Source of the DNA: Desulfuromonas sp.
GTDB taxonomy: Bacteria; Desulfobacterota; Desulfuromonadia; Desulfuromonadales; Desulfuromonadaceae
Assembly: GCA_021162745.1 (NCBI GenBank)
Contig: JAGGYC010000119.1
Location: forward strand, 1-39,595
Direction: 5' to 3'
Length of the DNA: 39,595 nt
The notes under the pieces are model-generated. The model had not been told where the DNA came from and ran no database searches. It saw nothing but the letters and a program-made list of their open reading frames with translations. How positions within the stretch are numbered: the stretch's first letter is position 1; each line of letters begins with the position of its first letter. The translations under genes and the position numbers were made by a program. Positions 1 to 39,595 of this stretch are shown piece after piece.

Positions 1-202
1 CGTAAGACACAATGGATGGAAGTTGAAAAGCTGATTTCTTGTAGTTAATTCGACATGTTAGCTGTTTTGAGGATTTTGCGAGGCCATCATCCTTGGCAGC
101 TTGGCTGACAAAGGATTAAATCATACATGTCAGGGTTGACGTCATAAGGATGTAATACTTTGTTAGTCAGATGTCGAAGGAAAGAATTGAATTAACAGTA
201 CG
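1..202. other. Left-edge stretch with no recognisable gene
   Basis: No convincing gene is visible. On the plus strand, frame 1 is open from the window edge to a stop at 46-48 and could be the last 15 codons of a gene entering from the left, but this is too short to identify. The rest up to the terminator at 203-236 is AT-rich and carries no RNA gene that I can recognise. Confidence 0.3.
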
Positions 203-236
203 AAAAAAAGCCTGATCATCAGATCAGGCTTTTTTT
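203..236. terminator. Bidirectional intrinsic terminator
   Basis: A perfect 8-bp stem (210-217 with 222-229, GCCTGATC/GATCAGGC) has a four-base loop. Seven A lie on its left and seven T on its right, so it can end transcription in both directions. On the minus strand it lies just beyond the 3' end of the tRNA-Gly gene; on the plus strand it would stop anything entering from the left. Confidence 0.85.
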
Positions 237-243
237 CATATAA

Positions 244-318
<75 letters not shown>

Positions 319-357
319 ACATTGCTGTGTTTTTTGTAACTCGTTGAAGCGGAACTA

Positions 358-386
358 GTTATAACGAAAGGCTCCCGTGAAGTCAA
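358..386 (-). promoter_or_regulatory. Promoter of the tRNA-Gly gene
   Basis: On the minus strand TTGACT (386-381) and TATAAC (363-358) are separated by exactly 17 bases. This matches the sigma-70 consensus at 5/6 positions in each box. It lies about 40 bases upstream of the tRNA 5' end, as expected for a short leader. Confidence 0.65.
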
Positions 387-517
387 ACTTTTTTTCGCAT
401 TATTTTTTATTCTTCGTCCGCTTTTTGAACCGGCAGAAAGTGATGGTATGATTCTAATTCCAGGAGGCTGTCGGACGTTACAAGAATCTACTGCAACCAA
501 CAACTTTGGACACCACT

Positions 518-2347
518 ATGATTGAATATACCGTCGCCCTGCTTGCTTCCATCTTTGTAATCAGCAGCCTGTGCCAATGGCTGGCCTGGCGCGTTAAACT
601 ACCGGCAATCATCTTTCTGCTGCTGACCGGCCTGCTGGTCGGCCCCGTCTTGCAACTGTTCTCTCCCGATAAAATCCTGGGCGACCTGCTGTTTCCGTTC
701 GTCTCGCTGTCCGTAGCCGTCATCTTGTTTGAGGGCAGCCTGACCCTGAAATTTCGCGAGATCAAGGGGATGCATCTGGTGGTACGTAACATGGTGTCAT
801 TCGGCATGCTGATCACCTGGCTGACCACCACTATCGCCACCCGTCTGGTACTCCATTTAAGCTGGGAGCTGAGTTTTCTGTTCGGTGCCATCTCAGTGGT
901 CACTGGACCAACGGTGATCGCTCCCATGCTGCGCACCGTGCGACCCACGGCATCCGTAGCCAACATATTGCGCTGGGAAGGGATCGTCATCGACCCCATC
1001 GGCGCCTCACTTGCGGTTCTGGTCTATGAATTTATCATTGCCGGAGGTGGCCATGCAGCCCTGGGCCACACCCTGCTCAGTTTTGGCCGTATTGTACTGG
1101 TGGGCTTTATCGTCGGTGCCGCCGGCGGCTACGGCTTCGGCCTCTGTCTGCGCCGCCACCGGCTGCCGGAATACCTGCACAACACCACGACCCTGGCGTT
1201 GGTGGTCGGCACCTTTGCCCTGTCCAATCTGCTGCAAGCGGAATCGGGTCTGGTCACCGTCACCGTGCTGGGGATGTGGCTGGCCAACATGCCCGACGTT
1301 GACATGGAGGAGATCCTCGATTTCAAGGAAAGCCTGAGCATCCTGCTCATCTCGCTGCTATTCATCATTTTGGCGGCACGCCTCGACTTCGCCACCTTCC
1401 GGCAACTGGGCTGGCCGGCGCTGTATATCTTTTTAGCCATTCAATTTCTGGCCCGGCCATTGAACATTATGCTGTCAGCGCTGGGCTCCAGCCTCAACTG
1501 GCCGGAGCGTCACCTGCTGGCATGGATCGCCCCGCGAGGGATTATCGCCGCCGCAGTGTCGGCGTTATTTGCGCTCCATCTGGAGCAGGCGGGTTTTGCC
1601 GATGCCGAACTGCTGGTGCCACTGACCTTTATGGTGATCATCGGCACCGTCCTTCTTCAGAGCGCCACCGCCCGGCCCATCGCCCTGTGGCTGGGGGTGG
1701 CCGAACCGGAACCACGCGGTTTTCTGCTCATCGGCGCCAATAGCGTGGCACGCGCCATCGGCAAAGCACTGATGGACAACGGCTTTCGGGTACGGTTGGC
1801 CGATCCGAGCTGGGAAAAGATCTCCAATACACGGATGGAGGGACTGCCCACCTACTTCGGCAACCCGATCTCCGAACACGCCGACCGCCATCTCGACATG
1901 GTGGGACTGGGAAGGATGCTGGCCCTGACCAGCCATGAATCCTATAACGTCAATGCAGCCATGCACTATCGGATTGATCTGGGAGCGGAGAACATCTTCT
2001 CAATACAAAACCGTGCCGACAGCGAACAGTCGGACAAGATGAAGGTGGGAAGCAAAGATCGAGGGCAACGGCTGTTTGGTGAGGAGATCACCTACTGCCA
2101 GCTCAGTCGACTACTGGAACAGGGCGGTGAGATCCACACCACCAAACTCACCGACACGTTCAGCTTTGAGCAATGGCAGAAACAACAGATGCCGGACACC
2201 ATTGCTCTGTTTGCCATCGACCCAAAAGACAACCTGCGCATCTTCACCGTTGAATACCAGCTACAACCGCAGCCGGGCTGGAAAATCATCAGCCTGATGC
2301 CGCCAGGATTCTGCATCACCACAGAACCGCTGAGTACTAGTGGTTAA
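518..2347 (+). CDS. CPA1-type Na+(K+)/H+ antiporter with C-terminal TrkA-N-like domain
   Basis: Predicted inner-membrane cation/proton antiporter of 609 residues. Residues 1 to about 390 form a run of about 12 hydrophobic segments typical of the CPA1/NhaP family, including the early stretch FEGSLTLKFREIKG. From about residue 401 a soluble domain begins with GFLLIGANSVARAIG, a degenerate Rossmann glycine motif like the TrkA-N/RCK regulatory domains that bind nucleotides and gate transport. I chose ATG 518; a TTG at 506 is also in frame, and neither has a good Shine-Dalgarno (an AGGAGG near 462-467 is too far upstream). The gene converges on ilvY with a 6-base gap and no obvious terminator. The transported ion cannot be read from sequence. 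Confidence 0.85.
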   Translation: MIEYTVALLASIFVISSLCQWLAWRVKLPAIIFLLLTGLLVGPVLQLFSPDKILGDLLFPFVSLSVAVILFEGSLTLKFREIKGMHLVVRNMVSFGMLITWLTTTIATRLVLHLSWELSFLFGAISVVTGPTVIAPMLRTVRPTASVANILRWEGIVIDPIGASLAVLVYEFIIAGGGHAALGHTLLSFGRIVLVGFIVGAAGGYGFGLCLRRHRLPEYLHNTTTLALVVGTFALSNLLQAESGLVTVTVLGMWLANMPDVDMEEILDFKESLSILLISLLFIILAARLDFATFRQLGWPALYIFLAIQFLARPLNIMLSALGSSLNWPERHLLAWIAPRGIIAAAVSALFALHLEQAGFADAELLVPLTFMVIIGTVLLQSATARPIALWLGVAEPEPRGFLLIGANSVARAIGKALMDNGFRVRLADPSWEKISNTRMEGLPTYFGNPISEHADRHLDMVGLGRMLALTSHESYNVNAAMHYRIDLGAENIFSIQNRADSEQSDKMKVGSKDRGQRLFGEEITYCQLSRLLEQGGEIHTTKLTDTFSFEQWQKQQMPDTIALFAIDPKDNLRIFTVEYQLQPQPGWKIISLMPPGFCITTEPLSTSG

Positions 2348-2353
2348 ACTTAC

Positions 2354-3238
2354 CTAACCCACCAGCTCTGCGGCCAACTGCCAGAAAGCGCGTACACTCG
2401 GCAACTGTAGGGCGGAACGGTTGCAACACAACCCTACCTCATAGGATTCCAGCACCGGTGCATGCTCAATCACCCGCACCTCGTCGCGCAGCGGGCTGCG
2501 CTCCCACACCAGTTTTGGTACCACACCGATGCCGCCGCCCATCCGCACCAGTGCGATCAGGGCTTCGTTGCCCGACACCTCTGAGCTGATGTTGGCCCGC
2601 ACCCGGTTCTGCTTCAACCACTGATCCACCCGCTCGCGCGACAGGCCATGCTGGGGCAGCACCAACTCGGCCACGGCCAGATCCAACTCGCCGTCCCGGC
2701 GCGGGTCAAGAGTCGGGTCGACCTCGGCCGGAGCAATAAACACCAGCGGCGTGGTGGTCAGCGGCAGCAGTTCCAGTTGCGCCCGCCCCCGCGTCGGCAA
2801 CGCCGCCACCGCCAGGTCGATCTCGCCGCTACGCACCTGGGCCACCGCCTGCTCCGCCGCCCCGGTGCGCAACTCCAGCTGCACCCGGGGATAGAGATTA
2901 CGGTACCGCTCCAACACCTTGGGCAGAATACTGTACACTGCCGTGATCGAAGCATAGAGGGACAGGCTACCGCTCACGGTCTGCTCCTCGCGCAACTGAT
3001 GCTTGAAGCTGCGCCACTGCTGCACCGTATCGCGTGCATAGCGGCGAAACTGCTCCCCGGCAGCAGACAGGCGCACCGTGCGGTTATCGCGCACAAACAA
3101 CGGCTGCTCCACCTGTTCCTCCAGGCGCTGAATGGTGCGGGTCAAGGCCGAAGGGCTCAGATGGCACAACTGACTGGCGCGACCGAAATGGAGCTGTTCA
3201 GCCACCACCAAAAACACTTCCAATTCGCGTATATCCAT
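2354..3238 (-). CDS. ilvY: LysR-type activator of ilvC (IlvY)
   Basis: LysR-family transcription factor of 294 residues. The N-terminal helix-turn-helix (about residues 1-60) includes HFGRASQLCHLSPSALTRTI and PLFVRDNRTV. These closely resemble E. coli IlvY, where the corresponding segment is PLFVRDNRTV. The remainder is a periplasmic-binding-protein-like effector domain. IlvY binds acetolactate or acetohydroxybutyrate and activates ilvC, and here the gene is divergent from ilvC across a 187-base intergenic region, the arrangement known from Enterobacteria. Family assignment plus context makes the specific name secure. Its own promoter must overlap the operator region. Confidence 0.93.
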   Translation of the reverse strand: MDIRELEVFLVVAEQLHFGRASQLCHLSPSALTRTIQRLEEQVEQPLFVRDNRTVRLSAAGEQFRRYARDTVQQWRSFKHQLREEQTVSGSLSLYASITAVYSILPKVLERYRNLYPRVQLELRTGAAEQAVAQVRSGEIDLAVAALPTRGRAQLELLPLTTTPLVFIAPAEVDPTLDPRRDGELDLAVAELVLPQHGLSRERVDQWLKQNRVRANISSEVSGNEALIALVRMGGGIGVVPKLVWERSPLRDEVRVIEHAPVLESYEVGLCCNRSALQLPSVRAFWQLAAELVG

Positions 3239-3280
3239 ACTCTCTGCCTCTATTGTTTATCAAGCTGTGTGCCATAAGAA

Positions 3281-3295
3281 TTGCGCAATACGCAA
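3281..3295. promoter_or_regulatory. Probable IlvY operator (LysR box)
   Basis: TTGCG-N5-CGCAA is a perfect inverted repeat and fits the LysR T-N11-A rule (T3282, A3294). It sits between the divergent ilvY and ilvC genes, just upstream of the likely ilvC -35 element. A further half-site-like ACGCAA lies at 3321-3326. In E. coli IlvY binds tandem operators in this interval, so the location fits; binding itself is inferred. Confidence 0.6.
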
Positions 3296-3317
3296 CACAA
3301 TATGCACAACAAATCAA

Positions 3318-3346
3318 TTTACGCAATAGTACAAATCCGCTAAAGT
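3318..3346 (+). promoter_or_regulatory. Candidate ilvC promoter
   Basis: TTTACG (3318-3323) and TAAAGT (3341-3346) are spaced by 17 bases. Both boxes are imperfect (4/6), as expected for an activator-dependent promoter, and the LysR box lies immediately upstream. Transcription would start near 3353, leaving a leader of about 70 bases. Confidence 0.4.
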
Positions 3347-3425
3347 GCGTTAAGCTATCAAATTCCGTAGCAGCGAACCGCTTTTACAGGCGTTTTTTTC
3401 ACACATACTTTTGAGGAGAACCACC

Positions 3426-4898
3426 ATGGGTCAAAACTACTTCAACACCCTCCCCCTGCGTCGCAAACTGGATGAGCTCGGCACCTGCCGTTTCATGGAC
3501 GCTTCTGAGTTTGCCAACGGCTGCGAGTACGCCAAAGGCAAGAAGATTGTTATCGTCGGTTGTGGCGCTCAAGGTCTCAACCAGGGCCTCAATATGCGTG
3601 ACAGCGGTCTCGACGTAGCGTACACCCTGCGTAAGGAAGCGATCGCTGAAAAGCGTCAGTCTTTCCTCAACGCTACTGAAAACGGTTTCACCGTCGGCAG
3701 CTACGAAGAGCTGCTCCCTACCGCTGACATCGTTATGAACCTGGCTCCAGACAAGCAACACACCGATGTCGTCAACACCGTTGTACCGATGATGCAAGAA
3801 GGCGCAGTATTCTCCTACGCTCACGGCTTCAACATTGTTGAAGAAGGCACCGAGATCCGCAAAGATCTCACCGTTATCATGGTTGCTCCAAAGTGCCCCG
3901 GTTCTGAAGTACGCGCCGAGTACGTGCGTGGATTCGGCGTGCCGACCCTGATCGCTGTTCACGGCGAAAACGATCCTAAAGGTGATGGCCTTGATCTGGC
4001 TAAAGCCCTGTGCTGCGCTCAAGGTGGCAACCGCGCCGGCGTTCTTGAGTCCTCATTTGTAGCTGAAGTTAAGTCCGACCTGATGGGCGAGCAAACCATC
4101 CTCTGCGGCATGCTGCAAGCGGGTGCCCTGCTGTGCTTCGATAAAATGGTTGAGAACGACATCGACGCCCCTTACGCCGTACAACTGATTCAGTACGGTT
4201 GGGAGACCATCACCGAGGCCCTCAAGCACGGTGGCATCACCAACATGATGGATCGCCTCTCCAACCCGGCCAAGCTGGAAGCGTTTGAGCTGGCTGAAGA
4301 GTTGAAAGAGATCATGCGCCCACTGTTCCAAAAGCACATGGACGACATCATCACCGGCGTATTCTCCTCCACCATGATGGAAGACTGGGCCAACGATGAC
4401 ATCAACCTGCTGACCTGGCGTGAGCAGACCGGCGAAACCGCTTTTGAAAAAACGGCTGCTGCCGGCGAGATCTCCGAGCAAGAGTATTTCGACAAAGCGA
4501 TCCTGATGGTGTCCATGGTTAAAGCCGGCGTTGAGCTGGCCTTCGAGAGCATGGTTGAAGTGGGTATCGAGCCTGAGTCGGCCTACTATGAGTCCCTGCA
4601 CGAGACTCCGCTCATCGCCAACACCATCGCCCGCAAGAAACTGTACGAGATGAACCGCGTCATCTCCGACACTGCCGAGTACGGCTGCTACCTGTTTGCC
4701 CACGCCTGTGTACCGCTGCTGGGAGACTTCATGGCCAGCATCAACACCGACGTCATCGGCAAAGGTCTGGCGTCAACCGACACCAGCGTCGACAACAGCA
4801 CCCTGGTGCGCGTCAACGCTGAGATCCGCGATCACTACATCGAAGAGATCGGTGAAGAGCTGCGTGCGGCCATGAGCGGCATGAAGGCGATTGTTTAA
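3426..4898 (+). CDS. ilvC: Ketol-acid reductoisomerase, class II (long form)
   Basis: Converts 2-acetolactate and 2-aceto-2-hydroxybutyrate to dihydroxy acids with NADPH and Mg2+, the second common step of isoleucine, valine and leucine synthesis; cytoplasmic. The product is 490 residues, matching the long enterobacterial class II enzyme rather than the ~330-residue class I form. The NADPH motif GCGAQG is at residues 45-50. Blocks such as [39 protein letters not shown] and YYESLHE(T)[10 protein letters not shown] match E. coli IlvC closely. ATG 3426 is preceded by GAGGAGA (3413-3419), which fixes the start. It pairs with the divergent activator ilvY and is followed by a strong terminator, so it is probably monocistronic. 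Confidence 0.97.
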
Positions 4899-4931
4899 TC
4901 CTCGTCTTTCTGCATAACGCTAAACAACAAA

Positions 4932-4964
4932 AGGCCGTCTGCAACGGATGCAGGCGGCCTTTTT
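4932..4964 (+). terminator. Intrinsic terminator of ilvC
   Basis: A 12-bp stem (4932-4943 with 4949-4960, one G-U wobble) has a five-base loop and a T run. Its stem core GGCCGTCTGCA recurs in the terminators at 6365-6397 and 13296-13328. Confidence 0.9.
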
Positions 4965-5058
4965 AGTTCTGCACCGCCCTCCCCCTTGCACTTCCTGATT
5001 AACCACATTAGAGTAAGCAATTCACGTTAACCCTTCACCGATAAAGGAACTACACATC

Positions 5059-6333
5059 ATGGGTCTGTTTCGTCGCCTTTTTGCCAAATCGAACGATCTT
5101 GCTGCTTTGCGTAAAGCGATCTCACAGCAACGCTATGCCGATGCCCTGTTGGTTGCTGAAGAACTTTATGACACTGAACTCAGTGATGAGGAACATAATG
5201 AAGTGCAAACTCTCGCCGCTACGGCTGGTGATACTCTGGCGAAAATCAATCTGGAAGAGGGTCTATTTTTAGTACATGATAACCAGCACCAACGTGCCAC
5301 TGATCATTTACAGCTGGCCCAGCAACAAGCAGTATCAACCGAAATCAAAAAAGCAATCGATGACGCCCTGAGCAACATCGATACACCACAACCCGTGTCA
5401 GCATCCCCTTCAAACTTCAACGCCAGTGCCTGTAATAGCTGCAGCAGCTGTGGGCCGCAGGAAGATCAGGACGCTTCCGCAATTGATGAAGGTGATCACC
5501 CCGACTTTGATTCGCAACTGGAGTTAACGCTGGTCAGCTACCCGAAGGAGTTGGCCGATCGTTACCTGAAAAAGAGCCCTGCTTTTTTACAAGCCTTTAT
5601 GCTGGCCCATCAAGGAGAAGATCGCCAGGCTCTGGAACATCTCGGCAAACTACCCATCAGCGAGCAGGATGATCTGTTTGACTTTGAGCTGGGTTCACTG
5701 ATGGCACGCCACGGACACGAGGCTAAGGCATGCAATGCCATGAGGTCGTGCCTTAAGCAAAACCCTGATCACCTGCTGGCCGCAGAAACCCTGGTGCTGT
5801 TATTGGTCGGGATGAAAAAAAATGATCAGGCGCTTGAACTGGTGCTGCAGATGTTGCTGGAGGAACGTGATGCTGCTTTTTGCCATGCCCAACTGGCCAC
5901 GCTATACCATATTCAACAAGACGATGAGCTTGCCCTCAGCCATTGCCTTCAAGCCATTGATGCCGGTCACGACGATCCGCGCGTTATACTGCTCGGTGCC
6001 ACGCTACTGGAGCGAAATAACCAACTAGAACAGGCTGAAGCGTTATACGCCAAGATCCCCGGCGGCGGTGGCTGTAGTGGTGGCCCGAATCTTTATCTGG
6101 CCGAATTTTTATTGCGTCAAAAAAGAGAGTTACGCCGGATTCTCGATGCCTTTAACAATGCCTGCCGCCAGGAACCCGACAACCCGCGCTGGCAGTTGCG
6201 GGTGGCACAGACCTATCTGGCGCGAGGATGGAAGAAAAAAGGGATCAATCTGCTGCAAACGGTGGTCAGCGATCCACGCCTGAGTGATGAACTACGTGAG
6301 GAAGGTCAAGCGTTGCTATCACAACAGAGTTAG
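5059..6333 (+). CDS. TPR-like repeat protein with cysteine motif, function unknown
   Basis: A 424-residue, probably cytoplasmic protein without signal peptide. Helical repeats with TPR-like spacing run through residues 1-110 and 150-420, for example DLFDFELGSLMARHGHEAKA, HAQLATLYHIQQDDELALSH and NPRWQLRVAQTYLARGWKKK. Between the two helical halves is a low-complexity linker carrying three cysteines, C125, C128 and C131 (CNSCSSCG), and a Gly-rich GGGGCSGG at 335-342. These could bind a metal or form disulfides, but no known cluster motif is matched. ATG 5059 has AAGGA upstream (5044-5048). The gene stands alone between two terminators. I do not recognise a named family, and TPR scaffolding of a protein complex is the only supportable guess. 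Confidence 0.7.
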   Translation: MGLFRRLFAKSNDLAALRKAISQQRYADALLVAEELYDTELSDEEHNEVQTLAATAGDTLAKINLEEGLFLVHDNQHQRATDHLQLAQQQAVSTEIKKAIDDALSNIDTPQPVSASPSNFNASACNSCSSCGPQEDQDASAIDEGDHPDFDSQLELTLVSYPKELADRYLKKSPAFLQAFMLAHQGEDRQALEHLGKLPISEQDDLFDFELGSLMARHGHEAKACNAMRSCLKQNPDHLLAAETLVLLLVGMKKNDQALELVLQMLLEERDAAFCHAQLATLYHIQQDDELALSHCLQAIDAGHDDPRVILLGATLLERNNQLEQAEALYAKIPGGGGCSGGPNLYLAEFLLRQKRELRRILDAFNNACRQEPDNPRWQLRVAQTYLARGWKKKGINLLQTVVSDPRLSDELREEGQALLSQQS

Positions 6334-6364
6334 TTTTATCCCCTTCTGCATAAGCTGAATGACA

Positions 6365-6401
6365 AAAGGCCGTCTGCATCACATGCAAACGGCCTTTTAT
6401 T
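6365..6401. terminator. Bidirectional terminator between convergent genes
   Basis: A 15-base stem (6365-6379 with 6383-6397, one mismatch) has a three-base loop. A-rich sequence lies on the left and TTTT plus T-rich sequence on the right. It serves the TPR gene on the plus strand and the flavin-barrel gene ending at 6428 on the minus strand. The stem shares GGCCGTCTGCA with the ilvC terminator. Confidence 0.85.
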
Positions 6402-6427
6402 TTATACTTACAACACGTTGAAGCTGT

Positions 6428-6805
6428 TTATACGAGTTTTTCCGAGCCGGAGTAAATCTCCTCCACCACAATAGCAACGGCGGCATGACCGGGGTGCTTC
6501 TCGGGATTCCACTCTTTCATATCATCAAAAATTGGACCGTTCTGATGATACTCCAGACGACCTTTGACCTGGTAGGCTTTATCTTCGTCGGTAATGAACA
6601 GAAACGAACCAACGCTACCGGACTGAATATTGGCACGGGTTTTATCGAAGTAATTGTCAGCGACAACGAAGCGCTCATCGCCATAGCGAGCAACGCAGGT
6701 TGCATAGATACTGTTTGGAACACTATTCTGATCTACGGTGGTAAGAATAACAGCGCCCGCATGATTATCCCAGGCTGTGATTACGGATTCAGGTATCTTG
6801 GCCAT
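6428..6805 (-). CDS. Pyridoxamine 5'-phosphate oxidase-like flavin-binding protein
   Basis: A small 125-residue split-barrel protein of the PNPOx-like/FMN-binding superfamily. Features seen are an N-terminal helix (SVITAWDN), the strand HAGAVILTTVDQNSVPNSIYA, a central VADNYFDKTRANIQ, typical for the flavin-phosphate-binding turn, and GSFLFITDEDKAYQVKGRLEYH. Proteins of this size usually bind FMN or F420/haem as homodimers and serve as reductases or stress proteins. The substrate cannot be told, and it is not the biosynthetic PdxH, which is longer. The start is supported by GAGGAG at 6813-6818 on the minus strand. It lies convergent to the TPR gene and divergent from the exported protein at 7048. 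Confidence 0.8.
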   Translation of the reverse strand: MAKIPESVITAWDNHAGAVILTTVDQNSVPNSIYATCVARYGDERFVVADNYFDKTRANIQSGSVGSFLFITDEDKAYQVKGRLEYHQNGPIFDDMKEWNPEKHPGHAAVAIVVEEIYSGSEKLV

Positions 6806-6842
6806 TTTTCAACTCCTCAATTAAATAACATGAAACAAACAA

Positions 6843-6859
6843 TCCTGACGGGGTCAGGA
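6843..6859. repeat. Inverted repeat upstream of the flavin-barrel gene
   Basis: TCCTGAC-GGG-GTCAGGA is a perfect 7-bp inverted repeat, 38 bases upstream of the ATG at 6805 on the minus strand. It could be a regulator binding site or a leader hairpin. Nothing in the sequence decides between these. Confidence 0.4.
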
Positions 6860-7047
6860 CAACAATAAAGCTGAAGCTGGTCGATTTTAAACCAGGTTGT
6901 TCAGCGCGATGAATTATAGACACTTCGGCCACAAAAAGAAAGCGATGCTCACGTTGAAAACATTAATACCTCGATACGTAGGATTGTTTCTTCTTGAACC
7001 AGAATAGGATATTATCGGACCATCACTTGTGAGATAAAGGAGTTTTT

Positions 7048-7485
7048 ATGCACCGTTTGTGGAAAATCATTATTAGCGTGGGATTGTTTTTACTTCTGGC
7101 GACTCCCGCCTGTGCGGCTCTGACAGATGTGTTGTCTGAAATGAATCTTCGTGCCCAGGCCGATGCACACGATTTCAGTGTCCGCCTCAGCTCCCGTTTC
7201 GGCGTACCGGAGGTAGAAATCCATTCGCTGTTACGCCAAGTTAAGGCTCCTGCTGATGCGTTTATGTGCCTGCAGTTGAGCCATATGACCGGTTATGCCC
7301 CCCGGCGCGTTGTTGAGGTACACCAGCGCCATCAAAACAAGAGCTGGGGGGTGATCGCCCGCCAACTGGGAATTAAACCGGGCTCGGCAGCATTCCATCA
7401 GATTAAACAGGGCCATTTTGATTTTTATGCAGCAACAGGGAAAAAGAACAACAAGGGAACAAAAAAACAGAAAAAACAAAAGTGA
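7048..7485 (+). CDS. Small exported protein, function unknown
   Basis: A 145-residue protein with a clear Sec signal peptide: MHRLWK, a hydrophobic core, then a probable cleavage after residue 23 (ACA|AL). The mature part contains WGVIARQLGIKPGSAAFHQI, a motif I have the impression of having seen in other small exported deltaproteobacterial proteins, and ends in a very Lys-rich tail (GKKNNKGTKKQKKQK). ATG 7048 is preceded by AAAGGAG. It is followed by a 15-bp perfect hairpin and lies upstream of the diguanylate cyclase, though a separate promoter for that gene argues against one operon. No function can be assigned; periplasmic location is inferred. Confidence 0.7.
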   Translation: MHRLWKIIISVGLFLLLATPACAALTDVLSEMNLRAQADAHDFSVRLSSRFGVPEVEIHSLLRQVKAPADAFMCLQLSHMTGYAPRRVVEVHQRHQNKSWGVIARQLGIKPGSAAFHQIKQGHFDFYAATGKKNNKGTKKQKKQK

Positions 7486-7491
7486 CAACAC

Positions 7492-7527
7492 GACATCGTC
7501 GATCCGGGCTTTCGGATCGACGATGTC
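7492..7527 (+). terminator. Long perfect hairpin after the exported-protein gene
   Basis: A 15-bp perfect stem (7492-7506 with 7513-7527) closes a GGCTTT loop and begins 6 bases after the stop codon. There is no T tract downstream, so it is not a classical intrinsic terminator. It may still stabilise the 3' end of the message or act as a terminator with help. Confidence 0.55.
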
Positions 7528-7568
7528 CGTTAAAGCAAGAGGAAAAAAAGCCCCCATAAAGCAATCCG

Positions 7569-7598
7569 TTGCAACAGCGATACAATCTTTGCTATAGT
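7569..7598 (+). promoter_or_regulatory. Candidate promoter of the diguanylate cyclase gene
   Basis: TTGCAA (7569-7574) and TATAGT (7593-7598) are separated by 18 bases, 117 bases upstream of the ATG. The -10 box matches at 5/6 and the -35 at 4/6. Confidence 0.4.
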
Positions 7599-7714
7599 CA
7601 GAAACTGATATATAGCTCCTCATCTGGGCCACGCAATTGACCAGAATCAGGGGAATTACAGTGATCATCCCCCCCCTGTCACTTTAAAAATCCACACCTA
7701 AAGGGAGAAGGACA

Positions 7715-10009
7715 ATGTTTCGTAATACACTTTTTACGAAATTATTATTCCTGCTGATTATTGGAAGTACCCTTCTTATCTCCGGTACGTACTATTTAGC
7801 TATCCCCCTTATTGACCAACGTATTTACGAAATTGAAGAGCGAGCGGGAAAATCCGCCCTTGATAATTTCTATGTACTACTACAACAGACCAAGCAAGAT
7901 CTTGCTGCCTTTGAAACATATTCACTCAATAGCCACAAAGAAAAACTGAAGGACATTGTCAATATCGCCTCAACATGCCTGGATCGAATCCAGACAACGC
8001 ATAATCAGGGCAATTTGACCTTGGAAGAGGCAAGAGCGGAAGCGATCACACAAATACGATCCTTCAAATACTCGCATAACGATTACCTCTATATCAGTGA
8101 TTACAACGGCAATCTCATCTATCACCCTGATCCCAACCTCAATGAAACAAATATTTCTGAACTTAAAGATATCAACGGCAAATTGATTATCTTACCGATG
8201 ATCACAAAAGCAAAAGTTTGTGCTGATGTCTTCTATGATTACTGGTGGAACCGTTTAGGCGAAAAGAAGCCCAGCCATAAGCTAACCTATGCAAAGGATC
8301 TTCCCAGGTGGGAATGGGTTCTCTTTTCCGGAGTACACCTGGATGATATCCATAATGAAGTCGATGTGCGCAAAGAAAAACTGATCCACTTGTTGCGTGA
8401 TCATGTTCGCACCTCGAAAATTGCCACCGAAGGTTATCTGTATGTTTTTGACGGCAACCTGAATATGGTTATTCATCCCAATAGCAATATTGAAGGGACA
8501 AATTTTTCTGCGCTTAAAAACCCCGCCTCGGGTGAATCTGTCGGCAAGGAACTGATAGAGGTCGCTCATTCCGGCAACAAAAGTCTTAAATATAAATGGG
8601 ATAAACCTTCTGATCCCGGCCATTATATCTACGACAAGGTCTCCTGGGTACGTTATTTACCCGAATATGATTACTATATTGCCTCTTCCGTCTACCTGGA
8701 AGATTTACAGAGTAGTGGAAAATATCTAGCAAATCGCTTATTTCAATTATCATTTGTTACCATTCTGTTGTTGACCGGCTGTGGACTGGCACTTATTTAT
8801 AACGTCGTAAAAGCGGTTAAAACCCTGGCAGCGGCGGCAAACAGGATCGTTTCCGGTGACTTGTCCAGTAAGGTTATCATTGATCGCCATGATGAGATTG
8901 GTCAACTGGGGCACAGTTTCAACCAGATGGTCGACAATCTCAAAGATCAAATCAATAACTTAGAGGAGGGAGTGAAAGAGCGTACAGCATCCCTGAGCTT
9001 GATGGTTGACCAATTAGAACAACACAATGTCGAAACCAGTATGTTGAAAGAGGCCAACGAGATGTTGCAGGAATGCCGCAACGAAAAAGAGGTATTTCAG
9101 GCGGTTCATCTCATCATGAAAAAAGCTTTTCCAGGCAAGCACGGTTCACTGTTCAGTCTTGTTTATGAAGGGAAGCGTTTGGAAATTGTCGCGGATTGGA
9201 ATGGCTCAGAATGCAACATTACACGAATGTATGATCATGACGCCTGTTTCGCCATGAGACGGGGCTCCAGCTATGTTTTAGAAAACATTGAAACACAGCT
9301 ACCTTGTCCCCATGTCGCCTCACCAGCGGAAGCATACATCTGTACCCCTATTACGGCCTATGGTGAGACCTTCGGCATCTTACATTTGCAGCATGGCGTA
9401 AAAGATAACGAGCAATCAGCTAAAATACTCGATTTAGTTGAGAATATTGCTGAAAACATCGCGAATACCATGGCGAATCTACGCTTGCGTTCACGCTTGC
9501 AACATCAATCCATTCGTGATCCGCTGACCGGCCTGTTCAACCGTCGATATATGGATGAGGCTCTGCGCCAAGAGGAGAGTCGAGCCAGTAGAAACGATAC
9601 CAATGTAGCAATAATCATGATGGATGTGGACCATTTCAAACGTTTTAATGATAATTATGGTCACGAAGCCGGTGATGAAATATTGCAGAATCTTGGTAAG
9701 CTACTACATAATCATTTTCGTGAGAGTGATATCACCTGTCGTTATGGAGGGGAGGAGTTTATCGTCATCTTGCCGGATCTCTCCCTTGAACAGTCGGTAG
9801 AAAAAGCGGAGCTGTTACGGCTTGCCGTACAAGATGAAGTATATATATACCGTTTCGGTGAGAAAATTGGTATAACCATATCACTGGGGGTTGCCCTGTT
9901 CCCGACCCATGAACCCGACGTGTATTCAGTCCTTAAACGAGCCGATGAGGCTCTTTATCGGGCAAAAGAACGTGGGAGAAACAGGGTTGTCTGTGCCAAC
10001 GCAGAATGA
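7715..10009 (+). CDS. Membrane diguanylate cyclase (double Cache-HAMP-GAF-GGDEF)
   Basis: Makes cyclic di-GMP from two GTP in response to an extracytoplasmic signal; 764 residues, inner membrane. A first membrane helix (about 8-30) is followed by a periplasmic region with two related Cache modules, each carrying a YLYxxD...H-P-N/D signature (NDYLYISDYNGNLIYHPDPN and EGYLYVFDGNLNMVIHPN). A second membrane helix (about 343-365), a HAMP segment (RIVSGDLSSKV...DEIGQLGHSFNQMV), a GAF-like domain and a GGDEF domain follow. The active-site GGEEF is at 678-682. RESD at 669-672, five residues before it, matches the RxxD inhibitory site, so product inhibition is likely. A strong RBS precedes ATG 7715. 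The next gene encodes a c-di-GMP phosphodiesterase with a similar sensor. Confidence 0.93.
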   Translation: MFRNTLFTKLLFLLIIGSTLLISGTYYLAIPLIDQRIYEIEERAGKSALDNFYVLLQQTKQDLAAFETYSLNSHKEKLKDIVNIASTCLDRIQTTHNQGNLTLEEARAEAITQIRSFKYSHNDYLYISDYNGNLIYHPDPNLNETNISELKDINGKLIILPMITKAKVCADVFYDYWWNRLGEKKPSHKLTYAKDLPRWEWVLFSGVHLDDIHNEVDVRKEKLIHLLRDHVRTSKIATEGYLYVFDGNLNMVIHPNSNIEGTNFSALKNPASGESVGKELIEVAHSGNKSLKYKWDKPSDPGHYIYDKVSWVRYLPEYDYYIASSVYLEDLQSSGKYLANRLFQLSFVTILLLTGCGLALIYNVVKAVKTLAAAANRIVSGDLSSKVIIDRHDEIGQLGHSFNQMVDNLKDQINNLEEGVKERTASLSLMVDQLEQHNVETSMLKEANEMLQECRNEKEVFQAVHLIMKKAFPGKHGSLFSLVYEGKRLEIVADWNGSECNITRMYDHDACFAMRRGSSYVLENIETQLPCPHVASPAEAYICTPITAYGETFGILHLQHGVKDNEQSAKILDLVENIAENIANTMANLRLRSRLQHQSIRDPLTGLFNRRYMDEALRQEESRASRNDTNVAIIMMDVDHFKRFNDNYGHEAGDEILQNLGKLLHNHFRESDITCRYGGEEFIVILPDLSLEQSVEKAELLRLAVQDEVYIYRFGEKIGITISLGVALFPTHEPDVYSVLKRADEALYRAKERGRNRVVCANAE

Positions 10010-10145
10010 CCACAAGGCATAATTTTCTTCCAGAACCATGCAATCATCTATTTTACATTTTTGCAGGCGTACAACGAACGACCTCGACAGCGGTACAAAA
10101 CGTTAATTATGGCAGTATTGACTATTTCTGACCCTGGGCATCAGC

Positions 10146-12806
10146 ATGTCATTATTTCATCTCAAATGGATATTGGGCACTCTAACTGTCCTGTTGCTAC
10201 TTGGTGCCGTCGTCCTCACCGGCAGCCGTCCACGGGGCAGCTTGCGCCGCCTTTTTATGAAATGGAACCTGCTCTTTATCATCGGCATGGCCAGTTTATT
10301 CCTATTTTCAAACGTCCAAACCTATCAACACCATTACCAGAAGCGCACCCTGCAACTGGAGCAGGAATTACTGGTACAGGCACAACAGCAAATCAAACAA
10401 CGGGCGACCTTTATCCACAACTGGATTCTCCATGAAAATAGCGGCGCTGAAGAGGACCTCAAGCTAAACCTTAAAACCATTAGCGCGCAGTCCATAGCCA
10501 CAGCATCACATCTGGTTGACCGTTACCAGGACTCTCTATCCGAAACACAATTGACACAACTGGTCATTGAGGCCCTTCGCCCCCTGCGCTTCAACAATGG
10601 TCGCGGCTATCTATTTGCAACACGCCTCGATGGCACAGCGTTGCTCTTTGCCGACCGCCCCCAATTAGAAGGGCAAAACTTACTGGATCAAAAAGACAGC
10701 GACGGTGTCTATTATGTGCAGGAGATGATCAGCTTATGCCGCCAACAGGGAGAGGGTTTTGTCAGTTACCGGATCAGCAAGCCCGGTTCTGATTCCTGTG
10801 ATCATCGTAAAATTGCCCATGTCCGCTATTTCCCCCCCCTGGACTGCTATATTGGTACCGGTGAGTATCTAGATAACTTTGAACAGGACATTCAGCAAAA
10901 AATATTCGACAAACTGGACCACCTTGCCACGGATCATTCTTTGAGTATTTTTGCCGCAAGCTATGCTGGGGTGTCGCTGTTTGGCCCCGGCAAAGGGAAA
11001 AATGTTCTTCATGTTCAGGATCAGAACGGTATCTTTGTCGTCAAGGAGTTGATCCGCACCGCTCGTGGCGGCGGTGGTTATGTACGCTACCAGATGCCTA
11101 ACGAACTGACACAAAACGGCTATGAAAAAATCAGCTATTGTCTGCCATTAAAGGGATGGAACAGCTATATCGGTGCCGGCATCAACCTTGACCATGTGGC
11201 ACAAAACATTGCCCTGTCACGTGCAGACCTGCAACAAAGCATCCGCCGGCAAATACTACAGTCTGCCGCCATCATCCCATTCATTGTCTTATTTCTATGG
11301 TATGTAAGACGACGTTTTTCAGCAACCATCGAGAACAGCGTCAACATCCTTAAAGATTCACTACATGCCGCGGTCAGCAACAGTCAACATGTCGATCTAA
11401 ACCGGATCAATTTCGACGAGTTTCTCACCATTGGTCGTGAAACCAACAATATGCTGGACCAACGCCGTCAGGCGGAACAAAAACTTGAATGGATCGCTCA
11501 CAACGACCCATTAACCGGCTTAACCAATCGTCACTATGCGGTAGAATCCCTGAAAGCGCTGCAGCGGCAATTACACTCAGGCTCATCGCTTTGGCTGTTT
11601 ATGTTTGACCTCAATCGCTTTAAGCATATCAACAATGCCTATGGCCATAAAGCGGGGGATCACGTCCTTAAAACAATGGCGCGACGCCTTCTGACACTGA
11701 AACCTACGCCCCTGCTGACCGCCCGTTTAAGCAGCAATGAATTTATTTTTGCCGTTAATCTTTCCAACACAACAACGGCGGAACAGATAGCCACAACACT
11801 GCGCCAGGAGATACGCCAACCCATCAGCTACAAAGAATTCAGCCTACAGCTCGATTGCAGCATCAGCGGCATTCCATTTGCTCAAAATGATATCAATGAG
11901 TTACTGCACAAAGCCGACATCGCCATCCGCTTGGTCAAGCCAGATAGAACATACAACAATTTTTTATTGTACGATGAACAACTGGATCAAAAAATCCGTA
12001 AAATGGAACAACTGGAAAAAGCTCTGCGTCATGCCCTGCTCCACCCCGAGCAGTTTGAGCTACACTTTCAACCCATCTGGAATTTGGAGACGCAAACCCT
12101 CAAGGGTTTCGAGGCGTTGGTGCGCTGGCATCATCCAAACCTCGGCATGGTCTCACCGGGAGAATTTATCCCTCTGGCAGAACAGAAGGGGATGATTGTT
12201 ACGCTGGGCAAAATCATCTTTGATCGCGCCTGTGAAACCCTGGCCCGCTGGCTGCAACTCCATCCGCAACTGGCCAATGAAGCGTTACGCCTGTCGGTCA
12301 ATATGGCTCCTCAGCAATTTGTCACTGATCAATTTACCGAAGAGGTGCAATCGGCGTTGGAACGCTATGCCATTCCTCCGGACATGCTCTGCATTGAAAT
12401 CACCGAAACCAGTTTGATGGAAAATCCGGAATTAGCCATTCAACGTATCCAGTCGCTGAAAAAAATGGGGATCACCATTGCTATTGATGATTTTGGCACC
12501 GGCTATTCATCCCTGAGCTACCTGAGCCAATTTGAGGTAGACACGATCAAGATTGACCGCTCTCTGGTCAATACCATTGATCAGGAACACACGGTGAAAA
12601 GAATTGCTGCGGCCATCATCAACCTGTCGCATGACCTGAATTTACAGGTGGTCGCCGAAGGGATTGAAACCCAGGAACAACTACAACAGTTACGCCAGTT
12701 AAACTGTAACGCGGTTCAGGGTTTTCTGATCGCCAGACCGCTACGACAACAAGATGCGGAAAAGCTGCTGGCGCAACGCACCCTTCCCTGGTCGGAAATC
12801 AAATAA
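10146..12806 (+). CDS. Membrane c-di-GMP phosphodiesterase (Cache-type sensor, degenerate GGDEF, EAL)
   Basis: Predicted to hydrolyse cyclic di-GMP to pGpG; 886 residues, inner membrane. N-terminal hydrophobic helices (about 7-26 and 38-56) precede a large extracytoplasmic sensor with Cache-like motifs (GRGYLFATRLDGTALLFADR; YIGTGEYLDNF; YIGAGINLDHV), then a membrane helix near 372-390. The GGDEF domain has SSNEF at 529-533 instead of GGDEF, so cyclase activity is unlikely. The EAL domain keeps E656-A657-L658, the metal-site DDFGTGYSS from D781-D782, EITE and VVAEGIE, so it should be active. No clear RBS precedes ATG 10146; a later ATG (10257, MKWNLLF) is possible. It lies 136 bases after the cyclase gene. 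Confidence 0.9.
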   Translation: MSLFHLKWILGTLTVLLLLGAVVLTGSRPRGSLRRLFMKWNLLFIIGMASLFLFSNVQTYQHHYQKRTLQLEQELLVQAQQQIKQRATFIHNWILHENSGAEEDLKLNLKTISAQSIATASHLVDRYQDSLSETQLTQLVIEALRPLRFNNGRGYLFATRLDGTALLFADRPQLEGQNLLDQKDSDGVYYVQEMISLCRQQGEGFVSYRISKPGSDSCDHRKIAHVRYFPPLDCYIGTGEYLDNFEQDIQQKIFDKLDHLATDHSLSIFAASYAGVSLFGPGKGKNVLHVQDQNGIFVVKELIRTARGGGGYVRYQMPNELTQNGYEKISYCLPLKGWNSYIGAGINLDHVAQNIALSRADLQQSIRRQILQSAAIIPFIVLFLWYVRRRFSATIENSVNILKDSLHAAVSNSQHVDLNRINFDEFLTIGRETNNMLDQRRQAEQKLEWIAHNDPLTGLTNRHYAVESLKALQRQLHSGSSLWLFMFDLNRFKHINNAYGHKAGDHVLKTMARRLLTLKPTPLLTARLSSNEFIFAVNLSNTTTAEQIATTLRQEIRQPISYKEFSLQLDCSISGIPFAQNDINELLHKADIAIRLVKPDRTYNNFLLYDEQLDQKIRKMEQLEKALRHALLHPEQFELHFQPIWNLETQTLKGFEALVRWHHPNLGMVSPGEFIPLAEQKGMIVTLGKIIFDRACETLARWLQLHPQLANEALRLSVNMAPQQFVTDQFTEEVQSALERYAIPPDMLCIEITETSLMENPELAIQRIQSLKKMGITIAIDDFGTGYSSLSYLSQFEVDTIKIDRSLVNTIDQEHTVKRIAAAIINLSHDLNLQVVAEGIETQEQLQQLRQLNCNAVQGFLIARPLRQQDAEKLLAQRTLPWSEIK

Positions 12807-12842
12807 CCTTGCGCTATTCGATGTGACAATTAAACTTTGTTG

Positions 12843-12871
12843 TTGCGACATGCCGATGCACAACGTATGCT
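12843..12871 (+). promoter_or_regulatory. Candidate yjdM promoter
   Basis: TTGCGA (12843-12848) and TATGCT (12866-12871) are separated by 17 bases, 56 bases before the start codon. Each box matches at 4/6, so this is only a moderate candidate. Confidence 0.35.
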
Positions 12872-12927
12872 CCGAAAACATTGTTGTAAATTAACTATTT
12901 AACCAACAGAACAGGATCAATAACACA

Positions 12928-13269
12928 ATGAGTGACTTTCCCAATTGCCCTAAATGCAACTCCGAATATACCTATGACGACGGTCTGTTATTTGTCTGCC
13001 CTGAGTGTGCCAACGAGTGGTCGAAAGATGCCCCAGAAGAGACGGATGACAATGAAGCGGTCATTAAAGATGCCAACGGCAATGTGCTGCAAGACGGTGA
13101 CAGCATTACCGTCATCAAGGATCTGAAGGTTAAAGGGACATCGCTGGTGGTTAAGGTTGGAACCAAGGTTAAGAATATCCGTCTGGTCGATGGCGATCAC
13201 GATATTGACTGCAAGATTACCGGCATTGGGCCGATGAAGTTGAAATCGGAGTTTGTTAAAAAGATATAA
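12928..13269 (+). CDS. yjdM: Zinc-ribbon protein YjdM (PhnA family)
   Basis: A 113-residue cytoplasmic protein nearly collinear with E. coli YjdM (formerly PhnA). An N-terminal zinc ribbon uses C7-x2-C10 and C24-x2-C27 ([10 protein letters not shown]... CPECANEW). The C-terminal SH3-like barrel is highly conserved: VKDANGN-type turn, [17 protein letters not shown] and [12 protein letters not shown]. Despite the old name the family is not a phosphonoacetate hydrolase and has no settled function. AGGA lies upstream of ATG 12928. The gene is flanked by a candidate promoter and by two tandem hairpins, so it is probably transcribed alone. Confidence 0.93.
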
Positions 13270-13289
13270 TTACTCAGCTCGCTGAGTAA
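13270..13289 (+). repeat. 9-bp inverted repeat directly after yjdM stop
   Basis: TTACTCAGC-TC-GCTGAGTAA is a perfect 9-bp inverted repeat starting at the base after the TAA. It has no T tract. It stands in tandem with the true terminator at 13296-13328 and may protect the transcript end or bind a protein. Confidence 0.5.
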
Positions 13290-13295
13290 AGTTTG

Positions 13296-13328
13296 AAGGC
13301 CGTCTGCTTACATACAGACGGCCTTTTT
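13296..13328 (+). terminator. Intrinsic terminator of yjdM
   Basis: A perfect 11-bp stem (13296-13306 with 13315-13325, AAGGCCGTCTG/CAGACGGCCTT) is followed by a T run to 13328. It is the third terminator in the window built on GGCCGTCTG. Confidence 0.92.
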
Positions 13329-13352
13329 CACTTCAACAGAGACTAAAAAAAG

Positions 13353-13859
13353 ATGCAGCAATTAACTTATCTATCCGGATACCCGGAACAATTGACCGAT
13401 CCGGTCAAACAGTTGATCGCTGACCAGCGCTTGGGCAAGGTACTGCTGAAGAGATATCCGCTGGCCCATGAAATCAAGACCGACAAAGCGCTGTATGATT
13501 ATACCGTTGATCTTAAGCACCAGTTTCTACGTAAAGCCAACGCGTTGAGCAAAGTGGTTTTCGACCCCAAGATTGACGTCATCCATCAAGCCCTTGGCTT
13601 GCACACCTTTATCTCCCGCGTTCAGGGCAATAAACTCAAAGCAAAACATGAGATCCGTATCGGCGTTGTTTTCAAGACTGCGCCGCTGCAGTTCTTACGG
13701 ATGATCGTGGTTCACGAACTGGCGCACCTCAAGGAAAAGCAGCACAACAAGGCCTTTTACAAATTGTGCACCCATATGGAACCCGACTATCATCAGCTGG
13801 AATTCGATCTGCGCCTCTACCTGACCCAGCTCGAACTGTTTGGGAAACTTTACCCATAA
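13353..13859 (+). CDS. ygjP: YgjP-like zinc metallohydrolase (DUF45)
   Basis: A 168-residue protein that closely follows E. coli YgjP along its length: LTYLSGYPEQL, QRLGKVLLKRYP, TDKALYDYT.DLKHQFLR, GLHTFISRVQG.KLKAKHEIR. The zinc site is HELAH at 121-125, with H131 in the following LKEKQHNKAFY. The family looks like an M48/SprT-like metallopeptidase domain; E. coli YgjP has been described, as I recall, as a zinc-dependent nucleotide pyrophosphatase, so the activity is best left open. No strong Shine-Dalgarno is visible before ATG 13353. It is cytoplasmic, with no signal peptide. Confidence 0.92.
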   Translation: MQQLTYLSGYPEQLTDPVKQLIADQRLGKVLLKRYPLAHEIKTDKALYDYTVDLKHQFLRKANALSKVVFDPKIDVIHQALGLHTFISRVQGNKLKAKHEIRIGVVFKTAPLQFLRMIVVHELAHLKEKQHNKAFYKLCTHMEPDYHQLEFDLRLYLTQLELFGKLYP

Positions 13860-14011
13860 ACTATTCAGTGTCACCATGTGGAAAACGATCCGGCCTATCG
13901 CTTCCACCAAATCATCCCATGGACTGGTCAAAGCAATCGAATATGGCATGCTTTAACCATGGCCGATATTTAGTAATTCCATCACCTTCAAACTAAAGGT
14001 GAGAGCTGATC

Positions 14012-14719
14012 ATGAATAATTCTCTACATGCCATTCCACTGGTCAAACTGTCACTGGCGTTGATACCGGTCAGCGTAGTGGTTTACATTCTCTATCGCTG
14101 GTCCAGCGAACACGGCAATGCCCTGTATGCCATGCTGCGGATGGTGACGCAGTTGATGTTGATCGGATATTTACTCAACTATATTTTTGAGTCTATGTCC
14201 GCCACGATAACCCTGCTGGTGCTGTGTGTGATGGTATTCACCGCAAGCTGGATTGCCCTGCGCACGGTGCAACAACGTACTGCCGCATTGTACCTGAAAG
14301 CACTGTTCGCACTAGCTCTGGGTGGCGGCACGACACTGCTGTTGATTATTGTCGGGGTGCTCGATCTACAGCCCTGGTACCTGCCGAGATATTTCATTCC
14401 CCTGGCTGGGATGATTTTTGCCAATGCCATGAACAGTGTCAGCCTGGCTGCCGATCGGCTCGAAGCTGAGCTCCAGCATGCAGTGGACTACCCCGCCGCC
14501 CGCAATATTGCCTTCAGAGCGTCTCTTATCCCTATAACCAATTCGCTGTTCGCAGTGGGATTAGTATCGATCCCCGGGATGATGACTGGCCAGATCCTCT
14601 CTGGTGTCGACCCCCTGATTGCCGCCCGCTATCAGATAATGGTGATGTGTATGATTTACAGCTCTGCCGGAATTTCGTCGGCTTGTTTTCTGACGTTCCT
14701 TAAACCGAAACCTGATTAG
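14012..14719 (+). CDS. FetB/YbbM-family iron export permease (UPF0014)
   Basis: A 235-residue inner-membrane protein with about six or seven hydrophobic helices. The block GMIFANAMNSVSLAADRLEAEL is the family signature of FetB (YbbM), the permease of the FetAB iron exporter linked to oxidative-stress resistance in E. coli. The C-terminal part includes MTGQILSGVDPLIAARYQIMVM, also characteristic. The family normally works with an ABC ATPase (FetA), but no ATPase gene lies next to it here. ATG 14012 has AAAGGTGAG upstream. A short hairpin ending at TTTT (14795-14812) may end the transcript. Confidence 0.85.
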   Translation: MNNSLHAIPLVKLSLALIPVSVVVYILYRWSSEHGNALYAMLRMVTQLMLIGYLLNYIFESMSATITLLVLCVMVFTASWIALRTVQQRTAALYLKALFALALGGGTTLLLIIVGVLDLQPWYLPRYFIPLAGMIFANAMNSVSLAADRLEAELQHAVDYPAARNIAFRASLIPITNSLFAVGLVSIPGMMTGQILSGVDPLIAARYQIMVMCMIYSSAGISSACFLTFLKPKPD

Positions 14720-14794
14720 TATTCATCTTCCACTACACCCGAAAGCCATATCCAGATCATCTTTCAGGGCGGGGTGCAAACCTGGACAAATAAT

Positions 14795-14812
14795 AACGGT
14801 CCTGGCCGTTTT
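14795..14812 (+). terminator. Weak candidate terminator after the fetB-like gene
   Basis: A 5-bp stem (AACGG 14795-14799 with CCGTT 14806-14810) with a six-base loop is followed by only four T in all. It is short, so the call is tentative. Confidence 0.3.
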
Positions 14813-14840
14813 CTCCCCCCTGACCATACCGATCTAGACT

Positions 14841-15713
14841 ATGATAATCCCTATGGAAAATTGGTATTTATTCAGTGTTCTGGCCCTGATTCTGTTGGGT
14901 ACTCAGCGTTTTCTCTATAAGGTAACGGCAGAGCGCGGCTGCAGTTCGGGACTGACGACGGCGATTTTCATGGCCACCGTCACCCTGTTAAGTACTGCGG
15001 TCTACGTTGTTTCCGGCGCGACCATCGACGACTATACCGTTCTGATCACCCTGGCACTGGTTAATAGCTCTGCTTTTGCGATCAGTACCATCTCAAATAT
15101 CGAAGCACTGCGACACTTACCCGCCGCAATCACCTTCCCCCTCACCCGCCTGAGCCTGGTATTGGTCATCCTCGTTTCGGTCATTTACTTTGACGAGCAG
15201 TTATCAGCACAACAGTGGTTCGGCATACTGCTTGGTTTTGCCGTGGTTATCCTGCTGGCTAAGGAGTCGAAACAGAACAGCACACCTGAGGAGAACCATC
15301 GTTGTGGATTTTTATTTATCGGCATCTGTATCCTGTGTGGAGCCATCGCCTCCATCTCAAGTAAGCTGGCAGCGGTTTCCACCGATACGGCCGGATTCAT
15401 GGCCCTGACCTATCTGTTTGCTACGGTCTTTTCGCTGTTGATCAATAAGAGGTGGGGACAAGAAACTCCCAGGGAAAAAAATAACGAGGCGATCATGATC
15501 GGGGTGATGATGGGTGTACTGAATTTCTTTGGCTTTTACGCCTTTTTAACCGCTCTGGCCAGCGGTCCGCTGTCGTCTATTGCCCTGATCACCGGCATGC
15601 ACTTCGTCATCGCCATCATCCTGTCGGTCATGCTTTACCATGAGCAGATGACGTTACGCCGGGGGTTAAGCCTCGCCTTGACACTGTTGGCAATATTTTT
15701 ACTTAGAGCATGA
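14841..15713 (+). CDS. EamA-family (DMT) transporter
   Basis: A 290-residue inner-membrane protein with about ten hydrophobic helices in two homologous EamA halves, the drug/metabolite transporter fold. The end of the first half has DEQLSAQQWFGILLGFAVVILL and the end of the second HEQMTLRRGLSLALTLLAIFLL, the usual mirrored E-Q-x-G pattern. Such proteins export or import small metabolites; the substrate is unknown. The start is uncertain: ATG 14841 (MIIPMENW) and ATG 14853 (MENWYLF) are both possible, and neither has a good RBS. Confidence 0.85.
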   Translation: MIIPMENWYLFSVLALILLGTQRFLYKVTAERGCSSGLTTAIFMATVTLLSTAVYVVSGATIDDYTVLITLALVNSSAFAISTISNIEALRHLPAAITFPLTRLSLVLVILVSVIYFDEQLSAQQWFGILLGFAVVILLAKESKQNSTPEENHRCGFLFIGICILCGAIASISSKLAAVSTDTAGFMALTYLFATVFSLLINKRWGQETPREKNNEAIMIGVMMGVLNFFGFYAFLTALASGPLSSIALITGMHFVIAIILSVMLYHEQMTLRRGLSLALTLLAIFLLRA

Positions 15714-15839
15714 ACAGACAGCATCGAAACGGTCCTTTGAATTTATCCATCATCACTCCACACGGCATGACTCGACTCCGTATGGAGGATTAACGTCTGT
15801 GCCATTTACTTGATTCGCATGATCCCGTATCATCGCCCC

Positions 15840-16943
15840 ATGGCAGATCAACGAAAAATCCTCCATATCGACATGGATGCCTTTTTTGCCGCTGTTGAAC
15901 AGCGCGACCGACCAGAACTGCGTGGTAAGCCGGTGATTGTCGGTGGCGATCCCAATTCTCGCGGCGTGGTCGCCACCTGCTCCTATGAAGCCCGCAGGTT
16001 CGGCATCCATTCGGCGATGGCGGCCTCTAAAGCATACAGACTCTGCCCTCAGGCCATCTTTGTCCGCCCCCATTTTGACGCCTACCGCGCCGTATCGCAA
16101 CAGATCCGCACTATTTTTGCCGAATATACCGAACTGGTTGAACCTTTATCCCTGGATGAGGCTTTCCTTGATATTACCGCCAGCGAAAAGCACAGGGCTT
16201 CGGCCACTTGGGTGGCGCAAGAGATTTTGTCCCGCATCCATCAACAGACAGGACTGACCGCTTCGGCCGGCGCTTCGTATAACAAGTTTCTCGCCAAGGT
16301 AGCATCGGATTGCAACAAGCCCAACGGCTTGACGGTGATCACCCCGGAACAAGCGGAAGCCTTTATCGCCGAGCTGCCGATCCGGCGTTTTTTCGGGGTC
16401 GGTAAGGTGACGGAAAAAAGGATGCATGCTCTGGGGATTGAAACCGGTGCCGAGTTACGCCGTTATAGCCGTCTTGATCTGCAACGTCTGTTTGGCAAAA
16501 ACGGCGACTACTTTTATCAGGTGGCACGCGGTGTCGACGAACGTCCGGTCTGCCCCCATCGCCACCGTAAGTCGATCGGCAAGGAAACAACCTTGCAGGA
16601 AGATATTGACAACTGTGATCAGATGCTGGAGATCCTCAACAGCCTGGCCCTGCGGATCGAAGCCATGCTCGCCAACGACAACACCCGTGCCGGGACGGTG
16701 ACCCTTAAACTCAAATTTACCGATTTTCGTCAAACCACCCTCAGTCACAGTCCGCCACAGACGGTTAACAATGCCGATGAGATGATGGCCATCATCACCC
16801 CGCTGCTATACGGATCGGATGCCGGTCAGCTCAAGGTTCGGCTGCTGGGGATCACCCTGTCCAATCTCAATCTGGGCGATGCTCTTCCACCATCAAAGCA
16901 GCTGCTGCTCCCTTTTGACGGCGTTTTGGATGCTGCAATCTGA
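15840..16943 (+). CDS. dinB: DNA polymerase IV
   Basis: Y-family translesion polymerase of 367 residues. Catalytic motifs are present: HIDMDAFFAAVEQRD near the N-terminus (first metal-binding Asp) and SLDEAFLDIT (second acidic pair). The segment GVSASYNKFLAK-like SAGASYNKFLAKVASDCNKP, the helix-hairpin-helix FFGVGKVTEKRMHALGIETG, and the little-finger start GKETTLQEDI follow in the expected order. ATG 15840 gives the usual N-terminus; ATG 15819 and TTG 15810 are upstream in frame, and none has a good RBS. The C-terminus LLLPFDG resembles a QLxLxF clamp-binding peptide (inference). No obvious LexA box was recognised upstream. Confidence 0.95.
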   Translation: MADQRKILHIDMDAFFAAVEQRDRPELRGKPVIVGGDPNSRGVVATCSYEARRFGIHSAMAASKAYRLCPQAIFVRPHFDAYRAVSQQIRTIFAEYTELVEPLSLDEAFLDITASEKHRASATWVAQEILSRIHQQTGLTASAGASYNKFLAKVASDCNKPNGLTVITPEQAEAFIAELPIRRFFGVGKVTEKRMHALGIETGAELRRYSRLDLQRLFGKNGDYFYQVARGVDERPVCPHRHRKSIGKETTLQEDIDNCDQMLEILNSLALRIEAMLANDNTRAGTVTLKLKFTDFRQTTLSHSPPQTVNNADEMMAIITPLLYGSDAGQLKVRLLGITLSNLNLGDALPPSKQLLLPFDGVLDAAI

Positions 16944-17135
16944 GCTCAAATATTACCCGCGTTTCCCCTCGACACGCACTGTGCATCACAACCCATCTCT
17001 TGCTGACTCCCGCCCTGTCACAGCCACAGTCCATGAGAGCTCCAACCCCGATATTAAAGTTTCCGATCTGAACGACCGATAAGATAGAAACGAAGAGTTA
17101 TTTTTTCGCCTATAAACAGCAAAGACAGCACATCA

Positions 17136-17855
17136 ATGGTGGCAGTCATGACCAAACAGATCGACAACAACACGTTCAAAGGCATTAAACCAACCTCTGC
17201 CTATCAAAGGATTGCCCAGAGATACCAGCCAGCCAAAGAGCGCCCGCAACAGGAAGCCGACAAAAAAACAGCGGCAGCTAAACAGGTTACTCGGCGTTTT
17301 ATTGCCATGCGCGACTTGATTAACAACCTGAAACAGCAACATACCATCTACCGGTTTGACTACATCAGCGCGGAACAGGAGATCAGAGATCTGGGTCTGG
17401 AAACAATCGCTAAAAACTTACCACCACAGTTATCCCAACTGGGGTTATCGAGGGATGCAGTCAAACAAATACTCCGCCTGGTTGAAGACCATACGCCACA
17501 ACTGCAACTGAGCGACAGAACATTCCTCGCCACGTTGGATCACTCTTTATTCCCTGAGCTTGGCCACGGCTTAAAGGTGTTAACCCTGGCCCTGCCTGAT
17601 CTGCTGATACCGATCATTGACTTTTCCTGTATCGCTCTGGCTGAGCAATGCCAGAGTGAACCGATTGCCTCAACACTCAACAACCTGTATCTGAGCATCG
17701 TCCAGCCACAGCTCCAGCAGGGCTTTCAGTTGACGCTCTCCATTGCCGCAGGTGTTGTTGAAGTGGATATGACCGGTCGCCGAGCCTTTTTATACCAGAG
17801 AGCGAACCATTCGTTCGGCCTCTATGCCGACAAGCAGATCAATCTGGAGATCTGA
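17136..17855 (+). CDS. Conserved-looking protein of unknown function
   Basis: A 239-residue soluble protein with no signal peptide or membrane helix. The first 50 residues are basic and Gln/Lys-rich and probably disordered. The centre (about 60-180) looks helical, with a Leu-rich run at LKVLTLALPDLLIPIIDFSC. The C-terminus suggests beta strands (AAGVVEVDMTGRRAFLYQR). I recognise no family. ATG 17136 is followed by an alternative ATG at 17148. It lies between dinB and a convergent methyltransferase gene with only 31 bases between the 3' ends. Confidence 0.65.
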   Translation: MVAVMTKQIDNNTFKGIKPTSAYQRIAQRYQPAKERPQQEADKKTAAAKQVTRRFIAMRDLINNLKQQHTIYRFDYISAEQEIRDLGLETIAKNLPPQLSQLGLSRDAVKQILRLVEDHTPQLQLSDRTFLATLDHSLFPELGHGLKVLTLALPDLLIPIIDFSCIALAEQCQSEPIASTLNNLYLSIVQPQLQQGFQLTLSIAAGVVEVDMTGRRAFLYQRANHSFGLYADKQINLEI

Positions 17856-17886
17856 TATTGTCAGCAGAGAAGAAACGACGCAGGTT

Positions 17887-18564
17887 TTAGGGACCACGTT
17901 CAGCAAGCCAGATCATATGCAGTTCGCCCTTGTTGTCATGCGCCCGCACCCGGTGCTGACTGACCTTGAATCCAACTTTTTTCAACCGTTCTTTAAAACG
18001 GCGATCCGCACTGGCTGACCACACGGCCAATATCCCCCTGGGGCGTAGCGCTTCGTAGGATGTAGTCAGGCCATCCATTGAATAGAGCCAGTCATTTTTC
18101 TTGCGGGTTAAGCCTTCGGGTCCATTATCGACATCAAGCATGATGGCATCATAAGCCTGCCGTTCGGCACGCAGAACCTTGGCGACATCGCCTTCGCGTA
18201 CACAGGTGCGCTCATCGTGCAGGGGATAGCCGGCATGCTCACCAAGAGGACCGCGGTTCCATTCCACCACCGCCGGCACCAACTCCCCCACCACCACCTG
18301 GGCATTGCTGCCCAGATGCTGCAACGACGCTGCCAAGGTAAAACCCATCCCCAGCCCACCGATCAACACCCGTGGCTCAGAACGTCCGGCAACTTTTCGG
18401 CAAGCCAGTTCCGCCAACGCATCCTCAGAAGCATGAGCACGGGTGCTCATCAACACACCACCGCCGACAATATTAATCGAGAATTCAGTATCGCGCTGAT
18501 AGAGCTGAAGCTCACCACCGTTGCCGGGGATCTGTGCCGTATCAAGTAGTTTCCAGGGTTTCAT
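17887..18564 (-). CDS. Spermidine synthase-like SAM-dependent transferase
   Basis: A 225-residue cytoplasmic protein with the Rossmann core of spermidine synthase/class I methyltransferases. RVLIGGLGMGFTLAASL is the glycine-rich SAM-binding loop; GELVPAVVEWNR carries the acidic residue that binds the ribose; AYDAIMLDVDNGPEG is motif II. It lacks the full N-terminal beta domain of true polyamine synthases, so substrate and reaction are uncertain. I chose ATG 18564 (MKPWKLLDTAQIP) with a GAGA-type weak RBS; an open extension to 18720 exists, but its Cys/Arg-rich sequence looks non-coding. It follows the LysR gene by 116 bases on the same strand. Confidence 0.8.
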   Translation of the reverse strand: MKPWKLLDTAQIPGNGGELQLYQRDTEFSINIVGGGVLMSTRAHASEDALAELACRKVAGRSEPRVLIGGLGMGFTLAASLQHLGSNAQVVVGELVPAVVEWNRGPLGEHAGYPLHDERTCVREGDVAKVLRAERQAYDAIMLDVDNGPEGLTRKKNDWLYSMDGLTTSYEALRPRGILAVWSASADRRFKERLKKVGFKVSQHRVRAHDNKGELHMIWLAERGP

Positions 18565-18680
18565 TAAACTGTCTCTTTCGTTGAGCAAGGGGCAAGGGAA
18601 AAAAGGATCGCCACAGTGAATCTCACACTTGGCGCAAAGACGCAAGAGGATAGATTGGAAGTTTCCCTTAAGGGGTAATC

Positions 18681-19565
18681 TTAACCGCACTCGATGGTGG
18701 ACAGCTCCTCCAGCAACCACTGCCCGGCTTTACCAAAAGAGCGGGCAGCAGGCCAGATCGAAAACACCGAAACCTGCGGGGCGTTCTTTTCCATAACAAG
18801 GGGCAAATGAACCAATGTTCCGGCATTGATCTCCCCATCGACCAGATAACGGGGGAGAAACGAATAGCCCACCCCTTTTCGTACCAGATCATGTATCAAC
18901 ACAGTGCTTTCGATCATCCAAGGTCGACTGGAGTAAATCACCTCTTCAAGCTCGCGTTCTCCGCCGCGGCTGGTAATCACCAATTGCCGATAGGGAGAAA
19001 GGTCTGCCGGAGTGATCTGCTTCATCTCAGCCAGAGGATGATTCGCAGCAACCACCGGACTAAAGGTCATATAGGTCAGCAGGCGACTCATCACACATTG
19101 ATCTGGAAACGTGAGGGGAACCAGCAACCCCATGTCGGCTCTCCCCTGTTCAACCATGGTCTGAATATCCTTCAACGTACCGTAGAGGATTTCCAACTCG
19201 GTTTCGGGAAACTGATGATTGAACTGCTGGAGGAGATCAATCAAAAAGTTCTGGGGGATAATTTCGTCGATACCAAGACAAATGCGTGCATCGATCTCTT
19301 CACCAAAAGCATAGGCGCGGTTTTGAAATTCGCTACAACGGGCCAGGATAATCCGGGCATCGCGCAACAGAATCTCACCCTCACAGGTAAGCACAGGATA
19401 TTTGCCACGCCGATCAAACAGTTGTACGCCGGTATCGATCTCCAAATTCGCCACCGCCGTGCTGACGGCCGACTGCGCCTTTTGCAACCGACGCCCAGCC
19501 GCCGAAAACGAACCGCATTCGGCGGCGGCAACAAATGACTCCAAATGATCAACGGAAAAATTCAT
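18681..19565 (-). CDS. LysR-family regulator, divergent from a PACE efflux gene
   Basis: A 294-residue LysR-type regulator. The winged helix-turn-helix is at about residues 1-60 (DHLESFVAAAECGSFSAAGR, QSAVSTAVANLE) and the ligand-binding domain follows. ATG 19565 is set by GAGGAGG at 19573-19579 on the minus strand; the open frame extends nine codons further without support. The gene is divergent from a PACE-family transporter, the same arrangement as AceR/AceI in Acinetobacter, where the LysR protein activates the efflux gene. By analogy it may sense a cationic substrate of the pump; this is inference. Confidence 0.88.
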   Translation of the reverse strand: MNFSVDHLESFVAAAECGSFSAAGRRLQKAQSAVSTAVANLEIDTGVQLFDRRGKYPVLTCEGEILLRDARIILARCSEFQNRAYAFGEEIDARICLGIDEIIPQNFLIDLLQQFNHQFPETELEILYGTLKDIQTMVEQGRADMGLLVPLTFPDQCVMSRLLTYMTFSPVVAANHPLAEMKQITPADLSPYRQLVITSRGGERELEEVIYSSRPWMIESTVLIHDLVRKGVGYSFLPRYLVDGEINAGTLVHLPLVMEKNAPQVSVFSIWPAARSFGKAGQWLLEELSTIECG

Positions 19566-19598
19566 GGGTTCTACCTCCTCGGCAACAACCAACTCGAT

Positions 19599-19617
19599 CT
19601 ATCTGATTTCAAGATAG
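19599..19617. promoter_or_regulatory. LysR box between regulator and PACE gene
   Basis: CTATCT-N7-AGATAG is a perfect inverted repeat containing T-N11-A (T19602, A19614). It lies between the divergent genes, just upstream of a candidate -35 (CTTTCA 19625-19630) and -10 (TATTAT 19648-19653, 17-base spacer) for the transporter gene, which is where a LysR activator would bind. Confidence 0.5.
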
Positions 19618-19708
19618 TACCTAACTTTCATCAACCAGAAAAGAAGATATTATAGGCGCAAGATATGACCACAAGCTGGCCAAAAAACCTTTTGTAAGGA
19701 AGAATACG

Positions 19709-20143
19709 ATGAGAATCCGCCGTGACCGCTTACGCCACACCATCCTTTACGAAGCACTGCTGCTCGCACTGCTCATCCCGCTGTGTAGCTCTGTACTACA
19801 CGAATCCGCTTCAAAGATCGGAGCGTTAGGTATTTTTTTGAGTCTGCTGGCCATGACCTGGAACTATGTTTACAATCTCGGTTTCGATAAAACCTTGCGT
19901 TCACTGGGTCGCCCTCTCTACCCGCGCGGCTTCCGGTTGCGTGCCCTCCACGCGGTACTGTTTGAGGGCAGTCTGCTGTTCGTCAGCATCCCGGCAATGA
20001 TGTGGTGGCTACACCTCTCCTTATGGCAGGCTGTCGTTATGAATCTGACCTTTCTGCTGCTGGTGCCTGTTTATACGCTAGGCTACAACTGGCTATACGA
20101 TCTGTTTTTTCCGCCGATGCTATTGCCAAAAAAACCTGCCTAG
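19709..20143 (+). CDS. PACE-family efflux transporter
   Basis: A 144-residue, four-helix inner-membrane protein with two tandem bacterial transmembrane pair (BTP) domains: RHTILYEALLLALLIPL...ATWNYVYN-type MTWNYVYNLGFDK in the first and LHAVLFEGSLLFVSIP...YNWLYDLFFP in the second. The paired E in both first helices and the N-x-x-Y-D ends are typical for the proteobacterial antimicrobial compound efflux family (AceI-like), which exports diamines and biocides such as chlorhexidine by proton exchange. AAGGAAG precedes ATG 19709. A divergent LysR regulator and box suggest substrate-induced expression. Confidence 0.9.
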   Translation: MRIRRDRLRHTILYEALLLALLIPLCSSVLHESASKIGALGIFLSLLAMTWNYVYNLGFDKTLRSLGRPLYPRGFRLRALHAVLFEGSLLFVSIPAMMWWLHLSLWQAVVMNLTFLLLVPVYTLGYNWLYDLFFPPMLLPKKPA

Positions 20144-20152
20144 TCGTCCTAA

Positions 20153-20299
20153 ATCAGGGCAGAGAATGACAGCAGCAAAGCTGAATCACTCGGCCGGCAA
20201 CGGGTAGATACGCTGGCTGGCAAACTGGACGCCAAAATCGAACTGGAGCAGTCAAACGGAACATGCATCCGACTGCTGTTCCCTGAGGTTGAGGCATAA
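20153..20299 (+). pseudogene. Remnant of a histidine kinase C-terminus
   Basis: The 49-codon reading frame ending at TAA 20297-20299 translates to a stretch including KAESLGRQRVDTLAGKLDA and NGTCIRLLFPEVEA. This is the G2 box and terminal strand of a HATPase_c domain (usual pattern SLG-x-x-L/R-V-x-x-L...G-T-x-F/I-x-L-x-FP). It has no start codon, and the preceding N and G1 boxes are missing; a stop lies at 20150-20152. It is therefore probably a leftover from a deleted sensor kinase gene between the PACE gene and htpG. The match is by eye. Confidence 0.55.
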
Positions 20300-20372
20300 A
20301 CAAAATCCGTATTCCCACCGAAAAACTAAGTCTATTCCTTCTACAGTGTCGGCTATCGCTACGAGAATCTAT

Positions 20373-20407
20373 AAAAAACGGGCCGGGAGATCATCCCGGC
20401 CCGTTTT
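20373..20407. terminator. Terminator of htpG (bidirectional)
   Basis: A 14-bp perfect stem (20375-20388 with 20394-20407) encloses GATCA. The A run on its left becomes the U tract for htpG on the minus strand, and TTTT on the right can serve the plus strand. It lies 27 bases beyond the htpG stop. Confidence 0.88.
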
Positions 20408-20433
20408 ATATACTTCTGTATTACTCAGTAATC

Positions 20434-22335
20434 TCAGCTGGCACTGACACCTTCGGCCATCAATTTCGATAGCGCTTTGGCGAACACCACCGGATCACGC
20501 GGCTTGTCCCCTTCGAGGAGCAGGGCCTGATCGTAGAGCAGCCCGGCGTACTCCTTGAGTTGAGCACTGTCGCTGTCGGCAGCGAACAACTGCTTCATGC
20601 GGGTGATCAGTTCGTGGTTGGGGTTCACCTCCAGCATGCGCTGGCCCTGGGGAACCTGCTGGCCCATGGCTTCGAACATCTTGGCCATTTTCGGATCGAG
20701 ATCGTGATCTCCGGCCACCAGACAGACGGCTGAATCCGTGAGACGCCCAGAGATGCGCACTTCCGAAACCAGATCTTTGAGTTCCTCTTTCATCAGTTCG
20801 AGCAGATCGCCAAACTCTTTTTTCTGCTCTTCCTTGTCGCCCTCGCCGAGATCGAGATCACCCTTGATAGCAGACTGGAATGGCTTCTCCTTGTACTCAC
20901 CGAGACCGGAGATAATGATGTCATCAAAATCGTCGGTCATGATCAGCACTTCGATCCCCTTCTCCTTGAACACCTCCAGATAGGGGGACGCTTCGGCACT
21001 GGCGCGGTCGGTACCGGTGATGTAGTAGATCTCTTTCTGATCTTCAGGCATCCGATCAACGTACCCGGCCAACGTGGTGGTTTCGCCCGGCTTGGTGCTG
21101 GTGGACTCCACCAGCAGCAGATCGGCGATGGTCTCACGGCGCTCAAAGTCGTGGTGGATCCCCTCTTTGAGGATGCGACCGAACTCTTCATAGAAGGTAG
21201 CGTAGGCCTCGGCATCATCCTTCTTCATTTTAGCCAGAGTATCGAGCACCTTCTTGGTCAGGTTCTTTTTGATCACCGATACCACTTTGTTTTCCTGCAG
21301 GATCTCGCGACTGACATTGAGCGGCAGATCGGAAGACTCCACCACCCCTTTGACGAAACGCAGGTAGGAGGGCAACATCGCCTCACAGTGGTCCATGATC
21401 TGTACCCGGCGTACATAGAGGGTGGGACCGATTTTATAATCCTGATAGAAGATATCGTGGGGACGCTTTTCCGGCAGATAGAGCAGCGCCGAAAACTCGG
21501 TGGTACCCTCGGCACGATAGTGGATCACCTTGACGGGATCGCTGAAATCATGGGAGACATGCTTGTAAAACTCGTTGTACTCCTCGTCGCTGATCTCATC
21601 CTTGCTCTTGAGCCAGATCGCCTTGCGCGAGTTGAGGATCTCTTCTTTGATCTCAGTGACAGTCTTCTCTTCATCTTCCGGATCAGGGGTGGAACGGGTA
21701 ACGTCCATCACCACCGGATACTCGATGAAATCGGAGTACTGCTTAACCACTTTGCGGATCTCCCACTCTTCGAGGAAGGTTTTGGCCTCCTCTTTAAGGG
21801 TGAGGATCACGTCGGTACCCTTGCTTTCCTTCTCGGTATCGTCGAGGGTGTAGGAACCGTCGGCGACAGATTTCCACACCACGGCATGGCTGGCATCGGC
21901 ACCGGCCTTACGGGTGATGACGGTGACCTGATCGGCAACCATGAACGAGGAGTAGAAGCCGACGCCGAACTGGCCGATCAGCTCAGGGTTGTTCTCCACT
22001 TCGCGACTTTCGAGCATCTGGATAAACTCTTTGGTGCCGGAATGGGCAATAGTGCCGAGGGCTTCAACGGCCTCATCGCGGGTCATACCGATACCGTTAT
22101 CACGGATGGTCAGGGTACCGGCCTCTTTATCGGCGATCAGCTGAATCTTCCACTCGTCACCGCCTTCGGCCAACGATGAATCAGTGAGTGACTCATAGCG
22201 CGCCTTATCAATGGCATCGGAAGCGTTGGAGATCAGTTCGCGCAGGAAAATCTCTTTATTGGAGTAGAGTGAGTGGATCATCAGGTCGAGAATCTTGTTA
22301 ACTTCGGCCTTAAATTCATGCTTGTTAGCTGTCAT
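20434..22335 (-). CDS. htpG: Chaperone HtpG (Hsp90)
   Basis: ATP-dependent cytoplasmic Hsp90 chaperone, 633 residues, full length. The GHKL ATPase domain carries FLRELISNASDAIDKAR, RDNGIGMTRDEA and IGQFGVGFYSSFMVAD, the three nucleotide-binding motifs. The middle domain has YVRRVQIMDHCEAMLPSYLR and the catalytic-loop segment SSDLPLNVSREILQ. The C-terminal dimerisation domain ends in a normal bacterial tail. AGGAGG precedes ATG 22335 on the minus strand. A strong promoter lies upstream and a terminator downstream, so it is monocistronic. Confidence 0.98.
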   Translation of the reverse strand: MTANKHEFKAEVNKILDLMIHSLYSNKEIFLRELISNASDAIDKARYESLTDSSLAEGGDEWKIQLIADKEAGTLTIRDNGIGMTRDEAVEALGTIAHSGTKEFIQMLESREVENNPELIGQFGVGFYSSFMVADQVTVITRKAGADASHAVVWKSVADGSYTLDDTEKESKGTDVILTLKEEAKTFLEEWEIRKVVKQYSDFIEYPVVMDVTRSTPDPEDEEKTVTEIKEEILNSRKAIWLKSKDEISDEEYNEFYKHVSHDFSDPVKVIHYRAEGTTEFSALLYLPEKRPHDIFYQDYKIGPTLYVRRVQIMDHCEAMLPSYLRFVKGVVESSDLPLNVSREILQENKVVSVIKKNLTKKVLDTLAKMKKDDAEAYATFYEEFGRILKEGIHHDFERRETIADLLLVESTSTKPGETTTLAGYVDRMPEDQKEIYYITGTDRASAEASPYLEVFKEKGIEVLIMTDDFDDIIISGLGEYKEKPFQSAIKGDLDLGEGDKEEQKKEFGDLLELMKEELKDLVSEVRISGRLTDSAVCLVAGDHDLDPKMAKMFEAMGQQVPQGQRMLEVNPNHELITRMKQLFAADSDSAQLKEYAGLLYDQALLLEGDKPRDPVVFAKALSKLMAEGVSAS

Positions 22336-22382
22336 GGATCGAGTTACCTCCTGTCAAAATAAAAAATTTTGTGCTGGCAGTG

Positions 22383-22411
22383 AAGATAAGTACCCTGCCG
22401 GTGATTGTCAA
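22383..22411 (-). promoter_or_regulatory. htpG promoter
   Basis: On the minus strand TTGACA (22411-22406, perfect consensus) and TATCTT (22388-22383) are 17 bases apart. The predicted start is about 40 bases upstream of the ATG. The boxes look sigma-70-like rather than sigma-32-like. Confidence 0.65.
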
Positions 22412-22424
22412 CCATCGTCCTGAA

Positions 22425-22452
22425 AAATTTCCCCCATGATGGGAGTAAATTT
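22425..22452 (-). terminator. Candidate terminator of greB
   Basis: An imperfect hairpin on the minus strand: outer AAATTT arms (22425-22430 and 22447-22452) and an inner CCCA/TGGG stem, followed by a run of T. It lies about 120 bases past the greB stop and just upstream of the htpG promoter. Stability is modest. Confidence 0.4.
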
Positions 22453-22569
22453 TATATTTAGCACGAACCTTCCGCTCTGGTTCTGCTACCCGCCTTCGCG
22501 GGAGAGACGAACCTGAGGATAGCTTTCTAGTGTAGCGAAAGATTGATATGAATCAGTTTGATTATATGT

Positions 22570-23127
22570 CTAATCCAAGGGGAGATATTCAACCTTGACG
22601 ATCTCCAACTCCTCCTCACCGCCGGGAGTTTTAAAGGTGATCACATCGCCCTCATGGACACCAAGCAGTGCCCGACCAATGGGCGATACCCAGCTGATAC
22701 GACCAAGGGCCGGATCAATTTCATCGACACCGACGATACTGAGGATCTTCTCCTCCCCCTGCTCATTTTCCACCGTCACCGTACAACCGAACAACACCTT
22801 GTCACCGGCGACTTTTCGTTGGCCAACGGGATCAATAATCACCGCCGCGTCCATCCTTTTAGTCAAGTAATGGATACGACCATCAATTTGGCGCAGCCGT
22901 TTTTTGCCGTAGTGATAGTCGGCATTCTCGCTGCGATCACCATTGGAGGCGGCCCAGGCGACGGTTTTCACCATATCCGGACGCTGCACGTACAACAGAT
23001 CCTTGATCTCGGCTTTAATCCGTTCGGCACAGCCGGTAGTCATATAGTTACCGTGGCCCTGAATAGCAGGCTTGCCGGGCTGGTCATCATCGTCATCAAA
23101 AGTGGACGGGTTATCAATCGGGCACAT
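22570..23127 (-). CDS. greB: Transcription elongation factor GreB
   Basis: Rescues arrested RNA polymerase by stimulating transcript cleavage. The product is 185 residues. The coiled-coil half contains KTVAWAASNGDRSENADYHY and GKKRLRQIDGRIHYLTKRM, with the tip acidic pair (ENAD) intact; the FKBP-like half contains IVGVDEID and WVSPIGRALLGVHEGD. The KRLRQID spacing and the TWAAS-type segment favour GreB over GreA. The start at ATG 23127 is supported by GGAG nine bases upstream; the open frame continues 30 codons further without support. It has an unusual acidic N-terminal extension (TFDDDDDQPGKP), making it longer than the 158-residue E. coli protein. Confidence 0.93.
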   Translation of the reverse strand: MCPIDNPSTFDDDDDQPGKPAIQGHGNYMTTGCAERIKAEIKDLLYVQRPDMVKTVAWAASNGDRSENADYHYGKKRLRQIDGRIHYLTKRMDAAVIIDPVGQRKVAGDKVLFGCTVTVENEQGEEKILSIVGVDEIDPALGRISWVSPIGRALLGVHEGDVITFKTPGGEEELEIVKVEYLPLD

Positions 23128-23225
23128 AGCGACTCCACATAAACAACCGTAATATTCGCCCGACAGAGCGATTACGGTCCATTGTTGCTGATCTTTACAG
23201 ACAATCTCTGTAATCAATGTTCACT

Positions 23226-23254
23226 TTATAGAATCTCTAAACAGTTCTGTCTAT
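23226..23254 (-). promoter_or_regulatory. Candidate greB promoter
   Basis: On the minus strand TAGACA (23254-23249) and TATAAA (23231-23226) are 17 bases apart, each matching consensus at 5/6. The leader to ATG 23127 would be about 90 bases. Confidence 0.5.
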
Positions 23255-23450
23255 AATCGCTTTATAAATTTTGCAACCTGCCAACGAACCAATAACACCA
23301 TAAAAAGGCCAGCACAGTAATGCAGCACCTTTTGCATGTTAACATCAATGCGTATAAAAACATCTCAACAACTTGTTATCCTTAATAAAAATAAGTGCTA
23401 AATTTATTGTCACAGCTCTTACAAATGACCGCTTATTACTTTTTTATAAT

Positions 23451-23482
23451 TTGACATCTAATCTCCGTGTACGCTACATAAT
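23451..23482 (+). promoter_or_regulatory. Promoter of the cobalamin-controlled operon
   Basis: A perfect TTGACA (23451-23456) is followed by an ambiguous -10: TACATA (23475-23480, 18-base spacer) or CATAAT (23477-23482, 20-base spacer). Transcription would begin at about 23488, exactly where the riboswitch aptamer begins. Confidence 0.5.
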
Positions 23483-23487
23483 ATCAC

Positions 23488-23682
23488 ATCAGGTGCCCAC
23501 TATGGGCTATCTACCACAGGACAAACAACACGGGTAGACAACGGGAAGACGGTGAAAATCCGTCGCGGTCCCGCCGCTGTAACCGGTAACGAACATCACA
23601 ACAGCCACTACCTCATACAATGGGTGGGAAGGAGTGATCAGTAGAATGAGCCGGAAGCCAGAAGACCTGCCTGACGATGTTT
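23488..23682 (+). ncRNA. Cobalamin riboswitch
   Basis: The hallmark segments are all present in order: GGGAAGACGGTG-AAAA-TCCGTC, CGCGGTCCCGCCGCTGTAA, CCGG, and near the 3' end the B12 box region AGCCGGAAGCCAGAAGACC followed by TGCC. It lies in the leader of the porin-cbiK operon. A strong intrinsic terminator at 23812-23850 lies between aptamer and first gene, so ligand binding most likely promotes premature termination. Which cobalamin form is sensed cannot be told by eye. Confidence 0.93.
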
Positions 23683-23759
23683 GCCAACAAAGACTGCCTT
23701 CGTGGATTAAGGTATGACTTACTTCCGTTTTGTCGATGCTTAGGTTATGACAAGCGGAT

Positions 23760-23777
23760 AAACCGCTATGGCGGTTT
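23760..23777 (+). repeat. Leader hairpin between riboswitch and terminator
   Basis: AAACCGC-TATG-GCGGTTT is a perfect 7-bp stem with a four-base loop, lying between aptamer and terminator. It may be part of the expression platform or simply a spacer hairpin. Confidence 0.5.
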
Positions 23778-23811
23778 GGCACCATCGCTGATTAAGAGGA
23801 TGAAAAACGGC

Positions 23812-23850
23812 ATCCCCAAAACATTTGAAATATGTTTTGGGGATTTTTTT
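23812..23850 (+). terminator. Riboswitch-controlled terminator
   Basis: A 13-bp perfect stem (23812-23824 with 23832-23844, ATCCCCAAAACAT/ATGTTTTGGGGAT) is followed by seven T. It lies 40 bases before the first gene of the operon and is the likely off-switch of the cobalamin riboswitch. Confidence 0.88.
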
Positions 23851-23889
23851 ATGCTGCCTCGGCAGCCCATCACACCAGCGAGGAGATAG

Positions 23890-25068
23890 ATGGTACGACA
23901 ACGGATCACCACCCTGCTTATGCTCGTCATTATGCTGCTGAGCACCCTGCCCGCACTGGCCGCCAACAACGAATCAACCCCACAACTCAGCGCAGAAATG
24001 CAACGTCTGATTGAACAGAAAGTCGATGAACTGCTGGCACAACGTCTGGCGACAATCCCCACCAGCGGCCCCCACTCCATTGACAAACCAACCATCGCCA
24101 AGAGTGATCAACATCAAATAGTGGCGGAGGTGGTTCAAAGTCTAACCTTAAGCGGAGTGGTTGAGGTAGAAGCCAATCACACCGAGGACTACGATGGTAA
24201 CAGCACCAGCGGTCTGGAACTGGCGACGGTAGAATTAGCTGTCGATGCCCAAGCTCACCCCTGGGTTCAAGGACATGTGCTGTTCCTGTATGAGGAAGGG
24301 GACGAAGATGATGTCGTCATCGATGAAGCGTTTATCACCATCGGCAACAATGATGTAACACCCTTCTACCTGAATGCGGGTCGTCTGTATGTGCCGTTCG
24401 GCAACTTCACCACCTTCATGATCTCAGATCCACTGACGCTTGAAATGGGCGAAACTCAAGAGACCGCCGTACAAATCGGCTATAACGATGAAAACTGGCA
24501 CGCCTCAATGTACACCTTTAACGGTGACACCAGCGAAGGCGATGAATTCAGTACCATCGAGCAATTTGGTGCCCACCTCGGCTACAGCCTTGAGCGCGAA
24601 GCCTGGAATCTGGCGGTAGATGCCAGTTATGCCAGCTCGTTATTCGATTCCGACAGCCTGAGTGAAGAATATGAAGACGCCGCCGTCAATGGTGATTATA
24701 TCCCCGGCCTGGGACTGCACGCCGTCATCGGCATCGCAGATCTGACGCTGATCGGTGAATATATTGCGGCACTGGAAGAACTTGATGTTGACGGTGAACA
24801 CATTGATCCCTACACCTTCAACTTGGAAGTTGCCTACACCCTTGAACTTCTGGATCGCGAAACAGCATTCGCCCTGGCATGGCAAGGCAGTGATGATCTG
24901 GTCGGCTTTTTACCTGAACAACGCTTCATGGCCAGTGTCGGCATCAGCCTGTTTGACGATACCGCTCTGACTGTAGAATATACCCATGATGAAGACTATG
25001 ACACCAGTGATGGCGGTAGCGACGATAGCAGCAATTCGCTGACCGCCCAACTCGCTTACGAATTTTAA
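23890..25068 (+). CDS. LbtU-type outer-membrane porin under cobalamin control
   Basis: A 392-residue outer-membrane beta-barrel protein. The Sec signal peptide has its probable cut after residue 24 (ALA|AN). A short helical segment follows (LSAEMQRLIEQKVDELLAQR), then a barrel with alternating strands and acidic loops, ending in the C-terminal aromatic LAYEF expected for BAM-dependent assembly. The sequence resembles proteins annotated as LbtU-family siderophore porins, named after the Legionella legiobactin receptor that works without TonB. GGAG precedes ATG 23890. It is the first gene after the cobalamin riboswitch and lies 21 bases upstream of cbiK, so transport of cobalt, cobalamin or a tetrapyrrole is more likely than a siderophore; that is inference. 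Confidence 0.8.
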   Translation: MVRQRITTLLMLVIMLLSTLPALAANNESTPQLSAEMQRLIEQKVDELLAQRLATIPTSGPHSIDKPTIAKSDQHQIVAEVVQSLTLSGVVEVEANHTEDYDGNSTSGLELATVELAVDAQAHPWVQGHVLFLYEEGDEDDVVIDEAFITIGNNDVTPFYLNAGRLYVPFGNFTTFMISDPLTLEMGETQETAVQIGYNDENWHASMYTFNGDTSEGDEFSTIEQFGAHLGYSLEREAWNLAVDASYASSLFDSDSLSEEYEDAAVNGDYIPGLGLHAVIGIADLTLIGEYIAALEELDVDGEHIDPYTFNLEVAYTLELLDRETAFALAWQGSDDLVGFLPEQRFMASVGISLFDDTALTVEYTHDEDYDTSDGGSDDSSNSLTAQLAYEF

Positions 25069-25089
25069 TTACCAATGAGGATAACCCCC

Positions 25090-26061
25090 ATGAAAAAAAC
25101 TCTTTTTAGCCTGTTCATCGCCCTGTTCATCATGGGCAGCGCCCTCCCCGGTTGGGCAACAGCCACCGGCGATAACAGGCAAGCCATCGTTATCGCTAAT
25201 TTTGGCACCTCCTACCCCAAGGCCCTGCAAGCCTTGACAGCAATCCAGAAAAAAGTTCAACAGGCGTTCCCGGACAGCCGTGTCGAATTAGCCTTTACCT
25301 CCAACATCGTCCGCAAGATCTGGCATGAACGCCAGCATGACATGGCGTTTCAACAACAACATCCTGAAATTCCCCAGCAGGTCTTGTATGTCCAGGGACC
25401 TCTGGCGACCATCGCCAATCTTCAGGATGCCGGTTACCGAACCATCTATGTTCAGCCAAGCCACATTTTTGCCGGTGAAGAATATCTCGACCTCAGCTCC
25501 TATGTCGAAGGCTTGAACAGCATCAACACCATCAAAACCCGCTTCATGCCGTTTGAAACATTAGCCATTGGCCGACCGGCCCTCGGCACTTTCGGTGATG
25601 AACATCCTTACCATGATGATCTGAAAAAGGCCGCTCAAGCGTTGGCAGTCGATGTCGAAATGGCGCGAAAAAACGACCAGGCGCTGGTCTATATGGGCCA
25701 CGGCAACGAATATTTCACCACGGGAAGCTACATCGAACTGCAGGCAACCCTGCGTCACATGTACCCCGACCTACCCATCTTCATCGGCACGGTAGAAGGG
25801 TTCCCCTCGTTGGACGATGTCAAAAACAACCTGGCCAAACAAAACATCAACAGTGTCCTGCTCAAGCCACTAATGGTTGTCTCTGGTGATCACGCCAACA
25901 ATGACATGGCGGGCGAAGAAGATGATTCCTGGAAAAATCAATTTGAACAGATGGGGATCAAGGTCACCACGGTACTTAAAGGTTTAGGTGAAAATCCAGC
26001 ATGGGCCGACATCTATGTTGAACACCTGCAACAACTAATCATGGATAGTGCAGCCCACTAA
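25090..26061 (+). CDS. cbiK: Periplasmic sirohydrochlorin cobaltochelatase CbiK
   Basis: CbiK-type class II chelatase inserts Co2+ (or Fe2+) into sirohydrochlorin, the start of anaerobic cobalamin synthesis. The product is 323 residues with the family start IVIANFGTSYPKA and the metal/substrate residues H204 (MGHGNEY), E236 (TVEGFPS) and H268 (SGDHANND). Unlike ordinary cytoplasmic CbiK it has a Sec signal peptide (MKKTLFSLFIALFIMGSALP...WA), so it should be periplasmic, as described for CbiKp of Desulfovibrio vulgaris. ATG 25090 has GAGGA upstream; an in-frame ATG at 25075 overlaps that RBS and is unlikely. It is second in the riboswitch operon and followed by a strong terminator. Confidence 0.92.
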   Translation: MKKTLFSLFIALFIMGSALPGWATATGDNRQAIVIANFGTSYPKALQALTAIQKKVQQAFPDSRVELAFTSNIVRKIWHERQHDMAFQQQHPEIPQQVLYVQGPLATIANLQDAGYRTIYVQPSHIFAGEEYLDLSSYVEGLNSINTIKTRFMPFETLAIGRPALGTFGDEHPYHDDLKKAAQALAVDVEMARKNDQALVYMGHGNEYFTTGSYIELQATLRHMYPDLPIFIGTVEGFPSLDDVKNNLAKQNINSVLLKPLMVVSGDHANNDMAGEEDDSWKNQFEQMGIKVTTVLKGLGENPAWADIYVEHLQQLIMDSAAH

Positions 26062-26079
26062 GGGTGATTCACAGTCAAT

Positions 26080-26121
26080 AAACACAAAAGCTACCGCAAC
26101 ATTGCGGTGGCTTTTGTGTTT
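26080..26121. terminator. Bidirectional terminator between cbiK and the cytochrome operon
   Basis: A 20-base near-perfect stem (26080-26099 with 26102-26121, one G-U pair; effective loop ACAT) has AAAA and TTTT tracts inside the arms. It separates convergent transcription units, ending cbiK on the plus strand and the cytochrome gene (stop at 26179) on the minus strand. Confidence 0.75.
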
Positions 26122-26178
26122 CAGAAGACAAATATTCTAATCCCCTGCTGCCAAGAAAAAACAAACAGGTGAATTCTG

Positions 26179-28308
26179 CTATTTATCGATTACGCTTGTC
26201 GTGTTGAGTTTATCTACCTGGCCCATGGGTAACTGCTTGAACCGGCCACCATGGATGATCGGATCTCCCTTGTAGCCAAGGTTCTTGAAGTTAATATAAT
26301 CTGTGCTTTGAGTTAGCTGCTCAACATCATTACGTTTTCCTTCAAGAAAACGGAAGTCCGTCGTCTTGTGCGCCAGTTGTTTGAAATCGACATGACGGCT
26401 GTCCTGATGACAGCGGTCACAGGTTTTTTCCCCCTGTAAGCTCGAATGACACTGGACGCAAGTCAGAGCCATGGTCGCCGGCATCACTTCGTGTTCCACG
26501 CGCCAGTAGGTCCAAGTCTCTTTCCACAGCCAATCGCCGCTGTAGGGTAGTTTGGCGGCATTCATCCCATCGGCAAAGGACTTGGCCCAATCGTAATGCT
26601 TCCAATAGGCCGTGCTGTCATCGGCATTGCGCGGAAACAGATGCGGTATCAGCAGGGTGTGATGCAAGGCGTCAAAAGCCTGCACCCCCTTCATGATCTT
26701 GAATGGTGTTATGCGCGCATTTGGATCGTTGCGCATGCCAACGGGTGCAGTCAGCGCGATGATGTCGGCACGGGTATCGACTGCATCGCCGAGGATAACG
26801 CGCTCCATGCTACCGTTAAACCAGCTGTAGTCGGGTTGAACGGCGCGTTGCCAGCGAAATTCCCCCTTCTTGACATGGTAATCCGGCAGTCCCTTGACGT
26901 CGCCCAGATCTTGCAACACCGGCTTGCGTTGTTTGTCGCCCGCCTTCGACCAGTCCCACCAGGTTTTGGTCGATGTGCATTTGGCATAGACCGGTGAATG
27001 GCAGGTGTTGCAGTCGATGCTGGCGCTGTGCTTGTTGAGATGATGATCAAGCAAGCTGTTACCCAGATGCGGTGTGGCGGAATGGCAATCCTCACAGCTG
27101 ACAACCCCTTCGGCAGCGGCGACGGAAGAGCTGCGCCCAGCGATGCGGTGTTGGCGTGTCGTATGGCATTCGCTGCAACTGAAATCGAGGTTGCCCATGT
27201 GGACATCACATTCCGGATGCGGCTGGGCCAGATTGCTGCCCATGTCGGCGTGTTTGATGGCGTCACCGCCGCCACCGTTGAAGTGACAGTTGCCGCAACT
27301 CTGACGGCTGCTGTGACCGACGTTCTCGGCAACGAATTTCAGATCGACGCTGTCGTCGGGCCAACCGGCATTTGCTGGTGATTTTTTGTATGTACCGGTG
27401 GTGTCGTGACAGACCAGACAGTCCATGTGACTGGTGTCAGTGAAATCAAAAGAGGGGTCTCTCCAGCCATATCCTGCGTGACAACTTGTGCAACGAGACT
27501 CGTTGCTGATGATGCTCACTCAGTAGTTGTTGAGGGCCGTCGTCCCCTTGCCGTGGCGTATTTCACGGCTATGATCCTGGGTGTGGCCGGAAGGGCCACG
27601 CCACTGCCAATGCGCCGTATGCAGCATGTCATTGGCTTCATCCTCATGGCAGCGCAGACACTCGGCAGTCACCTGTAATGCGTCGGGTTTTTCCGGCAGT
27701 TTCACCAGCTGTTTATGCTCCGGAACCTTGTTCAGATGACAACCGCTACAGGTAACCGGGCCTTTGTTCTGTTGCTGATGACAGGGGGTGCAGCTCTGGT
27801 GATAGGCGGCCTTGAGCCCCAGTCGTTCGGGATAATCGGGATGAAAAGCCTGTTGATGACAGGCCGAGCAACGCACCGTTTCTGGATGATTACTGTCGCC
27901 GATGTAGCTGCTGTTGTCCGCCGGACGCAGATGGTGGCAGATGCTACAGTCGCCGCTGGCGGCGGCGTGCTGACCATGATTGAAACGCACCGGGCCGTAA
28001 TGATCCTCCTGAGCCTTTATGAAAGGGCTGTCGAGGAGGAAATAGGTGTTTTTTGCATCCTTGATCGACAGCTCTGTTGCGTGTAGACGCTGGCTGCGGC
28101 GGATAGGGCCTTCCTCCTTGACCTTGTCCACCATGGGGATAATCTGTTGTGCCCGCTGGCGTGCTTTTTCCTGTCCCGGAGCAGTCCAGACAACATCGTC
28201 ATTTTGCGCTGCCACAGTCTCTATAGCGGCCAGGCTCGGCTGCACCATCAACATGATCGACAGCACAACCAGCAATGCTATTTTTAAGCGGAATAACTGT
28301 TGTATCAT
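26179..28308 (-). CDS. Multihaem c-type cytochrome, octahaem tetrathionate reductase-like, probable selenoprotein (in-frame TGA)
   Basis: Read as one 709-residue periplasmic cytochrome interrupted by TGA at 27520-27522 (residue 263, proposed Sec). A signal peptide (MIQQLFRLK...QPSLA|A) is present. Before the TGA are five CxxCH motifs (CSICH, CSACH, CTPCH, CSGCH, CLRCH); after it eight (CTSCH, CLVCH, CGNCH, CSECH, CEDCH, CNTCH, CVQCH, CDRCH), 13 in all. CTSCHAGYGW and CLVCHDTTGTYKK mark the octahaem tetrathionate reductase family; the lysine there may be the unusual haem ligand. The first four haems look like an added tetrahaem module. The downstream half has no signal peptide, and its only start (GTG 27519) has no RBS. 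ATG 28308 overlaps the stop of the hybB-like gene, so this is the third gene of an operon. A nonsense mutation is the alternative. Confidence 0.8.
27478..27519 (-). promoter_or_regulatory. Candidate bacterial SECIS element
   Basis: The 42 bases directly after the TGA on the minus strand fold into a hairpin. The closing stem is GTGA (27519-27516) with TCAC (27481-27478). The apical stem is GCAACGA (27506-27500) with TCGTTGC (27496-27490), a perfect 7 bp around a GTC triloop. The apical GU lies 21-22 bases after the TGA, against 20-21 in the E. coli fdhF element as I recall it. This position and apex are what SelB recognition needs; function is inferred. Confidence 0.6.
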
Positions 28309-29558
28309 GAGGGTATTTCCTCCCTGCTCTGCGATAGAACCGGCAAATAGGTAACCAGAACGCGGTAGACAAACATCAACGTGGCGATGAGGCCGAAGGT
28401 GATCAGCAGCTCCCCCAGTGCCGGAGCATAGTGATCCGGGGTTACCGGCGGTGTATAACCGATGATAAACACGTTGATGCGGTTGAGTATCACGCCGCCG
28501 ACAATGAGAGCGGCGGCAATAAACAGATAGCGCCGCGATTGGCGCCGCTGCGCAGACAACAACATCAGCAAGGGGGTGATAACCCCCAGCCCCAGTTCCA
28601 CGATAAATGCATTGGTTTGGAAGGTGCCATCAAACAGATAAACCCAACTGCCGCGCAGCAACAGATCACCGACTTTCAACAGCAAATAAAAACTGAGCAG
28701 GCTGATGGTGATGCGCGATAGCGGTGCCAATACCGTCATTTCGTTATCGGTGTCCAGAGAACTGCTGACCAGGGTAGCTTCGACAATCACCATGGGATAG
28801 CCGACGGCAATAGCCGAAGTGAGAAACAGCAACGGCAAAATGGGTGTGTACCACAATGGGTGCAGTTTTGTTGGGGCAATGAGCATCAGTGAACCGAGGC
28901 TGGACTGATGCATACATGACAGCACGACACCGGCGATGATGAATACCCACATGGTTTTGCTGAGCATCTTGTCGGCAAGGTCTAAAAAAAACTCCACAGG
29001 ACGGTTGAGACTGGTCAACAGACCGGGCAGTGACACACGGCCTTGAAACTGTTCGATCACCACGGGGAGAAATTCAATATACAACACATGCAGATAAACC
29101 ATGACGCACATGGCCACTTCAAACAGGACCGAGTTGGTATTCCAGTAAACCAGCGGCTTCCAGATCGCCCAGGAACGACCGATATCCACCAGCAGGCCGA
29201 GGACGACAAAGGTATAGCCGAGCATGGCCGTGAGCAACGCCGGTCGGATCACCGGTTCATAATGATGACGGCCCAAGATGTGGGCCAGGGCAGCGGTGGT
29301 AAAACCACCTGCGGCCAGGGCGACACCGGTGGCAACATCGACACCGACCCATAATCCCCAGGGCCGCGCTGTTGTCAGGTTGGATACGGCACCGATACCA
29401 CCGCTAAAACGGAACACTACCGCCACGGCACCGGCAGCCATAAAGACCAGCATCACCAGCACACCGGGGGTCCATAAGGGACGCTTAACCGGTAACGGAT
29501 TGTATGGCACGTGATGAGACTCATGTTGGGGCACATGTTGGGGCGTATGATGGCTCAT
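28305..29558 (-). CDS. HybB/NrfD-type membrane quinol-oxidising subunit
   Basis: A 417-residue inner-membrane protein with about ten hydrophobic helices. It belongs to the NrfD/PsrC superfamily and most resembles HybB, the 'Ni/Fe-hydrogenase b-type subunit' that in fact carries no haem. Typical segments are RPWGLWVGVDVATGVALAAGG, SWAIWKPLVYWN and INRINVF-type NRINVFIIGYTP. The cytosolic start is His-rich (SHHTPQHVPQHESHH). Such subunits exchange electrons between the quinone pool and a periplasmic iron-sulfur partner. The gene overlaps by four bases (ATGA) with the HybA-like gene before it and the cytochrome gene after it, so the three are translationally coupled and probably form one complex. 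No hydrogenase large or small subunit is nearby. Confidence 0.9.
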   Translation of the reverse strand: MSHHTPQHVPQHESHHVPYNPLPVKRPLWTPGVLVMLVFMAAGAVAVVFRFSGGIGAVSNLTTARPWGLWVGVDVATGVALAAGGFTTAALAHILGRHHYEPVIRPALLTAMLGYTFVVLGLLVDIGRSWAIWKPLVYWNTNSVLFEVAMCVMVYLHVLYIEFLPVVIEQFQGRVSLPGLLTSLNRPVEFFLDLADKMLSKTMWVFIIAGVVLSCMHQSSLGSLMLIAPTKLHPLWYTPILPLLFLTSAIAVGYPMVIVEATLVSSSLDTDNEMTVLAPLSRITISLLSFYLLLKVGDLLLRGSWVYLFDGTFQTNAFIVELGLGVITPLLMLLSAQRRQSRRYLFIAAALIVGGVILNRINVFIIGYTPPVTPDHYAPALGELLITFGLIATLMFVYRVLVTYLPVLSQSREEIPS

Positions 29559-30481
29559 GAGACATCTCCGGGCTGTTCGGGATGCTGAAGAGTCTGCTGT
29601 TTATGATTGCGGTACATCACACCGCCCAACAGGGTGAACAGCAGCGCAGGTGACCACAGATAACTGAACAGCGAGTGTTGCAGGGTCTCCGGCAGACGTG
29701 GCAACGGCTTAAGGGGCAGCTTGAGAAAGCCGAGCTTTGCAAAAGGGACGTTGGACAGGTACAACCACGATGTGCCGCCCACCTCCTTCTCTCCATAAAC
29801 ATGATCGACATAACGACCGGGATTATCGTGCAATCGCTTTTTCGCCAGTTTGAGAAGCGTGGACCGTTTGCCGAAGGTGATCGCTTCCGTCGGACAGATG
29901 GTGGCGCAGGCGGGAGGCTTATTCTGCTCACTCAACAGGGTCTCGCAAAGGGTGCACTTCATCACCTTGGGAGTGAGTGGATTGTGATATTCGTAAGCGG
30001 GAATTTCAAACGGGCAGGCCACCATGCAGTAGCGGCAGCCAATACACTTGTCGGCATCGTAATGAACGGCACCGTTGCTCTTTTTACTCATGGCACCGGT
30101 AATGCAGGCTGAAACACAGGCTGGATCCTGACAGTGCATACACTGTATCTTGACAAAATCCGCAACCGGCAACCCCTTATCATCGTCGACACGACCGCTG
30201 TGATAACGGTTGACAACGGTGAATTTCGTTGCGTCCGGGCGACGTTTCTCGTCGAATACGCTGAGATCATCAAAGGGGCGAACAGGCAACGGTAGTTCAT
30301 TGACGGCGTTGCAAGCCTGTTCACATTTACGACAACCGATGCAGCGGCTGATATCCATCAGACAGCCAAATGCGTCAGCGGGTGCTTTGGATTGCCAGGC
30401 CAGAGCCGATCGCGGTGTTGAGATCGCTGTTGCCGCACCAACGGCGGCCAGCTTGAAAAAACTGCGGCGTTTTAGTTGCAT
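29555..30481 (-). CDS. HybA-type periplasmic 4Fe-4S electron-transfer subunit
   Basis: A 308-residue iron-sulfur protein exported by the Tat pathway: the N-terminus has RRSFFK at residues 5-10 and a hydrophobic stretch to about residue 27. Four cysteine clusters follow in the usual order: CIGCRKCEQACN, CMHCQDPACVSAC, CIGCRYCMVACPFEIP and CTLCE...CATICPTEA, giving four 4Fe-4S sites. A C-terminal hydrophobic helix (LFSYLWSPALLFTLLGGVMY) anchors it to the membrane, as in HybA. It should pass electrons between the HybB-like subunit and the multihaem cytochrome. ATG 30481 is preceded by GGAGG; an ATG four codons upstream is less likely. It is the first gene of the operon. Confidence 0.92.
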   Translation of the reverse strand: MQLKRRSFFKLAAVGAATAISTPRSALAWQSKAPADAFGCLMDISRCIGCRKCEQACNAVNELPLPVRPFDDLSVFDEKRRPDATKFTVVNRYHSGRVDDDKGLPVADFVKIQCMHCQDPACVSACITGAMSKKSNGAVHYDADKCIGCRYCMVACPFEIPAYEYHNPLTPKVMKCTLCETLLSEQNKPPACATICPTEAITFGKRSTLLKLAKKRLHDNPGRYVDHVYGEKEVGGTSWLYLSNVPFAKLGFLKLPLKPLPRLPETLQHSLFSYLWSPALLFTLLGGVMYRNHKQQTLQHPEQPGDVS

Positions 30482-30527
30482 GCCACCTCCCATTTCATAT
30501 CATCATAAATTCATTACAAACAGATAA

Positions 30528-30566
30528 ATTATATAATCATATTAATGCAAAACCATATTAATGCAA
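30528..30566 (-). promoter_or_regulatory. Promoter region of the cytochrome operon with direct repeats
   Basis: On the minus strand a perfect TATAAT (30533-30528) lies 47 bases upstream of the hybA-like ATG. There is no good -35. Instead two exact 13-base direct repeats, CATATTAATGCAA on the plus strand (30538-30550 and 30554-30566), begin 16 bases apart and cover the -35 region. This suggests an activator that binds tandem sites. No regulator gene is adjacent. Confidence 0.5.
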
Positions 30567-30790
30567 GCCATCGCGAACGATACTCACTTTCAAAAAACTG
30601 TGCTGGATGGGCAACATTTTGTCAATGGTGAATTACATGGAAAAGAGGCTATTTTTGCAGATAAATGAAATCGAATATTCATAGGCTGCAGTTAGGGGAG
30701 ATTTCATCGTTGCTTCGTCAAAAACAATGCATTGATCAACAGCGCTCAATACATCCTGTTTCCTGCTGGTCGACTGCCTGCCAGGTGCCG
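30567..30790. other. Intergenic stretch between divergent operons
   Basis: Between the direct repeats and the mscS promoter no gene is convincing. A minus-strand open frame covering 30633-30857 lacks an RBS and coding character. It contains AT-rich sequence but no recognisable RNA or terminator. Confidence 0.4.
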
Positions 30791-30818
30791 TTGCAATCAG
30801 GCAGGGAGGCGCTAGAAT
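30791..30818 (+). promoter_or_regulatory. Candidate promoter of the MscS-family gene
   Basis: TTGCAA (30791-30796) and TAGAAT (30813-30818) are 16 bases apart. A 7-base inverted repeat, CTGCCTG (30774-30780) and CAGGCAG (30798-30804), flanks the -35 box and could be an operator. Confidence 0.4.
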
Positions 30819-30857
30819 GATAAAGCCGTCTTTTTTCGCCCCAGCACGGAGTGCCAT

Positions 30858-33356
30858 ATGCGAAATATTTACAGTTTTATCCTGATGATATGTGCATTCC
30901 TCCTGGCAACGTCGAGCCTAATAAATGCCGAAGCTCCCAGCCAAGAACCGACGACTGCTGCCAACGGTGTCAGCGCAGCGGTTGTTGCTCCGACATTTCC
31001 CGGTGTATCAGAGATGGTTGCCCGGCGCGCTAATCTCGGTAACGATCTCGCCAACAGCCGCAGCCAGATTACTGAGCTGGCCAACAACAGCCAGGTTCGT
31101 GACAACCTTGAAAAAGTGCTGGCACGCCAGACCATTGTTGACGAACGCCTTGAGGAGCTTGGCGATCCAACCCGTTGGAGTTTTGAGCGGCTGCTGGAGA
31201 GAAAAAAAACCCTCAATAGCCAGATTACCAGCCTTACTACCATTTTCGATAATATTTCAGCACTACTATCTATCGTTGAAGAGCTGCGCAGCCAATGGCA
31301 ACAGCGGCAAACATTCTGGGGGGAATGGAAGACATTCTTATCTGCGGAACAGGCTGAATTTTCGACGAAAGAATTTGATCTCTCGGTGCAGCAGTGCGAT
31401 GAGCTACTCGACATCATTAACGAAACCGGCAACACGCTGATCAGTGTCCAGCAACAGGTTCTCGGGGTGCAAGACACCAATCAGAACAGCATGCGCCAGG
31501 TGGATAATGCGCTAAATATTCTCAGGGGGCAGATTTTCAAAAAAACAGCACGTTCGCTGTTCAATCCTGGCTTTTATCAACAGTTTACCCCCGAACTCTA
31601 CAGGCAGTTTCTCGCTAATCTAAAGCTGGTGAAGTGGCACAGAACGCGATATCTCAACGACTATTGGTGGGTGACGGTGTTGCAATTAAGTGTGGCCCTG
31701 TCTTTGGCCATCAGCCTGCGCCGACGCCGCAGCGAAAAGAACGATGAATCGCAATGGAACGTACTTTTTCGCCACCCATGGGCAACCGGTCTATTTGTCG
31801 CCTTTGCCACCCTGAGCCTGCTCTACAAAGCACCACCTCTATCATGGACTCTCTATCTCCTCATTATCAGCGTACTCAGTGCCAGCATCCTGGTCGCGGA
31901 GACGGTCCCGGCCCGCCGCCATGCCTTGTTGGTATGGCTGCTGGCAATAACCTATCTGATATCGATGCTCTTTCAGCTGATCGGCTTACCGTTGCCACTG
32001 TACCGGCTGTATATGATGTTGCTGTCTTTATCTGGCGTGCCGCTTTTGATCAGACTCTGTTATCACTGCCGAATGAATAAGGACGCCTGGCAGCTGATCG
32101 TCGGCTTGCGCACGGGCATTGTGCTGTTGCTGATCTCGCTGATCGCCCAACTCGGTGGCTACAGCACACTGTCGTCTCGACTTATCGATTCATCGTTTAA
32201 AACCGTCTTTGTCCTATTGATGATTTTAATGGTGATGCGACTGGGCCGTGGCGGCATCGATTTTGTCGTCAATCATCCCTGGATTATCCGCTGGCAATTC
32301 TTTCGCATCTTTGGCGAACGACTTGGTGTCCGGATCAACCACATCCTTAAGGGGGCGCTGTTAATCTACGCGACCCTGTACATGGCACAGATCTGGGGAG
32401 GCAGTGACAGCGTAAAGAGTACCTGGCTCAACATCAAAGAACTCGGTTTTTCCATCGGCGAAATACAACTGACTCTGGACACGCTGCTGATGGTCGTGGT
32501 GGTGATGTATCTCGCCTACACCCTATCATGGCTGCTGCGATCGCTCTTTGATGTCGAGGTGATCGGACCGCGTTATATCGACAGCGGCGTGCGCGATTCG
32601 ATCAAGACTCTGCTCCACTATGTGATCATCTCCTGCGGGGTGTTATTTACCCTCAGTGCCGCCGGCGTCGGCATGCAAAACTTTGCCGTCATCGCCGGTG
32701 CTCTGGGTATCGGCATCGGTTTTGGTCTACAAAATATCGTCAACAACTTCCTCAGCGGACTCATTTTACTCTTTGAGCGCCCGGTCAAACTCGGCGACCG
32801 CATCGTTCTCGACAGTGAATGGGCCATTGTACGCAAAATCGGTCTGCGCTCCACTGTCGTTGAAACCTATGATAAAGCCGAAATCATTGTCCCGAACAGT
32901 CAGCTGATTTCAGAAAAAGTGACAAACCTCACCCTGAGTAATTCTCAAGCGCGCGTGGTAATTGATATCGGCGTCGCTTATGGCGAAGAGATGGAAGATA
33001 TCCTCAAAATCCTCACAGAAGAGGCTCTGGCTCATCCTTCGGTTCGGACCTATCCCAAACCATCTCCACTGTTTGTCAACTTTGGTGACAGCTCTCTCGA
33101 TTTTCAATTACGGGTATGGCTGGACAACTTCGATCATAGTTTTCAGGTCAAGAGCGAACTGTGCGTCGCTATCTACAAGCGCTTTGCAAGCGAAGAGATT
33201 GAGATCCCCTTCCCTCAACACGATCTCCATATCCGCTCGCTAACAGAGTCTCTCTGTCCACAGGGTTCATCTGACAAAGAAGCATTACAACCAACAACTG
33301 CGCCGCCAGAGACTCAAAAAAACAACGCCGATCACAACAACGGCCAAAAAGAATAA
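30858..33356 (+). CDS. Large MscS-family mechanosensitive channel
   Basis: An 832-residue inner-membrane channel that releases solutes on hypo-osmotic shock. A signal peptide (to about residue 24, INA|E) precedes a long periplasmic, mostly coiled-coil domain (about 45-240, e.g. ELANNSQVRDNLEKVLARQ). About ten membrane helices follow. The pore helix and beta domain carry the MscS signature GALGIGIGFGLQNIVNNFLS, then GLILLFERPVKLGDRI, with the TM3 glycine/alanine pattern, around residues 610-650. The C-terminal cytoplasmic cage ends in a Gln/Asn-rich tail. The layout resembles MscK/YbiO/YjeP-type large channels. GGAG precedes ATG 30858. It is divergent from the cytochrome operon. Confidence 0.92.
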   Translation: MRNIYSFILMICAFLLATSSLINAEAPSQEPTTAANGVSAAVVAPTFPGVSEMVARRANLGNDLANSRSQITELANNSQVRDNLEKVLARQTIVDERLEELGDPTRWSFERLLERKKTLNSQITSLTTIFDNISALLSIVEELRSQWQQRQTFWGEWKTFLSAEQAEFSTKEFDLSVQQCDELLDIINETGNTLISVQQQVLGVQDTNQNSMRQVDNALNILRGQIFKKTARSLFNPGFYQQFTPELYRQFLANLKLVKWHRTRYLNDYWWVTVLQLSVALSLAISLRRRRSEKNDESQWNVLFRHPWATGLFVAFATLSLLYKAPPLSWTLYLLIISVLSASILVAETVPARRHALLVWLLAITYLISMLFQLIGLPLPLYRLYMMLLSLSGVPLLIRLCYHCRMNKDAWQLIVGLRTGIVLLLISLIAQLGGYSTLSSRLIDSSFKTVFVLLMILMVMRLGRGGIDFVVNHPWIIRWQFFRIFGERLGVRINHILKGALLIYATLYMAQIWGGSDSVKSTWLNIKELGFSIGEIQLTLDTLLMVVVVMYLAYTLSWLLRSLFDVEVIGPRYIDSGVRDSIKTLLHYVIISCGVLFTLSAAGVGMQNFAVIAGALGIGIGFGLQNIVNNFLSGLILLFERPVKLGDRIVLDSEWAIVRKIGLRSTVVETYDKAEIIVPNSQLISEKVTNLTLSNSQARVVIDIGVAYGEEMEDILKILTEEALAHPSVRTYPKPSPLFVNFGDSSLDFQLRVWLDNFDHSFQVKSELCVAIYKRFASEEIEIPFPQHDLHIRSLTESLCPQGSSDKEALQPTTAPPETQKNNADHNNGQKE

Positions 33357-33757
33357 TACCATCAGCAAATAAACCCCAGCGGGCGCGAGATGAAGAATGA
33401 TTGACTACGATAAATAGCCATTATTTTTGCATAGTTCGCACTGATCATGCGGCAAACTCCGTCTCAAATACACCTCAACAGTAGGCATCCACCCAAAAAC
33501 AAAAAGTGTTCAGGGTTGCGAAAATCATTTCAATGTTGAGCAGAATCAGCACAACAACAGCTTAAAATGAATTTTCGATCTACAAGACAAAGCAGGCAAT
33601 ACAACGGTTTCAGTGAACATTTCCAACAGGAGAAATTCTTTTTTTTGCTGTTGGCATATCCAATGCACTTTTTGATAACAACAAAAAGAGTGATGGATAG
33701 CAAAGAATCACTTTGGTTCCGTGGTGTATTAATGACCCCATGTCTTGAAGGTTTATT
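33357..33757 (+). promoter_or_regulatory. Intergenic region with candidate rnf promoter
   Basis: This 401-base gap holds no convincing gene. The best promoter candidate is TTGGCA (33651-33656) with GATAAC (33674-33679) at a 17-base spacing, 78 bases before the rnfA start. An AT-rich tract with eight T precedes it. I see no terminator for the mscS gene and no riboswitch. Confidence 0.4.
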
Positions 33758-34339
33758 ATGGTTGAACTCCTGCTCATTTTAGTTAGCACAGTCTTTGTTA
33801 ATAACTTTGTCCTGGCCCGATTTCTTGGTGCCTGTCCATTTATGGGTGTGTCCAAAAAGGTCGACACCTCTCTCGGTATGGGAATGGCGGTTATCGTCGT
33901 TATGACCATCGCCTCGGTGGTGACATGGTTTTTCCAGTACAAGGTATTGATCCCCCTTGACATTGAATATCTGCAAACCATCGCGTTTGTTTTGATCATC
34001 GCATCACTGGTGCAGTTGGTGGAGATCATTCTCCACAAAACCAGCCCGGCACTCTATCAGTCTCTGGGAATTTTCCTCCCACTGATCACCACCAACTGTG
34101 CAGTGCTCGGTGTTGCGGTACTGAACATCCAGAAAAGCTATACCCTGCTCGAATCCTTGGTATTTTCACTGGGCGCAGGTCTGGGCTTCACTCTGGCCAT
34201 GTGGCTGTTTTCCGGTTTGCGTGAGCGACTGGAATTAAGCCCGGTACCCAAATGCTTTCAAGGAACAGCCATCGCCTTGATAACGGCAGGCTTGCTCTCC
34301 TTAGCGTTTATGGGATTTTCCGGCCTAGTTAAGAGCTAA
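33758..34339 (+). CDS. rnfA: Rnf complex subunit RnfA
   Basis: Integral membrane subunit of the Rnf ferredoxin:NAD+ oxidoreductase, which couples electron transfer to Na+ or H+ translocation. The product is 193 residues with six membrane helices. Signature segments are [20 protein letters not shown] near the start and [18 protein letters not shown] in the middle; the two conserved cysteines are thought to hold a shared 2Fe-2S cluster with RnfE inside the membrane. TTGAAGG precedes ATG 33758. It is the first gene of rnfABCDGE. Confidence 0.97.
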
Positions 34340-34396
34340 GCCTTAAGGGTTAAGATTCTTCCCAGGTTAAATATACTGATTTTATGTGAGGTAAAA

Positions 34397-35263
34397 ATGC
34401 TTAGTGCTGTTTTGGGCCTGGGGCAGATTGGCTTGGTCGCAGCGATCGCTCTTGGTTGGGCCTCAAAAAAGTTTGCTGTCGACATCGATGCCAGAGAATT
34501 AGACATCAACGAAGTCCTTCCCGGCGTTAATTGCGGCGCCTGCGGATACCCCGGTTGTTCAGGCTACGCTGCGGCGATTGTTGAAGGTAAAGCGGCTATC
34601 ACACTGTGCCCACCGGGTGGCGGTGATGTCGTTGAACACATTGCTGAAATTATGGGCCTCGATGCCAACGTTGGCGAGCCTCTGCTTGCCGTCGTGTTGT
34701 GCCAAGGCGACAACCGGAAAACCACCAAAAAATATCGCTACCTAGGGCTGCATGACTGTAATGCCGCCAGCAAAATTGCCGGTGGCCCGAAGGACTGCCC
34801 CGCTGGATGCCTGGGCTTGGGATCATGTGTTGCCTCCTGCCCGTTTGAAGCGATCGAAATGACTGCGGATGGTCTGGCCATCATCAACCGTGAGCTGTGT
34901 ACCGGCTGTGGCCACTGCATCGACATCTGTCCACGCCAGGTGATCCGCATGACTCCGGCAAGAGAGACTGTCCATGTATTGTGCAACAGCCACGACAAGG
35001 GCGGTGTGGTACGCAAATACTGTGAAACCGGCTGTATCGGCTGCAACATCTGCAAAAAGACCGTCCCTGAGGCATACAAAATTGACAAATTTCTCGCTCG
35101 GGTTGATTACGACCATGCCGAGCATGCTGCGCTGGCCATCGAGAAATGTCCGCCCCAGTGCATCCGTGATTTCAAGACCGCCTACCCTGAGAGCAGTCAT
35201 TTCAGGCCGGAACAAAAGCAACCATCAGCGACACTATGCGCAGGAAAGGATCTGCACGGATGA
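34397..35263 (+). CDS. rnfB: Rnf complex iron-sulfur subunit RnfB
   Basis: Ferredoxin-like entry subunit of Rnf, 288 residues. An N-terminal membrane helix is followed by the 4Fe-4S domain CGACGYPGCSGYA with the fourth Cys in TLCPPGG. Then come Cys-rich ferredoxin segments: CPAGCLGLGSCVASCPFEAI, CTGCGHCIDICPRQVI and CETGCIGCNICKKTVP. It receives electrons from (or gives them to) soluble ferredoxin on the cytoplasmic side. GAGG lies before ATG 34397. Its TGA overlaps the rnfC ATG (ATGA), implying coupled translation. Confidence 0.97.
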   Translation: MLSAVLGLGQIGLVAAIALGWASKKFAVDIDARELDINEVLPGVNCGACGYPGCSGYAAAIVEGKAAITLCPPGGGDVVEHIAEIMGLDANVGEPLLAVVLCQGDNRKTTKKYRYLGLHDCNAASKIAGGPKDCPAGCLGLGSCVASCPFEAIEMTADGLAIINRELCTGCGHCIDICPRQVIRMTPARETVHVLCNSHDKGGVVRKYCETGCIGCNICKKTVPEAYKIDKFLARVDYDHAEHAALAIEKCPPQCIRDFKTAYPESSHFRPEQKQPSATLCAGKDLHG

Positions 35264-36576
35264 ATCAAAAAACATTTGTCGGCGGCGTTCATCCCGCCGA
35301 CAGTAAACATGACTCGGACACGAAGCCGATCGAAGCCTGTCCGCTTCCCGAGCAACTGATTATTCCATTGTCACAACATATCGGTGCTCCCGCAGAAGCT
35401 TTGGTTAAAGCCGGCGATCTGGTTTTCAAGGGGCAGACCATCGCCAAGGCCTCAGCCTTTGTTTCGGTGCCCATCCATGCGTCAACCTCAGGGCAGGTGA
35501 TCGCCGTTGAGCCACGTTTACACCCGTGCGGCAAAATGTTGCCGGCCATCGTCATCGAAGCCGATGGCGAAGATCACTGGGATCCATCCCTCGAGGGGAT
35601 CGACCCGGCCCAGTGGACAGGCGACGAGTTACGCCAGCGAATCAGCGACGCGGGGATCGTCGGTATGGGCGGCGCAACCTTCCCCACCCACGTCAAGCTG
35701 TCGCCCCCCGAGGACAAGCTCATCGACACGCTGATGATCAACGGTGTCGAGTGCGAACCCTATTTAACGGCCGACCATCGGTTGATGCTGGAACAAAGCG
35801 ACAAGATCATGGACGGCATCGATATTCTCCGCCGTGTCCTGGGTGTCAAACACACCATCGTCGGCATTGAAAGTAACAAGCCCGATGCCATCGCTTGTAT
35901 GGCCAAGGCCGGGGCAAATCACGGCATTCAGGTTCAAGCTCTGGAAGTGAAATATCCGCAGGGTGCTGAAAAGCAGCTGATCGATGCCCTGCTGGGGCGT
36001 GAAGTGCCATCCGCCGGACTGCCGATGGATATTGGTGTCGTAGTACAGAATGTCGCTACCGCCGCTGCCGTCAGCGACGCGATACGACTGGGGCGACCAC
36101 TGGTTGAGCGGGTCGTTACCATCAGTGGCCCGGCCGTTGCCGAAGCCAAGAATCTGCGGGTTCGCATCGGCACGCCGCTGAGTTTTCTCGTCCAGCAATG
36201 CGGTGGCAACAAGTACGAGGTCTCGAAGATTATCATGGGCGGTCCGATGATGGGGCAGAGCCAGCTATCCCTCGACGCCCCCGCCGTACGCGGCACTTCG
36301 GGATTGCTGCTGTTCGGCGAAAAGGATCTGGCCAAGATCGAAGCGGGACCCTGTATCCGTTGCGGACGCTGCGTCGGTGCGTGCCCGCTCCACCTGCTGC
36401 CGGCGACGATTGCTTCTTACGCCACGTTGGGGATGTTTGATGAGGCCGAAGCACATTCGGCCCTGGATTGTATGGAGTGTGGCTGTTGCACCTATATCTG
36501 CCCGGCAACCCGGCCTCTGGTTCAGACTCTGCGCCACGCCAAGGGTGGAATTTTAGCGAAAAGAAGGAGATCCTAG
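35260..36576 (+). CDS. rnfC: Rnf complex NADH-binding subunit RnfC
   Basis: Peripheral cytoplasmic subunit that binds FMN and NAD(H), 438 residues. Seen are the N-terminal barrel FVGGVHPAD... , the Rossmann-type region GIVGMGGATFPTHVKL and LMINGVECEPYLTADHRLM, and two 4Fe-4S motifs, C365-x2-C368-x2-C371-x3-C375 (CIRCGRCVGACP) and C404-x2-C407-x2-C410-x3-C414 (CMECGCCTYICP). It is shorter than the gammaproteobacterial RnfC, lacking the long Ala/Lys-rich tail, and resembles the clostridial length. I chose ATG 35260 overlapping the rnfB stop; an open extension to 35236 has no support. Confidence 0.96.
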   Translation: MNQKTFVGGVHPADSKHDSDTKPIEACPLPEQLIIPLSQHIGAPAEALVKAGDLVFKGQTIAKASAFVSVPIHASTSGQVIAVEPRLHPCGKMLPAIVIEADGEDHWDPSLEGIDPAQWTGDELRQRISDAGIVGMGGATFPTHVKLSPPEDKLIDTLMINGVECEPYLTADHRLMLEQSDKIMDGIDILRRVLGVKHTIVGIESNKPDAIACMAKAGANHGIQVQALEVKYPQGAEKQLIDALLGREVPSAGLPMDIGVVVQNVATAAAVSDAIRLGRPLVERVVTISGPAVAEAKNLRVRIGTPLSFLVQQCGGNKYEVSKIIMGGPMMGQSQLSLDAPAVRGTSGLLLFGEKDLAKIEAGPCIRCGRCVGACPLHLLPATIASYATLGMFDEAEAHSALDCMECGCCTYICPATRPLVQTLRHAKGGILAKRRRS

Positions 36577-36577
36577 C

Positions 36578-37594
36578 GTGGACAATCAACTCTATATGTC
36601 GTCCTCCCCCCACGTCCACAGTGGTGAGACCACTCAGGACATTATGCGCGCCGTCATCTATGCTCTGCTGCCGGCATGCGTACTATCCATCTACTATTTC
36701 GGCCTCGAAGCGCTGCTGGTTCTCCTCTTATGTACAGCGGGCTGCCTGACGACTGAAGCGGTGTGCTGTGTGCTGTCTAAACGGGCCATGACTTTGAGCG
36801 ACGGCAGTGCCGCAATCACCGGTATCTTGCTGGCCCTTAACCTGCCCGCGTCGTCACCTTGGTGGCTGGCGCTGTTCGGATCAATCATTGCCGTCACCAT
36901 CGGCAAACAGGTTTTCGGTGGTCTCGGCCATAATCCGTTTAATCCGGCCCTGGTTGCGCGGGTGGTGTTGTTGATTTCGTTCCCGGTACAGATGACCAGT
37001 TGGACATCACCGACCCCTCTCGGCCATGGACTGGATGCCCTGACAGCGGCAACACCACTGGGCGAAATGAAAACCTCCGTCATGCTCACAGGTCAGCTCC
37101 CGGCATCGGCGCACAGCGGCTTCAGTGACTACCTTATCGGCAACATGGCCGGTTCCATCGGTGAAGTTTCGGCGTTAGCGGTGCTGCTCGGCGGCCTCTA
37201 TCTGTTGAAAAAAAAAGTGATCACCTGGGAGATCCCGGCCAGCTACCTCGGCAGCGTCATTCTGTTTGGCGGCATGTTCTGGCTCATCGACAGCCAACGC
37301 TACCCCGATCCACTGTTTCATCTGCTGACCGGCGGTCTGCTCCTCGGTGCCTTTTTTATGGCCACCGACATGGTGACCACCCCGATCACCCGTAGCGGCA
37401 TGCTGATCTTTGGCGTTGGTTGCGGTGTGATCACCGTGCTGATCCGCCTGTTCGGCGGCTATCCGGAAGGGGTTTCTTTTGCCATCCTGCTGATGAATGG
37501 TGCCACACCGCTGATCGATCGTTACACCCGCCCCAAGGTTTTCGGCCGCAACCCCTATCACAACATAAATCAGACCCCGGCGCAGGAGAACTAA
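36578..37594 (+). CDS. rnfD: Rnf complex membrane flavoprotein RnfD
   Basis: Integral membrane subunit of Rnf (NqrB homologue), 338 residues with about ten helices. The covalent FMN site is the T159 of LTAATPLGEMK, the S/T-x-A-T-P-L motif. FNPALVARV and ATDMVTTPITRSGM are other family landmarks. The start is GTG 36578, one base after the rnfC stop, with AAGGAG well placed upstream. Confidence 0.96.
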   Translation: MDNQLYMSSSPHVHSGETTQDIMRAVIYALLPACVLSIYYFGLEALLVLLLCTAGCLTTEAVCCVLSKRAMTLSDGSAAITGILLALNLPASSPWWLALFGSIIAVTIGKQVFGGLGHNPFNPALVARVVLLISFPVQMTSWTSPTPLGHGLDALTAATPLGEMKTSVMLTGQLPASAHSGFSDYLIGNMAGSIGEVSALAVLLGGLYLLKKKVITWEIPASYLGSVILFGGMFWLIDSQRYPDPLFHLLTGGLLLGAFFMATDMVTTPITRSGMLIFGVGCGVITVLIRLFGGYPEGVSFAILLMNGATPLIDRYTRPKVFGRNPYHNINQTPAQEN

Positions 37595-37598
37595 CGCT

Positions 37599-38198
37599 AT
37601 GAAAGAATTTAATCGTCTGGTGATCACCCTGACGCTGATTGCCGCTGGTGCCGGTATGTTGTTATCGCTGGTTGAAAGTGTCACCCGCGAGCCCATTGCT
37701 ATGCAACGCAGCCTGCAACAACTCAAAGCGCTCTCTGCCGTACTGCCGGAATTTGATAACAGTCCGGACACGGATGTCGTGCTGCTGGAAGTCGGTAAAG
37801 ACAAAAAAGGGCATCCCGTCCAGCGCACCTTCTTCCGCGCCCGCCAGGGCGAGCAACTGGTTGGCATCGCCTTCAAGGTCACTGCAGCTGATGGCTACAG
37901 TGGAAATATAGAGGTGATGGTCGGTCTGGATACCCACGAGCACATTGTCGGCATCGAAATTCTGGCCCACGCCGAAACACCGGGGCTGGGCAGCAAGATC
38001 AGCGAAAGCTGGTTTAAGGATCTATTCCGCGAACGCAGCCTCGACAATACCGACTGGCGGGTAAAAAAGGATGGCGGTGAGATCGACCAGATCACCGGTG
38101 CCACCATTTCACCACGGGCCATTGTCAGTACGGTTAAGAGTGGCCTCGACTTTTTCCATCAGCATCGCCAACAGATTGTTGCAGCACCAGGAGAGTGA
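37599..38198 (+). CDS. rnfG: Rnf complex flavoprotein RnfG
   Basis: Single-pass subunit with a periplasmic FMN domain, 199 residues. An N-terminal helix (LVITLTLIAAGAGMLLSLV) is followed by the FMN-binding domain, which contains HAETPGLGSKI and the covalent attachment site ITGATISPRAIV, FMN on T169. The gene lies 4 bases after rnfD and its stop falls just before the rnfE start. Confidence 0.96.
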   Translation: MKEFNRLVITLTLIAAGAGMLLSLVESVTREPIAMQRSLQQLKALSAVLPEFDNSPDTDVVLLEVGKDKKGHPVQRTFFRARQGEQLVGIAFKVTAADGYSGNIEVMVGLDTHEHIVGIEILAHAETPGLGSKISESWFKDLFRERSLDNTDWRVKKDGGEIDQITGATISPRAIVSTVKSGLDFFHQHRQQIVAAPGE

Positions 38199-38200
38199 TC

Positions 38201-38794
38201 ATGAGCTTAGTTGAAGAATTCAAAAAAGGGATCTGGGAGAAAAACCCGGTATTCAAGCTGGTGCTCGGCATGTGCCCGATTCTGGCGGTAACCACCAGCG
38301 CCGAAAATGGCCTGGGGATGGGGTTGGCCACCACCGTTGTTCTGATCTGCTCCAACATCGTTGTTTCGATGATGCGCAAACTGATCCCGGCAGGGGTGCG
38401 AATTCCCGCCTTTATCATCATCATCGCCACCTTTGTAACGGTGGTCCAGTTAGCCATGGAGGCCTGGGTTTATGATCTTTATCAGGCGCTGGGGATCTTT
38501 ATCCCGCTCATCGTCGTCAACTGCTTGATTCTTGGCCGCGCTGAAGGTTTTGCCTCCAAACATCCGGTTATCGATTCGATTTTTGACGGTGGCGGTATGG
38601 GGATCGGCTTCACCCTGGCACTGTTTATCCTCGGCGCCGTTCGCGAGCTGTTTGGTTCCGGAACCATTCTCGGCTTTTCGATCTTTGCTGCCGACTATCC
38701 ACCCGTGTTGCTGATGATCCTCCCTCCGGGTGGCTTCATTGCTCTGGGGCTGGTGCTGGCGGCATTGAACAAATTTACCCACGGCAAGGCCTGA
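38201..38794 (+). CDS. rnfE: Rnf complex subunit RnfE
   Basis: Integral membrane subunit homologous to RnfA/NqrD, 197 residues, six helices in inverted topology to RnfA. Landmarks are NPVFKLVLGMCPILAVT and GIFIPLIVVNCLILGRAE, with cysteines matching those of RnfA. ATG 38201 has AGGAGA about eight bases upstream; a GTG at 38195 overlapping the rnfG stop is in frame but less likely. It completes the operon in the order A-B-C-D-G-E, as in gammaproteobacteria. Confidence 0.96.
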   Translation: MSLVEEFKKGIWEKNPVFKLVLGMCPILAVTTSAENGLGMGLATTVVLICSNIVVSMMRKLIPAGVRIPAFIIIIATFVTVVQLAMEAWVYDLYQALGIFIPLIVVNCLILGRAEGFASKHPVIDSIFDGGGMGIGFTLALFILGAVRELFGSGTILGFSIFAADYPPVLLMILPPGGFIALGLVLAALNKFTHGKA

Positions 38795-38827
38795 TTAATA
38801 GATCAGCCCCCCGCCTTGACGTGGTAA

Positions 38828-38854
38828 CGGGGCACCTCAGAGTGAGGTACCCCG
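38828..38854 (+). terminator. Hairpin after the rnf operon
   Basis: CGGGGCACCTCA (38828-38839) pairs with TGAGGTACCCCG (38843-38854), one mismatch, around a GAG loop. The T tract is poor (CTATTT), so termination is probable but not certain. It lies between convergent units. Confidence 0.55.
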
Positions 38855-38866
38855 CTATTTATCCGC

Positions 38867-39340
38867 TTATTGCCAGAACTGATACCACTTCTTCCGTTTT
38901 TCACGCGATTTCTGCCCCTGCTCCGACCCTTTGCCGAGTTCTTTTTGCACATGTTCAGATTTTTTTTGTTGCTGCTTAATCAAGCCTGCGGCCTTCTCTC
39001 CATCATCTTCAAGTTGACGTCGTCCGACATCTTCACCTTCCTGCTTCTTCTCAAGCAGTTTACGTTGCTCTTTGTCCTGTTTTTTAAGTAATTCCCGTTG
39101 TTCTTTCTCTTGTTTCTTTTCCATTTTGCGCTGCTCATGTTCCATCGATTGCTGTTGTTCCTCATAGCGTTCATGCTCGCGATTGTAGTCACGATGCTCG
39201 ACGCCATCCTCTACCCTGGTCTGAAGCGACACAAATTGATCCGCCCTGCCCTGCTCCTTCTTGTCACTTTTTGCTGCTACCGGAACCACCAGCATAACAA
39301 TGATCACGACTACACCAAACAGTTGTAAGATTTTCTGCAT
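38867..39340 (-). CDS. Exported charged coiled-coil protein, function unknown
   Basis: A 157-residue protein. A Sec signal peptide (MQKILQLFGVVVIIVMLVVPVAA|KSD) precedes a mature part that is almost entirely charged and helical, rich in Glu, Lys, Gln and Arg (e.g. EHEQRKMEKKQEKEQRELLK), predicted as a long coiled coil with no hydrophobic core. It ends in KKWYQFWQ. ATG 39340 is fixed by AAGGAGGG; the open frame extends upstream without support. I know no family. A periplasmic fibre or binding protein is conceivable. Low-complexity repeats make homology searches unreliable. Confidence 0.75.
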   Translation of the reverse strand: MQKILQLFGVVVIIVMLVVPVAAKSDKKEQGRADQFVSLQTRVEDGVEHRDYNREHERYEEQQQSMEHEQRKMEKKQEKEQRELLKKQDKEQRKLLEKKQEGEDVGRRQLEDDGEKAAGLIKQQQKKSEHVQKELGKGSEQGQKSREKRKKWYQFWQ

Positions 39341-39363
39341 AATTCCCTCCTTTGAGATTATGT

Positions 39364-39403
39364 ATGATTTAATCATTTATAGCTCACAACCGCACATTGT
39401 CCA
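39364..39403 (-). promoter_or_regulatory. Promoter and palindrome upstream of the coiled-coil gene
   Basis: On the minus strand TGGACA (39403-39398) and TATAAA (39381-39376) are 16 bases apart, each 5/6 to consensus. Immediately downstream, over the likely transcription start, is the perfect palindrome ATGATT-T-AATCAT (39364-39376), well placed to be a repressor operator. Confidence 0.45.
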
Positions 39404-39447
39404 CCGCTATACATCGTCCAATGAATCGGCCAATCTATCGGTGCAGA

Positions 39448-39477
39448 CAAAAAAACCACTCTCCCGCAGGAGAGTGG
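39448..39477 (-). terminator. Intrinsic terminator of the gene at the right edge
   Basis: A perfect 9-bp stem (CCACTCTCC 39456-39464 with GGAGAGTGG 39469-39477) has a CGCA loop. The A run at 39449-39455 gives a U tract on the minus strand. It lies 31 bases past the stop of the right-edge gene. Confidence 0.88.
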
Positions 39478-39508
39478 CTTGATTTAACATTCAGGTTTTA
39501 ATGGAGTA

Positions 39509-39595
39509 TTAAAAGCGCACCATCACCCCAGCGTAGGGACCGGAAAACTCCAGACTAACATAGACATCCGACTCATCCACTTCGAGATCGAAGAA
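39509..39595 (-). CDS. 3' end of a probable outer-membrane protein (partial)
   Basis: Only the last 28 codons are in the window, running in from the right edge to TAA at 39509-39511. The tail alternates polar and hydrophobic residues (ESDVYVSLEFSGPYAG, then VMVRF) and ends in phenylalanine, the usual signal of an outer-membrane beta barrel. Nothing more can be said of its identity. Confidence 0.6.
   Translation of the reverse strand, partial: FFDLEVDESDVYVSLEFSGPYAGVMVRF

Follow-up and report, generated by a model that had tools for sequence, protein, structure and literature searches.

The locus examined here raises the question of whether a TGA that interrupts the frame of a multihaem cytochrome ends translation or is read as selenocysteine (Sec). 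Within the window, by which we mean the whole stretch of 39,595 nucleotides analysed, the minus-strand frame from 28308 to 26179 is open throughout except for one TGA at 27522-27520. A reading made from the sequence alone had described two minus-strand frames in the same phase split by this single codon, and the frame and its translation confirm the description, with ...LNNY on the upstream flank and VSIISNESRCTSCHAGYGW on the downstream flank. With the TGA read through, the gene (26179 to 28308, minus strand) encodes 709 residues with 13 CXXCH motifs, and the TGA (27520 to 27522) becomes residue 263. The NCBIfam profile TIGR04315 (octaheme_Shew) matches both halves, with positions 16-64 of the profile upstream of the TGA and 66-429 downstream, and the TGA therefore occupies exactly one position of the family profile. 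This agrees with the claim of the sequence-only reading that the second half continues the family sequence without a gap. A Shine-Dalgarno-like GGGAGGA lies upstream of the first ATG of the cytochrome, whose N-terminus (28225 to 28308, minus strand) resembles a signal peptide as judged by eye from the translation. The codon directly 3' of the TGA is GTG. The second half had been said to lack a signal peptide and a ribosome-binding site of its own, and inspection of the sequence ahead of the GTG indeed found neither a Shine-Dalgarno-like motif nor a signal peptide. Elsewhere in the window, a second minus-strand TGA, at 4055, fuses two in-phase frames of more than 150 codons each, and abutting long frames alone are therefore weak evidence. 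The frame across 4055 faces a long plus-strand frame (3411-4898) and is probably a shadow frame. Homology and conservation, rather than the abutting frames, decide the Sec reading. On these comparative grounds, the decoding of UGA 263 of this OTR-family (octahaem tetrathionate reductase) cytochrome as Sec is very strongly supported.

The assignment to the octahaem tetrathionate reductase type, proposed earlier from the sequence, is upheld by both the TIGR04315 profile and the alignment to the Shewanella oneidensis OTR structure 1SP3. The profile scored 428.9 bits on the part after the TGA alone and 481.5 bits with the frame read through, above the curated cut-off of 375. The OTR octahaem domain (residues 198-622; 26443 to 27717, minus strand) was delimited by the 1SP3 alignment (E=1.4e-109), TIGR04315, and Foldseek. 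It contains eight CXXCH motifs and a lysine, Lys352 (27253 to 27255, minus strand), that aligns with residue 153 of the 1SP3 chain as counted on the alignment, and with these features the protein belongs to the OTR family. An AlphaFold2 model of moderate quality (mean pLDDT, 65.7), usable for fold matching, gave 1SP3 as the only PDB match at an E value of 0.001 or below in Foldseek (E=3.6e-41; TM-score of 0.85 by target length). Ahead of the OTR domain is a c3-type tetrahaem-like module (residues 103-191; 27736 to 28002, minus strand), which was detected with the TmcA model NF045722 (E=4.3e-18) at 65.4 bits, under the curated cut-off of 114. The 13 CXXCH motifs are accordingly distributed as four in or beside the c3-like module, eight in the OTR domain, and one, CDRCH (residues 630-634; 26407 to 26421, minus strand), beyond the OTR domain near the C terminus.

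In the alignment to the OTR domain, the TGA falls on Cys64 of 1SP3; correspondence to a cysteine of the Shewanella structure had been raised as a possibility. We compared this column in three sets of relatives that overlap, some loci occurring in more than one set. The codon was TGA in 7 of 30 loci and Cys in the other 23 in the first set; TGA in 29, Cys in 47, and without a residue in 4 of 80 in the second; and TGA in 33, Cys in 36, and Thr in 1 of 70 in the third. After the removal of duplicate, partial, and identical rows, 165 distinct rows remained, with Cys in 100, TGA in 64, and Thr in 1; the Cys rows were partly hand-picked, and the ratio of 100:64 is no estimate of frequency. Cys or TGA thus occupies the column in 164 of the 165 rows, in line with the earlier claim that the TGA replaces a family cysteine. 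The sole other residue is the Thr of L193 (genome G558), a natural variant. A less biased frequency figure comes from a phylum sample of 395 genomes, of which 185 had any match and 69 had a match above the cut-off: among the matches listed, 78 were above the cut-off, and 31 of these 78 contained one TGA (counted by hand), in every case at the residue 263 column. Two hits of this sample below the cut-off, L178 and L179, likewise have TGA at this column. A class search of 277 genomes gave, among the matches listed, a single TGA row, L130. In the window's own family group (f1), the TGA gene was present in 7 of 14 genomes (counted by hand), and the other 7 had no full-length OTR hit. The TGA is common to 31 loci of the long form, from different genomes.

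We additionally searched the genome of the window (2.9 Mb in 163 contigs, 97.21% complete) for the Sec machinery, as the sequence-only reading had proposed. The genes selA (521 bits), selB (389 bits), and selD (368 bits) are consecutive on contig C147, and a tRNA-Sec scored 68.5 bits, above the gathering score of 47, with the anticodon TCA according to ARAGORN. The selD gene (L017, G000:C147:13042-13959) has an in-frame TGA of its own, in SAGUAAKLG, and serves as a positive control within the genome. Formate dehydrogenase was considered for the same role, but none of its three hits had an internal TGA, and SelD was used instead. At E <= 1e-60, selB was present in 36 of 39 TGA genomes, with G107 counted among them, and in 38 of 39 Cys/Thr genomes; it was missed in the TGA genomes G005, G356, and G654 and in the Cys/Thr genome G553. 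The presence of selB was rejected as a discriminator, as 74 of the 78 genomes tested were positive and the two groups were not separated.

A putative bacterial SECIS hairpin of type 1 (27490 to 27506, minus strand) follows the UGA. It starts 13 nt 3' of the codon and has a perfect 7-bp stem and a 3-nt loop, GUC, which starts with G-U and lies 20 nt after the UGA; its energy is -9.0 kcal/mol. According to PMC13188914, the bSECIS model comprises a stem of 4-16 bp and a loop of 3-9 nt at 16-37 nt from the UGA, with an energy of -7.5 or lower and a G within the first two loop positions, mostly followed by G or U. The window hairpin agrees with this model in stem, loop, distance, and energy. At fixed offsets from the UGA, one or the other of two exact hairpins is present in 61 of the 64 TGA rows and in 0 of the 101 others, and both types fit the bSECIS model in section 5 of that source. 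The SECIS-like hairpin at the correct distance that had been noticed in the sequence thus proves to be shared by most relatives with the TGA. Type 1, GCAACGAG[G/U]CUCGUUGC, begins 13 nt downstream of the UGA and occurs in 33 rows, namely, 30 long-form rows and the short-form loci L138, L139, and L164. One cultured carrier of this TGA together with a type 1 hairpin is Desulfocicer vacuolatum DSM 3385 (L077). Type 2, on UGGUGCAG[G/U]UGYACCA, begins 18 nt downstream of the UGA and occurs in 28 short-form rows. The three TGA rows with neither type are L130, L178, and L179.

The codons that form the stem are also frozen. In the 31 long genes, each of the five conserved stem columns (Ser, Asn, Glu, Arg, and Cys) has one and the same codon in every gene, which is true of just 1 of 191 fully conserved columns elsewhere (P=2.6e-9, assuming exchangeable columns). 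Position +8 in these genes is GCT in 23 and TCT in 8, so that the loop always starts with G-G or G-U. Type 2 genes arrive at the same loop start by other codons, with Cys (TGC) at +8 in 28 of 28 and AGG (24) or AGT (4) at +9. In hand-picked comparison sets of Cys relatives, +8 is Pro in 25 of 28 short rows and in 13 of 14 long rows, and Arg is encoded by CGN in 26 of the 28 short rows. The hairpin thus alters the protein: the Pro usual in the Cys relatives compared is replaced by Ala/Ser or by Cys in the Sec forms, and the RNA signal has displaced a common Pro two residues ahead of the CXXCH. The Cys at +8 of the type 2 short Sec genes, in place of the usual Pro in 28 of 28, is likewise read as forced by the hairpin; a functional Sec-Cys pair may exist in these short forms. 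Folding energy was rejected as a SECIS criterion. The window's 39-nt copy folds with ordinary energy (z, -1.17; 29 of 200 shuffles fold equally well), and -7.5 kcal/mol or lower was reached by 62 of the 64 TGA rows and also by 36 of the 101 Cys/Thr rows, so folding energy alone is a weak test; the exact hairpin, its register, and codon freezing decide. As judged by these comparisons, the significance of the hairpin comes from its conservation across relatives. An Rfam scan of 27400-27600 gave no match.

These results bear on two other readings of the codon. If the TGA were a true stop, the gene would be broken or affected by a sequencing error, or termination would be followed by a restart at the GTG. 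The +1 codon of the window is a possible start; L130, with TGA at the column and no hairpin, may be a broken copy; and in-frame stops do occur elsewhere in listed family members, as one TAA and one TAG, both off the column (L046 and L180 have Cys there). However, the downstream half is conserved in the 31 long genes that share the TGA, the stem codons are frozen, and the window's GTG has no Shine-Dalgarno motif or signal peptide ahead of it. Of 30 long rows, only 9 have ATG or GTG as the +1 codon, and a restart was rejected because this codon is not kept as a start. We regard a true stop as very improbable. A second reading, that the UGA is decoded as Trp or a near-cognate residue or that the codon is reassigned in this organism, shares with the Sec reading that the frame stays open if TGA encodes a residue. 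It is at odds with the Cys found in relatives at the column and with the SECIS-type hairpin in 61 of the 64 TGA rows. Moreover, the adjacent gene for an HmcC/NrfD-like integral membrane protein (28305 to 29558, minus strand) ends in a TGA that overlaps the ATG of the cytochrome, and TGA is thus a normal stop next door; genome-wide reassignment was rejected on this ground. This reading is the least probable of those considered, with hardly any chance of being correct. The preferred reading remains Sec at UGA 263.

The Sec and Cys rows are interspersed in a FastTree tree of the family. We counted nine state changes with all three states, seven without L130 and the Thr row, and six when L178 and L179 were also left out; the supports are approximate, and several long branches meet. 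The tree omits L072, L073, L074, and L106 (on the same contigs, judging by length and place, as L043, L044, L042, and L049); L103, L115, L116, L118, L120, L129, and three identical rows; and rows shorter than 330 residues or gapped at the column, including L049. L103 has the TGA and a type 1 hairpin, and its frame is broken further on. The long Sec clade that includes the window gene comprises 30 rows with a support of 100 and is nested in long Cys forms, the nearest of which, L189 and L190, both have NWPRC. The simplest reading of this placement is that the long Sec clade represents a gain of Sec from Cys, with a change from NWPRC to NE[A/S]RC. In another part of the tree, the type 1 hairpin of L138, L139, and L164 adjoins the NEPRC Cys relatives L107 and L020 and so appears to have arisen independently. 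L130, a short OTR gene (G107:C33), has the NWPRC codons of the Cys forms around its TGA, and G107 has other OTR copies without TGA. It is probably a broken copy or a sequencing error and was kept among the 64 TGA rows. L178 (G425) and L179 (G534) are distant relatives with an insertion after the TGA, which neither hairpin type fits.

With regard to mechanism, SelB and tRNA-Sec would bind the hairpin and insert Sec at UGA 263, and the cytochrome chain would be exported to the periplasm and loaded with 13 c-haems. We hold hairpin-directed insertion together with export and haem loading to be very likely. Sec263 lies ten residues ahead of the second CXXCH of the OTR domain, which presumably binds the Lys-ligated haem (haem 2), and residue 153 of 1SP3 is what we take to be the Lys ligand of the active-site haem. 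The Shewanella OTR structure of 2004 reportedly shows a modified Cys near the Lys-ligated haem, and the enzyme is said to have nitrite and hydroxylamine reductase activity. The occurrence of a non-haem Cys or Sec in 164 of 165 rows is typical of a functional residue and would mark the residue 263 column as such. Sec263, in place of this near-invariant Cys, may act beside the Lys-ligated haem as a nucleophile that cleaves an S-S bond (or a Se-S, S-O, or N-O bond), for example of tetrathionate, to yield a selenenyl adduct, which the haems would then reduce. We consider the chances of this nucleophilic step to be evenly balanced. In OTR, all eight haem sites are CXXCH, yet the active-site haem is ligated by Lys (PMC12285233). 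The proposed step is modelled on the Cys S-thiosulfonate of TsdA. There, tetrathionate is attacked at its central S-S bond by a Cys located at the active-site haem; thiosulfate leaves, and the Cys retains an S-thiosulfonate that is reduced by the haems (PMC5146829). The likeness is in the working only: in contrast to OTR, TsdA is a dihaem cytochrome of another family, and its Cys is itself a haem ligand. Alternatively, Sec may be incorporated for protection or for tuning of the haem pocket (redox potential, resistance to overoxidation, or metal binding) and not act as a nucleophile. The natural Thr row L193 and the many relatives that manage with Cys are in keeping with such a role, as are the seven changes on the tree (without L130 and the Thr row), according to which Cys suffices in many lineages; near-invariance of Cys/Sec in 164 of 165 rows, typical of a functional residue, speaks against it. 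This protective or tuning role is possible but appreciably less than an even bet. Returning to catalysis by Sec263, the broader proposal is that Sec263/Cys64 is the catalytic nucleophile of OTR, acting with the Lys-ligated haem through a covalent selenenyl (or thiosulfonate-type) intermediate, and that Sec defines a phylum-wide class of haem-plus-selenol reductases, wired in the present case to the membrane via the c3-like module and the Hmc-like subunits. In this proposal the SECIS would have had more than one origin, its two forms being set by the local peptide (NE-x-R-C or NW-x-R-C), and the RNA would have displaced the Pro two residues ahead of the haem-binding CXXCH. Taken as a whole, this proposal is tentative, and we would put it slightly below an even chance.

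Shewanella oneidensis OTR (1SP3, TIGR04315) shares with the window protein the octahaem domain with eight CXXCH motifs, the aligned Lys, and Cys64 at the position of Sec263. The window protein differs in having Sec for Cys, an N-terminal c3-like tetrahaem module, and a 13th CXXCH, and its gene has HmcB/HmcC-like partner genes. TIGR04315 already appears in a prokaryotic selenoprotein list of May 2026 with one Sec, as WP_331457571.1, "GenBank annotated" (PMC13188914); the entry is silent on motif, column, SECIS, distribution, and function. The selenoprotein status of the family is therefore catalogued, and the family is not itself new. The same list also includes another multihaem c-type cytochrome selenoprotein family, ExtKL, which is a different family (NF040886). 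Our literature search, which covered little beyond listings and mostly excluded subscription articles, found no description of the Sec column, SECIS, distribution, or function of TIGR04315; conducted without the 2004 structure paper, it found no stated function for Cys64 of Shewanella. The present analysis adds the column, the two hairpins, the repeated Cys/Sec switching, the phylum-wide occurrence, and the 13-haem form in an Hmc-like operon. Because Cys64 has repeatedly been exchanged with Sec in nature, it is probably reactive, and OTR catalysis thereby becomes open to direct test. If the proposal is true, the active site of a haem enzyme noted for unusual Lys ligation would include a selenol or thiol as a second element. 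These genes also show clearly, in a natural setting, how an RNA signal within a coding region changes the encoded protein. Such genes are at risk of being annotated as two fragments or as pseudogenes, and selenoprotein counts for anaerobes of this kind may therefore be too low.

The cytochrome is the last gene in the order HmcB-like, HmcC/NrfD-like, cytochrome, with the HmcB/HybA-like iron-sulfur protein (29555 to 30493, minus strand) recognized by profile search. Both partner genes stand ahead of the cytochrome in 31 of 33 long-form loci (L072-L103 and L106; 4 of the 33 repeat genomes already in the G-numbered set), in Sec and Cys forms alike. In L076 and L080, which end early upstream, only the HmcC-like gene is visible, and in L096 the HmcB-like gene is split. 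The partial loci L115 and L129 had no good partner hit, L129 having a weak HmcC-like hit. No partner gene hit was obtained at the short-form loci L104, L105, L107-L114, L116, and L118-L128, and short-form L117 had weak hits to both HmcB-like and HmcC-like genes. The models for HmcA (NF045713, 16-haem; 28.2 and 46 bits against a cut-off of 400), HmcB (345.6 against 420), and HmcC (278.3 against 550) all scored under their cut-offs, so the complex is called Hmc-like only. It has in common with the Hmc and Ohc complexes of sulfate reducers a multihaem periplasmic cytochrome with HmcB-like and HmcC/NrfD-like genes, and the Ohc complex has a comparable arrangement of OhcA, OhcB, and OhcC (PMC4641369). 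It differs from both in that its cytochrome is of the OTR type and its HmcB and HmcC matches lie under the curated cut-offs. Electrons would likely move between the membrane (HmcC-like and HmcB-like proteins) and the OTR domain via the N-terminal c3-like module. Facing the operon on the plus strand, at 23890-26061, are a gene for an LbtU-like porin and then one for a CbiK-like cobaltochelatase.
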